Source: Nitrospirota bacterium
Lineage (GTDB): Bacteria; Nitrospirota; JACRHL01
Direction of reading: 5' to 3'
Assembly: GCA_029881725.1 (NCBI GenBank)
Contig: JAOUMB010000002.1
Coordinates: 43,398 to 107,397 of the forward strand
Length of the DNA: 64,000 nucleotides
Both the position numbers and the translations under genes were made by a program. The notes beneath the pieces are model-generated. The model did no database searches and was not told the DNA's origin. It saw nothing but the letters and a program-made list of their open reading frames with translations. Within the stretch, counting starts at the first letter, position 1. Each line of letters begins with the position of its first letter. Below are positions 1 through 64,000 of the stretch, piece by piece.

Positions 1-2
1 GG

Positions 3-1070
3 GTGCGGTATGCGTTTCTGCGGGAGGCCGCCGCTCTCACCGGCGCCGCGTGCATCGCCACCGGCCACCACGCGGACGACCAGGTGGAGACGGTGCTGTG
101 GCGGCTGGCCACCGGCGCCGACCCGGCTCATCTGTCCGGCATGGCCGCCCGCTCCGGCCCCCTGTGGCGCCCTCTGCTCGGGGAGCCGCGCGCGGCCCTG
201 GCCGCCTACCTGCGCACCCACGAGCTGCCCCATGTGGAGGATGCCAGCAACCAGGACCTGCGCTACACCCGCAACCGCATCCGCCACCGGGTGGTGCCGG
301 AACTGGCCGCCATCAACCGGGCGCTCACCGGGGCGGTGTCCCACACCGCCCGGGGGCTGGCCGAGGACGACGATTTTCTGCACCGGCAGGCGGCACGGGC
401 ATGGGATGAGGTGGCGCGTGCCGACGGGGAGGCCCGCTGCCTGAATCGCGCCGGGCTGGCCGCCCTGCATCCGGCACTGGTGCGCCGGCTGGTGCGCCGC
501 GCCCTGCAGGAGGCGGGGCAGGCGGTGGTGCACCATCGTCACGTGGGCGCCGTCATCGGCCTGCTGAACGCGGGGGCGGGACGGCAACTGGACCTGTCGG
601 ATGGGGTGCGCGCCACCGCCGGCTACGAGGAGATCCGCCTGAGCGCGGCGGCCACCGGCACGCCTGCCGGGCCCGTCGCCAGCGAGATTGCCCTGGCCAT
701 CCCCGGCGATACCCCGGTGCCGTGGGCCGGCGTCGTCCTGCAAGCCCGGCTGGCCGACCCTCCCGAACCGGGCTGGACGCTGTTCGACCGGGCCACCTTC
801 AGCGGGCCATTGACAGTGCGGCCCCGGCGTCCGGGGGATCTCTTCCATCCGGACGGCATGCACGGCCACGCCAAAAAACTGAAGGATTTCCTGATTGACG
901 CCCGGATTCCACGCGGGGAACGCGGACAGATTCCCCTGCTGGTGGCCCCGGAAGGGGTTTTATGGGTGGTGGGGATGCGACAGGACGCCCGCTTTATGGT
1001 AAAAACTAGCGTGGGAAGCGAACAACCGGCACTGGCGCTCAGGGTGCGCGCCGCCGCCGCTGTGATGTGA
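3..1070 (+). CDS. tilS: tRNA(Ile)-lysidine synthase, 5'-truncated by window edge
   Basis: GHHADDQVETVLWRL and RNRIRHRVVPEL motifs typical of TilS; followed by overlapping hpt. Confidence 0.9.
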   Translation: MRYAFLREAAALTGAACIATGHHADDQVETVLWRLATGADPAHLSGMAARSGPLWRPLLGEPRAALAAYLRTHELPHVEDASNQDLRYTRNRIRHRVVPELAAINRALTGAVSHTARGLAEDDDFLHRQAARAWDEVARADGEARCLNRAGLAALHPALVRRLVRRALQEAGQAVVHHRHVGAVIGLLNAGAGRQLDLSDGVRATAGYEEIRLSAAATGTPAGPVASEIALAIPGDTPVPWAGVVLQARLADPPEPGWTLFDRATFSGPLTVRPRRPGDLFHPDGMHGHAKKLKDFLIDARIPRGERGQIPLLVAPEGVLWVVGMRQDARFMVKTSVGSEQPALALRVRAAAAVM

Positions 1071-1645
1071 GGGAACCGGTGACGGAACGGAAATTCGGCA
1101 AGGCGCTGATCGATACCAAAACCCTGAGCGACCGGGTCAAGCAACTGGCCCAGCAGATTTCGCGCGACTATGAAGGGCGCGAAATCCTGGCCATCGGTGT
1201 GCTGAAAGGGGCGTCCATCTTCTATTCGGATCTGGTGCGCCAGATTCAGGTGCCGGTGGTGCTCGACTTCATCCAGGTCAAATCCTACGCCGGGCGCACC
1301 TCGTCCAGCGGCGAGGTGCGGATGATCGCCGAACCGGAGTTCATCGGCGACATGGAGGGGCGCCACGTGCTGATCGTGGAGGACATCGTCGATTCCGGCG
1401 TGACCATGCGCTACCTGCAAAAAATCCTGCTGGCCAAGGGCCCGGCCTCCCTGCGCTGCGTCACCCTGCTGGACAAGCCCAGCCGCCGCCGCATTCAGGT
1501 GCCGGTGGACTATGTGGGCTTCACCGTGCCCAACGTGTTCGTGATCGGCTACGGCCTCGACCACGCGGAGCGGTACCGCAACCTGCCCTACATTGCGTCG
1601 CTGGAAAATGCCGAAACCAACGGGGGACGCGGCCCCGCCGGTTGA
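1067..1645 (+). CDS. hpt: hypoxanthine phosphoribosyltransferase
   Basis: VLKGASIFYSDLVRQI and VLIVEDIVDSGVTM PRPP-binding motif; ATGA overlap with tilS. Confidence 0.93.
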   Translation: MREPVTERKFGKALIDTKTLSDRVKQLAQQISRDYEGREILAIGVLKGASIFYSDLVRQIQVPVVLDFIQVKSYAGRTSSSGEVRMIAEPEFIGDMEGRHVLIVEDIVDSGVTMRYLQKILLAKGPASLRCVTLLDKPSRRRIQVPVDYVGFTVPNVFVIGYGLDHAERYRNLPYIASLENAETNGGRGPAG

Positions 1646-1670
1646 GCACCCCCAAGGGGTGTGTTACGAT
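1642..1670 (+). promoter_or_regulatory. candidate sigma70 promoter for ftsH
   Basis: TTGAGC (1642-1647), 17-nt spacer, TACGAT (1665-1670), ahead of ftsH start at 1699. Confidence 0.45.
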
Positions 1671-1698
1671 CAGTTTTCTTACTTTCTAGCGGGGAGTT

Positions 1699-3528
<1,830 letters not shown>

Positions 3529-3535
3529 TTCGCCC

Positions 3536-4423
3536 ATGACGCCCCCCCCGGCGCCCACCCCTCCGGTGGCGGCTCCCGCCCCGGCCCGGCCGGCCAGCGG
3601 CTGGGAAGGGTTGTTGCCCGCGGGGCGAACCGCCGTCATGGGGGTGCTCAACGTCACTCCCGACTCCTTTTCCGACGGGGGACGCTTTGTGGACACCGGC
3701 GCCGCCGTGGCCCACGCCGCCCGGCTGGTGGCGCAGGGGGCCGACCTGCTCGACATCGGCGGTGAATCCACCCGCCCCGGCGCCCCGGAGGTACCGGAAG
3801 GGGACGAAATCCAGCGGGTGGTGCCGGTCATCACCGCCCTGCGCGCCGCCGGCATCGACACCCCCATCACCATCGACACCCGCAAGGCCGCCGTGGCCCG
3901 CGCCGCCGTGCAGGCGGGGGCCAGCGCCGTAAACGACGTATCCGCCCTGCGGCACGACCCGCGCATGGCGGAAACCTGCGCCGACCTGGGGGTGCCGGTG
4001 GCCCTGATGCACATGCGGGGCACCCCGCAAACCATGCAGGAGGCTCCCGTCTACGGCAGTGTGGTGGCGGAAGTCTCCGCCTGGCTGGAGGCGCGCATGG
4101 ACGCCGCCGTGGCCGCTGGAATCGGCCGCCACCGCCTGTGCGTGGACCCGGGAATCGGCTTCGGCAAAACCGTGCGCCACAACCTGCTGCTGCTCAAGGG
4201 GCTGAACCAGTTCACCCGCCTGGGCGTGCCCCTGCTGGTGGGCACCAGCCGCAAATCGTTCATCGGCACCCTGCTGGAGGAGCCCGACCCGGCGCGGCGC
4301 GAATGGGGCACCGCCGCCACCGTCACCTGGGCGGTGGCCCATGGCGCGCGCATCGTCCGCGTGCATCAGGTGGCCGAAATGGCCCAGGTGGTGCGCCTGA
4401 CCGACGCCATCCGGAGCGCCTGA
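3536..4423 (+). CDS. folP: dihydropteroate synthase
   Basis: MGVLNVTPDSFSDGGRF and GGESTRPGA motifs. Confidence 0.96.
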   Translation: MTPPPAPTPPVAAPAPARPASGWEGLLPAGRTAVMGVLNVTPDSFSDGGRFVDTGAAVAHAARLVAQGADLLDIGGESTRPGAPEVPEGDEIQRVVPVITALRAAGIDTPITIDTRKAAVARAAVQAGASAVNDVSALRHDPRMAETCADLGVPVALMHMRGTPQTMQEAPVYGSVVAEVSAWLEARMDAAVAAGIGRHRLCVDPGIGFGKTVRHNLLLLKGLNQFTRLGVPLLVGTSRKSFIGTLLEEPDPARREWGTAATVTWAVAHGARIVRVHQVAEMAQVVRLTDAIRSA

Positions 4424-5238
4424 TGCTGGAACTGCTGTACGACTTCCGCTTCCCTCAGGATCTGCTGGACATCCTGCTGGTCAGCTTCATCTGCTACCGC
4501 CTGCTGCTGATCATCAAGGGCACCCGCGCACTGCGCATGATGGTCGGCATCGGCGTGCTGCTCGGGGTGCTGTTGGCCGCCAACCAGTTCGGCCTGCACA
4601 CCCTGGACTGGCTGGTGACCAGCTTCTGGAGCCAGATCGTACTGGCGCTGATCATCCTGTTCGCCCCGGAAATCCGCCGGGGACTGGCCCAGTTCGGGCG
4701 CATTCCGTTTGCCCACCTGCTCAGCCCCGGCGAAAACGCCCACACGGTGGACGAGGTGGTGCGCGCCGCCGTGGCCATGGCCAGCAACAAAATCGGCGGC
4801 ATTCTGGTGATCGAACGGGAAACCCGGCTGCTGGACATTGTCGAAGTGGGCACCCGGATGGATGCCCTGGTGTCGAAGGACGTGCTGCTGGCCATTTTCA
4901 ATCCCGCCTCCCCCATTCATGACGGGGCCGCCATCCTGCACGGCGGGCGGGTGGTGGCGGCCGGCTGCTTTCTGCCCATCGCCCTGCGCGTGAAGGACCC
5001 GTCCCTGGGCACCCGCCACCGGGCCGCCATCGGCCTCACCGAAGAAACCGACGCCCTGGCGCTGGTGATCTCCGAGGAGACCGGAAACATCACCCTGGCT
5101 TCCGGTGGCACCCTGATCCGCTCCCTGGACGGCCCCTCCCTGCGCAACGAACTGAATCGCCTGCTGGGGGAGGGCCCGGTGCCGGGGCTGTGGGTGCCGC
5201 GCCTGCGCGGATGGTATCCGGAAAGGGACCAGCCGTGA
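4423..5238 (+). CDS. cdaA: CdaA-type diadenylate cyclase (DisA_N domain)
   Basis: N-terminal TM helices then DGAAIL and TRHRAA catalytic motifs; ATG overlaps folP stop (TGATG). Confidence 0.93.
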   Translation: MLELLYDFRFPQDLLDILLVSFICYRLLLIIKGTRALRMMVGIGVLLGVLLAANQFGLHTLDWLVTSFWSQIVLALIILFAPEIRRGLAQFGRIPFAHLLSPGENAHTVDEVVRAAVAMASNKIGGILVIERETRLLDIVEVGTRMDALVSKDVLLAIFNPASPIHDGAAILHGGRVVAAGCFLPIALRVKDPSLGTRHRAAIGLTEETDALALVISEETGNITLASGGTLIRSLDGPSLRNELNRLLGEGPVPGLWVPRLRGWYPERDQP

Positions 5239-5927
5239 CGCCACCCCCGCAGACCGGCTGGCGGGCCAATCCCGGCCTCAAGCTGCTTTCCCTGCTGATG
5301 GCCTTCAGCCTGTGGCTGTACGTGAACGCCCGCGGCCAGGTGCAGATCAACTTCGCCGTGCCCGTGGTGCCCACCGACCTGCCCGCCGAACTGGTGCTCA
5401 CCGACCTCGGGGCCGAGAGCGCCGAGGTGCGCGTGCAGGCCCTGCCCGCCGATCTGGAGCGCATCCAGCCGCGCCATGTGGAGATGCGCCTGGACCTGTC
5501 CGAGGCGGTGCCCGGCGAACAGTGGCTGCCCATTTCCGTGGACGACGTGGTCGGCGCCGGAACCGCCGAGGTGGTCCACGTGGAGCCCCGCCAGGTGCGG
5601 GTGGTGATCGAGCGGCGGGTCACCCGCCCGTTTACCGTGGAGCCGGTCATCAATGGCGAACCCGACGCCGCGCGCAAGGTGCAGCGGGTTACCGTGGATC
5701 CCGCCGAGGTGCAGCTCACCGGGGGCGAATCCGCCTTCAAGCGTTTCAAGCACCTGACCACCCAGCCGGTGGACATTACCGGCCTGGCCCACTCCCTGCG
5801 CCGCGAGGTGCGCCTGGACCTGCAGGGACGCGACCTGCAAATGGCGGTCAAACAACCGGTATATGTTACGATTACACTTGTGGATAACCCGCCCGCGACG
5901 CCCCCCTCGGGGGCCGCGGCGCCCTGA
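5235..5927 (+). CDS. YbbR-like domain protein (CdaR-like)
   Basis: N-terminal TM plus YbbR repeats; position between cdaA and glmM; GTG start overlapping cdaA stop. Confidence 0.85.
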   Translation: MTPPPQTGWRANPGLKLLSLLMAFSLWLYVNARGQVQINFAVPVVPTDLPAELVLTDLGAESAEVRVQALPADLERIQPRHVEMRLDLSEAVPGEQWLPISVDDVVGAGTAEVVHVEPRQVRVVIERRVTRPFTVEPVINGEPDAARKVQRVTVDPAEVQLTGGESAFKRFKHLTTQPVDITGLAHSLRREVRLDLQGRDLQMAVKQPVYVTITLVDNPPATPPSGAAAP

Positions 5928-5957
5928 CGGCAACCCCGACACCAGACTGGACGGCGT

Positions 5958-7316
5958 GTGAGAAAACTGTTCGGCACAGACGGCATCCGCGGTACCGCCA
6001 ACGTGGACCCGATGACCAGCGAAATGGCCCTCAAGCTGGGGCGCGCCATCGCGCACCTGTTCAAGAACCGCAAGGGGCGCCACCGCATCGTCATCGGCAA
6101 GGACACCCGCCTGTCCGGCTATATGCTGGAAACCGCCCTTACCAGCGGCATCTGCTCCATGGGGGTGGACGTGCTGCTGGTGGGCCCCATGCCCACCCCC
6201 GCCATCAGCGTCATCACCAAAAGCATGCGCGCCGATGCCGGGGTGGTCATCTCCGCCAGCCACAACCCTTATGAAGACAACGGCATCAAGTTCTTCTCCC
6301 GCGACGGCCTGAAGCTGCCGGACGACATGGAACGCGAGATCGAGCGCCTGATTTTCTCCGGTGACCTGGATGCCATCCGCCCCACCGCCACCGACATCGG
6401 CAAGGCCTTCAAGGTCGAGGACACGGTGGGCCGCTACGTGGAATACGTCAAAGCCAGCCTGCCCAAGGGATTCGACCTGGAGGGTCTCAAGGTGGTGGTG
6501 GACTGCGCCCACGGCGCCGCCTACCGGGTCAGCCCCGTGGTGTTTCAGGAACTGGGCGCCGAGGTGATCCCCATTGGCGTCAAGCCGGACGGTATCAACA
6601 TCAACGCCGGCTGCGGCTCCCTCTATCCGCAGGCCATGCAGCAAGCGGTGCGCGAGCACGGTGCCCACCTGGGCATCGCCCACGATGGCGACGCGGACCG
6701 GGTGCTGTTCGCCGACGAACACGGCAACATGGTGGACGGCGATCAGGTCATGGGTCTGTGCGCCATCGAGCTCAAACAGGACGGCCTGCTGGCCAGGGAC
6801 ACCCTGGTCACCACGGTGATGAGCAACCTGGGGCTGGAACTGGCCATGAAGGAGGCAGGCATCCACACCGAGCGCACCCAGGTGGGCGACCGCTACGTGC
6901 TGGAGCGCATGCTGGAGGGCGGCTTCAACTTCGGCGGCGAGCAGTCCGGCCACATCATTTTCCTGGACCACAACGTCACCGGCGACGGCCTGATCACCGC
7001 CCTGCAGGTGGCCTACTACATGCAACGCAGCGGCCGCCCCCTGTCGGAACTGGCCGCCTGCATGCAGCCCATGCCCCAGGTGTTGCTGGGCGGCCGCGTG
7101 GCCAGCAAGCCCGATCTGGACTCCCTCCCCGAGGTGGTGCGCGTTCAGCGGGCAATTGAGGAAAAACTGGGCGATTCCGGCCGCATGCTGGTACGCTATT
7201 CGGGAACCGAACCCCTGGTGCGGGTCATGCTGGAAGGACCGGATCAACCCACCATCGACACCCTGGCCCGCGAGATGCTGGATACCATTCTCGCCCAGGT
7301 GGGAGCGGAGGAATGA
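5958..7316 (+). CDS. glmM: phosphoglucosamine mutase
   Basis: [53 protein letters not shown] motifs. Confidence 0.97.
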
Positions 7317-7993
7317 CGATGGGACGCCTCACAACCCTGCTGGCCGCGCTGCTGACGCTGGCCGCCCTTCCCGCTGCGGCGCAAACGCCCTACTACGACG
7401 AGTTGCGCGGCACCACCCACGATTTTTCCCTGCGCGGCGGCGGCGAAATCTGCCTCGGCTGCCACGTGAACCCGCCGGACACCGCCGCCGACGATTTTCT
7501 GGTGGCCTCCCCCCTGTGGGGCGGCGGCTGGAACAGCGGCCTGTTCCCCGTGGGCCAGGCCGCCGCCGACGACTGGAGCGACACCAGCGACGCCTGTCTG
7601 GAGTGCCACGACGGCGGCCTGGCCGGTGCGGTGCACCAGCAGCGCGACGAGGTGGTCACCCGCGAGCGCGGCGGCAGCCGCTCCCCGGACCATCCCATCC
7701 GCATCCCCTACCCGCGCGCGGTGAGCGGCAAATTCGTGGTGCCCACCCCCTTGCCCCAGCACCTCCAGTACTGGTCGGTGCCCGACATGAAGGGCGAGCA
7801 ACTGATCCTGCCCCACGGCCCCACCTCCAGTTACCAGACGCTGGTGGATGTGGACAGCGCCACCTTCAACGCCGTGCGCACCCGCGATGGCAAGGTGCAC
7901 TGCGAAAGCTGCCACAACCCCCACAGCAACAAGGCCGCCCCGTATTTGAGGGCCATGCCCCCCGACCTCTGCCTGGTCTGCCACGAAAAATAG
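7313..7993 (+). CDS. periplasmic tetraheme c-type cytochrome (doubled-CXXCH type)
   Basis: signal peptide and four CXXCH motifs (CLGCH, CLECH, CESCH, CLVCH); start overlaps glmM stop. Confidence 0.85.
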
Positions 7994-8265
7994 CGGGCCC
8001 GGCCCGCAGCGGTATCCGAAGGGGGTACCGGCATATAGAGGAGTAATGGGCGTCCACCCTGCGACATGCGGGGCGACGACCGCTCCGCCCTGGACCTTCG
8101 TGGGCGTGGCCCGCTACGATATCCGCACGGAAGCGACAGGCCCACTCCCCTCTCAAAAATCCCCTCCCCGTTCAGCGTCATTTCAGACTGGCTCCGTATC
8201 CTTCAACTCAAGACACGGAGGCCGAGTGCTTCGGACTCCCAACCCATTCTGAAGGAGAGAGACCC

Positions 8266-8403
8266 ATGTTCACCACCTACCTCATCATTGCCATGTTCGC
8301 CGCTGTCGCGGTCACTTTCGCCGTCCTCGGCACCCGTCAGGCCCGCCACACCCCGGTCACCCCGGTCCCGGCCCATCCCGCCCAGTTGAAAAAGGCCGCG
8401 TAA
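8266..8403 (+). CDS. 45-aa single-TM small protein
   Basis: AAGGAGAG SD 5' of ATG; MFTTYLIIAMFAAVAVTFAVLGTRQARHTPVTPVPAHPAQLKKAA; below the ORF-track length cutoff. Confidence 0.5.
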   Translation: MFTTYLIIAMFAAVAVTFAVLGTRQARHTPVTPVPAHPAQLKKAA

Positions 8404-9582
8404 CCCCAACCATTCATTTCCATCGTGGGGGGGGAGAGGGGGTAGCCGCACCGGCTGCTCCCTCTTGTTTTTCACCCCCCGGGCCGTAACCCGGCGGCCG
8501 CCGCTTCTCCCCGCCCCGCCCATTCCGTAATCAGACGGTTATTTTTCCCCATTTAAACCGTTAACGATCCGGTGCTTCGCCCACGAGTGCTATGCGCACG
8601 GGGATATTTGCTGGCTCGGTTATTCGGCCCGGATCGTTCGGCCTCCTCTCCGCCCGGAGGGGGGAGCGTTGGATCCCGTCACAACCGGTTGAAAACACAA
8701 AGTACGGATCATCCCTCCCCTGTCCCGATCCCACCGCGGGGGGGCCAGAATTCCCGCCCCGCACCCCCACCGCAATTTCATTTAATTGGTCGTTAAATCA
8801 AATGATTTTCAACCGCCACCCCCTTCCCGGCCCCCGGCACCCCCCATGGCGCAAACGGACCCCACCGTGTGACCGGCACCCATATTTAAAAAAACCCACA
8901 CACTTTCAATCCCTTCTGCACGTTCCGCTTCGCACGCCAGCGCCTCCACAAGGCCATTTTTTTCAAAGTTTTCAATATGTTCTGAATTTCCTCCGAATTT
9001 TCCCCATATAAACCACCCCAATCGTGCTACCGGCCTTCAGAACCCCTTGATATTCCGTTCCACCTTCACCGTGAACATGCGAAACCCACGGTGCTAAACG
9101 CCACCACAATGCGGATTTTATTCCACAAAAACAGCCAGTTCTGAACGTGAAAACCGTTAATTTCAACCGTGTTTCACTTCGCAACCACAAACGCGTTTTC
9201 TCCCGGTAAAACGGCCGGTTATGTTTTTTCCGCCGATTTTTTGCGAAACAAACCCGCCGTGCCCACAAACGGCCAAAACCACCGCGTTGTCAACGGGTTA
9301 TACCCGGCTGGTTACCGTTGCGCACGGTTTAGCGTTGCCGTTTGCGAAGCGGAGTAGCACGATTGCTCCCCGCCAACGCCGTCGGGGCGGACCTGCTGCG
9401 GCGGGGGGATGAGGCGGTAACCCATTGGTTTTGCGTTCCAAAAATCCACAGAGCAGACCGCATGCGCCAGATGTGCCGGATGCGCCAGCGGAATTCCGGC
9501 GGAAGGGGATACGCTGCCGCAGATTGAACGGGGAACCCCGCACCGGGTGGGGTTTTCCGGCCGCCGCCACACGGGGCCTATA

Positions 9583-10467
9583 ATGGGTGCCGTGAACAGC
9601 CTCGAACAACGACTGCGCCGCCACGTGGACCGGCTGGCGGGAGAAATCGGCCCGCGCGGCCTGTTCGCCCCGGCGGCCTACCGGGCGGCGGCGGATTACA
9701 TCGACGCGGAACTGGCCTCCGGCGGCTATGAGGTGACCCGCGAGCCGGTGCCCGCCCCGAAGGACATGCCGGACGCCGTGTGCCACAACCTGGTGGCGGA
9801 ACGGCCCGGCACCGATCCCGCCGGTATCTGGCTGATCGGCGCCCACTACGACACCGTGCCCGGCACCCCCGGCGCGGACGACAACGCCAGCGCGGTGGCG
9901 GCCCTGCTGGAAATGGCGCGCCACTTTGCCGGGGTCTCCCCCCGCGACACGGTCCGTTTCGTGGCCCTGGCCAACGAGGAGATGCCGCACTTCACGCGCC
10001 CCTCCCATGGGGCCATGGCCCACGCCGCCGGGTGCCGCCGGCGGGGGGAAAAAATCCGCCTGATGGCGTCCCTGGAGATGCTGGGCTATTACACCGACCA
10101 GCCCGGCAGCCAACGCTACCCTGCCGGGCTGGGGGCCTGCTACCCGGACACGGGTAACTTTCTGGGGATCATCGGGGGACTGGTCAACACCGGGAGGATC
10201 AAGCGGCTGGCGGCCGGTTTCCGGGCCTCCACCGATCTGCCGTGTCAGGTGCTCATCACCCCGGTGTGGGCCCCGGCACTGGTGCGCAGCGACCATTTCG
10301 CGTTCCTGCTCAACCGCTATCCGGCGGTCATGATCACCGATACGGCGGACTTCCGGAACCCGCACTATCACAGCGCCGCCGACACCCCGAACAGCCTGGA
10401 CTACCCCCGCATGGCGGCGGCGGTCACCGGCCTGTGCGGAGCGTTTGAGCGGTTGAGCGGGGGGTGA
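9583..10467 (+). CDS. M28-family zinc peptidase
   Basis: GAHYDTVPGTPGADDNASAVAALLE, NEE, and C-terminal HYHSAADTPNSLDY motifs. Confidence 0.85.
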   Translation: MGAVNSLEQRLRRHVDRLAGEIGPRGLFAPAAYRAAADYIDAELASGGYEVTREPVPAPKDMPDAVCHNLVAERPGTDPAGIWLIGAHYDTVPGTPGADDNASAVAALLEMARHFAGVSPRDTVRFVALANEEMPHFTRPSHGAMAHAAGCRRRGEKIRLMASLEMLGYYTDQPGSQRYPAGLGACYPDTGNFLGIIGGLVNTGRIKRLAAGFRASTDLPCQVLITPVWAPALVRSDHFAFLLNRYPAVMITDTADFRNPHYHSAADTPNSLDYPRMAAAVTGLCGAFERLSGG

Positions 10468-10474
10468 TCCGCCA

Positions 10475-12505
10475 TTATCCGGCCAGCGCCGCGCGGATCG
10501 CCGCCAGCAGCTCCGGCACCCGAAACGGTTTGGTGAGGTAGGTGGCAAACCCCTCCCGAAGGCCCCGTTCGACCTCCCGCGGCATGCTGTCGGCGCTCAC
10601 CGCAATCACCGGCACCTTCCGGGTGCCGGGGGCATCCCGCAGCAACCTGAGGGCCTGAAACCCGTCGATGCCGGGCAGGTTGATGTCCATCAGGATCAGG
10701 TCCGGATGCCGGGATTCAGCCATCACCAACCCCAGTTCCGCCGTTTGCGCGGAGATCAGTTCGATATCCACCTCCTTGCGGAGGATTTCCTCCATCAGCC
10801 GCAGGTTGGCCGGGTTGTCCTCGATATACAGCACCAGTCGGGCATGGACTTCAGGCGCTTCCCGTTTGGCTTCCGGTTGTGACTGTGGCTGGGGATCGTC
10901 CGGGTCCGGTGCCAGATCGAACACCACGGACCGGACGTCTTTTCGAGGAAGGTCGTCATGCACCGGAAGGCTGAACCAGAAGCTGCTGCCTTCGCCCTCG
11001 GTGCTGAAAAACCCCATGCGGCCGTCCATCAGTTCCACCAGCTTGCGGGTGATAACCAGCCCGATGCCGGTACCCTCCACGTCCCCGGCATCGGCCCCCA
11101 GCCGGTTGAACGGCTGGAAAAGCTCCGACTGCCGCTCGGCGGGAATCCCGCAGCCGGTATCGGCCACCGTAAAGCGCACCGCGCGCCGGTCCGGTTCCAG
11201 CCCGGCGGAAAGGGTGACCCGCCCCCCCGGCCGGTTGTATTTGATGCCGTTGGACAGCAGGTTGAGCAGCACCTGACGGAAGCGGGTGCGGTCCACTTGC
11301 AGTTGCGGCAGGCGGGCGGCGGCCGAGTTGTCGATCAGCGAAACCTCCCGTGGAGAGGCCAGGGCGCCGGCGATGGACAGGCAGTCGGCCACCACCGGCG
11401 CCGCATCCACCGCTTCCACCGACAGGTTCACCCGGCCACTTTCCACCCGGGACAGGTCCAGCACCTCGTTGATCAATTCCATCAGGTGATCGCCACCCCG
11501 CATGATGTGGCGAACGTACTCCTCCTGGGTGGGCGTCAGCGGTTCGTTCTCGATCAGTTGCAGCATCTGCGAAAAACCGATGATGGCATTCATGGGGGTG
11601 CGCAGTTCATGGCTCATGCGCGACAGGAACTGGCTCTTGGCGCGGTTGGCGGCGTCGGCCTGGTCGCGGGCGGCCTCCAGCTTCAACATTGTCGCCGTCA
11701 GTTCAGCGGTGCGGCTGGCCACCTGGTCTTCCAGCCGGTCCCGGTGACGCTCCAGCTCGCGGTCCCGCCGCTCGATGGCCTCCAGCATGGTGTTGAAGCC
11801 GTCGGTGAGGGCGCCCACCTCGTCATTCCCCGTCCGTTCCGCGCGCAGGGTATAGTCGCCGTGATCGGTCACCTGACGGGCGGTGGCGGCCAGGTTCCGC
11901 ACCGGCCGCGCAATGATCTGCCCCAGCCAGTGCGCCAACAGCCAGGCAAATCCGAACGACCCGGCCAGCACCAGCGCGGTAATCAGCAGGTGATGGCGCA
12001 CCTCGGCCCACAGGGGGGACAGGTCGGACTGGAGATAAAGCACCCCCAGCACCTCGCCATCCAGCAGGATATCGCGGCACAGGGAATAGGTCAGCGGCCG
12101 GAAGGTGTATACCCCCTTATGGCAATCCCGGTCCGCACCGTCCCGAATTCCGGGGGGAAGCGGGACATCGGCGCCCGAGGACGGATAGCGGGCGAACAAT
12201 GCCCGCTCGTGCAGCAACACCACCGCGGTCAACACCCCCGGATCGGCCCGCAACGCCGCCAGGGTCTCGTTGGCCGCCGGGGCGTCGCGGAAGGCCACCG
12301 CCGGAGCCACTCCCAGGGCGGTGACTTCGGCCAGCGCGGACAGGTCGTCGGCCAGGATGTAACGCACGGTGGAGAGGTTGTGCAGCAGAAACACCGGGCT
12401 GCCCAGCAGCAACACCACGGTGCAGGCAAACAGGGTGATGGCCGACAGCTTGCGCGCCAACGGCAGATCGGCCAACGATGTCGAAAAGATCCGCATCCGG
12501 CTCAC
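10475..12505 (-). CDS. hybrid sensor histidine kinase (CHASE8-like periplasmic domain, HAMP, HisKA, HATPase, REC)
   Basis: [23 protein letters not shown]-box, N/G boxes, C-terminal receiver ([17 protein letters not shown]). Confidence 0.92.
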
Positions 12506-13116
12506 CTGACCTCCCGCTCCGCCAGGCCGTACACCTTCCGGGCCAGCGCCAGCAGGCGAGAACTGATGTCCAGACCGGCGCCCCGCGCCGCATGCAGGTG
12601 AATGTCAAAGCGAATCCGGCGCTCCACGGTGACCAGACCGATCATCCCGCCCCGCTCGGCGAACCGCTCCATGTCACCCACGGTCAGCAGCCCGGCCCGC
12701 TCACTGGCGCGCAGAATCGACTCCAGCCGCCCCTCCTCGGAAGCACTGACGAACAGGAGGTGACACGGGTCCAGGCCGTCGCCACGCCCAAGTTGCCGCA
12801 CCCGCAGGGGCCGACCCGCCACCTGCCGGCCGTCCAGCACGTTCAGCGCCTCTCCGAACGGGTTTTTTCCGAGCACGCACAGGGCCACCCGGTCCGCCGG
12901 TTTTCGCGGGTCGGCGGGCCACTGGACGAACTGGGCAAAGCGATACAGCAGCGCCGCCTTGAGCCGGTATTCCTCCACCGGCGACGGTTCCGGCGAAGCG
13001 GAGGCCGCCAGCGGGGGGAACGCCCCCCCCAGCAGCGTGACAAGGGCCACCACTGCCGCCGATCTCGCCAGCACGGTCACTTGTGAATTCGTTTCCGGCA
13101 ACCCCCCGCCCCTCAA
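12502..13116 (-). CDS. YfiR-family periplasmic protein (DUF4154-like)
   Basis: EYRLKAALLYRFAQFVQWP ... VALCVLGKNPFGEAL ... CHLLFVSASE ... GMIGLVTVERRIRFDIHL pattern; overlaps kinase start. Confidence 0.85.
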   Translation of the reverse strand: MRGGGLPETNSQVTVLARSAAVVALVTLLGGAFPPLAASASPEPSPVEEYRLKAALLYRFAQFVQWPADPRKPADRVALCVLGKNPFGEALNVLDGRQVAGRPLRVRQLGRGDGLDPCHLLFVSASEEGRLESILRASERAGLLTVGDMERFAERGGMIGLVTVERRIRFDIHLHAARGAGLDISSRLLALARKVYGLAEREVR

Positions 13117-15167
13117 AACCGACCGGTGACGGTTGCGGAAAGGGACCGTTCCGCCGCCAACGGCGCGATGGCGGAATTAAATGGAAATTCCACGTGCCCA
13201 TCCGCCAGATTCCGCCCCACCAGCGCGAACTCCAGGTGTTTTGCAGGGTGCCACGCCAGGCGCAGATCGGCGGTGAGATACGCGTCCACCGGCACCGGAC
13301 TGCCGCCGGTCTCCACGCTCAGATCACCCACGTAGCGCAACCACAGGTCGGTGCGGACCGTGCGCGATGGATCAAAGCCAAGGCGCACCGAAAGTTGCTG
13401 TTCAGGGGTGGCGGTTTCCTCCGCCTCGGCGGCGGGGTCGCCCACCGTGCTGTGCAGGGTGAGCTTCAGCCAGGAGTAGGCGGTGCGCACCCGCATCCGG
13501 GGGGATGGCCGCCAATCGGCGGCCAGTTCGGCGCCATAGGATTCGCCGGTGAGGTTGTTGTCGAAGTACTGCGGGTACACCTGGTAGGGAGTCCCCCCAA
13601 AGGTGTCTGGAAATGGCGCGCCGGAGGTGAAACTGAGCAGGTTTTTGTAGTCGTTGAAGAACAGGGCCAGATCCACCGTAAGCGCGTCTGAGGTTCGAGC
13701 CCGGTACCCCGCCTCCCAGGCCACCAGTTCCTCGGCCACCATGCCGCCGTCACCCATGAGGGTCACCACACCGGGAGGCGCACCGGGAATGACGCTGATT
13801 GCGAGCCGCATGTCGTGATCGGAGCGCGAGGGCTGACGGATGGCGCGGGCCAGCGACGCCCACAGGGAGTGATTCCCGTTGGGCGCCCACAGCAGGCGCG
13901 CGCCGGGCTGCACCTCCACGCCGGTATAGTCGTTGTGCTCCACCTTCACCCCTGCGGTCAGGCGCAGGCCGTCCGGCGGCAGGGCGATTTCGTCCTGCAC
14001 GAATACGTTGTACAACGGGGCGGTGCGGTGGGTGGCGGTGTAGCGGATGCGCAGGTTATCGTCGATGTCGTCGGTGGTCAGGGTCGCCCCGGCGCCCCAC
14101 ACCAGGTCGTGGCGCGCGCCCGGCGAAAAGCGGTGGCGCACCTCCAGCGCGGTGTTTTGCATGGTGCCGGAGAAGGTCACGCCGTTGCGCCGGGCACTGT
14201 CGGTGTAGAACTTCAGTTCCAGATCGGAGGTGTTGGAAAAGGTACGCACCCATCTGGCCTGCAGGTTGTAGCCGTCCACCTCGTCGTCCGCGACGCGGGT
14301 GGACGAATAGGGCGGGACCAGAAACAATTCCTGCACTTTCTCGCCAAAATAGCCGTCGTAGGCGTCTCCCTGCAGGGTGAGCGCGTCACCAGGAGCCGTT
14401 TTCAGGTCCACCCGGAACCCGCCGCGCACGACCTGCTGCTCGTCCCCATAGCCGGTACCGTCCTCGCTCCGGTATCCGTCCCGCAGGTCCAGCGTGGCGT
14501 ATGCGCGATAGCTGCCGTCGTGGCCAACGGCTCCCCCCTGCCGCGCCGCCAGCCGGGCCCGGTCGATGGTCCCGCCACTGGCGGAAACGTACTGCCCGCG
14601 CGAGTCGTGGGCCGATGCGGTGATGATGTTGATCACCCCGTTGACCGCGTTGGCACCCCACAGGGTGGCGCCAGGACCACGAATGATCTCGATGCGCTCG
14701 ATGTCCTCGAAAAGGGTGTCCTGCACATCCCAGAATACGCCGGAAAATAGCGGCGTATACAGGGGGCGGCCATCCATCAGCACCAGCAGCTTGTTGGTCC
14801 ACCGGTCGGAAAAGCCGCGGGCGCTGACCACCCAGGAATTGGGGGCGATCCGGGCCACATGCAGGCCCGGCACCATGCGCAGCAGGTCCGGCAGCGTGGA
14901 GGCGCCGGAACGGCGGATATCGTCACGGGTGATCACGAACACCGCAGCGGGAACATCGGCAAGGCGGCTCGCCTTTTTCATTGGCGAAACCACCTCGATT
15001 TCCATCAGTTGTTCAATAGAAAGGTCGGTCAGGTCGTCGGGAAACTGCGCATGGGCGTGCCCCACCCCCAACAGCATTAATGCCGCGGCCAGCACGCACC
15101 GCCACCCGGCGGAACGGAGCTCCCCGCATTCCCGGCGCACCGCGCCACCCACCCACTGGAAAGACAT
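13113..15167 (-). CDS. TonB-dependent outer membrane receptor
   Basis: plug domain (ADVPAAVFVITRDDIRRSGASTLPDLLRMVPGLHVARI) and C-terminal barrel; stop overlaps yfiR-like start. Confidence 0.92.
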   Translation of the reverse strand: MSFQWVGGAVRRECGELRSAGWRCVLAAALMLLGVGHAHAQFPDDLTDLSIEQLMEIEVVSPMKKASRLADVPAAVFVITRDDIRRSGASTLPDLLRMVPGLHVARIAPNSWVVSARGFSDRWTNKLLVLMDGRPLYTPLFSGVFWDVQDTLFEDIERIEIIRGPGATLWGANAVNGVINIITASAHDSRGQYVSASGGTIDRARLAARQGGAVGHDGSYRAYATLDLRDGYRSEDGTGYGDEQQVVRGGFRVDLKTAPGDALTLQGDAYDGYFGEKVQELFLVPPYSSTRVADDEVDGYNLQARWVRTFSNTSDLELKFYTDSARRNGVTFSGTMQNTALEVRHRFSPGARHDLVWGAGATLTTDDIDDNLRIRYTATHRTAPLYNVFVQDEIALPPDGLRLTAGVKVEHNDYTGVEVQPGARLLWAPNGNHSLWASLARAIRQPSRSDHDMRLAISVIPGAPPGVVTLMGDGGMVAEELVAWEAGYRARTSDALTVDLALFFNDYKNLLSFTSGAPFPDTFGGTPYQVYPQYFDNNLTGESYGAELAADWRPSPRMRVRTAYSWLKLTLHSTVGDPAAEAEETATPEQQLSVRLGFDPSRTVRTDLWLRYVGDLSVETGGSPVPVDAYLTADLRLAWHPAKHLEFALVGRNLADGHVEFPFNSAIAPLAAERSLSATVTGRF

Positions 15168-15316
15168 CCGCCTCCCCCTTTGCCCAAACCCGCGCGCCGA
15201 TGGCCATGCCTTCGCTACCCCTCAGTATACCAGTACAGGCCCGGTTTGATTTTATATCGGATATGCCGGAAGGTGGGAGCCGGCGCCACGCAAGGCAGTG
15301 CGCATCCATGCCCGGA

Positions 15317-16435
15317 TCAGGACAGGCCCATTTCCCTGAGAATCAACGCGTTCACCTTGCGCACATCGAAGCGCTCCTCGGCAACCCGGCGACTTTCCCT
15401 GCCCATTTTTGGAATCAGCGACGGATCCATCAGGAACCGCTCCATCCCTTTCACCAATCCGGCCACATCGCGCGGAGGAACCAGGACTCCGGTAACCCCT
15501 TCCTCGACGGCGTCCCGGCAACCTGGGACGTCGGTTGCCACCACCGGACGCCCCATCGCCATGGCCTCCATAACCGTGACCGGAAATCCCTCCCGGTACG
15601 AGGGCAACACATAGACCGACGCGCGTTCAATGGCGGGACGGACATCCCGCATCCGTCCCAGGTATTCAATGGCCCCGGAATTCTCCCAACTGCGGACCTC
15701 TCCCTCGGAAACACCATCCGGGCCTCCGTAGTCCCATCCCACCAGAAGAAAGCGGGCATGCGGATAACGCGCGCGAAGATCGGTGGCGGCAGCGGCATAC
15801 TCGCGGATCCCCTTGGACTTGAGCAGGCGGGCAATGAGCAGAAATACCACCTCCCCTTCCGGCAGCGGCGCAGGTGTGAACCGCGTCACGTCGACGCCGA
15901 TCCCGCCGATCTGGACGGCCTTTTCCGGTTGGGTCAGGATTTTCCGTTCGACAAAGGCGCTTTGATCTTCCGGATTCAGAAAAAACACCGTGTGCACCCG
16001 CCGCAATGCCATCCGATACAGAATGGTCGCAACGCGCCCCGCCCGTCTGGCGGTACGGCCTTCGCCCACAAACGCATATCCAAGCCCCTCGATCATGGCG
16101 CAACGCGTCGGCACCTGCGCCAGCCATGCCGCCAGGGTGCCGTAAATCACCGGCTTGATCATGTACCCGAGGAAAACGTCCGGCTTGACTTGCCGGAAAA
16201 GCATAACCAATGCAATCAGGGAACGAAGGTCGTGGATCGGGTTGGTCCCGGTCCGGGACAGCGGGACTTCTCTGCAGACAGCCCCGCTTTCCGTCAACGC
16301 CCGTGCATCATCGGCAGAAAAATCCGGGGCGCAGGCAATCACTTCATGCCCGCGATGGATCAACTCGCGAATCAACGGGCCACGAAACCCGGACAGGGAC
16401 TCGGATGAGGATCCCAGAAGGAGCACCCTGCTCAT
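15317..16435 (-). CDS. glycosyltransferase family 4
   Basis: GFRGPLIRELIHRGHEVIAC ... LPSYREGFPVTVMEAMAMGRPVVATDVPGCRDAVEEGVTG. Confidence 0.9.
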   Translation of the reverse strand: MSRVLLLGSSSESLSGFRGPLIRELIHRGHEVIACAPDFSADDARALTESGAVCREVPLSRTGTNPIHDLRSLIALVMLFRQVKPDVFLGYMIKPVIYGTLAAWLAQVPTRCAMIEGLGYAFVGEGRTARRAGRVATILYRMALRRVHTVFFLNPEDQSAFVERKILTQPEKAVQIGGIGVDVTRFTPAPLPEGEVVFLLIARLLKSKGIREYAAAATDLRARYPHARFLLVGWDYGGPDGVSEGEVRSWENSGAIEYLGRMRDVRPAIERASVYVLPSYREGFPVTVMEAMAMGRPVVATDVPGCRDAVEEGVTGVLVPPRDVAGLVKGMERFLMDPSLIPKMGRESRRVAEERFDVRKVNALILREMGLS

Positions 16436-17448
16436 TTTTCGGCGACTTCAAGCTCGTTGGATATTGCATGCGGGGGACGCTCGAATCGCGCCGTCACCAC
16501 CGGAACGAACGTGGGGTCGAAGCGACGCCACCCGGCCAGCAACTGAATGAACGCACCCGTGTACATCACCAGAAAATGGGGCCCCTTTGCAATCGAAACA
16601 ACCACCACGGTTGCGATGGCCGCCAGAAGGGCCGCGCCCCACAATCCCAGCCCACCAAAGCAAGCGGCCAGGGAAACACCCAAAAAAAAGAGGAAGGGGT
16701 ACGGGTAGTATCGTAGCAGTGACAGCAGATTCCCTGAGCCGAAACGGGATGCGAGCAATTGCCCGAATCCATAAAATTTCTTCCCCAACACGCCCGATGG
16801 AACAAAGTTTCCTGTCACGGTCCTCCACGCCGGAATGCGCTCGGTAAAATGGTCGACCATCGGGGTGTCCGTGTACCGCACCGGATAACCAGCTGCCACC
16901 ATACGGGAGTAAAGGTCGATCTCTTCATGGGAAAACAAGCACGGGTTCCAATTCCCGGCGACCATGACGGCCTCCTTCCGCAGCAAAACCGCACCCCCGA
17001 AATAGGGAACCGTTCTGTTCTCGCGGAAACCACTTCCAACCAATCGATCCCGGACTTTTCCGTCTGGATAGACATCCCGAAGCCCTCCCACAAACCCGCC
17101 ATGGGACGCGACAAGATTTTCGAGCCTGGCCAGAATTGCATAAAACTCCGGGTGCAGGGTCATGTCGGCATCAAGATACAAAACCCAGGAACCAGAACCT
17201 TCCAATGTGCCGATGAACCGCCCCGCGGAAGCACACAAATTTTTCGAACCATCCAGCACCAGCACACGATCGAAGAGCCCGCGGGCGAGAGATACGGAGT
17301 TGTCCGTGGATGCGGAATCGACATAGATCGTTTCGACACCAAAAGGCAATCCACTCAATGGTTCAAGGGAGTTGACCAGCCGGTCAATACTGGCGGACTC
17401 GTTGCGACCAATCACGCACACGGTAAGTGTAACCGGGAAGAAATTCAT
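16432..17448 (-). CDS. glycosyltransferase family 2
   Basis: VCVIGRNESASIDRLVNSLEPL ... YVDSASTDNS ... YLDADM; C-terminal TM helices. Confidence 0.88.
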   Translation of the reverse strand: MNFFPVTLTVCVIGRNESASIDRLVNSLEPLSGLPFGVETIYVDSASTDNSVSLARGLFDRVLVLDGSKNLCASAGRFIGTLEGSGSWVLYLDADMTLHPEFYAILARLENLVASHGGFVGGLRDVYPDGKVRDRLVGSGFRENRTVPYFGGAVLLRKEAVMVAGNWNPCLFSHEEIDLYSRMVAAGYPVRYTDTPMVDHFTERIPAWRTVTGNFVPSGVLGKKFYGFGQLLASRFGSGNLLSLLRYYPYPFLFFLGVSLAACFGGLGLWGAALLAAIATVVVVSIAKGPHFLVMYTGAFIQLLAGWRRFDPTFVPVVTARFERPPHAISNELEVAEK

Positions 17449-18710
17449 CGATATCGAAGCCCCCTCGGTTTAAGCACATCCAACCGAGCCAGAAAAGAAC
17501 TGAATGCCGGCAACGCCGCAACCAGCAAAATACCGTACCCAGGTATGTTGTGCCTCATGGCAGTGCCATAATTTGCAGTTCCGAGCGCCCACACAAAAGA
17601 GATCGAAACGAATATGGCGACCAGTAGCGACTGAGTCCGCCTGACCCGCGTGTTTCCCCGATACAGGGTGATTAACGCACAGGCAATCAGAAGCAGCCGG
17701 AGCATACCCTCCATTGACCCGAACAGGTCCTTTGCTGTGCGCACCCACCAGGGAAATGGCGTTACCCAGAAGTACACCATGGACTGGACTGCCGTTGCCA
17801 AAAAAACAACGGGATTCGACGAGTCCAGAAGCGGCCCATAATCTGACCTCCCACCCGCTCCCCCAAGGTCGTTTTGATATTCGCTGACAACCTGGGTGAC
17901 ATCCCCCTGTGAAAGACGTGCCACTAAAAACATGCCACTGATATCCGACGATTTTGAAACAACAACAGGCAGGGCGCTTGTGGCCAACAGCAGGCATAAC
18001 AATAGAACACTCAGATGTACGGAACGATTGCGCCGATACCGACGTTGCGAACTCACGGTCAATGGCCAGTAGGCAAGCATGGGAAGCAGCAGCACGGAAT
18101 AGATGAGCATCCCTTTATGGGTGAATCCGAAAAGAGCCGTGGAAACCGTACAGAGGAGAAGGTATTTTCCTTTCCCGGTAAAGTGGAACTGTACGGCGTA
18201 ATAGACCGAGACCAACAAAAACAGGGACTCGTACGCCTCCCGAATGGTGATCGCAGTGTTCAGCAGAACGGTTGGCCAGCAACCAAAAAGCAGAACAATC
18301 AGCCACATGTTTTGTCGATGGTCCACCAGATGACAAAGCGCAACCAGCACACAGGTCGCAAAAGTGAACGCCAGCACCGAAAGCTCATTCCCAACCAACC
18401 AGGATGACCCGAAAATGCGGTATACGACGCCTAAAAACTGTATGTAGGCCTCGGCCCCGATGGCAAGCTCAACGCTTCCCGCCTTCTGCCATTCCGTCGC
18501 ATACAGATGAAAACTGCTGGGATCGCGTTCGGTAATCCCGCGAATCTGGCCCACAAATGCCAGCCAGATCGCCACCACGTGGTGCGCGGAAACAACTGTC
18601 CACACCGCAAGCACGGTAGACCGCCTCATCCGGACCGTGTGGAACAGCAACGGGACAAAATAGGTCATCACCAGAATGATGAAACCTGTAATGTCCCCTG
18701 AGGTCAGCAT
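17445..18710 (-). CDS. multi-TM protein, likely O-antigen/polysaccharide polymerase (Wzy-like)
   Basis: many hydrophobic helices; sits in the glycosyltransferase operon; start placed at internal Met to avoid implausible N-terminus. Confidence 0.55.
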   Translation of the reverse strand: MLTSGDITGFIILVMTYFVPLLFHTVRMRRSTVLAVWTVVSAHHVVAIWLAFVGQIRGITERDPSSFHLYATEWQKAGSVELAIGAEAYIQFLGVVYRIFGSSWLVGNELSVLAFTFATCVLVALCHLVDHRQNMWLIVLLFGCWPTVLLNTAITIREAYESLFLLVSVYYAVQFHFTGKGKYLLLCTVSTALFGFTHKGMLIYSVLLLPMLAYWPLTVSSQRRYRRNRSVHLSVLLLCLLLATSALPVVVSKSSDISGMFLVARLSQGDVTQVVSEYQNDLGGAGGRSDYGPLLDSSNPVVFLATAVQSMVYFWVTPFPWWVRTAKDLFGSMEGMLRLLLIACALITLYRGNTRVRRTQSLLVAIFVSISFVWALGTANYGTAMRHNIPGYGILLVAALPAFSSFLARLDVLKPRGLRYR

Positions 18711-18801
18711 GCGTGTATCTGGTGCATTCTGGAGCAACCCGTGTACGCCACTGATGCGTTGACCCCCTTGGTTCCCGCCGTTCGTTCTGAAATTCGGGAA
18801 G

Positions 18802-19752
18802 TCACCTGGAAATTTCCTTCGCCAGCCGTTCAACCAACTCCCTGTCCACCGACTTGATTTTTCTGATAAACGGCAGTCTCGTCGCGCTTCGGGTACAGGC
18901 CGACAGTTTTTTGAAATATCCGGATTCAGCTCCAATTTGTGGCAGCCTCACGGGGAGCATGACCAAGAAATACATGAACAGGAACACACGAAATCTGAAA
19001 TTTTCGAACGGGGTGAAATTCCGGCTCGCGAACAGGATTCTGTTCAGCCATAAATTTGCGAAGAAAAATGGCTCATGATAGCTGTGACTCGACCCGGACC
19101 CATCCTCCATCTTTGCATCATGAAATACGGTTGTGTCCGCACAGATCGCCAGACGGTATCCGCTGCGGGTCAATCGCAACGACAACTCCATATCCTCCCC
19201 ACCAAAGAAATACGCTTCCGACCATCCTCCAATATGCGTAAAGGCGCTTGACCGAACCGCGATCACACACCCGCTGATAAAGGTTGTCTCGAACCTCCCT
19301 CTGATCGACGTCGCGGGCTGCATGGTCCCCGTATGGACACACCCCATGCGGCGTGGGCTGATATACCCTCCCGCGGTTTGAACGATTTCAGGGTTACCCG
19401 AAAAGACAACCTTCGGACCCACCGCCGCCAGTCCCTCACCACTGTCCACGAACGCGCTGGCTACTTCCGTGCGAAAATTTTCTTCCAGCATTGTGTCGTT
19501 GTTCACAAATACCAGGATGTCGCATTCCCGCTTCTGAGCTTCTTTGGCTCCCGCGTTCATACCGGCTGCAAATCCGGGATTGAAATCAGGGGGCCGGACC
19601 ACAAGAGGCTTTACCGTCACAGGGGAAAAATCGTGGGAATTATCCACTACGATGACCGTATCCTGTGGATCCGCACACCTGGTAACGCTCGCGACACACC
19701 GCTCGCTCATCGCCGAGTCCCTGAAGTGCAGGACAATAAACGCGAACCTCAT
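18802..19752 (-). CDS. glycosyltransferase family 2
   Basis: FVNNDTMLEENF, GGEDMELSLRLTRSGYRL motifs. Confidence 0.88.
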   Translation of the reverse strand: MRFAFIVLHFRDSAMSERCVASVTRCADPQDTVIVVDNSHDFSPVTVKPLVVRPPDFNPGFAAGMNAGAKEAQKRECDILVFVNNDTMLEENFRTEVASAFVDSGEGLAAVGPKVVFSGNPEIVQTAGGYISPRRMGCVHTGTMQPATSIRGRFETTFISGCVIAVRSSAFTHIGGWSEAYFFGGEDMELSLRLTRSGYRLAICADTTVFHDAKMEDGSGSSHSYHEPFFFANLWLNRILFASRNFTPFENFRFRVFLFMYFLVMLPVRLPQIGAESGYFKKLSACTRSATRLPFIRKIKSVDRELVERLAKEISR

Positions 19753-20828
19753 GTCGATACCAGGGGATGCTTCGGCCGATCGGGTTCCGAGGTGGCGATG
19801 AGTAACGCCTCCTCCCCGGCATTCGGTTGGATTATCAGGAGAATCGATTCCAGTAGCTCAAATGCCTCGCCAAGAATCCGCTCCAGCACGGATAACCCGT
19901 TACCCGCCGGGAAACCAGGAAATTTCATGCGCAAGCTTTCCTGAACGATTCCCTGCCCACGGGGAACGGTCTTGCAGGTGCGAACGGACAGGCCTGCGGC
20001 CTGTGCCGTATGCCGCAAGGATCTCAACGTGAATATCTGGAAGTGACGGGGCGGCTCCAGCCCTCGCCAATCCCTGCCGAACAGGCGGTGTCCAAGCGAG
20101 TCGGCATTGGGGGTGTAAATCACAAGATGGCCGCCCGGATGCAGCACCCGCTTGCATTCGGAAAGCAGTTCAACCGGATCGGGCACATGCTCGATCACGT
20201 GACTCAACACCACGGCGTCAAAATGCCCGGACGGGAATTTTTGCGAAACCAGATCACCCTGGTGGACCTTGAGCCCCCGGGAACGGGCACGTTCGACCGC
20301 ACCCGGATCGAAGTCGAGCCCCTCGGCTTGCCACCCATAATCCTGCAAACGCGCCAGCGTTTCGCCCGCTCCGCAGCCCACTTCAAGCACATGACCGCCT
20401 TCAGTCCACGGCAGGTGGTATACCCTCGCGTCCGCATGCGCGAGTCTCCCGGGTTGCAACCGAAGAAGCATGGCCAGTGTCCGGTCGAAGAAGCCTGTAC
20501 GGTACCGATGGTATCCGAATCGTTTTTGCAGGTGTCCACGAACCGCGCGGTTATAAAGTCGCCGGGGCAGCGTGTCGGGCATGCTTTGCGGGGGAGCATG
20601 GGTATGGTACCCCGCGTACATATCGGGAAGGGCCTCGGCGGACGGCCTCGGGTCAAGCCACAGCATTCCGCAGCGGTGGTTGGCGCACCGGGCCAGGTCC
20701 CAGGACCCATGCACTCCGAAAAGCCTGTCTGTGAGTCCGCGATAAATGGGGCTTCCACCTGACGCACACGCCGGACACGCCGGAATGGCTATCGTCCGTG
20801 GCGTTGTGGCTTCGCCGGACAGCGTCAT
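19749..20828 (-). CDS. class I SAM-dependent methyltransferase
   Basis: VLEVGCGAGETLARLQDYGW, SHVIEHVPDPVELL; N-terminal Cys pairs. Confidence 0.85.
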   Translation of the reverse strand: MTLSGEATTPRTIAIPACPACASGGSPIYRGLTDRLFGVHGSWDLARCANHRCGMLWLDPRPSAEALPDMYAGYHTHAPPQSMPDTLPRRLYNRAVRGHLQKRFGYHRYRTGFFDRTLAMLLRLQPGRLAHADARVYHLPWTEGGHVLEVGCGAGETLARLQDYGWQAEGLDFDPGAVERARSRGLKVHQGDLVSQKFPSGHFDAVVLSHVIEHVPDPVELLSECKRVLHPGGHLVIYTPNADSLGHRLFGRDWRGLEPPRHFQIFTLRSLRHTAQAAGLSVRTCKTVPRGQGIVQESLRMKFPGFPAGNGLSVLERILGEAFELLESILLIIQPNAGEEALLIATSEPDRPKHPLVST

Positions 20829-21757
20829 GTTGTGCCGGGCATAACGCCAGCGCATTCCGTTGCGGGGGATTTCCAGTGGGATAAATCCTTCCCGGTCAGC
20901 TGTTCCAATATCTCGATATCCGTAGTGAAATAGGCAGCGAGCTCGCTGCGAAGTTGCGGTGAAAGCGGTTCTCTTTTCTGCTTTCTTGACATGAGTCGGC
21001 TGTGCAACAGAGCGGTACCCAAGCCGGTCCCCCCCATAAACCCCGCCTTCCTCACAACCTGCGAGACAGCGGAAAACGCAGACGCCACCATCCGGGACTT
21101 CACCTGCCTGTTTTCATTTTTTATGGTGTAATCCAACTCCACATCAGTGCTGAGATCCAGAAATTGCAGGACTTCCTTCACCGACCCTTCGGTGTCCTCC
21201 GCAAAACGATCGAACCAGACGATGCAAACTCGATCGCGGCTGACCTGCTGGTACACGCGTTGAACCTGCCTTCCAACCGCCGCGACCTCTCCGTACACCA
21301 GTCCCTTCAAGTATGGATCACCCGATTGCTCCGATTCGGCCGTGCGCAGATCCTGCATATGCCATGCAGTTTTAAAGGACGCCACAGACTCATCACCGCA
21401 AGCCAGCGACTCGGAATGCAATGCCGCAGCCATCTCAATGGGATTGCGAAGGAGAATGATGAATCTGGCTTCAGGATTGTAGTCAATGATTTTGCGAACC
21501 GCGTCCCTGGAGTTTAGGTACACGGGAGACGCATCCCCAATGGCCAGGTGTTCCGGCCTTCGATGCTGAAAGCATCGTTCATACTGGCGCTCGGTTTTCG
21601 CAATGCGAAACCGGTCACCATAATCACTACAGAAGTACCTCGGCTCCTTTGGAACCGACATGCAAACATTCGGGTGTTGGGAAAGGTAGTAGGCCAGCGA
21701 TGTGGTACCGCTCTTTTGGGCCCCGATTATAAAAAAGTTCGGCTTTTGGAATTTCAT
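20825..21757 (-). CDS. sulfotransferase family protein
   Basis: FFIIGAQKSGTTSLAYYLSQHPNV (5'-PSB loop) and later RNPIEMAAALHSESL. Confidence 0.87.
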   Translation of the reverse strand: MKFQKPNFFIIGAQKSGTTSLAYYLSQHPNVCMSVPKEPRYFCSDYGDRFRIAKTERQYERCFQHRRPEHLAIGDASPVYLNSRDAVRKIIDYNPEARFIILLRNPIEMAAALHSESLACGDESVASFKTAWHMQDLRTAESEQSGDPYLKGLVYGEVAAVGRQVQRVYQQVSRDRVCIVWFDRFAEDTEGSVKEVLQFLDLSTDVELDYTIKNENRQVKSRMVASAFSAVSQVVRKAGFMGGTGLGTALLHSRLMSRKQKREPLSPQLRSELAAYFTTDIEILEQLTGKDLSHWKSPATECAGVMPGTT

Positions 21758-21850
21758 TGGCGCGCTCTCTTTGGTCGGATCAACCCCCGACCGCCCCGGC
21801 TCCCGCACGGTCAAAGCAATCCCCTCTCCCGCCGCTGGCTCCGTTTCCCG

Positions 21851-22705
21851 TCAGGCCGACGGGCCCTGGGAAGCCCGGAACCCCACAGCACACCAGTATG
21901 GCGTGCCATTGTGAAACCGGATATTCACAAGGCCCGCATCACTCATCATTTTATGCAACTGATCCTTTGTGTACCGGTGCTCAATCCGGCTTCCAAATCG
22001 ATCGAGTGCGTCGGTAGCCATCGTATAAAAGCTCTTGTTTCGATACGCGGAAAGCGGGATGTTGTTCACGTTGAACCCCAGGCGTTCCAGCAACAAAGCC
22101 GCACGCGCCAGCGGAAAATAGATGGTGGCCGCAATGGCGCGGGTGATCGGAAGCTTGATTGGATGTGGAAGCCCCGCGACGATGCGACGCACCACGTTTG
22201 TTATTTTCCAGATGGCGCGGAACCACCAGGGCCGAAACTCCAACGCATAATAAATGTAAACCAGCATGGGCGCGCCGGGCTTCAGTTTTTCCACACACTT
22301 GCGAATACCGGCGGCGGTGTCCGGCACATGGTCCAACACCCCAAGGGAATAGCCAAAATCCATGGACTGGTCATCAAGGGGGATGTCGTCCACGGTCTTG
22401 GCATGAAAAACACAGTTTGGAAGCGCCTCCAGGTTGCGCCGGGCAACATCCAACGCCTCCTCGCTCGGATCAATGCAGTGCAGTTCTCCGACCCGGGGAG
22501 CAACCATCTTGGCCCATCGGCCGCTTCCGCAACCCAGGTCAAATCCCTTCGCGTTTTTTGGCAATTGTTCCCACGGGAATACTGCAAAGTATTCATTCAG
22601 AATCGTGGAGAGCTCTTCCTGGGACACGCCAGACTGGTCATAGGTAGACCACTCCTTGCCAAAATCCCGGACGACTTTATGGTCCACATTTTCGGATGGC
22701 TTCAT
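21851..22705 (-). CDS. class I SAM-dependent methyltransferase
   Basis: GFDLGCGSGRWAKMVAPRVGELHCIDPSEEAL. Confidence 0.87.
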   Translation of the reverse strand: MKPSENVDHKVVRDFGKEWSTYDQSGVSQEELSTILNEYFAVFPWEQLPKNAKGFDLGCGSGRWAKMVAPRVGELHCIDPSEEALDVARRNLEALPNCVFHAKTVDDIPLDDQSMDFGYSLGVLDHVPDTAAGIRKCVEKLKPGAPMLVYIYYALEFRPWWFRAIWKITNVVRRIVAGLPHPIKLPITRAIAATIYFPLARAALLLERLGFNVNNIPLSAYRNKSFYTMATDALDRFGSRIEHRYTKDQLHKMMSDAGLVNIRFHNGTPYWCAVGFRASQGPSA

Positions 22706-22718
22706 CGTCGTCTACCTT

Positions 22719-24053
22719 TCAACGAAAAGTGGCTACCGTGGCATTAATCCCAAGCCGCCCTCTTACCAGCACGGCTAAAACAACGTTCCAACCCGCCAGC
22801 GCGGCAGCCGTCGCCACCGCGGCACCAACGATGCCAAACGGCGGAATGAGCGCAAGGTTCATTGCAACATTCAACACGGTGGCCACCCCCACTACCCGTG
22901 CCACCGCTGCCTGCCCCCCCGTCATCACCATCAGATATCCCACCGACCCGCAGAACGAATTGAACAACTGCCCCGCCACCAGGATGGCCAATACCACCGT
23001 TCCAGCGACGAATGCATCGCCAAACCACCCTAGAATGACGTGCCCCGCAACGATTATACAGGTGCCTACCACCACAGAAAAGGCGCTGATCCAGCGGACC
23101 GAGGTGGTCACCAGGTGCTGAAGCTCCCGCATCCGGTTTTCGGTATAAAGGCGGGAGATCATCGGCGCCAGCACGGCATTGACCGATATCAGTCCGAATG
23201 ACATCAGCTCAGTCACCCGTGCGGCCACGGCGTATATTCCCGCCTCCTCGGCCCCGATCATGGCGCCCACCATCAGCGTGTCGATGCGGGCCATGACAAT
23301 CGCCATACCCGACAAAAGCAGCAGGGGCAGCGTGGAGCGCAGCCATTCACCATCGGCCCGCTCCGGGGAGACGGTGGTCATTTCCATCGGCAGGCGACGG
23401 GCCAGAAGAATGATAACGGCCACTGCCGCCACACCCACCGTGGCCAGATGTGTAGCGGTGGCGGCTGGGGCACTAAACGTCCCGACGTGCGCCACATACA
23501 ATCCGGCCATTACGGTGGCAAACAGCAGGGGGGGCAGCACCCGCGCGTAGAACTCGCCCACAACCACATGGCCCAGCGCCTGCAATGTGGCCTGGCGAAC
23601 GTTCAGCGAGGCCGCCAGCGGAATCGCCGCCAGCGCCCACCAGAAGGCATGGAGCATTTCGGAGCCGATGCGCGCGCCCAACGCCCATACCGCAAGCGAA
23701 CCGGCCCCCGTCAGTGCCAGGCCCAGCCAGAATGCATTTCGGAACGTCCATTGCAGCAGCCCCCGTGCGTGGGGCCAGTCCTGCCTGGAACAGTAGGCAG
23801 GTAGGTAGCGCAAGGTGTTGGTATCCATTCCCATGGTGGCCACCAAGGTCAGAATGGACAACCAACCAAGCGCCAGGATATAGATACCGAACGCCTCGGA
23901 CCCAAGCACCCGGGCCGCCAGCAGCTGCGTCGCAAACATCAGGCCGGCGGTGGCGCCCTTGGCCAGCAGGGTGCCGGACGCGCCTCGGGCAAGAAGGCGG
24001 CTCAGGTGGCTGGTCATTGAATCAGCCGCAGGGGGCAGCGGGTCCGGGGTCAA
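22719..24053 (-). CDS. oligosaccharide flippase / polysaccharide biosynthesis membrane protein (Wzx-like)
   Basis: ~12 TM pattern; GTLLAKGATAGLMFATQLLAARVLGSEAFGIYILALGW. Confidence 0.85.
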   Translation of the reverse strand: MTPDPLPPAADSMTSHLSRLLARGASGTLLAKGATAGLMFATQLLAARVLGSEAFGIYILALGWLSILTLVATMGMDTNTLRYLPAYCSRQDWPHARGLLQWTFRNAFWLGLALTGAGSLAVWALGARIGSEMLHAFWWALAAIPLAASLNVRQATLQALGHVVVGEFYARVLPPLLFATVMAGLYVAHVGTFSAPAATATHLATVGVAAVAVIILLARRLPMEMTTVSPERADGEWLRSTLPLLLLSGMAIVMARIDTLMVGAMIGAEEAGIYAVAARVTELMSFGLISVNAVLAPMISRLYTENRMRELQHLVTTSVRWISAFSVVVGTCIIVAGHVILGWFGDAFVAGTVVLAILVAGQLFNSFCGSVGYLMVMTGGQAAVARVVGVATVLNVAMNLALIPPFGIVGAAVATAAALAGWNVVLAVLVRGRLGINATVATFR

Positions 24054-24994
24054 CCGGAAACCGGCGTCGCACGCGGGCCGACGGGTGCCGCACGGCGCCG
24101 ACGCAGCCCCTCCTGAAACACGGCCAGGAATACCGATGCGACGCCGCCCAGAATCACTGCAACCACGACAATCAGGACGCGTCTGGGTCCGGACGGCCCC
24201 TTTGGGGCCTCGGCCGGGTCCAGCACCCGAAAGGCGAAGTCCTTGCGGGTGTTCACCAGCATCTTTCGGTTGTGCTCCCGGGCCATCAACGCGAACAGGG
24301 ATTGACGCACTTCCATCTCGCGGGTGCGAGCCAGTTCCGCGTTCAGAAATTCCAGGCTGTCGGTGACCCGCTTCATCTCCTGTTCACGGACAAAGGCGTT
24401 CAGATCGGCCACGAGCCAGCGGGCCCAATCAGCCGCCTGATCCGGATCGGTCCACTCCACGGCCACGGTCACCAGACCCGAGTTCTTGTCCACGCGGGTG
24501 GTCAGCACGCCACCCATTGTGAAGCGGGAATAGGCGGCCCAGAATGTTGGGGTGTTTTCCGGGTTGATCCAGTTTCCACGCTCCTTGTCCCACTCGCCCG
24601 GGAACAGGATCGGCATCAACTGATGCCGCTCGATAAACGGCCGGAGAAAGGCGCGTGAGTTGAGTACCGCCAGATACTCCAGGGTGGTCTGGTCTCCGCT
24701 CGGAAACAGCCCGGCCACCGGCAGCAGCCCCCCCAACGCCGCCCCCAGCCCCCCTTGGCGACCCTCCTCCTGACCCGGCGCCAGTAGTGTTTCCGCCGTG
24801 TATGTATCCGGCATAAGCAGGGACAACAGCGCCGCCAGCAGACCGACAAGCACGGCGCTCGCGGCAATCATGATCCGACGGTCCCAGATTACGTGCAGGT
24901 ATTCGAGCAGGTCGATTTCGTCCGGCTGGGGACCATACCCGTAGGACGGCCCGGGAGTCGGGCCAGATGGTTGAGGAGGATTGCTGTCTGTCAT
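24050..24994 (-). CDS. Wzz/chain-length determinant family protein
   Basis: DEIDLLEYLHVIWDRRIMIAASAVLVGLLAALLSLLMPDTYTAETLLAP; C-terminal TM. Confidence 0.87.
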   Translation of the reverse strand: MTDSNPPQPSGPTPGPSYGYGPQPDEIDLLEYLHVIWDRRIMIAASAVLVGLLAALLSLLMPDTYTAETLLAPGQEEGRQGGLGAALGGLLPVAGLFPSGDQTTLEYLAVLNSRAFLRPFIERHQLMPILFPGEWDKERGNWINPENTPTFWAAYSRFTMGGVLTTRVDKNSGLVTVAVEWTDPDQAADWARWLVADLNAFVREQEMKRVTDSLEFLNAELARTREMEVRQSLFALMAREHNRKMLVNTRKDFAFRVLDPAEAPKGPSGPRRVLIVVVAVILGGVASVFLAVFQEGLRRRRAAPVGPRATPVSG

Positions 24995-25515
24995 CAGAAT
25001 GAACCAACGGCCTTCACAGAGACCTCGTCAACGCCCGGAATCAGTAGCACCGCTTCGTTTACTCCCATCGCCAGGCAGACACCGGGCGTTTCAATCTTCA
25101 GGCGGGCACCCGGACCGGGAGCGCTCCGCCTGCGCATTCCCACTCAATGAGCGCAGCCAAGGATCATAGATTGCGTAACCACAAAAGTCCACAAACGACG
25201 GGCGGAGGCCCTGAACACAGGGAGTCGGAGCCAAGCACCTGACCTGCCGTCACTTGTCCCGGACGAAGACATGTGCCCAACGTCCTGGAGCTAAATTCGG
25301 GGGGGGGGGGTGCTGACAAAACCGAAGGCATCGTTAATCTGACGCACTTCGTTGTATGCTCGAGGAGGCAACCCCTACATTCGGACGGGCCCGGAAGCCG
25401 TTGCCGGGGGGGGGTGCCTGTGTGGGTGAGATATCCATTTGGCACGGGAACCAGGGAACGCCCCGGCCTCGCCCCCCACGACGGGTGCGGTGGCTCACTG
25501 CAACTTATTGAAAAT

Positions 25516-25593
25516 TGGCGTCCCCAAGGGGATTCGAACCCCTGTTACCGCCGTGAAAGGGCGGTGTCCTAGGCCAGGCTAGACGATGGGGAC
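25516..25593 (-). tRNA. tRNA-Glu (anticodon TTC), CCA encoded
   Basis: 7-bp acceptor GTCCCCA/TGGGGAC, T-arm GGTTCGAATCC, anticodon loop CTTTCAC, 3' CCA in reverse complement. Confidence 0.95.
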
Positions 25594-25625
25594 GCGCAGG
25601 GCGCGCCACTGGGACGCGGCCGAAA

Positions 25626-25701
<76 letters not shown>

Positions 25702-25768
25702 GCATACCGGTCCGGAAAGTCCGGGGATGGTAACAGGGCGGTCCGCACGGGTCAAGCCGGAATGCGAA

Positions 25769-27235
25769 CTACACCCCCTCCTCTTCCAGGGTCTGCAACT
25801 GATGGTTGATCCCGCGCTGCAAGACTTCGTCGCCCGCCGGATCGATTTCACCCAGCACCTGCACCGCCTGCCCCGGCTTCAGGGTCAGCCGCAGGTAGCG
25901 CGCAAGGTGGAACCTGCCCCAGGGGGCACGCGGCCCCTCCGCCAATAACTGCGAAAGGCGAAAATGGGCCATGGACAGCTCATCGTCCAACGCAATTGCC
26001 CGCTCATAAGCCGCCAGCGCCAAGTCCGCCTCGCCCCTGCGTCGGTGCCACTCCCCCTGCCAGAAGTGCACGCTGGCCCCTTGCGGGTCGGCCGCCTGGG
26101 CCCGCTCCAACATGCCGGCCGCAGCCGCATCCTCCTGACGCACCAGGCATTCCGCCAGCGCCGCCAACGCCATCGCGGACTCCGGGGACTCCCGCACTGC
26201 CTGCTCCAGGAGCGGCCGGGCACGGGACAGGCGCGCGGCGCGCAACGCGGCGTAGCCCTTTTCAAAGGTCCCCTCACCCGGCACGCGCCCATCCACCGCC
26301 CGCGCGGCCAGCCCCGCCTGCAACCGTTGCCACCGCCCCGGATCCCGCGGGGCTGGCCCCTCCCCGCGTCGCTCGATCATCCGTTCCACACGATCGTAAC
26401 GCTCCTCCAGACCGGGGTGGGTGGATAGATAGGTGTACTGGTTTTTGGGTAACACCAGGTGGGCCTGCTGCCGCAACACACCGAAGAAACGCACCAGCCC
26501 CCCCGGCGCATAGTCGGCGTCATACAGGTAGGAAATTCCCGCCACGTCGGCCTCGCGCTCGTTATCGCGGCTGTAGGCCAGTTGCATGGAGGCCGCACCC
26601 GCCAGTGACACCGCCGCTACGGACTCCGAGCGCCCGAGAAGAATCGCCGCCGCCGCCATCAGATCGACGGCGGTGACCTTTTTCTGGTCCTTGAAAAAGT
26701 GGCCGTGGGTAACGTGCGCCACCTCGTGGGCCAGCACCCCGGCCAGTTCCTCCTCATCCCCCAGCCGGCGTAACAGACCGTCAAAAACGAAAATATAGCC
26801 GCCGGGGATGGCAAAGGCATTGGCCTGAGGGTTTTCCACCACAAAGAAGTGATAACTGTCCGGGTCCACCCCCGCGGCCACGGCAATATCGTGACCGATG
26901 GCCCGCACCGTGGCACCCACGTCCTCGTCGGTGTAAAACCGATACCCACCCAGTGCGCTGGCCATGAACGACTTGCCAATCTCCTTGCCGCGCAACACCG
27001 GCCCGGAGGGGGGCGGGCTGCCCGGTTCAGCGTCGGTCGCGGCTGGCTCATCCGACACCGGGCCGGACGCACACCCGGCCAGCACCGCCAGCAGGCAGGT
27101 CATGCGCAGACATCTGAACAACGGGTTTCCGATTGGCACGCTCTCTCCCAACCCCATGCGACGGCTCTCCACCATCATACCCGGTGTAATCGCTCCCCCC
27201 AATCTTTCCCGGAACGGGACAGAATGTTTGCCCAA
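25769..27235 (-). CDS. M48-family metalloprotease with TPR-type C-terminal repeats (BepA/LoiP-like); start uncertain
   Basis: VLAHEVAHVTHGHF (HEXXH), FAIPGGYIFVFDGLL; later Ala-rich repeats. Confidence 0.85.
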   Translation of the reverse strand: MGKHSVPFRERLGGAITPGMMVESRRMGLGESVPIGNPLFRCLRMTCLLAVLAGCASGPVSDEPAATDAEPGSPPPSGPVLRGKEIGKSFMASALGGYRFYTDEDVGATVRAIGHDIAVAAGVDPDSYHFFVVENPQANAFAIPGGYIFVFDGLLRRLGDEEELAGVLAHEVAHVTHGHFFKDQKKVTAVDLMAAAAILLGRSESVAAVSLAGAASMQLAYSRDNEREADVAGISYLYDADYAPGGLVRFFGVLRQQAHLVLPKNQYTYLSTHPGLEERYDRVERMIERRGEGPAPRDPGRWQRLQAGLAARAVDGRVPGEGTFEKGYAALRAARLSRARPLLEQAVRESPESAMALAALAECLVRQEDAAAAGMLERAQAADPQGASVHFWQGEWHRRRGEADLALAAYERAIALDDELSMAHFRLSQLLAEGPRAPWGRFHLARYLRLTLKPGQAVQVLGEIDPAGDEVLQRGINHQLQTLEEEGV

Positions 27236-27283
27236 GCGGCGCGCCTCCCTTAAAATGTTTCATAGTTGAAAAATTGAGTGGAC

Positions 27284-28711
27284 ATGCGACAGCTTACCGA
27301 AGAAAAAATCGACCCGGAGGTCATCCTCAACGCCCTCAACGACGGCGTGGTGACCATTGGCCTGGACCGCCGGGTGCACTACATCAACGAGGCCGCCCTG
27401 CGCATTCTCGGCTATTCCCGCACCGAGGCCCTGGGGGCCGAGTGCAGCCAGGTGATCCGCTGCGCGGCCTGCTCCAGCTCCGAATGCCTGATGGACAGAA
27501 CGCTGGAGACCGGGCAGGACATCCGCTCCTACGACACCTATCTGGTGAACAAGACCGGCCAGCAGGTCCCGATCACCGTCAACGCCACCCTGTTGCGCGA
27601 CGAGGACGGGCAGGTGATCGGCGAGGTGGAGGTGTTCCGCGACATCTCGGAACAGATCAAGCTCACCGAGGAGTTGCACGGCAAATACTCCTTCGGGCGG
27701 ATCATCGGCAAGAACCACCGGATGCAGCAGATTTACGACATCCTGCCATCCATCGCCGCCACCAAGACCACCGTGCTCATCGAGGGGGAAACCGGCACCG
27801 GCAAGGAACTCATCGCCCACGCCCTGCACGAGCACAGCGCGCGCTCCGGCAAGCCGTTCGTCAAGTTCAACTGCGCAGCCCTGGCCGAGGGGGTGCTGGA
27901 AAGCGAACTGTTCGGTCACGTGAAGGGGGCCTTTACTGGCGCCGTGGCCGACAAGAAGGGCCGCTTTGAACTGGCCGACGGCGGCACCATCTTCCTGGAC
28001 GAAATCGGCGATATCTCGCCCGCAACCCAGGTACGGCTGCTGCGTGTACTGCAGGAGGAAGCCTTCGAACCGGTGGGTGGCAACCACACGGTGCGGGTGG
28101 ACGTGCGGGTCATCGCCGCCACCCACCGCGACCTGAAGCAAATGGTCCGCGAAGGCAAATTCCGCGAGGACCTTTACTACCGCCTGCGGGTGGTACCGCT
28201 GCACCTTCCGCCCCTGCGCGAACGGCACGACGACATCCCGGCGCTGATCAACCACTTCCTGTCCGGTTTCAACCAGGAAATGGACAAGGACGTGCGCGAG
28301 GTAAGCCCCGAGGCCATGGACGTGCTGATGAATTACCCCTATCCAGGCAACGTGCGTGAACTGGAAAACATCCTGGAGCACGCCATGGTGCTGTGCCGGG
28401 GAAGCCAACTCACCCTGCACGCCCTGCCCAGCGAGGTGGTGCAAACCCGGCGCGGACTGGTGCAAATCAACACCATTCCGCAGTTGTCACAGCCGCCGGG
28501 CGGGGGCCTGATTGGCGTTGCCGTGCGGCCCTCCGGCCCCACCGGCGACAATCCGCTCAAGCAGGTGGAGCGGGAGGCAATTGTGGGGGTGCTCGATCAG
28601 TGCTCCTGGAAGCTGGGCATGGCCGCTGAGCGTCTGGGCATGAGCCGCACCACCCTGTGGCGCCGGATGAAGGAGTTCGGTATCGACAAGCGCGGCGGCC
28701 ACGCTGCGTGA
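27284..28711 (+). CDS. sigma54-dependent transcriptional activator with N-terminal PAS domain
   Basis: PAS-like N-terminus with [10 protein letters not shown] Cys motif; AAA+ [30 protein letters not shown] (GAFTGA loop), C-terminal Fis HTH. Confidence 0.95.
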
Positions 28712-29544
28712 GCGCCGTCTACCTGACCAAGCGGGCCGAGGTGGCGGTAGCCCACCAGTGCCTGCGCGACGACTGGAATGCGCTGCAGAACGAGGCGGTT
28801 TACGGACTGGAAAGCCGCCCTCACGGCCACAACTACCTGATTGAGGTAACCGTGGCGGGGGAGGTTCGACCGGAATCCGGCATGGTGGTCAACATCAAGG
28901 ACGTAAAGGCCGCCATGGGGGCCGTACTGGCCGATTACGACCACCGCAACCTGAACGGCGACCATCCGGCCTTCGCCCGCCAGGCACCCACCACCGAGCG
29001 GGTGGTGCAACAGATGTGGGCGGACCTGCAAGGCCGCTTGACGGACGGCACCCTGGAGCGGGTACGCCTGTTTGAGAACGAAGACACCTGGTACGAGGCA
29101 CACCGGCCCGGCTCTCCGCTGGCGCCGGGCGTGAAAGCAAGCATGCTGATTACCCGCAGATATACATTCTCCGCCGCCCACCGGCTGCACGCACCGAGCC
29201 TCTCCGAACAGGAGAACCGGGACCTGTTCAGGGATTGCAACAACCCCAACGGGCACGGCCACAACTACACCCTTGAGGTAACCGTCGGCGGCGATGTGGA
29301 CCCGCAAACCGGGCTGGCCACTGACCATCGGGGGCTGGACGAAACCATCCGCAAGGCGGTGGTGGACCGCTACAACTTCCGCAACCTGAACGGCGAGGTT
29401 CCGGAATTTGCGGACCAGGTCACCACGTCGGAGAATATCGTACGAACCATCTGGCAAACCCTGGAGCGGCAACTCGGCGACGGCACCCTGTACCGGATCC
29501 GATTGGGGGAAACCCGCGACAATTATTTTGAATACTATGGATAG
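28708..29544 (+). CDS. tandem-domain 6-pyruvoyltetrahydropterin synthase/QueD-family protein
   Basis: two HGHNY motifs: ESRPHGHNY (28810-28836) and [11 protein letters not shown] (from 29236); GTG start overlaps upstream stop. Confidence 0.9.
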
Positions 29545-30139
29545 CACCATGAGCGTTCTGGAAAATACCACCGACAGCACCGCCACCCTGGAAACCGCCG
29601 AACTGGTTACCCGCATGCTGCACCTGCTGGGGGAAGACCCGAACCGGGACGGCCTGGTGCGCACCCCGATGCGGGTGGCCAAGTCGCTCCAGTTTCTGAC
29701 CTCCGGCTATCAGGAGGACATCAACGAACTGATCAACGACGCCCTGTTCGACGTGGAATACTCCGAACTGGTGCTGGTGCGCGACATCGACTTTTTCTCC
29801 CTGTGTGAGCATCACATGCTGCCGTTCTACGGCAAGGCCCACGTGGCCTATCTGCCCAACCGGAAGGTTGTGGGACTGTCCAAGCTGCCGCGCATTGTGG
29901 ACGTGTTCTCCCGCCGCCTGCAGGTGCAGGAGCGCCTCACCCAGGATGTGGCGCAAGCCGTACAGGAGGCGGTGAACCCCCACGGGGTGGCGGTGGTGAT
30001 CGAAGCCAATCACCTGTGCATGATGATGCGCGGCGTGGAAAAGCAGAACAGCACCACGGTCACCAGTGCCATGCTCGGCACCTTTAAGGACGACCCCAAG
30101 GCGCGTTCCGAGTTCCTCGACCTGATCCGGCGCAGATAA
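29537..30139 (+). CDS. folE: GTP cyclohydrolase I
   Basis: [64 protein letters not shown]. Confidence 0.97.
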
Positions 30140-30168
30140 TCCCCCTCCCCCCCAAGCGGAGGCTGTCC

Positions 30169-31458
30169 ATGTTGCAAAGCGCCATTCCGCTGGCCGATGT
30201 GCGCGAGCAGATGGCTGCGTGCATCAAGTGCGCGGCCTGCATGCCCGCCTGCCCCACCTATCGAATTGAACACCGGGAATCCATGGGGCCGCGCGGCCGT
30301 CTGGCCCTCGCGGTCGGACTCCTGGAAGGCACGCTGACCGCCGCCGAGGGCGCCACCCTGCCCATCAGTTCGTGCATCGACTGCCGCGCCTGCGTCCCGG
30401 CCTGCCCCCGCCACATTCGCCTGGACGACGTGTTCTACGCCGCCAAGGCGGAGTTGGCGGCGCAACGGTCCGGTGGCTTTACCAGTTGGGTTATCCGCAA
30501 GGCGGCGCGGGTGATCGTGACCGGCAACCGGTTTCATCGGGTTCTGGCCGCCGGGCGTCTGCTGACCGGCATCTATCGGGGAATCGCCGACACCAGCCCG
30601 GTGGCGCGCCTGCTGCCGTTTTTCCGCAACGGGCGCAAGCGCGTACTGCCGGACATCGTGGTGCGTCCCATGACCGACGACTATGCGGAAGTTGTGGAGC
30701 CGGTGCTCGCCCCCGGCCAGTCGCCAGTGGCCCGGGTGGCGTTCTTCCCCGGCTGCGTCATCAACTTCACCCAGACCGCCATCGGCCACGCCACCGTGCG
30801 GGCATTGACCCGGCTGGGAGTGACCGTGGTGATTCCGAAGCAGGCCCCGTGCTGCGGCATTCCCCTGCTGTCCATTGGCGACCGGGCGGGGGCGAGGCAG
30901 GTGGCCGAAGAGGTGATCCAACGCTATGGCTCGCTGGATGCAGACTGGATCATCACCGCCTGCGCCTCCTGCGGCACCACCCTGCGGGAAACCTACCCGG
31001 ACCTGATGCGAGGCGCCGCCCCTGCCCGGGCGCTGGCGGAGAAGGTCCTGGATGTGAGCGAGTTTATTCACCGCCATACCGACTTCGCGGAACGCGCCGG
31101 ACGCATCACACAGCCGGTCACCTATCATGATCCATGCCACCTGGTGCGCGGCATGGGGGTGACCCGCGAACCACGCGAAATCCTGCGGCAGGTCAGCGAC
31201 GGCCTCATGGAGATGGACGGCGCCGACCGCTGCTGCGGATTCGGGGGCCTGTTCTCCGCCCTGCACTACGACCTGTCCCTGGAAGTGGGGGCCGAAAAAG
31301 CCCGCGCGGTGGCCGCCACCGGAGCGCCGATCGTGGCCACCGGCTGCCCCGGCTGCCAGATGCAGATGACGGACACCCTGAACCGGGAGGGCGTTCCCGC
31401 CCGGGTCCTGCATACGATTGAAGTGCTGGACATGGCGTTGGAGAAGCCCGCCGACTGA
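30169..31458 (+). CDS. glycolate oxidase iron-sulfur subunit-like protein (GlcF family; two 4Fe-4S, two CCG domains)
   Basis: CIKCAACMPACPTYR, CIDCRACVPACP, FFPGCVINF..., APCCGIP, CCGFGG, CPGCQMQ. Confidence 0.87.
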   Translation: MLQSAIPLADVREQMAACIKCAACMPACPTYRIEHRESMGPRGRLALAVGLLEGTLTAAEGATLPISSCIDCRACVPACPRHIRLDDVFYAAKAELAAQRSGGFTSWVIRKAARVIVTGNRFHRVLAAGRLLTGIYRGIADTSPVARLLPFFRNGRKRVLPDIVVRPMTDDYAEVVEPVLAPGQSPVARVAFFPGCVINFTQTAIGHATVRALTRLGVTVVIPKQAPCCGIPLLSIGDRAGARQVAEEVIQRYGSLDADWIITACASCGTTLRETYPDLMRGAAPARALAEKVLDVSEFIHRHTDFAERAGRITQPVTYHDPCHLVRGMGVTREPREILRQVSDGLMEMDGADRCCGFGGLFSALHYDLSLEVGAEKARAVAATGAPIVATGCPGCQMQMTDTLNREGVPARVLHTIEVLDMALEKPAD

Positions 31459-31611
31459 AACGCAAAACGTTCCGAAATGAAACATGCAACCTGAAACACC
31501 CATGAAACCACGGAATGACCAATATATAATTTTATAATACAACGTGTTGTAGCTATCGTTTCACGACATGAAACGCTCTAATTGTTTCAATTTGGAACAC
31601 GAGTTGTTTCA
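31456..31611. promoter_or_regulatory. cluster of TGAAAC/GTTTCA sites
   Basis: TGAAAC at 31456, 31478, 31492, 31503, 31569; GTTTCA at 31558, 31584, 31606; includes dyad GTTTCA-CGACA-TGAAAC (31558-31574). Confidence 0.6.
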
Positions 31612-31755
31612 CAGCGAAACAGGCCAAGCGTTGGCGGGAGGATTTTCCACCGTCATTTCAACGAGTTACCGGCATGCCAGAGCGATGGCACGGAACGTGA
31701 AGTACGTTGTTGTACGCGGTCGGAATATCCGACGCTGTTTTTTAGGAGGTTCAAC

Positions 31756-31950
31756 ATGAACTGCCCGCGCTGCAGCAACACAATGATTGCCGACACCTTC
31801 ACGGATCTGATGGACGACAGTGGCGTGCTGGGCATCACCGCTTGGCGCTGCCTCACATGCGGCGAGGTGGTGGATCCGGTGATTATGGCCAACCGCGCCA
31901 ATCGCCCCGAGCCGTTTGTAAGCAAGTCGCGGAAAAACTGGGGCTCATAA
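31756..31950 (+). CDS. 64-aa zinc-ribbon-like protein of unknown function
   Basis: AGGAGG SD at 31744; MNCPRCSNTM...WRCLTCGEVVDPVIMANR (two CXXC pairs). Confidence 0.8.
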   Translation: MNCPRCSNTMIADTFTDLMDDSGVLGITAWRCLTCGEVVDPVIMANRANRPEPFVSKSRKNWGS

Positions 31951-32081
31951 AGCCCAAACCTTGCCTGTTTACAGCGCAGGGGTTACGATTGCACAACACC
32001 GTTTTGATGTTCGTCCGAGTCCGCACAGTTTCTGATGTGTGCGGAACGGCCTGAAACCACCGAGGGAAGGAGCATACCCCG

Positions 32082-32423
32082 ATGTCCACCGAGACCACCA
32101 CGATCAACGTTACCGAAGCCGCCTCCACCAAGATCAAGGAGCTGCTGGAGAGCGAGAACAAGCAGGACCACGGCATTCGCCTTTCGGTCACCGGTGGCGG
32201 CTGCCACGGCTACCAGTACGGCATGAATTTCGACAACAACATCGGCGAGATGGATCAAGTGATCGAAGCCGCCGGCGTGAAGTTCATCGTCGACGCCATG
32301 AGCATGCCGATGCTGACTGGCGCCCAGGTCGACTACGTGGAGACCATGCAGGGTGCGGGCTTTGCCATCAACAACCCGAACGCCCAGTCCACCTGCGGTT
32401 GCGGCAGCTCCTTCAGCGCCTGA
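32082..32423 (+). CDS. A-type iron-sulfur carrier / HesB-IscA family protein
   Basis: GIRLSVTGGGCHGYQYGM ... STCGCGSSF (three conserved Cys). Confidence 0.9.
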   Translation: MSTETTTINVTEAASTKIKELLESENKQDHGIRLSVTGGGCHGYQYGMNFDNNIGEMDQVIEAAGVKFIVDAMSMPMLTGAQVDYVETMQGAGFAINNPNAQSTCGCGSSFSA

Positions 32424-32480
32424 CCTGGATTAATACGGCCCGCACCCCGGAACGCCGGGGCACGGGAGGGGGGGAACCCG

Positions 32481-32516
32481 AAAGGCCCGCTTCGCCCAGC
32501 GAAGCGGGCCTTTTTG
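32481..32516 (+). terminator. Rho-independent terminator
   Basis: AAAGGCCCGCTTCGC-CCA-GCGAAGCGGGCCTTTTT hairpin plus U-tract. Confidence 0.9.
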
Positions 32517-32555
32517 TATTCCGGCGCCCTCCGTGGCTCATGCTATGATCCGCCC

Positions 32556-32927
32556 ATGCCAACCGACCGCCTGACCATCCACAACATTGCCTTTACCGCC
32601 CCATGCGGGGTATTTTCCGAGGAACGGGAGAGCGGCATGCGCTACCGGGCCGACCTGACCCTGATGATGGACACCTCCACCGCCGCCGCCAGCGACCGAC
32701 TGGAGGACGCAGTGGACTACGCCGCCGTGGCCAAAGCGGTGGTGGAAACCGCCACCGGGGCCGAGCGTTTTCTGGTGGAACGCATGGCGGCGGACATCGC
32801 CGACGTGGTATTGACGCGTTTTGCGCCGGTAATGGAGGTGGATCTGGCGGTCACCAAGGTGGCCCCCCCGGTTCCGGAGATCGGCGGCGGCGTGACCGTA
32901 TCCATCCGCCGCGCCCGCAGCCGGTAG
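32556..32927 (+). CDS. folB: dihydroneopterin aldolase family protein
   Basis: DRLTIHNIAFTAPCGVFSEERESGMRYRADLTLM ... DAVDYAAVAKAV ... FLVERMAADIAD. Confidence 0.85.
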   Translation: MPTDRLTIHNIAFTAPCGVFSEERESGMRYRADLTLMMDTSTAAASDRLEDAVDYAAVAKAVVETATGAERFLVERMAADIADVVLTRFAPVMEVDLAVTKVAPPVPEIGGGVTVSIRRARSR

Positions 32928-33253
32928 CGCCTCACCCCTCCGGCTACGCCATTTGCAACCCGCCGATCTTTAACCGGCCGCGAAATTTTTCGGCGTTTTT
33001 TGCCCTCTCCCGCTTGCAATTAGCAATCGCATTCGTGTATTGGTAGTTATGCGCTAAACAACTACCCTGTGGATCCAGCATGGAGATGCAGGAGTGGGTT
33101 GTTTTGCAACCCGCCATGGACCGGCGGGCGCGCCGATGGGGTGCGATGGGGAAACACGACGTTTCCAAAACACAACCGGGTTTTCAAGTTTCCGCCGCGC
33201 GGTCGTGTGGCCTGCGGACGGTTTACGGGCTTTTTTGTAATTTGGGGCAAGCC

Positions 33254-36200
33254 ATGCGTCGTTTTACCTTCTTCCAGTTTGCGCTCTGCATTTTCACTGT
33301 CGTGAGCCTGTCACTCCCGCACATCGCTCTGGCACAGGGGTATCAGATGCATGACGTGGTGTGGACGAACCCGATCGGCGTAACGATTTCCGGCAACACA
33401 ATCACCAAAACCGGCGGCGTCAATGGCGAGTGGGATTCCGGCGCGGTATCCACGCGCACGTTTTCCGGCGACGGCGGTGTGGAATACACCACTGACAGTT
33501 CCTAATTACGGAGGCCGCTTCATCGGGCTCAGCACGGAAGACGTGGATGGCACCACCGGCACGATTGACTACGCGATATTCCTTTGGGGCATCAACAACG
33601 GGTTTAGCCTTTACGAAAACGGCGTCGGCGTCGGGGGCGGCACCTGGGCGATCAACGACACCTTCCGGATCGAGCGTACCGGAACCACCGTCACCTATTT
33701 TCAAAACGGCGTGGCAGTCGGGACCAGCCCCACCCCCTCCACCGGCCGCCTGATGGTGGACTCCTCCCTCCGGTACACAGACAGCGCCATTACCAACATC
33801 CGCATTTTCAGCACCGATAACGTGGCGGACCCGATGGTCTTTTTCACCCCCCAGGTCACGGCCAGCCCGCAAAGCGCTGTGTTGCGTTGGGACACCAGCG
33901 ACAGCGCCACCAGCCGCGTGCTGTTTGGCGCCGGCGGCGTGATCGACCAGGCTTCCGTAACCAGCACGGCGTTGACAGACTGGCATCACATTGCCATTGC
34001 GCCCCTGCTGCCGGGAACCGAGTACACCGCTCAGGTGGAGAGCACCGACGGCTGGGGCAACGTGTTCCTGGGACCGGTGGTCACCTTCACCACCGATGCG
34101 ACCCCATGGACGTCCCAGAACATCGCGTGGACGAACAAGGTCGGCGTGACCGTGGACGGCGCCAATACGCTGTCCAAAACCGCCTCCACCGGATGGAACG
34201 CAGGTGCAACCGGCGCGAACCAGCCATTCCAGGGCGACGGAGCAGTGGAGTGGGTGGCGTCGGAGACCAATACTGCGCGCATGGTGGGGCTCTCCTACAC
34301 CAACGTGGACAACAGCTACACATCCCTTAATTACGCGCTGTACACAAACCACTTCGGAAATCTGTATGCTTTCGAATCAGGTGTAAACACCCGTACCTAC
34401 GGGGCGTACCAGACCGGCGATGTGCTGCGTGTTGAGCGCGTGGGCGCCACGATCTTCTACTCTGTGAACGGGGTGCCGTTCTACACCAGCACCGTGCCCT
34501 CCGGGGGAAGCGTCTTTGCGGACACCTCGCTGTACCACACGGGCAGCACCATCCAGGGGGTCAAAATCTACAATGCCAACCAGCCCGCGGCGCAACGGCA
34601 TGACGTGATCTGGGACACCCTGGCCAACGTTACTCCGGGAGGCGGCGGAACGTTGACCAAGACATCCCCCAACGCCTGGAACGGCGGGGCCATCTCCAGC
34701 CAGATCATCCCCGCGGACGGCGGTGTGGAATTTACCTACGATCAGTCGGTTGCGGTCCTCATCGGCCTGTCCGATCCGGTTGGCGGCGCTACGAATGGAT
34801 CCTTGAACAGCATCGCCTACGGGATGATGCAGAACGGCTCTTCTCTTTCCGTGTATGAAAAGGGCGTCGTGGTCGGAACCTTTGGCTCCTCCGCCCTCGG
34901 AACCACGATTTCCGTCGAACGCAAGGACGACGTGGTGTTCTATCTCAAGGATGGCATACCCGTATTCTGGAGCACGCTACCTTCCATGGGCGATCTGGTG
35001 GCCGACGTCAGCCTTTACTGGGAGGGCGCCTATCTGACCAACGCGCGTGTTTTCGCCAGCCCGCATGAACAGACCCCGAGCACCATTCCAAACCCTGGTG
35101 CGGGTTTGATCACAGAGGACGGCGCGACGATCTCGTGGGACTCGCTGGATCCGTCGAGTCAGCCGGAACTGAACGTCGGTTCCGTGCGCTACGGCACGAC
35201 CCTGGGAAGCTACCCCAATGCGGCGCCGGCGAATCCGGTTCCCGCCAGCAGCCATGCGTTCCGCCTGGGCAACCTGGCCGCCAATACCCAGTACTACGCG
35301 GAAATATCCTCCGACGACGGCTGGGGCAACGTGGCCACCACGGTGGTCACCTTTGTGACCGACGCGGCCGTTCCGCGCGCCGACGTGGTGTGGACGGATC
35401 TGGTCGGAACCACTGCCGGAGCGGCGGGGGCCCTTACCAAGACCGCGCTAACCGACAGCTGGGACAGCGGTGCCGTCTCGGTGCAGCGCTTATCCGCCGA
35501 CGGCGGCGTGGAGTTCACCCACGACACCGCCGTTGCCGTGGTAATCGGCCTTTCCAACTCGGCCACCGCGGCCTCCAACGCGACGCTTGGAAGCATCGAC
35601 TACGGGCTGATGGCCAATGGCTCCACGATCTCCGTGTACGAAAACGGCGTCAACAAGGGCGATTTCGGAACCGGCAGCGGAGCCACCCTGCGGGTGGAAC
35701 GCGTGGAGGGCACCGTGATCTACTCGAAGAACGGTGAGTCCTTCTACGTGAGCGAGGTGCCGTCCACCGGTGAGCTGGCGGCTGATATCAGCCTGTTCTG
35801 GCAGACGAAGGGCATCTCCAACGCCCGGGTATTCAACGCCAACACCCCGCCTTGTGCGGAACCGGTGACCGCCGATACTACCGTGGACACGCCGATCGCG
35901 ATCACGCTGCTCGGCTGTGACCCGGACGGGTATCCGATCACCTACACCGTGGGCAACCCGCAGTACGGCTCCCTGAGCGGCCACCTGGACGGAGATGCAT
36001 CGGTCATCTATACACCGGCGCCGGGCGACGCGCGCACCGACACCTTTACCTATACGGTTTCGGACGGGCAGTACGTAACGGCACCGGCAACCGTTACCGT
36101 GCGGGTTAACGCTGCGCCGGTCGCGGTCGACGACACGGCCACCACGGACGAGGACGTAGCGGTGGCCGTGAACGTGCTGACCAACGACACCGACGCCAAT

Positions 36201-38342
36201 GGCGACACCCTGACCGTCCTGCAGGCCAGCAACGGCAACAATGGACAGACGGTTGTGAACCTGGACCAGACGGTCACCTATACCCCGAACGCCGACTGGA
36301 ACGGCACCGACACCTTCACTTACATCGTTTCAGACGGGCGCGGTCTTTCGGCCACCGGCACCGTCACCATCACGGTGAACCCGGTGCAGGACGCGCCGCG
36401 CGGAAAGAGCACTCCGCCAGTGCACGTCCTGCCTGAAGACGGCATGATCGTCATCGACATCAACGATCATGTAATCGATCCAGATGGAGAGCCTCTCAAC
36501 GTTTCGCGTATCGTCACCCCTCCCGGCTGGGGTGGCAGCGCCACCGTGGACGCCCTCAACAACGCCAACGTGGAATACCTGCCGGGCACCGATTATGCGG
36601 GCCCTGACAGCTTCGAGGCAGAAGTGGTCGACACCCAGGGCGCCACCTACATCGCGGTGATCAGCTTTGATGTCACCCCGGTGGCCGACGCCCCGCGCCA
36701 GAGCCAGCCCATCACCCCGGACATCTGCCACGAGGACCACGTGGCCGGCACCACGATCTACGTATATAACTACGTGACCGATCCGGACGTGGGCGATACC
36801 GTCACCTTTACCGGCAACTTCACCAACCCCACCAGCGGTGGCACGGTGACGCCGATGCTGGACGGCGGCGGCAACTTCACCGGCAACTTCAACTACGTGC
36901 CGGGGCCGGACTTCAACGGTGTGGACAGCTTCACCTGCGAGATGATGGACAGCACCGGCAACATCATCTGGGTGACCATCACCCTCGAGGTGTTGCCCGC
37001 CAACGACGCGCCGGTTCCGGGTCCGGACGCCATGACCACCGACGAGGACGGCCTGGCGGTAACCATCAACGTGCTGGCCAACGACACCGACATCGACGGC
37101 GACACCCTCACCCTGACCGCAGTGAACACCGCCGGCACCCAGGGTACGGTGACCTTTACCGCAAACGGTGACGTGACCTTTACTCCGAGCGTGGCCAACT
37201 ACAACGGCCCCACCACGTTCACCTACACGGTGGACGACGGCTCCGGCGTGTCCAACGCTACCGCCACCGGAACCGTGACGGTGACCGTGAACCCGGTCAA
37301 CGACGCGCCGGTGTTCGGCACCGCCACCGCCACCACCGTGGCGGAGCCGGGCACCAGCACCGTCACCGTGACCGGTTCGGACATCGACGGCGACGTGCTC
37401 ACCTATCTGGCCGATTGCGCCAACGACGGGGTGTACGAGCTGAGCAATGGCACAGGCGAGTTCACCTGCGCCTACACCGACAGCGGCACCTACACCGTTC
37501 CGGTGAAGGTGTCGGACGGGGTGGTGGAAGCCGCCGGGTCGGCCACCGTCACGGTGACCAACGTGGCCCCGGTGATCACCGCGGTCACCGCGCCAATCAG
37601 CCCGCAACCGCTGGCCAGCGCAGTGAGCCTGAGCGTGGCCTTCAGCGACGTGAGCCCGGACGACACCCTCTTTACGGTGTCGTACAACTGGGATGTGGAC
37701 GACCCGGCCTCGGTGCCCGACGTGTTCACCGGCGTGAACGGCACGTGGGACGCGGGTCAGGGGCTGACGCTTGGCAGCCACACGGCCAGCCACACCTATA
37801 CCGCCAACGGCGGCTACGTGGTGAAGGTGGACGTGACCGACAAGGACGGCGGCACGGTGTTCACGGAGCACCACTTCATCACCGTGTACGACGCCACCCA
37901 GGGCCACATCACGGCGGGCGGCTGGTACAACGATGTGGACGGCACCGCCGAGTTCGGCTTCGCCAGCGTCTACCCGCTGGGACAAACCAGTTCCACCATG
38001 ATGGGTGACTTCCATCACACCGCCCTGGGGATCGACTTCCACATGAACCTGGATGTCACCTGGGTGGTGCTGGCCAATGCGGAAAGCCGCTTTACCGGAA
38101 GCGGGTACATGGAAACCGACCCACTCCAGCCGCTGAACTTCATGGTGTCCATGATCGACGCGGACCAGCCAAACGCCAAGTCGACCCTCGACGCGATCCG
38201 CTTCAGGATCTGGCGGGACAACGGCGATGGAACCACCACGGACGTCTATGACAGCCAGGTGGGCGACGGCGATACCGTCGACCCCACCGAGCTGTTGGAC
38301 GGCACCAACGGCGCCGGAGGTGTGTCCATCAGCCGCAACTGA
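33254..38342 (+). CDS. secreted repeat protein (jelly-roll-like repeats, Fn3-like, cadherin-like/Big repeats, PKD-like), apparent +1 frameshift near 33500-33505
   Basis: frame-2 ORF carries MRRFTFFQFALCIFTVVSLSLPHIALAQG signal peptide plus first half of repeat; repeat continues in frame of the 33423-38342 ORF; repeats recur at ~34110, 34600, 35380. Confidence 0.75.
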
Positions 38343-38361
38343 CGGAACAAGGGGCGCAAAC

Positions 38362-38399
38362 AAAAAGTCCCGGCACGGGTGCCCGTGCCGGGACTTTTT
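38362..38399 (+). terminator. Rho-independent terminator
   Basis: AAAAAGTCCCGGCACGGGTGCCCGTGCCGGGACTTTTT. Confidence 0.9.
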
Positions 38400-38428
38400 G
38401 CGTTCCGCGTAACGCCAGACCGGGCGCC

Positions 38429-39487
38429 TCAGAAGAAATTAAGTTTCGCCAGGTAACGCCGATCACCGCGCTGGCCGCCATAGGCGCCCAGTTCCTCCGT
38501 GTAAACCGCCAGGTCGAGCCGTACCACCCACAGATCCAGGGTAGCTCCGGCAGCGGCGTATCCCTGGTGGTATCCGGCCCGCACGGCCAGGAATTTCCTT
38601 AGCCGCACCTCGCTGCCCAGGTTGGTGCGTTTTTTCCAATCCCTGTCAGTGCCCAGGTTGCCGGTAACGTCATTCAGGTCACCGGAAAACGTGACGGCAA
38701 ACGGGCCCAGCATGGGCTGAATGGCTATCCCCAGATTGAACTGATACGGCACCGTCCCCAGTGGCCCGAAGTCCAGATCGGTCAGGTTTTTGGCCACAAT
38801 CGCAAACCGGGGACCAAAGGGCAGGTCCGGGCGCAGGGTCAGTCCCACATCAAAGGCGAAATCGGTTTCCGGGTTGCCCACGTCGCCCACGGGGTCGAAT
38901 TGGGTGCTCACAATGTCCAGCGCCGTATAGTCGCGCGCCACCCCCTCACGCCGGACGAGTTTTCCGCCCACCCCGATGCTGGTGGTACCACGCTTGATGG
39001 CCATTGCACCCAGAATCCCGGATTCCACCCGGGCATCCACGGCTACATACGGGCTCACAGGGTTGCGCAGGTCCGCATCCAGGGTCCCCTGGTAGATCAG
39101 TCCCACCCCGAAACGGGGGGTGACCACCACCGGAAAGGTAGTCCCACGCATACGGATATGCTCCCCGATATGGGCACGAATCAGGTCGGCGGCTGCGGTT
39201 TCGGTACCGCCCGCCGCAGTTTGCAGATCGTCCACCAGGGCAGGGGCGTTCCTGGACACCTCCCCCTCCAGATTGACCATGTCCGCATTGAAACCATCCA
39301 CTTCGGTGAGGCCCGCCGGGTTGTAAATCAATGCACCGGCATCGTCGGCCACGGCCGCGTAGGCCCCACCCATGCCTACGGCGCGGGGACTCTGGTAGAA
39401 GTCTGGAAACGGAGTGGCTAAGGCCGGAACCGCCTCCATCGTCAGGGCTAGAGCGGCCAACAGGGCGGCACGATAAATCCTGCACAT
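38429..39487 (-). CDS. outer-membrane beta-barrel protein (PorV/TraF/FadL-like)
   Basis: signal peptide; SPRAVGMGGAYAAVADDAGALIYNPAGL motif; alternating C-terminal strands ending in F. Confidence 0.7.
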   Translation of the reverse strand: MCRIYRAALLAALALTMEAVPALATPFPDFYQSPRAVGMGGAYAAVADDAGALIYNPAGLTEVDGFNADMVNLEGEVSRNAPALVDDLQTAAGGTETAAADLIRAHIGEHIRMRGTTFPVVVTPRFGVGLIYQGTLDADLRNPVSPYVAVDARVESGILGAMAIKRGTTSIGVGGKLVRREGVARDYTALDIVSTQFDPVGDVGNPETDFAFDVGLTLRPDLPFGPRFAIVAKNLTDLDFGPLGTVPYQFNLGIAIQPMLGPFAVTFSGDLNDVTGNLGTDRDWKKRTNLGSEVRLRKFLAVRAGYHQGYAAAGATLDLWVVRLDLAVYTEELGAYGGQRGDRRYLAKLNFF

Positions 39488-39509
39488 GGTTACCTCTCCT
39501 TGCCTTTCC

Positions 39510-40220
39510 CTAGAGGGTGACAATGTAGGCGCCAAGATCCACCCCGGTGACTACCCCTGTGCCGCCATTGATGTCGGCGCGCAACCGGCCGATTGAATCG
39601 GTCAACGTGGTACCTCCCCCCAGCGATGCCTCCACTGCGGCCATACTGGTTTCCAACAACACCAGGTCGGCCTCCACAACGCCTGCAAGCGCGTTCAGTT
39701 CGGTGATGCCCAGCGCGTCCCAGATTCCATCGTTGTTCGAATCGGCCGCCCGCATCACCGAGGCCACCAGATGCGCCCCGGCGGAAAGGGCCATATCCAG
39801 ATAATCGGCAGCAGTGGGGGCATTTACGTTCTTCAGCGCGAGGATTGCACCTTCCAGCCGCGTCACGTCGTCATCGGTCACACCACCATCGGGTGGTGGC
39901 CCGAACATGGCATCCAGGGTGGTGAAGCCCAGATTGGAGCCTCCTACCGGCACACTCTCCAGCACGGTAATCAGATTAACCAGGTCCACTCCGGCCAGCC
40001 CCATGCGTGCCTGTGCCAACAGCGCCAGCACGTTGTCACTGCAGCGCGTCACGTCCGGGCACAGGCCTTCCAGAATGGTAACGGCGGTGGCGTAGTCAGT
40101 ATTGTCGATGGCGATGGCCGCCGCCTCGATCAACGCTTCCCGGCTGGATTCATCGGCACATCCGCTGACCAGCTCCAGCCCCAGGAACGCAACGACGATC
40201 AACTGGCGAACCCTGGCCAT
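39510..40220 (-). CDS. predicted lipoprotein of unknown function
   Basis: lipobox LELVSGC; TPR-like N-terminal half; start at internal Met. Confidence 0.65.
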   Translation of the reverse strand: MARVRQLIVVAFLGLELVSGCADESSREALIEAAAIAIDNTDYATAVTILEGLCPDVTRCSDNVLALLAQARMGLAGVDLVNLITVLESVPVGGSNLGFTTLDAMFGPPPDGGVTDDDVTRLEGAILALKNVNAPTAADYLDMALSAGAHLVASVMRAADSNNDGIWDALGITELNALAGVVEADLVLLETSMAAVEASLGGGTTLTDSIGRLRADINGGTGVVTGVDLGAYIVTL

Positions 40221-40367
40221 GTGCTCCTCCATGCCCGGATGGTTGATTGGCGACATGTTCAGGTTACCCCAAATGGAGCTCATGCACACCCACGCGGGTT
40301 GACCGGAAAGCACCGAGGCTTGAACGGCGCGCTCCCCCCTCAGCCCCCCAACGTTCGTAACCCGGAC

Positions 40368-40410
40368 AAAAAAAGGGCGGTTAGCCCAGCAACGCTGGAT
40401 CTAACCGCCC
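40368..40410 (-). terminator. Rho-independent terminator of the atp operon
   Basis: reverse complement GGGCGGTTAGATCCAGCGTTGCTGGGCTAACCGCCC followed by TTTTTTT. Confidence 0.88.
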
Positions 40411-40468
40411 CAAAAGGGTCGCCCAACAAGGTTGGTTGGACGCTATGGCGACCGCAAGGCGCCGGGAG

Positions 40469-40882
40469 CTATCCACCCCACTGGGCGGCGGCCTCCACCC
40501 GGGCTTCGGCCAGGGCGAGAACGTCCCGCGCGGCATCCTGCTCGTCACCGGTGGTGGCCGCAATGCGTCCCGGTGCCTCGGTGATGTCCCGCTTGGCCGC
40601 GTCCACATTCACTTCGCCGGGCAGCTCGGCCTGTTCGGCCAGCACCGTGACCACGTCGTCCTGCACCACAACGAAGCCACCCGCCACCACCAGACCCGAC
40701 TCCTTGTCCGGAGCCGTGAGCCAGGAGACGATGCCGGGGGCCAACGTGGCCATGAACGGCGTATGGCCGGGCAGCACGCCCACCATGCCATCACGACCCG
40801 GCACCCCGACCACTTCATCGGTTTCCACCGACAACATCGCCCGTGCCGGGGTAACCACTTCCAGGCGCACCTTGTCGCCCAT
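40469..40882 (-). CDS. atpC: ATP synthase F1 epsilon subunit
   Basis: RLEVVTPARAMLSVETDEVVGVPGRDGMVGVLPGHTPFMA. Confidence 0.95.
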   Translation of the reverse strand: MGDKVRLEVVTPARAMLSVETDEVVGVPGRDGMVGVLPGHTPFMATLAPGIVSWLTAPDKESGLVVAGGFVVVQDDVVTVLAEQAELPGEVNVDAAKRDITEAPGRIAATTGDEQDAARDVLALAEARVEAAAQWGG

Positions 40883-40883
40883 G

Positions 40884-42317
<1,434 letters not shown>

Positions 42318-42378
42318 TTACCTGACACGCAATCCATTATGAAACGTCCCGTCGGCCGCACGCCGCGCGGGGAAAACT

Positions 42379-43242
42379 CTAGCCGTTCTTGAGCGCCTCG
42401 ACGCCGCCGATGATATCCAGCAGCTCCTTGGTCACCGCTTCCTGACGGGTTTTGTTGTACAGCAGGGTCAGCTTGCTGATTACCTCGCCCGCATTGCGGC
42501 TGGCCGCATCCATGGCAGTCATGCGCGCCCCGTGTTCACTGGCGGCGGACTCCATCATGGCCTGGAACAGCTGGACCTCAATGTACTTGGGAAGCAGCGC
42601 CCCCAGCACTTCCTCCTCATCCGGCTCATAGGTGAAGGTCTGCTCGGAGCCGGCCTTCGCCTCCACCGGAATCGGCAGCAACTGCTGGCAGGTGGCCTGC
42701 TGCGAAATGACACTCTTGAACTGGGAATACACCAGGTAGACCCGGTCGAACCCGCCTGCGGCAAATTTTTCCACGGCGTAACGGCCCACTTCCGCCGCGG
42801 ACACATACTCCACGTTGCCCAGCAGGCCGGTCCAGGTGTGGTCGATCTCGATGCCCCGGCGGCGGAAGAAGTCGCGCCCCTTGCGGCCCACGGCCACAAT
42901 GGACACCTCATACCCCTCGGCGGCCGAATCCCGTACCTGCTTGTAGGCCATTTTGCACAGGTTGGCGTTCAGACCGCCACACAGGCCCCGATCCGGGGTG
43001 ACCAGCAGGACCGCCGCGGTCTTTACCGGACGCGCCAGCAGCAGCGGATGGGTGGCTTGCTCCGGGTCCAGCCCCAGCCCCTGAAACATGGTGTTCATGC
43101 GCGTGGCATAGGGCCGTGCCGCCTCGGCCGCCTCCTGCGCACGGCGCAGCTTGGAGGCCGAGACCATTTTCATGGCCTTGGTGACCTTCTGGGTATTCTT
43201 GACGGACCCGATCCGCCGTTTGATGCTCTGCAGGCTCGCCAA
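42379..43242 (-). CDS. atpG: ATP synthase F1 gamma subunit
   Basis: SLQSIKRRIGSVKNTQKVTKAMKMVSASKLRRAQ. Confidence 0.97.
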   Translation of the reverse strand: MASLQSIKRRIGSVKNTQKVTKAMKMVSASKLRRAQEAAEAARPYATRMNTMFQGLGLDPEQATHPLLLARPVKTAAVLLVTPDRGLCGGLNANLCKMAYKQVRDSAAEGYEVSIVAVGRKGRDFFRRRGIEIDHTWTGLLGNVEYVSAAEVGRYAVEKFAAGGFDRVYLVYSQFKSVISQQATCQQLLPIPVEAKAGSEQTFTYEPDEEEVLGALLPKYIEVQLFQAMMESAASEHGARMTAMDAASRNAGEVISKLTLLYNKTRQEAVTKELLDIIGGVEALKNG

Positions 43243-43266
43243 CGGTCAGTCTCCCGTACGGTTCCC

Positions 43267-44784
43267 TTAACCCTGTTCCGCCAGGAACGCGGCCTTGGCG
43301 GCCTCGATCGCCGGCTTGAGGGCGCCCTTGATCTCGTCGTTCACCTGGCCCACCGCCACCAGCTTCGCACGCAGGTCCGCGTGGTTGGCGTCGATGTATT
43401 TGTGCAGGAACTCCTCGAACGGCCGCACCTTGTCCACCGGCAGGTCGTCCACGTACCCGTTACCACCGGCGAAGATGGAGATCACCTGCAGTTCCACCGG
43501 CAGCGGCCGGTACTGGTCCTGCTTGAGCAGCTCCACCATGCGCTCACCGCGGGCCAGCATGTTCTGGGTCGCCTTGTCCAGGTCGGAACCGAACTGGGCG
43601 AAGGCGGCCATCTCTCGGTACTGGGCCAGATCCAGGCGCAGGGTACCGGACACCTGCTTCATGGCCTTGATCTGCGCCGCGCCACCCACCCGCGACACGG
43701 ACAGACCCACGTTGATGGCCGGGCGGACGCCGGAGTAGAACAGGTCCGAACCCAGGAAGATCTGGCCGTCGGTGATGGAAATCACGTTGGTCGGAATGTA
43801 GGCGGACACGTCACCCGCCTGGGTTTCGATGATCGGCAACGCGGTCAGGGAACCCGCGCCCTTGTCGTCGGACAGTTTGGAGGCACGCTCCAGCAGGCGG
43901 GAGTGCAGATAGAACACGTCGCCCGGGTACGCCTCGCGGCCCGGCGGACGGCGCAGCAGCAGCGACATCTGCCGGTAGGCCACCGCCTGCTTGGACAGAT
44001 CGTCGTACACCACCAGCGCGTGCTGGGCGTTGTCGCGGAAATATTCACCGATGGCACAGCCGGTGTAGGCGGAAATGAACTGAAGCGCGGCCGGGTCGGA
44101 TGCGGTGGCGGCGACCACGGTGGTGTACTCCATGGCACCCGCGTCTTCCAGCACCTTGACCACCTGCGCGACGGTCGAGCGTTTCTGCCCGATCGCCACG
44201 TAGACGCACTTCATGTCCTGGCCCTTCTGGTTGATGATCGCGTCGATCGCCACGGCGGTCTTGCCGGTCTGACGGTCGCCAATGATCAACTCACGCTGGC
44301 CACGGCCAATGGGCACCAGGGCGTCGATGGCCTTGATACCGGTCTGCAGCGGCTCGTGCACGCTCTTGCGGTAGACGATACCCGGGGCCACCACCTCCAC
44401 GCGGGCGGTGTGCTCGGACTTGATCTCGCCCTTGCCGTCGATGGGCTCACCAATGCCGTTGACCACACGCCCCAGCAGAGCCGGGCCAACCGGCACCTGC
44501 ACGATCTTGCCGGTGCGCTTGACCACGTCACCCTGCTTGATGTGCGCAAAGGCGCCCAGCAGCACCGCGCCCACCTGGCCTTCTTCCAGGTTCAGCACCA
44601 TGCCCTGCACGCCGCCGGGGAAATCCAGCAGCTCGCCGGCCATGGCGTTTTCGAGGCCATGCACGCGGGCGATGCCGTCGGCGGCAGCCAGCACGGTGCC
44701 GGTCTCGGCGATTTCAGAGACCGACTCAAACCCTTCGATCTGCTTCTTGATCAGCTCGGTGATTTCGGATGCCTTGATGGTCAT
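43267..44784 (-). CDS. atpA: ATP synthase F1 alpha subunit
   Basis: [41 protein letters not shown]. Confidence 0.98.
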
Positions 44785-44798
44785 CGGGCGACAAACTC

Positions 44799-45332
44799 CT
44801 ACAGTGCCTGGCGCAACTGCGCCAGCTGGTGACGAATGCTGTGATCAAACAGACGCGAACCCACCTGGACAACAAGACCGCCGAGGACGCTCGCGTCCAC
44901 CCGGTGCTCGATGTCGGCGTCCGCGCCGAGAATTTCCTTGATGCGCGTATCCACTTTGGTGGCCGCCGCCTTGGGTAGCTCAATGGCGGCGGTGACGGTC
45001 ACCGACAGGCGCCCTTCGGACGCGTCCACCATCTCGCCAAAGGCAGTGGCGACCCGGCCCAGCAGGGTGGCACGACCGTTGGCCACCAGCACCTTGAGCA
45101 GATTGCGACCGGCCTCGGCCAGCCCGGCCCGATCCGCCACGGCGTACAGAACCGACAGCTTCTGATCGTCGGTAACCCGGGGGTTATCCAACAGGCTGCG
45201 CAGCTCGGACACCTCGAGGGCTTCCGCCATCTGCTGCAACTCGCCCCGCAACGCCTTCGCGGCCTTGGGGTTGGCCACTACCTCGTACAGCGCGGCCGCA
45301 TACCGTTTAGCTATGGTGCTACTCACCCTCAA
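44799..45332 (-). CDS. atpH: ATP synthase F1 delta subunit
   Basis: [13 protein letters not shown]... [16 protein letters not shown]. Confidence 0.93.
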
Positions 45333-45514
45333 CTCTCGAAAAAGACGGCTCTACTAGAGTGGACGCCCGACGGGGCGGCCGCTGGCTGAAACCTGAAAGA
45401 AGCCGGGACAGTAGCACATCCGACCAATGAGGGTCAACGCGTTTTGGGGCTCAAAACCGGGGAATCCCACCGTGCCCGGACACGCCCCCCGTTGCAAAAA
45501 AGCGCCGGAAAGGA

Positions 45515-45544
45515 TTGACTTGGAGGGTCGTTTCGTTCTATAAA
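45515..45544 (+). promoter_or_regulatory. candidate sigma70 promoter for rplU-rpmA
   Basis: TTGACT (45515-45520), 18-nt spacer, TATAAA (45539-45544). Confidence 0.65.
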
Positions 45545-45624
45545 TATCGGCTTTGCGGATTCTTGCCGGACCAGTGGCCGGTTTCCCCGTTTCTGTTGTG
45601 GTTTGAAGAGGGATATCCCGAACC

Positions 45625-45936
45625 ATGTTTGCGATTTTTGAAAGTGGCAGCAAGCAGCACCGCGTCTCCCCCGGAGATCTGCTTGCGCTCGAAAAACTCT
45701 CCGGCGAGCCGGGTGACAAGATTTCCTTCGACCGTGTGTTGATGGTCTCCACCGACAAGAAGACCGAGATCGGCAAACCGGTGGTTGCCGGCGCATCGAT
45801 TTCGGCCACGGTGATGGATCAGGGTCGCGGTCCGAAGATCTATATCTTTAAGAAGAAGCGGCGCAAGAAGTATCGCCGCAAGCAGGGCCACCGCCAGGCG
45901 CTCACCCACGTGCGCATTGACGAAATCAAGGCCTAG
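45625..45936 (+). CDS. rplU: 50S ribosomal protein L21
   Basis: MFAIFESGSKQHRVSPGD ... KKKRRKKYRRKQGHRQ. Confidence 0.97.
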   Translation: MFAIFESGSKQHRVSPGDLLALEKLSGEPGDKISFDRVLMVSTDKKTEIGKPVVAGASISATVMDQGRGPKIYIFKKKRRKKYRRKQGHRQALTHVRIDEIKA

Positions 45937-45954
45937 CGCGGAAGGACACGGAAA

Positions 45955-46218
45955 ATGGCACACAAAAAGGCAGGCGGCTCCTCCAAGAACGGGCGCGACA
46001 GCCACTCCAAACGGTTGGGCGTCAAGCGTTACGGCGGCCAGTTGATCAGCGGCGGAAGCATCATCGTGCGCCAGCGCGGCACCCAGTTCCATCCGGGACT
46101 GAACGTGGGCCGTGGCGGCGATGACACCCTGTTTGCCAAGGTCACCGGCGTGGTCGAGTTCGGCCGCAACCGGTACGGCAAGCGGCAGGTGAGCATCGTT
46201 CCGGTCGAGCAGGCCTGA
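45955..46218 (+). CDS. rpmA: 50S ribosomal protein L27
   Basis: [28 protein letters not shown]. Confidence 0.98.
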
Positions 46219-46243
46219 CACACCGGAACTCCGCTTCCAGCTT

Positions 46244-46289
46244 TTGAAAAAAAGGGGTGCGGCCGGTCCGGTCGCACCCCTTTTTTTAT
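46244..46289 (+). terminator. Rho-independent terminator
   Basis: AAAAAAAGGGGTGCGGCCGGTCCGGTCGCACCCCTTTTTTT. Confidence 0.88.
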
Positions 46290-46328
46290 TCCAGCTGCGG
46301 CACCACCCCCACCCAAGGCACCTTCCCA

Positions 46329-47395
46329 ATGTCCATGTTCATCGATCAGACGCGGCTGTTTGTCCGCTCCGGCGACGGCGGCAAGGGGTGTGTCAGTTTC
46401 CGCCGTGAGAAATACATCCCCCAGGGCGGCCCCGACGGCGGCGACGGCGGCAAGGGGGGCGATGTGGTATTCGTGGTGGATAACGGCCTGTCCACCCTGG
46501 CGGAACAACGCTACCGGAAACGCTACGAGGCCCCCAACGGACAGGGCGGCAGCGGTGCGCGAAAAACCGGCCGCGACGGTGAAACCCTGCTGGTCCCCGT
46601 CCCTCCCGGCACCGTGGTCAAGGACGACGAAAACGGCGAGATCCTGGCCGACCTGGTTACCCCCGGCCAGCGTTTTGTGATTGCCCGTGGCGGCATGGGC
46701 GGCTTGGGCAACCAGCACTTCGCCACCTCCACCCGGCAGACACCCCGTTATGCCCAGCCGGGTCTGCCCGGCGAATCCCTGTGGGTCACCCTGGAACTGA
46801 AACTGCTGGCGGACGTGGGACTGGTCGGATTTCCGAATGCGGGCAAATCGACTCTGATCGGCCGCATTTCCCGGGCCCGACCCAAGGTGGCCGACTACCC
46901 GTTCACCACCCTCACCCCCAATCTGGGTGTGGTTTCCGGGGACGAGTACCGCACCTTTGTGGTGGCCGACATCCCCGGACTGATTGAGGGAGCCCACGAC
47001 GGCAAAGGGCTGGGAACGCGGTTTTTGCGCCATATCGAACGCACCCGCTACCTGCTGATGATGGCGGATGCCACCGGCATGGCCGACCCCTCCCCGGCCC
47101 AGGCGCTGGACACCCTGCGCCAGGAGCTTTCCGCCTACGACGCCCACCTGGCCGAGCGCCCGTATTGCGTGGCGGCCACCAAGGCCGACGCGGCGGAAGG
47201 GGCGGCCCTGGCTGAAATCCAGGATTGGGCGAAGGAGAAGGGCGTGCCGTTTTTCATCATCTCGGCGGTGACCGGTGACGGAATCGACGATCTGGTGCGC
47301 CATCTGGGTGATACAGTATTCGCGCTGCGGGAGCAGGAAGAAGAAGCCCCCGTACCGGAAACCGAAACCTCCACGCACTCGGTGTGGGACGACGA

Positions 47396-47399
<4 letters not shown>
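46329..47399 (+). CDS. obgE: GTPase Obg/CgtA
   Basis: glycine-rich Obg fold and GFPNAGKSTLIGRISRARPKVADYPFTTLTPNLGVV. Confidence 0.97.
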
Positions 47400-48532
<1,133 letters not shown>

Positions 48533-48707
48533 TTGCGCCCCGCTCCGCGCGGCCCTGCGCGGAATTCCGCGTTTTTTCTCAAGTTCCGCTACAATGTTCT
48601 GAAGTCTGCATGACCGCCCGGAAACGGACGCGACACGGATCGTTGCGTCCCGGAAAACGTGTCATTGCCATTGACCCGTCCGGCCAAACGGCCGATGAAG
48701 GAGCGTT

Positions 48708-51700
48708 ATGGAACGGGTTCATTTTGACGTTATTGTTGTTGGCGCAGGTCCCGCAGGGGTCACGGCCGCCGCCGGAGTCGCACGTACCGGAGCCTCGGTG
48801 CTGCTGCTGGAAGCCGGGGCGTACGCCGGGGCCGAAAACTGGTCGGGCTGCGTCTATTTTGCCGAAAACCTCGTACATCCCGACGCCTTCGGGCCGGAGG
48901 CGATGGACGGCGCGCCGTTTGAACGGGCGGTGGTACGGCGGGGCATCGGGGCCACCGATGGCGACACCATGGTGGGCATGTCCCACCAGGACGCGTCCAC
49001 CTTCCAGCACTGCTACACGGTGCTGCGTCCGGCCTTCGATCCCTGGTGGGCGGAACGGGCCCGCCAATTGGGGGCCACGGTCATGCCGGGCACCACGGTC
49101 ACCTCGCTGATCCGCCGCGGCGGGCGCGTGGCGGGGGTCCATACGGAGCGGGGGCCCGCTTACGCCGACGTGGTCTTTCTGGCGGAAGGCGACGCGTCCC
49201 ATCTGGTGCGCTACGAGGGGCTGGAGCGGGTGCAGAGCCCGGACTTCATGCAGGGCGTGAAGGTGGTTCTGAACCTCCCGGCCTCCGAGATCGACCGCCG
49301 GTTCGGGCTGGCCCCCGGCGAAGGCGCGGCCTGGGAACTGATGGTGCGCAATCCGTCCCTGGCGGGGCGCAGCCTGCACCTGAACATGGGCGCCTTCCTG
49401 TATACCAACCGGGACTCCCTGTCGCTGGGCTATGTGGTGCCCCTGTCCAACCTGGCGAAGAACTTCAAGGGCAACCACGAGGACCTGCTGGCCTGGGTGC
49501 GTACCCTGCCGGGCATCGCCGAATACGTGGAGGGGGCGGAGGTATCCGCCTTCGGCACCAAACTGATCCGCACCGGCGGCCTGACCCAGGCGCCGATTCT
49601 GGTGGAGGACGGCCTGGCTGTGGGCGGCTCCGCCTGTGGCCTGGGCATCGACATCCCGTGCCCCAACTTTACCGGCCCCGCTTCCGCCACCGGCCTCTAT
49701 TTCGCCCAGGCGTTCCGCGACATGGCGCGCACCGGAAAGCCCCCCTCGGCGGCCAACCTGACCGCCCTGTATCTGGACCGCCTGCGCCAGTCCCGCTACT
49801 AGAAAGACGCCGATTCCCTGTCCGAATGGCCGCACTTCATGGAGTCGAGCCGCAACCTGTTCGGCAGTTCCGTGGATCTGGCCTGCGGCAAGGTACGCTA
49901 CATGACCGCCCGCGAACCGCAATGGAAGCGGTGGTGGCTGGTGGGCCGCTTTATGCGCGGCTACTACGCGCCGAAAACCGCCGCGCGGCTGCTTGGCGAC
50001 ACCCTGAAAATGGCAGCCTCCCTGCGGCTGGACAAATCCGTTTCCAAGGCGCTCACCTTCAAAACCGTGGGCGGTTGGGTGAGCAACTCGTTCGGCCCCG
50101 GAGCGCGGCCTCCGAAGGGCTTCCGCCTGGAGATGCGCTCCGCGGGCGAGCGCAAGGAAATCAGCGATCTTCCGATCGGCGTGCGGGGCATGGTTTCGCG
50201 CATGACCCCCTCCCTGTCGCGGGCCCTGGCGGCCGTGTACCGCAACGACACCACCCCCATCGAAAAACGCCTGGGCGAAGCGGTGGGGCACGTGGTGTCC
50301 GGCCTGCGCCTGAGTGACATGCTGATCGGCCTGCTGGCCGGAGCGGTGTCCGGGGCATGCGCCCTGGGAAGCGCCGTGATCGATCTGCTGCGCTATTACG
50401 TATTCAAGGTGTCCGCCGCCAAAATGCTGGCCGAACGGGTCACCGCCGACAGTGCCCGCATCAAGGATCAGCGGGAGTTGACCGCCGCCCCGGCGGACCT
50501 GACCATGGCCGGACGGCTGGCCACCAACACCTATCAGGAGGGTTCCGCAGCCCACATCCGCGTGCTGTGGCCCGATACCCTGCCGGAACACGGCCAGTTG
50601 GCGGACGCCCCCTACTGGTCCGTCTGCCCCGCCGGGGTATATGCCTTTGAGCCGTCCCTGGCCGGACACGGGGAGGCCACCGTCAACTGGGAAAACTGCA
50701 TCAAGTGCGAGTCGTGCTGGCAGTCGGCCGGAGCCGGCGTGCGCTGGGGCCGCCATACCGACCACCGGCTGATCTACCGCCCGGACACCCCGGCCCTGGA
50801 CCTGATCATGCCGCACGCCGAGTCCACCACCCATGCGCCGCACACGGAAACCACCGCCGCGCTTCCGGAACAGGCCCGGGGCGGCATCCACGCAGAGCCG
50901 CTCAAGGAGGTGGCGCGCCTGGCCCAGAGCGCCCACGCGGCCCTGACCCAGTTTGAAATTGCCGCCGCCAACGTTCCACGGGTGGCCGACGCCACCCGTC
51001 TGGAATGGCCGCGCCGCACCGGAGACGCCTCGGTACACCGCCTGCGGGCCCTGGAAACGGAGTTGACCGGCTCGGAAATCCTGCTGCTTCCCATGCGGGC
51101 CGGACTGGCCCACTCCCCGTTCACCGATCTGGCCCAGGCGCTGGCCGACGAGGGCGAAAGCCTGTCCGGGCACCTGCGCAACGGCGATCTGTTCGAAGCG
51201 GTTGCTTCCGCCCGGAGGGTGCGCGAAACCGCCGTGGCGGAGTTGTTTTCCGTGCTCGGCATCGATCCCCCCGGGGGCCCGGTGAACCTCACCCCGATGG
51301 CCGACCCGTTCGCCCCGGGAGCGGTGGAATCCGCCCTGCGCCAGCGGTTCCCGGACACCCGTATCAAGGAGTGGGAGCGGTACGGTCTGGAAGGGGCTGC
51401 CGCCCGTGAACTGGCGGACCACTTTAACGATCTGACCACCCCGACGGCGGAGCAGCCGCTGCCGGCGGACACCCTGGCCCACTTGCGTGCGTGGAGTTCC
51501 ATCCACGCGGGGGTGGCGACCCTGGGGCTGGCGCGCATCGCCGCGCGCAGCGCCACCGGCAATGCCAACGCGGTGCTGATGGACGGCTCCGGCCTGAGCG
51601 CCTCCCCGGATGGCGGCAACACTCGTCTGAGCGGCACCCTGGTTCTGGTTCCCGCCGCCTTGGGCGGTGATCTGATCATCACCCGGGACGGGCACGCCCA

Positions 51701-54700
51701 CACGGTTTCCGGCGACGATCCGGGACTGTCCCGCCGCAAGGTGGCGGCGGGCGGCCTGCACCCGGCGGGCTTCGAGACCATCCAGGTGGACGTGACCGTG
51801 CCCGCGGCGAAATCCAGATCGACCCACGCCGGGCTGCGCACCTTCCTTGCCTACGGCTACGGAACCATTGCCCTGGGCGCGGGCGACTATCTGGCGCGGC
51901 GTTCCCTGGAGCAGGGCCTGGGCCGCATCCAGTTCCCGGGTCAGATGAAAGACACCCAGGGGCACGACGGCGTGGCCAAGTTCGGCGCCGTCAAGGCGCT
52001 GGTGGCGCGCACCCTGGCCTGGCGCGGCCTGACCGCCGCCGTGGTGGAGCATACCAGCGGCCAGCCGGATCTGGCCGCCGCCGTGGCGGCCCTGGCCTTC
52101 TGCCCCAAAAACGGCCGCATGTCCTACGACGCCGGGCAGACCTTTGGCGGCACCGGCTACTCGGAGGACGACCTGCTGGCCCGGTTTTACCGCGACAGTT
52201 CGGTGTTTCCGTTCCTGGCCCCCGGCCACGGGGCGGTAGCGCGCGTGGCTTCGGAGTGGCGTGGTGACCGCTCCATTCCGCTGGCGGCCCGCCTCATCCC
52301 GGAAGCGGCCAGTGCCTTTGCACAGCTGGCCGAAGGACCGTTCAGCGACGAAGTGCAGCGCTGGCAGCGTGCCGCCGCCCAGGTGGACCGGCTGGAGGCC
52401 GACAATGGCATCGCCCGCGAGGCCACCGTGCTGGCCGTCGCCCTGTTCCACATGCTGACCGGGGCCGGCAGGGATCTGACCGCCGGACAGCCGGTGGAAG
52501 ATCAGTCCGCCCTGCTGCGGGTGCTGCTGGCGGAACTGGAGCAGATGGTCCGGCAGGCCACCACCCTGCCCGGCGCGGGCGCCCCGGCCACCGTCGCCCA
52601 TTTTCCCGAAATCCCCGACCGGGATCCGATTGCGCTTCCCATCTCTTACGCACAATTGGTGGAACGGGACGACCCTTATTCCTCCGGCGATTTCCTGCTT
52701 GGAAAGGACGTGGGCCAGCCGCGCTTCATCCCGGAAATCCAGCTTCACGACCTGGAACTGCGCGACAAGTGGGAGCACTGCTACCACTGGTTCCTGGAGC
52801 GGTGCGGCAGGATTCCGGGCGGCTCCGCACCGGATGGGGACGGCTTCTACGAACACTACATCGAGCGCATCCACAGCATTCCGCCGGACATGCTGGAAGG
52901 GTTCAAGGAACACGGCTTCTTCTGCACCGTGGTGCCCAAGGAACTGGACGGCTTGGGGTGGCGCAAGATCGGTTACTACCTGCTGGTGTCCGGGGCCATG
53001 CGCCACGGAGACGCCTCCCTGTCCCTGTTGATCATGGCCAGCACCAGCATCGGCATCACCCCGGTGCTGATCGGCCTGGGCAAGGAGGTGCCACTGGTAT
53101 CCGGCGAACTGAGCGCCTTCGCCAGCGAGCCGGCCCGGCTTGGGGACATCCAGAAGGGGCTGGACGCCATCGTCAAGAACCTCGACCGGCCCGACCCGGG
53201 GAAGCTGGAACGGGATTTCAAGAAGCTGCTGGACAAGGTGGACGGGCTGCGCAAGACCAAGGTGGTCAAATACCTGGCGCAGAATTTCCTGAAGGCCTTT
53301 TATACCGCCGCCCTGGCGGGCCAACGGCGTGATTTTTCGGCCTTTGCCGACGGCCTGCGCCAGGCGCAGCCGCTGCTGGCCAAACTGCCGGAAACCGTGC
53401 GTCACGCGCTGGACGAACTGCCGCGCCGGGAGCGCGCCCACCAGTTTTTCCTGCGCGGCATGAGCCACGGCGGTGTGGCGGCGTTCGCCCTGACCGAACC
53501 CACGGCGGGATCGGACTCCGGCGGGGTCACCACCACCGGCCACCTCAAATCGGCCACGGTGGAGCCGTTGCCCGACGGGCGTTTCCGGTTCGAGATCGAC
53601 GGCAACGAGCGGTTCCTGCTGGATGCGGACCGCATCGAGTTCAAGGACCGTTCCATGCTGTACAAGCTGGCGGACGGCACCCTGGCACCGGTGTCCACGG
53701 CCACCTATGACTACCAGACGGATCAGGGCGTGCGCACGGTGAAGATCGGCGGCAAGGACCTGCCGTTTCACGACATCGCCCAGGTGCGCGAAGGCAACGT
53801 CTACGAGTTTTATGAGCTCACCGGCGCCAAGATGTGGATCACCAACGGCCGCGTCTGCACCCACCTGTCCATGTATGTGAAGACCGACGAGGGCATTACC
53901 GGCCTGATGGTCGATCGCCACGCGGAAGGGCTGATCATCGGCCGCGACGAGGACAAGATGGGCCAGCAGGGGTCGCCCACCAACGAAATCGCCATCGACC
54001 GGGCGCGGGTGCCGCGCGAAGGGGTGATCGGCTACGAGGGGCATGGACAGGTCAATGCCCTGGACACCCTCAACGTGGGACGTTGCGGCTTGGCCACGGC
54101 CAGTGTGGTGATGGGCCGCCGCATGCTGGTGGAAGCCCTGAAGCGCATGCCGGACCACCCGGACCGGGAACGGGTGCTGGCGGAATGCTCCGCCCGCATC
54201 TTCGCCACCGAATCGCTGGTGTTCCATCTGATCGGCCGCTTCGACAACCACCACACCGAATCGCTGCGCATGGAAAGCGCCATCGCCAAATACGCGTGCT
54301 CCGAGATGTTCCACGATGTGCTGGATCGCATCGAAGGGCTGTGGGGACCGGCGGGGCAGACCCGTGACGAATTGCTGGAGAAGGCGCGCCGCGACGCCCG
54401 CATTCTCAACATCTACGAAGGCACCAACGAGGTCCAGCGGTTCCTGATCCTGCGGGAACTGGCCGGCATGATCAAAACCTGGGCGCCGGTTGAGATTCCC
54501 GAGGACGACGCCTTCGGGGTGCGCATGGCCCATCACAAGGAACGCCTGCGCCGCTATGTGGCCGAGGCGGACGACCGGCTGGGCGACTCCCTGTGGCTGG
54601 ACGCGGCCATTCAGCCCGCCTTCTTCCCGCTGGCGGAGATGGCCGGAGAACTGTACCAGTTGGATACGGTGATCTACCGGCTGCGCTGGCTGGACGAACA

Positions 54701-57035
54701 GCGGGCCGCGCTGGGCGACTATGCCACCACCATGATCGCCGTGGGCGAACGGGCCGCCGAACAATGCCTGGATCGGCTGGAGGAACTGGCGGCGCGTTAC
54801 GAACAGGGGCGCCGGGCGGCCCTGGACAGCCGCTATCCCGCCGAGGTCGTGGCCTCCGACGCCGCCATGCAGGAGCGCAGCGCGCAAACCCCGCCGGTCG
54901 GCGTGCTGAACCTGGATATGACCATCACCTGCCTGGTGCGCCCCGCCGCCGTGGTCTCCCCCCGGCCCCGGCTGGACGATCTGGGGCAGATTGCGGAGCG
55001 GGTGTGGCAGATGCACCCGGCCGATGAAGCCGCGCTGGCCACGGCCCTGGAGATTGCCGCCCGCGCCCATGGACGGGTGACCGTACAGGCGGTCTCCTGC
55101 GGCGGGGCACAGGGCGAACAGATGCTGCGCGACGCGCTGGCCGCCGGGGCGGAAAGCGCCACCCTGCTGCCGATTCCCGCTCACGCCACCCCGGCCGAGT
55201 GGGCCACCGCCCTGAAGGGCGTCAAGGGCGCCCGATGGGGTGATCTGGTGGTGTGCGGGAAGAACGGCGCGGATGGGGAATCACCCATTGGCGCCGCCGT
55301 CGCCGCCGCACTGGTGGCCAACTACCTTGAGTCCCCCTCCGTCGGTGTGACCGATGGTGGTGACGCACTTACCGATGCCAACGGCCAAGTTCTGGGGCCG
55401 AATACAGTGGTCTGCATGGACCGGGTGGGCGCCAGGGTCAACGCCACGGTCAGTGGCCGTGTGGTTGCGGGTAATGCGGGGATTGCCCGCCCCACCGTGG
55501 ACATGGAGCCGGCGCGGGTGGCGTTCTCCCATCGGGAGGGCACCCCCGCCGCGGGCCAGGTGGCCACCACCCCGACCGCGGCAGCCAGCCGCTTGATGGC
55601 CCTGGCGGATGCCGTTCGTCAACACGTGGCAGACCCGGTTTCCGGGACCATGGGCAAAGCCCCCCGGCCGGGCGGCGATGGGATTTGGGCCTTCGCCCAG
55701 GCCCACGAAACCCGGGGCGCCCTGGCCGCCTTTGGCGCGGCGGTGCAGTTGGGCAAGACGCTGGGAATTCCGGCCCGGGCCTTGGTCACCGGTTCGGAGG
55801 ACGGCATTCGCGCCGTGGCGGGACTCGCCCGGGATGCGGGGATCAGTTCGTGTCACGCGGTGAATACCGATGGAGCGGCCCTGTCCTTTTCCGGTGCCCG
55901 CAAACTGGTTTCGACGGTGATCGGGGACCACCCGGAACCCTGCCGCGTGGTTGCCCCCCGTGCCTGGGGTCCGGCCCTTGCGGCAGCGGGCGCCAACGGC
56001 CCGGCGGTGATGCTGTTCGGTGTCACCGGCATTGAGGGCAAGGGCGCCACCCTGAAGCTGGTACGGCCCGCCTACGACGACAAGCTGGTCCAGATGGCCC
56101 ACGTGGAACCGGCACGAGGGCTTTTGTTCACCGTTGCCGACAGTGCCGACTTCGGTCTGGCCGGACCGGTAACCAACTTCGCCCTCACCCGCGACGAAGC
56201 CGCAGTGGGTCCGGATGATCTGGACCCCACCTTCGTGCTGCCGGTGGATACGCTGGCCAATGCGGATGTGATCGTGGATGTGGGGTACGGCGCGGGAAGC
56301 GACGCGGGCCTCCGCCTGGCCAATGATCTGGTCGCGGCACTCAAGGCCATGGGCCTGTCTCCGCACCTGGGCGCAACCCGCAAGATCACCCAGGGCCTCG
56401 GATTGATGGGGCTGGACCACCAGATCGGTCAGACCGGACTGCGCGTCAATCCCCAGATCCTGTTTGCGCTGGGAATCTCCGGGGCACCGCAGCACGTGGA
56501 CTATATCGGCGGACGGGCCCAGGTTTTCGCATTCAACCGCGATCCGGACGCCCCGTTGATGAGCATGCGCAAGCCGGGAGTCACCGTGCATCCGGTGGCC
56601 GGGGATCTGTTCGCCACGGTTCCCGAATTGATCCGGGCCTTACGCGGCGGCCCGGAGCCAGGCCCCACCAGCCCCGGCCCGAAAACCCGTAAACCGGAAC
56701 CTCAAACAGCCGTCGCGGAGCCTTCCGTCGCCGAGGCGCCCGTTGCGGAGGAAGCGGTTACGGGTGAGGGACCAACTGAATCCCCGGTAGTTTCGGTGGA
56801 CGCAGAGGAAACCCCACAGGTCACCGAGACGCCAGAGAAGGCGACTACCCGCAAGCGCCCCGCTCCGGATGGATCGGCCAAGAAGGCCCCGGTCAAAAAA
56901 TCACCGGCCAAAAAGGCCCCGGCCAAAACCGGGACCGACGCTGCGGTGAAAAAGAAGCCCGCCACCAAGGGAACCAAGCCCGCCTCTGGCAAGACCGGCG
57001 CAGCCAAGCCAAAGGGCCCGAAAAAGAAAGACTAG
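48708..57035 (+). CDS. giant fusion: ETF:quinone oxidoreductase + acyl-CoA dehydrogenase-like modules + EtfB + EtfA + Lys/Ala/Pro-rich tail; interrupted by in-frame TAG at 49800-49802
   Basis: ORFs 48708-49802 and 49839-57035 are in the same frame, separated by one TAG; FixC/ETF-QO FAD domain VVGAGPAGVTAA; SVCPAGVYAF...NWENCIKCESC; ACAD FALTEPTAGSDSGG and NIYEGTNEVQRF; EtfB-like 54890-55560; EtfA IGQTGLRVNPQILFALGISGAPQHVDYIGG. Confidence 0.8.
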
Positions 57036-58492
57036 TCTCCCAGCAGATTGGGGAATCCAGCCCGCCCCATGGCGCCGTAGGTGAGCACCTTTCCGTGTTC
57101 CACTCCGGGCTGGTCGAACGGGTCAATGCCGTACAGCCCGCCTGCGATGGCGGTCATTACCTCAAACAGGTAGAACAACTGGCCCATGGTGAACGGGTTC
57201 AGTTCCGGAATGGTGATCCGCACGCTGGGGCGATTGCGTTCCCGCAGCACCATTTCCGTTGCTGCCTGCTCCACGTTCAACAGGCGCGCCAGCGTGGCCC
57301 CGGCCAGATAGTTCATCGCCCCCACCTCCGGGTGGGCACCGGGAATGGTCACCGGGTCCGCAAACCGCTCTACCCGCATGAAGGTGACCAGCTTGTCGTT
57401 TGGGCCCTCCACAAACAACTGCACCTGGGAGTGCTGATCGATGGCCCCCACCGCAGGCAGTGGCGTCTGGCCCGTGTGGACCGGGTTTCCCTGCAGATCG
57501 ACGGCTTTCCCCAGGCTTTCGGCCCACAGTTGGACGAACCAGTCCGCCAGATACTTCAACGAATCCGCGTACGGCATCATCACCGCAATCGGCTTGCCCT
57601 TGCGGGTATCGGCCAGATAATGAAGCGCGGCCAGCCGATAGGCCGGATTGGAGTCCAGATCGGCACTACGGGTGCGCTCCTCCATGTCGGCGGCCCCGGC
57701 CAGCAGCTCGACAATGTCGATCCCGCATACGGCCGCGGGCAACAGCCCGACGGCGGTCAATTGGGAAAACCGGCCGCCCACGTTGGGCGGTATCTCAAGC
57801 GTACGCCACCCCTCCCGCTCGGCCAATGGCCGCAGATCCCCCTTTGAAGGGTCGGTGGTGGCCACCAGGTGGTCCGACGGGCGGGCGACGGAGCGGGTCA
57901 ACCAGTCCCTGGCCACCAGATAGTTGGCGGCGGTTTCGGCGGTTCCGCCGGATTTGGACACCACGTTGACGCAGGTGCGGGCAGGATCCAGATGCCGCAA
58001 CACCGCCGAGACGGTGGTCGGATCGATGTTTTCGAGTAAAAACAGACGGGGGCCACCCCGCTCCTCCCGGGACAGGAGGTTATAAAGAGGTTCCCTCAGC
58101 GCAGCGTGGGCGGCTTTGGGCCCCAGGGAGGAGCCGCCAATGCCCACCAGCAGAAAGTTGTCGAACTCGTCCGCCAGTTCACCTCCCAACCGGGCGATGG
58201 CGGACGCGTCCTGATAGGGGAGATCGTAAAACCCCAGTTCACCGGCTTTGCGGCGGTCGGCCAACGCGTTGTGCGCCGCCATCAGGGGGGCAGTCAGTCC
58301 GGCGAATTCCTTCGGCGCAATCCCGTGTGCGGAATCAATGGTTGGGGATTCGGCGCGGGTGGTATCCAATTGGACACGGTTTGCGGCAATCCACTCCGGA
58401 TTCGAATGGCGTGTCAACGGCGCACCTCCCACAGATGGTTTGATGGCGGCCAGTCGGTTCCCGAAATGGAAGCCCTTGCCACCTTGGGCCAT
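57032..58492 (-). CDS. pgi: glucose-6-phosphate isomerase
   Basis: LLVGIGGSSLGPKA, VVSKSGGTAET, C-terminal GVEHGKVLTYGAM; start at internal Met. Confidence 0.93.
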   Translation of the reverse strand: MAQGGKGFHFGNRLAAIKPSVGGAPLTRHSNPEWIAANRVQLDTTRAESPTIDSAHGIAPKEFAGLTAPLMAAHNALADRRKAGELGFYDLPYQDASAIARLGGELADEFDNFLLVGIGGSSLGPKAAHAALREPLYNLLSREERGGPRLFLLENIDPTTVSAVLRHLDPARTCVNVVSKSGGTAETAANYLVARDWLTRSVARPSDHLVATTDPSKGDLRPLAEREGWRTLEIPPNVGGRFSQLTAVGLLPAAVCGIDIVELLAGAADMEERTRSADLDSNPAYRLAALHYLADTRKGKPIAVMMPYADSLKYLADWFVQLWAESLGKAVDLQGNPVHTGQTPLPAVGAIDQHSQVQLFVEGPNDKLVTFMRVERFADPVTIPGAHPEVGAMNYLAGATLARLLNVEQAATEMVLRERNRPSVRITIPELNPFTMGQLFYLFEVMTAIAGGLYGIDPFDQPGVEHGKVLTYGAMGRAGFPNLLGD

Positions 58493-58503
58493 TCTGCCAA
58501 AAA

Positions 58504-58545
58504 AAAAGAGTGGGAGGCGAGGCCTCCCACTCTTTATTTTTTGCC
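58504..58545. terminator. hairpin terminator between oxidase cluster and pgi (usable on either strand)
   Basis: AAAAAAAAAGAGTGGGAGGCGAGGCCTCCCACTCTTTATTTTTT. Confidence 0.85.
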
Positions 58546-58578
58546 TCCGGGCACGCTGCCCGGCAGTGCAGGACGTTT

Positions 58579-59013
58579 CTACTCGTAGTAGGTCGGGCAG
58601 TTCGCCGCGACAAAGTAGAGTCCAATCACCACCGTCAGCACCCAAACGACCGTCAGGACATAGCCGCCGTCAAACCAGGGGGCCTGGTTCGAGGTCAGCG
58701 CCTGGGTGCACTTGGGATCCGGCGTGTCGGTTACGCAGCCACGGTAGGGCGGCTCTTTCTCCACGCCAACGTACTTCTGGTCGCCGATGATGCTCGGCGT
58801 CAGGAAGAACGAACGCTGATCGAAGTTGTACGCAGAAGTCATGAAGTCATACTCCTTGCGCTCACCCCACAGCGGGAAGGTAATCAGCACCGAGGTGAAG
58901 ATCACCATTGCAATCAGGCTCGTCATGAAGACCGGCCACGGACGGCCACCCTCGCGGATGCCGTCGTAGAGCTCCCATTTGAGCTCTTCGAAGGTCAGTT
59001 TGCGACCTGCCAT
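58579..59013 (-). CDS. two-TM membrane protein of unknown function in oxidase cluster
   Basis: TM segments SLIAMVIFTSVLITFPLWG and YVLTVVWVLTVVIGLYFVA; directly downstream of ccoO. Confidence 0.7.
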   Translation of the reverse strand: MAGRKLTFEELKWELYDGIREGGRPWPVFMTSLIAMVIFTSVLITFPLWGERKEYDFMTSAYNFDQRSFFLTPSIIGDQKYVGVEKEPPYRGCVTDTPDPKCTQALTSNQAPWFDGGYVLTVVWVLTVVIGLYFVAANCPTYYE

Positions 59014-59088
59014 GTTAATTCTCCTTCTTCACTAATGAAGCGGTAGCACGGCCGGGGGGCGCATGGCCCCCCGGCCGGGTCGCCAACG

Positions 59089-59649
59089 TTACTTGAGGCT
59101 CACCATGTAGGCCGCAAGCGACTTCAGCTCATCCGTCGACAAAAAGTCGAAGGACTGCATGATCGATTTCGGCGCCACGGAGCGCGGGTCCTTGTGGTGC
59201 TGCAGGTGCCACGGAATCGACGGCATGCGGCTGCCCACATGCATCAGATCCGGAGCCTTGCGGTCGGAACCGACCACGGTCGGCGCTTCACCCACGAAGT
59301 CGCCGGCCAGCGGCGGAGCACCGAAGTACTCCCAGTCCGCACTCTGCTCGGGGAGCAGGGTGTGGCAGTGCCAGCAACCCTCGCGGATGAAGATCTTCTT
59401 CCCAACGCCAACCGGGTTGGGGATCATCTTTCCGCGCTTCTCGATTTGGGGGGTGTTCCACCCCTTCATCAGCGGGTCACGGACCGACCATGCGGAGGTA
59501 CCGTACATCACCTGCTTTTCCAGCGCCAACTGCGTCGCGGGAACGGATGCCAGGTAGACACCGCCGACGCCGATGGTCATGAACACCGCGATCCCGAAGA
59601 TCAGCAGGAACATGATTACGCCGATCTTGTACTCTTTATAACCACCCAT
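59089..59649 (-). CDS. ccoO: cbb3-type cytochrome c oxidase subunit II (mono-heme)
   Basis: N-terminal TM; FIREGCWHCHTLLPEQ and GSDRKAPDLMHVGSRMPSIPWHLQHHKDPRSVAPKSIM. Confidence 0.9.
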   Translation of the reverse strand: MGGYKEYKIGVIMFLLIFGIAVFMTIGVGGVYLASVPATQLALEKQVMYGTSAWSVRDPLMKGWNTPQIEKRGKMIPNPVGVGKKIFIREGCWHCHTLLPEQSADWEYFGAPPLAGDFVGEAPTVVGSDRKAPDLMHVGSRMPSIPWHLQHHKDPRSVAPKSIMQSFDFLSTDELKSLAAYMVSLK

Positions 59650-59676
59650 TGGTGTGTTCTCCTATACAGCTTTCGC

Positions 59677-61098
59677 TTAGGTGTAGTACGCGGTGGCCGG
59701 AGGATTCTTCTCCGTCACCGGCTCACCAGCGGTGGCCGTCTTGTAGAGGTTGTACAGGAAGATCCACTGACCCAGAACGATCGTCAGACCGAACAGGGAC
59801 CGCCCAACCATGTACGGGTGGGTGGCGTACACGACGTCGATGAAGGTGGTGTTGTACACCTTGCCCGACGCCTGGATCAGACCGGCCAGAGTCAACGTGG
59901 TCCAGAACCCGATGAAGCCGACGGTGGTCAGCCAGTAGTGGGTGGTGGCCAGAGACTGGCTGTAGATCTTCCGCTGGAACAGCTTCGCAATCGCGTAGTA
60001 GGTCGCGCCGATCTCGATGAAGGTCGAGAATCCGAGCAACGCAAAGTGCGCGTGCGCCACGATCCAGTGCGTACCGTGAATGTACCAGTTGATCGCACGG
60101 GTCTGCTGGAAGGCACCCTGGAAGTTCAGGGGCACCGCCATCAGGGTACCGGTGAGAGCGAACTGGACGGACACGTTATCCGAGAACATCTGCCACTTGC
60201 CCTGCACGGTCAGCACCATGTTGGTGATGAACGCCAGCGACGGGATGAGGATCATCACGCCGGACACCGAGGCAAACGACTTCATCCACTCCGGGATCGG
60301 AGCACCCATCAGGTGGTGCGCACCCGGAGTCGAGTAGAACGCCACGATGGTCCAGAAGTGAAGGTGGCCGATCTTGTGGCTGTAGAGCACGTTGCCGGTC
60401 ACCTTCGGGATCACGTAGTACGCGATCGCCGCGGACACCGGGGTGATCCACAGGCCCAGCACGTTGTGCGCGTGCCACCAGACCATGTAGGCCTCGTTCA
60501 GACCGGTAACCGGGAACAGATCCGGAATCGCGCCGATGAAGTAGGTCATCCAGATCATCACCAGGGCTCCCAGGAAGAACCAGATGGTGATGTAGATGCC
60601 CTGGGTACGACGCTGGGTCACGGTCATGAAGGTGTTAACCGCGGCAAAGCCGAGGATGAACACCAGCACGTAGATATCAACCGGCCAGATCAGCTCCTGA
60701 TACTCACGACCGGAGTTGGCGCCCACCAGCAGCGACACGGCCGCAACGACCAGACCCACGTTCCACAGCCAGATGTTCCACAGGCCGAGCTTCTCGCTCC
60801 ACAGCCGGCAGTTACACAGGGCCGGGGTCATGTAGTACATGGCGGCCACGAAAGCCATGGAGATCCAGCCGAAGATCACCAGGGTAATGTGCATCGGACG
60901 CACACGGCCAAAGGCGAACGCCGAAGTCAGCGGACCCATCACGTCCACGCCGTTCAGCAGATCGGGCCATGCGATCCGCAAACTTGTAAAGAACCCGAAA
61001 GAGGCACCCAGGCACAGCCACACCACAGCGCTAAAGAACGCATGCTTGGCGGCGGTACCGGGCCGAATCCCCTCGTAGGTCGCAGTTGCAGTACTCAT
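59677..61098 (-). CDS. ccoN: cbb3-type cytochrome c oxidase subunit I
   Basis: 12-TM HCO fold; WWHAHNVLG, FYSTPGAHHLMG, HGTHWIVAHAHFALLG heme-copper His motifs. Confidence 0.92.
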   Translation of the reverse strand: MSTATATYEGIRPGTAAKHAFFSAVVWLCLGASFGFFTSLRIAWPDLLNGVDVMGPLTSAFAFGRVRPMHITLVIFGWISMAFVAAMYYMTPALCNCRLWSEKLGLWNIWLWNVGLVVAAVSLLVGANSGREYQELIWPVDIYVLVFILGFAAVNTFMTVTQRRTQGIYITIWFFLGALVMIWMTYFIGAIPDLFPVTGLNEAYMVWWHAHNVLGLWITPVSAAIAYYVIPKVTGNVLYSHKIGHLHFWTIVAFYSTPGAHHLMGAPIPEWMKSFASVSGVMILIPSLAFITNMVLTVQGKWQMFSDNVSVQFALTGTLMAVPLNFQGAFQQTRAINWYIHGTHWIVAHAHFALLGFSTFIEIGATYYAIAKLFQRKIYSQSLATTHYWLTTVGFIGFWTTLTLAGLIQASGKVYNTTFIDVVYATHPYMVGRSLFGLTIVLGQWIFLYNLYKTATAGEPVTEKNPPATAYYT

Positions 61099-61150
61099 AC
61101 CAAACCACTCCTTTCGATGCCGGAACCCAAAGTTCCGGCGATCCAGTTAA

Positions 61151-61366
61151 TCACTCGTCCGGGGCCTGCTGCTTCATCAGCATGAACATCATCGCCGCCA
61201 CCACAAGCCCGATTGCGAACGTCCACTTGAACATGTAGATGTAGTCGCCGGTCCACACATCGTGGCGGCCGGACCACATGCCCAAATTGACTGCGGAGCC
61301 GATAACGGTTCCCAGGCCGAAGCCGAGAAACGCCCCATTCAGCACCCACGTAAGCATCTTTTCCAT
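61151..61366 (-). CDS. small membrane protein of unknown function
   Basis: MEKMLTWVLNGAFLGFGLGTVIGSAVNLGMW...; two TM; upstream of ccoN. Confidence 0.65.
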   Translation of the reverse strand: MEKMLTWVLNGAFLGFGLGTVIGSAVNLGMWSGRHDVWTGDYIYMFKWTFAIGLVVAAMMFMLMKQQAPDE

Positions 61367-61395
61367 TTCAATTCCTCCCTTGATCGCCAGACGGG

Positions 61396-61611
61396 CTACT
61401 CGGAGTATTTCCCGGCCTTGCCACTGACCATCATGTAGATCAGAAAGACACTGTTGCAGGCGAGAATAAAGCCACAAACCGCGGCAAACGTAGACAGCCA
61501 GCCCGGACCATGGTGAGCAGGATTCCCGTGCGCCTTTTCGAGCGCGAAGGCCAGATCACCCATCCCGACCAACACAGCGGTGGTCACCATGGCAATTGTC
61601 GACTTGCTCAT
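61396..61611 (-). CDS. small membrane protein of unknown function
   Basis: MSKSTIAMVTTAVLVGMGDLAFALEKAHGNPAHHGPGWLSTFAAVCGFILACNSVFLIYMMVSGK; signal/TM plus TM. Confidence 0.65.
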   Translation of the reverse strand: MSKSTIAMVTTAVLVGMGDLAFALEKAHGNPAHHGPGWLSTFAAVCGFILACNSVFLIYMMVSGKAGKYSE

Positions 61612-61655
61612 TCAGATCCCTCCTTTTTCCAATTCAGGTTGCCCAACGAACAACC

Positions 61656-61907
61656 TTACGGATTGTCCAGATAAGGATCCTTCCGATCGACGTCGATGTC
61701 GTCGATGGCGTCCTTGTACCACAGCACACCGCCCGCCACCCAAACAGCCACATAGGTGATGAGGATGTACATAAACGGTGTGTTCGGACCCCACCACGGG
61801 TTACCCCCGATGTCTTCGCCGAACACCTTCACATTCTGGGCCATGATGATCTCGGCGATCACCGCCACAGCAATAATCACACCCCAGATCAGGAACTTCC
61901 CTTGCAT
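61656..61907 (-). CDS. small membrane protein of unknown function
   Basis: MQGKFLIWGVIIAVAVIAEIIMAQNVKVFG...YILITYVAVWVAGGVLWYKD; two TM, GGAG SD. Confidence 0.65.
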   Translation of the reverse strand: MQGKFLIWGVIIAVAVIAEIIMAQNVKVFGEDIGGNPWWGPNTPFMYILITYVAVWVAGGVLWYKDAIDDIDVDRKDPYLDNP

Positions 61908-61977
61908 GGGCTATCTCCTTTGTTTCTCCCGGCGACTTCCGCCGTTCTTCCGTGGAACACCGAGCTTCCCATCGACC

Positions 61978-62601
61978 TCACCCTCGGGGCCGACTTAAAT
62001 GGAAGACTACCGGTGCCGCCGGGTCACCTCCCGCCTCCCGGATTCCAAGCACTTTCAGCTCAGCTGAAGCGGGTGGATCCGGATGGGGCTGGAAGAAAAC
62101 CAGAGACTCCCGGGTATACCCCGGAAACACTCTGGCCACCCCTAGCTTCCGTTTCTGGAACTGGTCCAGAACCTGTTTGTGCTCACGCCGGGCCGTGGCC
62201 GAGGCGTAAGCACCTGTCATTCGCTCATTAAACAGCCGAAGCGCCTCTTCGGTGCTCAGAGCGCGCATCTCCCGAGCACCAACACGAAGCATTACCCGGT
62301 CAAAATCCACATCGACCGGCCCCTCGGCCGCATTCGCGACACTCAACTCAAACACCCAGAAGGTACTCACCAGCAGCGATGAGATGCCTTCCGTCGCCTC
62401 CCCGCGGGAAACGACCCGAACCTTAACTCCCCCGGTGGTTACCTCCGGAGGATCCACCCGAAAGACCAGACCTTGCTGCCAGCCCTCGGGATTGGAAAGA
62501 AACCCGACATACCTCGAAATGGCGAGTATTAAACTGATCGTGGCGGCAGAAGTCAACAAGACCGCGAGAATGACGACTACCTTTTTTCTGGTGTCCGCCA
62601 A
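61978..62601 (-). CDS. single N-terminal TM periplasmic protein of unknown function
   Basis: N-terminal TM then ~170-residue soluble domain; between oxidase-cluster genes. Confidence 0.65.
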   Translation of the reverse strand: MADTRKKVVVILAVLLTSAATISLILAISRYVGFLSNPEGWQQGLVFRVDPPEVTTGGVKVRVVSRGEATEGISSLLVSTFWVFELSVANAAEGPVDVDFDRVMLRVGAREMRALSTEEALRLFNERMTGAYASATARREHKQVLDQFQKRKLGVARVFPGYTRESLVFFQPHPDPPASAELKVLGIREAGGDPAAPVVFHLSRPRG

Positions 62602-62604
62602 TGC

Positions 62605-62988
62605 TCACCCCGCCTCTCCTTCCTTGCCACCGCGGCGCCGCCAGGTGTACCAGAAGATCACCACAAACCCGCCGCCCACGTATAACAGGGCCGCCAGCAT
62701 GCCGCCATCCAGGAACGACCCGCCGCCCGCACCGGCCGCCAGGCGCTCCAGCGGGTTGCCGCCACCACCCGTCAGGAATGGTGCGTTCAACATCACCGCC
62801 AGCAGCATGACCATGCCCACCATCACCGCCAGCCACCAGGGAATGTTCCGCTGGCTGCTCTCGATCCGGTTGTACAGGTCCGCATCTTCAAAGCGGTCCT
62901 GGTACGGGTCAGCCTGGGCAATCAGATCGTGATCCACGTCCAGTCCGCCACGCGGGGCCACCGGTTGAATGTCTTCCGGCAACGCCAT
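62605..62988 (-). CDS. two-TM membrane protein of unknown function
   Basis: PWWLAVMVGMVMLLAVMLNAPFL and MLAALLYVGGGFVVIFWYTW; no CXXCH; overlaps neighbour by 1 nt. Confidence 0.65.
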   Translation of the reverse strand: MALPEDIQPVAPRGGLDVDHDLIAQADPYQDRFEDADLYNRIESSQRNIPWWLAVMVGMVMLLAVMLNAPFLTGGGGNPLERLAAGAGGGSFLDGGMLAALLYVGGGFVVIFWYTWRRRGGKEGEAG

Positions 62989-63617
62989 CAGGAGGCCCCT
63001 TCCGGACCGGAGGCCACCGGCACCGCACGCGCATCGTCAAAAATACGGGGATCGTCAAAGCTGGGCTTCACCCGCTCTCCCTCTTCCGGGTAGGCGCAGT
63101 AGTCGGCCAGCACCGGGGTGAGCGTGTCCTCGAAATAGGAGCCCTTGAACTCGCCGCCCACCAGCAGGTCCCCCGCCTTGTCCAGATAGCCCAGAAAGTT
63201 CAGCAGCAGTTCGTCCCGCAGGCGCCCGTCACGCACATCAATCGACTCCACCCCGGACGCCCCGTCACGCAGCCCCTCAAACACCGACCAGAGCCACATA
63301 CGGGCCCCCTGCAGGTTGGAAAACACGGCGGACTCGCGGGTCCACGGCCGGCCCATCATGGGAAAGAATACGGATTCGTGGCGGACCAGCAGCCGGTCCA
63401 AGGTGCGCATTTCCGATTCCCAGGCGAATCCCAGCGGAACCAGGCCCTGCTCCGCGCGCTCCCGGGCGACCTGACCCAGACGCTGATAGCCTTCGAGGGC
63501 GGTCTGGAAATCGTTCGCGAAACGGGCACGCACCGGATCCGCCGGGGACACGGCCCACGCGGCAGCCGGAGCCATGCACGCCACCAGCAACACCAGTAAT
63601 GTCAGGAATCGGGACAC
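62988..63617 (-). CDS. secreted protein of unknown function, first gene of oxidase cluster
   Basis: GTG start with GGGGAG SD; signal peptide FLTLLVLLVACMAPAAAWA. Confidence 0.7.
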   Translation of the reverse strand: MSRFLTLLVLLVACMAPAAAWAVSPADPVRARFANDFQTALEGYQRLGQVARERAEQGLVPLGFAWESEMRTLDRLLVRHESVFFPMMGRPWTRESAVFSNLQGARMWLWSVFEGLRDGASGVESIDVRDGRLRDELLLNFLGYLDKAGDLLVGGEFKGSYFEDTLTPVLADYCAYPEEGERVKPSFDDPRIFDDARAVPVASGPEGAS

Positions 63618-63701
63618 CGCACTCCCCGCTTTACGAGACAGGCACACACCACTCCTCTGAACCCTGAAGGGCCAAAGCGTAGCATCATCGCGCGACCGTG
63701 G

Positions 63702-63717
63702 TATGACATTCGTCATA
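63702..63717. promoter_or_regulatory. CRP/FNR-family-like palindrome upstream of oxidase cluster
   Basis: TATGACATTCGTCATA (TATGA-N6-TCATA), perfect 6-bp arms. Confidence 0.5.
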
Positions 63718-63831
63718 AGTGCCGATCCTTATTGGTTTCTGGCACCGGCCATCCGGTAAACATGAACGATCCGCCCGAAGTATACGGACCCACCGGAAAA
63801 GGTCAACCCCGCCCGGAAAAACAACCCGGCG

Positions 63832-64000
63832 TCAGGTCGTGTGGGGGCACCCGCCGGCTTCGTCCACAAACTCGATACCCACCGCAAACACCCCCCCCAC
63901 CTGATTGATCCACACCACGTTCCCCTGATAGCGCTCGGCCACCTCCACCTCTTCCATGAGGTCCTCGATAGTGAGTTCAATGTGCCGGCTCCCCGCTGGG
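63832..64000 (-). CDS. C-terminal part of PilZ-like domain protein, truncated by window edge
   Basis: reverse-complement frame reads PAGSRHIELTIEDLMEEVEVAERYQGNVVWINQVGGVFAVGIEFVDEAGGCPHTT*. Confidence 0.5.
   Translation of the reverse strand, partial: PAGSRHIELTIEDLMEEVEVAERYQGNVVWINQVGGVFAVGIEFVDEAGGCPHTT

Follow-up and report, generated by a model that had tools for sequence, protein, structure and literature searches.

The DNA at positions 31456-31620 of the window (the whole 64,000-nucleotide stretch that was analysed) is very probably a UAS for a linked PAS-AAA+-Fis sigma54 activator (bEBP), which would drive a small zinc-ribbon gene from a sigma54 promoter and repress its own synthesis. 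Judging from upstream sequences of orthologous genes, the TGAAAC/GTTTCA cluster found there has been conserved across a phylum of bacteria. The bEBP is best read as nearly single-target, given the distribution of its predicted sites.

The hexamer cluster and its conservation

The elements of the cluster are listed below.
31456-31620, no strand: predicted UAS (enhancer) with eight TGAAAC/GTTTCA half-sites, from counts, shuffles and conservation before orthologs
31469-31483, no strand: dyad 1, GTTCCgaaatGAAAC, gap 5, from the sequence
31521-31551, no strand: AT-rich spacer between the two groups of sites, from the sequence
31558-31574, no strand: atypical dyad, GTTTCacgacatGAAAC, gap 7, a gap without enrichment across relatives
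31584-31598, no strand: dyad 2, GTTTCaatttGGAAC, gap 5, from the sequence
31606-31620, no strand: dyad 3, GTTTCacagcGAAAC, gap 5, from the sequence

An exact-word count confirmed all eight hexamers listed by an earlier sequence-only reading of the region: TGAAAC at 31456 (overlapping the stop codon of the gene upstream), 31478, 31492, 31503 and 31569, and GTTTCA at 31558, 31584 and 31606. Between 31450 and 31639 these eight copies compare with a shuffle mean of 0.32 and a maximum of 4 in 5000 shuffles, none of which reached 8; the earlier reading had put the chance expectation at ~0.1. When the top repeat count of any hexamer was recorded for the same interval, 7 was reached once in 1000 shuffles and 8 never. 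The whole window contains 30 copies of TGAAAC/GTTTCA versus 22.7 expected, which is scarcely above expectation, so the excess is local. Some 190-bp segments elsewhere in the window also hold 7-11 copies of one hexamer, and those inspected (7381, 25121 and 62581) are GC- or G-rich low-complexity DNA.

The three dyads named earlier all exist, but GTTTCACGACATGAAAC is atypical in its 7-bp gap, and two further dyads had been overlooked, GTTCCGAAATGAAAC at 31469-31483 and one at 27257-27272. The half-sites and spacing of dyad 2 are identical to those of GTTTCattttGGAAC in the nearest named relative, and dyad 3 is displaced from dyad 2 by 22 bp, roughly two turns of the helix. The hexamers at 31456, 31492 and 31503 are single half-sites with no partner. 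The AT-rich spacer could provide a bend or a sigma70-like promoter.

A DNA similarity search with the whole intergenic region returned the window itself and weak, chance-level matches only, and footprinting was therefore done via the orthologous zinc-ribbon gene. The set comprised 310 bp upstream of this gene in 17 genomes of families f1, f2, f6, f8 and f10, which belong to one phylum, probably Nitrospirota to go by one named relative. Among all hexamer classes in these regions TGAAAC/GTTTCA shows the strongest enrichment: all 17 contain it, and z is 23.6 for the full set, 20.9 once the window is left out and 16.8 once its whole family is left out. In five genomes of other families z is 12.8, and this is the fairest figure, because related species are not independent. 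The next-ranked words, TGTTTC/GAAACA and CGTTTC/GAAACG, are extensions of the same motif. The number of hexamers varies, and some orthologs have just one or two.

The arrangement of the half-sites is conserved as well. Pairs of the form GTTTC...GAAAC (at most one mismatch) number 12 at gap 5 and 9 at gap 6, compared with about 0.2 expected for each (0/300 shuffles), and are close to chance at all other gaps. A hold-out test on eight further upstream regions gave 5 dyads versus 0.29 expected, again with 0/300 shuffles. Upstream of 13 control zinc-ribbon genes without a linked activator (paralogs and members of family f9), 2 dyads versus 0.23 and 4 hexamers in total were found, and both dyads have the unrelated form GGTTCCAATGGAAAC; the control regions are more GC-rich, for which the per-sequence shuffles allow. 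The conservation of the motif before orthologs, on which the sequence-only reading had staked its interpretation, is thus upheld in five families and supported by hold-outs and negative controls.

The activator, the promoters and alternative explanations

Upstream of the cluster lie the following elements.
27228-27256, + strand: sigma70-type promoter of the activator gene, TTGCCC-N17-TAAAAT, conserved in four genomes
27257-27272, no strand: predicted operator dyad GTTTCATAGTTGAAAA, directly after the activator -10, from sequence comparison
27278-28711, + strand: gene of a sigma54 activator (bEBP) with PAS, AAA+ with GAFTGA and Fis-type HTH, the predicted binder of the sites, from profile matches

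The bEBP is encoded at 27278-28708, more likely with the ATG at 27284 as its start. Its AAA+ domain matches PF00158 (E 2.5e-72), with GAFTGA at residue 217, and its Fis-type HTH matches PF02954 (HTH_8; E 1.3e-11). GAFTGA is kept in the bEBP orthologs, in the form GSFTGA in genome G001. Four cysteines are invariant among the orthologs, and three of them (56, 65 and 70) make up C-x8-C-x3/4-C within the PAS domain; one more distant PAS-bEBP also has these three, which are therefore no hallmark of the group. The activator promoter TTGCCC-N17/18-TARAAT has a GTTTCA dyad, either intact or with slight degradation, 0-4 bp behind it in each of the four f1 genomes. This position, right after the -10, suggests that the activator represses its own synthesis through the dyad. 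Around the activator gene there is a pterin group, consisting of a two-domain 6-pyruvoyl/6-carboxytetrahydropterin synthase followed by folE (28657-30139) and possibly a folB-like ORF at 32514-32927.

Downstream of the cluster the following elements were recognised.
31686-31701, + strand: sigma54-type -24/-12 element TGGCACGGAACGTGAA, good at -24 but weak at -12, from the aligned position in relatives
31744-31749, + strand: ribosome-binding site AGGAGG of the zinc-ribbon gene, from the sequence
31756-31950, + strand: gene of a small zinc-ribbon protein of 64 aa, CPRC...CLTC (CPxC...CxxC), the predicted target, from translation
31961-31989, + strand: separate sigma70-type promoter of the ErpA/IscA-like gene, TTGCCT-N17-TACGAT, conserved in three genomes
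32082-32423, + strand: gene of an ErpA/IscA-type iron-sulfur insertion protein, from profile matches

The -24/-12 element of the window is located at -70 from the zinc-ribbon start, compared with -69 and -70 in two f1 relatives. Its -12 reads GTGAA instead of TTGCA (TTGTA in the two relatives), and its score of 12.0 is marginal alone (shuffle p about 0.06); this poor -12 is the weakest link of the sigma54 reading for the window itself. Among the orthologs the element lies 57-160 bp before the zinc-ribbon gene, in forms including TGGCATAAATCTTGCT, TGGCATGAGTATTGCT and TAGCACGGTTCTTGCT, and it is clear in most of those outside f1 (individual shuffle p 0.003-0.027). Dyadic sites are repeated roughly 80-250 bp upstream of the promoter, which is the layout of a bEBP-activated sigma54 promoter. 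The draft genome carrying the window (2.96 Mb, 126 contigs) also contains the sigma54 gene rpoN (PF04552, E 7.5e-61).

Other signals were looked for as well. Good matches to IHF sites were found in some families only and none in the window; a weaker IHF consensus was discarded as uninformative, being found nearly anywhere in AT-rich sequence. A terminator-like hairpin, GTCGGAATATCCGAC, with a T-rich tail lies at 31719-31733, just before the zinc-ribbon ribosome-binding site, and inspection by eye revealed no obvious counterpart in the leaders of two relatives. The Rfam scan returned two tRNAs and nothing else.

An alternative is that the sites act as repressor or activator operators and that the promoter they control is of sigma70 type and lies in the AT-rich spacer (31502-31530), with no sigma54 enhancer involved. 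The spacer does hold a sigma70-like pair, ATGAAA-N17-TATAAT, the -12 element of the window is weak, and the dyad of the bEBP gene is indeed placed on a promoter of sigma70 type. However, orthologs outside f1 have a good -24/-12 downstream of the sites, and a bEBP with GAFTGA is the regulator linked to them. Moreover, TTGCCY-N17-TAnnAT, the sigma70 promoter pattern of the family, stands before the bEBP gene and, in three genomes, downstream of the zinc ribbon and ahead of the ErpA-like gene, and three genomes lack it in front of the zinc ribbon; on the + strand of the entire window it occurs at 31961 and 27228 only. Such an operator arrangement seems quite unlikely.

It is less probable still that the enhancer serves another bEBP and that the 27278 protein is merely a neighbour. 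At least seven bEBP matches occur in the genome, and in f10 the ortholog lies about 40 kb from the zinc ribbon. Nevertheless, the zinc-ribbon gene has the best bEBP ortholog immediately before it in three families (f2, f6 and f8) and about 3 kb upstream in f1, and the promoter of this bEBP gene carries the same dyad in four genomes. The linkage, together with the dyad on its promoter, suggests that the 27278 bEBP, and not another activator, recognises the sites.

Genome-wide pattern searches were conducted in three genomes (G000, which carries the window, G001 and G003) with pairs of exact hexamers at most 30 bp apart, in two of the three orientations (same-direction and GTTTCA...TGAAAC), and with near-perfect dyads. 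In these searches the three genomes share only two motif loci, one before the zinc-ribbon gene and one at the activator promoter; every other match is confined to one genome, and most are chance-like. The sequence-only reading had looked to enrichment in promoters across the genome, and the motif turned out not to be widespread in them; its confinement to the two loci is what a dedicated activator predicts. A relaxed dyad, GTTYC-N4-7-GRAAC, was rejected as too unspecific (102 places versus 47 for the reversed control). In G000 a further site, GTTTCAATTTGCAAC with two more hexamers, lies downstream of a trpB-like gene (named by eye from its translated end), between it and a small ORF (C64:8132, locus L186), and has no match in relatives; it is possible that it represents a second activator target in this genome only. 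Close to the end of a contig (G000:C13:114-164) stands a short tandem array of TGAAACGGG, which is unrelated to the dyads.

The half-sites of parS are GTTTCA/TGAAAC, the same hexamer as here, but a partition site of the ParB/parS kind, or some other partition or structural element, is highly improbable, since GTTTCACGTGAAAC has a count of 0 in the genome, the dyad gap is 5/6 and not the 4 of parS, and the sites follow one gene through unrelated gene orders. Functionless chance or low-complexity enrichment, to which the repeated hexamers of other window segments might point, is scarcely credible for a word, dyad geometry and position kept in five families and replicated in hold-outs.

The predicted regulatory unit and its neighbourhood

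The predicted mechanism of the sigma54 enhancer can be outlined as follows. Dimers of the bEBP would bind TGTTTC-N5/6-GAAACA dyads, and the multiple dyads and half-sites would load a bEBP hexamer, which DNA looping would bring to sigma54-RNA polymerase at the -24/-12 element. On a signal perceived by the PAS domain, the hexamer would open the zinc-ribbon promoter, while the dyad after the -10 of the activator's sigma70-type promoter would limit activator synthesis. The signal is possibly redox, metal or iron-sulfur status, perceived through the three invariant PAS cysteines.

The sequence-only reading had proposed a multi-site enhancer for the zinc-ribbon gene and possibly for the IscA-like gene; neither sigma54 nor the activator nor its autoregulatory site figured in that proposal. 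The first part holds, given the five-family footprint, the hold-outs and the controls. Direct control of the ErpA/IscA-like gene found no support, as this gene has its own conserved promoter, and the additional TGAAAC noted at 32052, present in the window, is missing from the same gap in two relatives; the main target of the enhancer would thus be the zinc ribbon. The ErpA/IscA-like gene is probably not solely enhancer-dependent, and it is possible that zinc-ribbon transcription reads through into it.

The zinc-ribbon protein matched no family in Pfam or NCBIfam, and a PDB sequence search gave nothing useful. Its gene neighbours hint at a tie to iron-sulfur or redox metabolism: an ErpA-like gene follows it in f1 and f10, and in f8 a pair of 2-oxoacid:ferredoxin oxidoreductase subunit genes lies closely after it (L159, 6737-9626; L160, 6371-9297), so that the f8 sigma54 promoter may control these genes too. 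These neighbours and the three PAS cysteines give rise to a tentative and rather doubtful proposal, namely that the activator senses redox, oxygen or iron-sulfur status and, via sigma54, governs a zinc-ribbon factor tied to iron-sulfur maturation or to oxygen-sensitive ferredoxin enzymes. If this were true, the bEBP would be a sigma54-based counterpart of IscR or SufR.

Several other features of the region and of the gene family were observed. At locus L164 (G000:C41) three zinc-ribbon paralogs lie within 7 kb, without TGAAAC dyads, and in f9 genomes the family has expanded to 8-15 copies each. The ORF at 33423-38342 encodes a protein of 1639 aa with VTVNPVNDAP-type repeats, probably a secreted adhesin-like protein.

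The analysis provides a concrete predicted motif, together with an activator and a target, for a regulatory unit that is uncharacterised and is conserved in several families of a mostly uncultured phylum, and a handle on a small zinc-ribbon protein outside all Pfam and NCBIfam models. It also offers a testable link from this unit to iron-sulfur and ferredoxin metabolism, and indicates that a visual motif call can be converted into a cross-species prediction.

Comparison with known enhancer systems

The few papers found give no description of this regulatory unit and do not name the motif, which is absent from the texts on the D. vulgaris sigma54 regulome and the Clostridiales sigma54 regulon; a 2025 sigma54 comparison contains no Nitrospirota or ErpA content. 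Among described activators, PrdR is reported to have multiple UAS before its operon (PMC6615313). The window bEBP has the same PAS-AAA+-HTH_8 layout, but its 351.7 bits are far under the NCBIfam TF_PrdR cut-off of 795, and the examined neighbours include no proline reductase genes.

One known class of bEBP sites, the NifA/FhlA type, consists of UAS motifs with the pattern TGT-N10-12-ACA (PMC6615313). The dyad TGTTTC-N5/6-GAAACA corresponds to TGT-N11/12-ACA and so falls within this class, and, as in the NifA/FhlA-type systems, several copies of a TGT...ACA inverted repeat precede a sigma54 promoter and the activator gene is linked. Unlike in those systems, the core is GTTTC/GAAAC and the target is a zinc ribbon; the bEBP itself, at 399.6 bits, is under the NCBIfam nifA equivalog cut-off of 528.85. 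With one dyad on the sigma70 promoter of the activator gene and a multi-site UAS at the sigma54 target, the arrangement resembles that of autorepressing bEBPs, autorepression being predicted here. Autorepression of dedicated bEBPs is a general pattern. It seems that the cluster is a new example of a well-known kind of enhancer, the bEBP UAS.

Follow-up and report, generated by a model that had tools for sequence, protein, structure and literature searches.

A fused ETF:quinone oxidoreductase, acyl-CoA dehydrogenase, EtfB and EtfA in five bacterial phyla, a predicted single-chain acyl-CoA:quinone oxidoreductase

The window analysed here, a stretch of 64,000 nucleotides from a Nitrospirota bacterium, contains a single reading frame at 48708-57035 that is interrupted solely by a TAG at 49800-49802, as a preliminary description had reported. 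An ORF of 364 aa (48708-49802) is followed in the same frame by 2410 open codons (49803-57035). The domain order along the frame is fixC-fixX-(pseudo)acd-acd-etfB-etfA. HMM searches find all four modules that had been proposed (ETF-QO, ACAD, EtfB and EtfA), and the domain coordinates given earlier are accurate within about 0.1 kb. The features along the frame are as follows.

48708..49799, + strand: FixC/EtfC-type ETF:quinone oxidoreductase FAD domain, with GxGxxG at residues 12-17
49800..49802, + strand: in-frame TAG, codon 365
49803..50612, + strand: extra helical region of ~270 aa separating FAD domain and Fe-S segment (hydropathy, AlphaFold model)
50613..50792, + strand: ETF-QO/FixX-type [4Fe-4S] segment, C640 ... 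C664-x2-C667-x2-C670
50793..51569, + strand: helical linker, or putatively the N-terminal helices of the pseudo-ACAD (helices in models)
51570..52277, + strand: pseudo-ACAD, middle (beta) and C-terminal domain (profile match 2dvl_A, 2e-8)
52278..52646, + strand: variable helical linker from pseudo-ACAD to ACAD (alignment and model)
52647..54827, + strand: VLCAD/ACAD9-type acyl-CoA dehydrogenase, catalytic Glu 1904 at 54417-54419 (IYEGTNE)
54885..55667, + strand: EtfB-like domain with a degenerate nucleotide-binding motif (4kpu_B, 9e-17)
55668..56651, + strand: EtfA domain (PF00766, 2e-16, over cut-off; 6fah_A CarE, 1.3e-22)
56652..57032, + strand: Lys/Ala/Pro-rich tail of ~127 aa, window species only

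The FAD domain at the start of the chain matches NF007450 (7e-53, below the full-length cut-off of that profile) and the FixC chain of PDB 7koe (7koe_C, 9e-43). Foldseek also ranks 7koe_C first (E 1.8e-21), followed by the ETF-QO structure 2gmh. Matches to the Fe-S segment are weaker: Pfam Fer4_ETF_QO scores 17-23 bits, under its curated cut-off of 24, and the profile matches to 7koe_D (0.002) and 2gmh (0.006) are weak. The four cysteines of this segment (C640, C664, C667 and C670) are invariant in every copy readable there (one codon contains an N in copy L089), and they are the only invariant cysteines of the region, which corresponds to one putative [4Fe-4S] set. The structural model of the N-terminal part (pTM 0.52, with pLDDT below 50 in the Fe-S region) is too weak for judging cofactor distances. 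No helix in the chain is more hydrophobic than one in the extra helical region (~50295-50393), and most copies have their hydropathy maximum here. An AlphaFold model places a helix at 534-564 within this region, and the hydrophobic stretch is a possible membrane anchor. By hydropathy, a clear transmembrane helix is absent from the Gemmatimonadota copies and from some Acidobacteriota and Planctomycetota copies. This ~270-aa insertion with its hydrophobic helix was unmentioned in the preliminary description, as was the Lys-rich tail.

The central part of the chain carries two ACAD-like units. The helical linker that precedes the first is poorly conserved in sequence, and the unit itself scores 24.6 bits against PF00441, over the cut-off, in a profile search of the genome. 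Its catalytic position is occupied by Ala, Ser, Pro or another residue, and by Glu in none of the readable copies. The degenerate ACAD noted earlier is this Glu-less pseudo-ACAD, a universally conserved part of the fusion copies for which an explanation of its own is needed. In the second unit, the M and C domains match at 8e-27, with hits to both PF00441 and PF02770; the closest profile matches are PDB VLCAD (3e-43) and CarC (4e-43), and Foldseek returns VLCAD 3b96 (3.7e-14). Glu1904 of its YEGT-type motif is invariant in all copies readable there, and the N- and M-domains carry large, unusual inserts. A joint model of the two units reaches pLDDT 83 and pTM 0.83, and the pseudo-ACAD probably serves the active ACAD as an in-chain partner.

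The C-terminal part comprises the ETF domains (ETF domain HMM match, 7e-11). Of the whole chain, the EtfB domain has the highest dN/dS (0.61). The FAD-binding half of EtfA (~56250-56507; QIGQTG ... GISGAPQH) has a motif that is conserved in all copies readable there. The Lys/Ala/Pro-rich tail is absent from the other copies that are aligned to, or readable at, the C-terminus.

We further find that the fusion is not unique to this assembly. Eighteen complete, uninterrupted single ORFs of 2577-2880 aa with the same domain order occur in Nitrospirota, Planctomycetota, Acidobacteriota, Gemmatimonadota and Lentisphaerota, with 27-68% identity to the window copy where measured. The shorter copies that were examined (G016, G024, G002, G032, G589, G1216, G907 and the second copy of G1100) terminate where the contig ends or the sequence runs into Ns, and we reject them as proof of separate genes. 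Trees of the N-terminal and C-terminal halves recover the same well-supported clades, and no conserved operon context was found around the fusion gene. Separate acd, etfB and etfA genes lie adjacent to one another in unrelated bacteria. We found no description of such a fusion in the full-text literature searched, a body that largely excludes subscription journals.

At the site of the TAG, G003 and G001, which are the nearest relatives with a complete copy, have TGG (Trp), and the other three Nitrospirota copies of alignment A1 have a Gly codon. Because the gene itself terminates with TAG (57033) and the aligned relatives carry TGG or Gly codons, we reject an alternative genetic code that reads TAG through. 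Judged from these codons, the interruption is a TGG-to-TAG change, for which a recent nonsense mutation and a sequence error are indistinguishable. The window copy, which is the only one in its genome, could accordingly be a recent pseudogene, or it could be split, with a second polypeptide starting from ~49839 and the parts assembling. We regard this as a real possibility, if not the expected one, and it concerns the window copy only, being compatible with our explanation for the family. A single-base assembly error explains the TAG equally well, and no other stop-split copy was found. With the TAG in the frame, a full-length product of ~290 kDa is only putative for this genome. The ATG at 49839, the next after the TAG, lacks a visible upstream Shine-Dalgarno-like sequence, whereas inspection shows AAGGAG immediately 5' of the ATG at 48708. 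Also against decay or splitting, the 2410 codons after the TAG contain no additional stop or frameshift and retain the catalytic residues, and dN/dS is 0.18-0.61 across the entire frame including the portion 3' of the TAG. GC3 is 0.85 both upstream and downstream of the TAG.

The window genome is 98% complete, and profile searches identify the single-copy fusion gene as its sole EtfA, sole ACAD and sole Fer4_ETF_QO match, which fits a self-contained acyl-CoA:quinone enzyme. Together with the modules present and the conserved cofactor and catalytic residues, this supports the activity proposed in the preliminary description, and we consider the fusion to be quite probably a single-chain acyl-CoA:quinone oxidoreductase. 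Membrane attachment and intramolecular channelling, also part of that proposal, would be predicted properties of such an enzyme.

The same electron path could serve a substrate other than ordinary fatty acyl-CoA, such as a branched, aromatic or carrier-protein-bound one. Several other host genomes retain separate EtfA and ACADs, many hosts having extra ordinary ACADs, and in these the fusion might act on a particular substrate of its own; the unusual inserts in the ACAD N- and M-domains point the same way. Ordinary beta-oxidation is nevertheless the simplest reading where the fusion is the only ACAD, as it is in the window genome, two other members of its family and one Lentisphaerota genome. 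The window genome also encodes a FadB/FadJ-like enzyme, adjoining a thiolase on another contig. Overall we consider a different substrate unlikely.

Very improbable is a role as an enoyl-CoA reductase, electron-bifurcating or linked to NAD(P)H, comparable to caffeyl-CoA reductase or EtfABCX. The resemblance of the EtfA and EtfB domains to CarE/CarD and Acidaminococcus Etf, and of the FAD domain to Thermotoga EtfC, would favor it. However, the DGDTxQ motif of EtfB is lost and variable in the fusion copies, yet kept in the bifurcating references; the nucleotide site thus looks lost, which argues against bifurcation. Likewise, the fusion has one four-Cys set against the two clusters of Thermotoga EtfX (PMC10734219), and a Pfam scan finds no separate NAD-binding or ferredoxin domain 3' of the FAD domain. 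An assembly chimera or a chance reading frame in high-GC DNA (GC 0.69, with an antisense ORF of 2201 aa also present) is refuted by the 18 complete homologous ORFs in five phyla, with their conserved catalytic residues at such divergent identities, and we give it practically no weight.

For the single-chain acyl-CoA:quinone oxidoreductase, we infer the activity and its direction, the electron route, the membrane contact and the role of the pseudo-ACAD as follows. The VLCAD-like ACAD domain (FAD, Glu1904) would convert acyl-CoA to enoyl-CoA by oxidation and pass the electrons one at a time to the FAD of the EtfA domain. By swinging or docking, the EtfA domain would reach both the ACAD face and the quinone module. 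From it the electrons would continue to the one [4Fe-4S] segment and to the FixC-domain FAD, where (mena)quinone would be reduced at the membrane. In this scheme EtfB would serve as a scaffold with no working nucleotide site, hence no electron bifurcation. As a non-catalytic partner, the pseudo-ACAD would take the place that a second subunit has in ordinary ACAD dimers, and it would also hold the quinone module tethered to the ACAD. On balance, these features suggest an undescribed enzyme class, in which a chain of ~2,600-2,900 residues performs the first step of beta-oxidation and passes the electrons to quinone through a tethered ETF instead of the normal mobile carrier, with a catalytically dead ACAD as in-chain dimer partner, as a unit conserved in five phyla and forming the only ACAD/ETF system in some genomes.

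ACAD, ETF and ETF-QO are the textbook case of a mobile flavoprotein ferrying electrons from separate dehydrogenases to the membrane. A naturally tethered version in five phyla, which in some genomes wholly replaces the separate proteins and in several is the only copy, makes the question of whether ETF must diffuse directly testable. The fusion also offers a ready-made stoichiometric complex for structural study of ETF-QO electron transfer, and informs the physiology of poorly known uncultured lineages.

Among known systems, the EtfD/EMO-type ETF:menaquinone oxidoreductases, which pass beta-oxidation electrons to menaquinone (PMC8593149, PMC13083937), share the physiological job proposed for the fusion. 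They are unrelated proteins with an HdrD-like cysteine-rich domain and a membrane cytochrome-like part, and a Pfam scan finds neither the cysteine-rich (CCG) nor the membrane cytochrome-like domain in the fusion. The EtfABCX complex of Thermotoga maritima (PDB 7koe), which is NADH-bifurcating and whose EtfX has two [4Fe-4S] clusters (PMC10734219), resembles the fusion in having Fix-like EtfA/B/C/X modules that feed quinone, and its EtfC subunit matches the FAD domain best, in sequence as well as in fold. EtfABCX, however, consists of four separate subunits and no ACAD, whereas the fusion is one chain with one four-Cys set, an apparently lost EtfB site and an included ACAD. Mitochondrial-type ETF-QO (2gmh) shares the FAD domain, as the second-best fold match, and the C-terminal C...CxxCxxC segment, but is a stand-alone protein of ~580 aa fed by soluble ETF; the fusion differs in its extra ~270-aa helical part ahead of the Fe-S segment and in the covalent joining of all parts. 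Bcd/Acd-EtfBA operons and CarCDE (6fah) supply the ACAD, EtfB and EtfA modules, with CarC and CarE among the closest solved relatives, but as separate subunits without a quinone module, and CarCDE is bifurcating. Finally, VLCAD/ACAD9 and Bacillus FadE-type ACADs match the ACAD domain best in both profile and fold, C-terminal extension included. These enzymes are homodimers with two active sites, whereas each chain of the fusion holds one active and one Glu-less ACAD.

The preliminary description had read one frame as a fusion of ETF-QO, a degenerate acyl-CoA dehydrogenase (ACAD), ACAD, EtfB and EtfA. This reading is accurate, and domain searches place all of the modules in order:

48708-57035 (+), single-frame fusion gene, encoding
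first, a FixC-type FAD domain (NF007450, 7e-53; PDB 7koe_C, 9e-43)
second, an ETF-QO/FixX-type Fe-S segment (weak domain-search matches)
third, at 51570-52277 (+), a degenerate ACAD, or pseudo-ACAD (PF00441, 24.6 bits, over the cut-off; 2dvl_A, 2e-8)
fourth, a full VLCAD-type ACAD (domain searches)
fifth, an EtfB-like domain (domain searches)
sixth, an EtfA domain (domain searches)

The active ACAD carries two inserts that ordinary ACADs lack, one helical in the N-domain (~53112-53387, residues 1469-1560) and one beta-rich in the middle domain (~53583-53807, residues 1626-1700), which are possible docking surfaces. A Lys/Ala/Pro-rich, histone-H1-like tail of ~127 residues (56652-57032) ends the chain in the window species only.

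The fusion is genuine, and it is conserved. Among 60 related genomes searched, members of the window's family (66% identity in G003 and 55% in G001, the two closest complete relatives) and of a second family (39-40%) encode this protein as a single ORF. Profile searches with the Fe-S and pseudo-ACAD region matched 19 of 399 Nitrospirota genomes and, in samples from other phyla chosen because genome records name them, 4/251 for Gemmatimonadota (where a fifth match is short and Fe-S only), 1/246 for Lentisphaerota, 8/300 for Planctomycetota and 6/297 for Acidobacteriota. The fusion is not unique to this assembly: eighteen copies are complete, uninterrupted single ORFs of 2577-2880 aa, and the shorter copies examined terminate at contig ends or N runs. 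Separate trees of the first 1190 residues and of residues 1300-2640 recover the same groups, and their branching orders agree inside Nitrospirota, Acidobacteriota and the main group of Planctomycetota, so the two halves have travelled together; the deep forks between phyla have weaker support and differ between the trees. One Planctomycetota genome (G1100; loci L084, at the end of G1100:C45, and L085) seemingly holds two copies, the second copy being truncated where its contig ends. In Candidatus Kutchimonas (L049) the assembled copy has a broken frame; the locus contains two N bases, and sequence error is the probable cause.

In the window, the frame opens at ATG 48708, just 3' of a Shine-Dalgarno-like AAGGAG, meets a TAG at 49800-49802 and stays open to the TAG at 57033-57035. 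This first TAG, codon 365, corresponds to TGG in both G003 and G001; GC3 is 0.85 on either side of it, and the frame 3' of it is under purifying selection. Either a recent nonsense mutation or an erroneous base accounts for it, and we do not claim a full-length product in the window species. We further note an overlapping antisense ORF of 2201 aa (48579-55184, minus strand); in G003 and G001, too, long ORFs run antisense to the fusion, and high GC3 is the likeliest cause.

Conservation extends to the cofactor and catalytic sites. Every copy readable at these positions keeps the Fe-S cysteines (C640, C664, C667 and C670), the ACAD catalytic Glu (residue 1904, IYEGTNE/S) and the FAD motif of EtfA. 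The pseudo-ACAD retains the GG..[FY]SE[DE] and RD motifs, and no readable copy has Glu at its catalytic position. In an AlphaFold model (residues 870-2040, nine sequences; pLDDT 83, pTM 0.83), pseudo-ACAD and ACAD are predicted to pack in a defined way, with VLCAD and relatives as best solved matches, and we infer that the pseudo-ACAD stands in for the second subunit of the ACAD dimer. The N-terminal model (pTM 0.52) agrees with a FAD domain folded like FixC/EtfC and ETF-QO, and gives nothing firm for the Fe-S region; in most copies, though not all, the chain's most hydrophobic helix lies in an insertion N-terminal to the Fe-S segment. The EtfB domain, which matches EtfB of both bifurcating and canonical ETFs, has an eroded DGDTxQ nucleotide motif and evolves fastest (dN/dS 0.61, against 0.27 for the ACAD and 0.18 for the FAD domain and Fe-S segment).

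Across the 2.96-Mb genome from which the window comes (98.35% complete), no ETF_alpha domain, ACAD C-terminal domain or Fer4_ETF_QO match occurs outside the fusion, which has one, two and one of these, respectively. Steps 2-4 of beta-oxidation are also present, since a FadB/FadJ-like protein of 693 aa (enoyl-CoA hydratase and hydroxyacyl-CoA dehydrogenase) adjoins a thiolase on another contig. G003, G001 and the Lentisphaerota genome G399 likewise have no ACAD besides the fused one; additional ACADs occur in other hosts, some groups of which also carry EtfA separately. No conserved gene neighbourhood surrounds the fusion copies, which fits a self-sufficient gene. Downstream in the window (59089-61098, minus strand), translations inspected by eye resemble cbb3-type cytochrome oxidase subunits.

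Judging from the established component families, electrons would pass from acyl-CoA through the ACAD FAD, the EtfA FAD and the [4Fe-4S]/FixC FAD to quinone. Tethering would raise the effective ETF concentration at both partners. Swinging of the EtfA domain is known behaviour of ETFs and would still be required in the fusion.

All of the modules are individually known, as is EtfABCX. A literature search, with most subscription journals outside its scope, found no description of the fusion, which is noteworthy for its size, completeness, sole-copy status and five-phylum spread. Separate acd-etfB-etfA operons are known, whereas the fusion joins these modules in one chain. Thermotoga EtfX has two clusters (PMC10734219), whereas the fusion has a single four-Cys set; this, together with the apparent loss of the EtfB site, argues against bifurcation.
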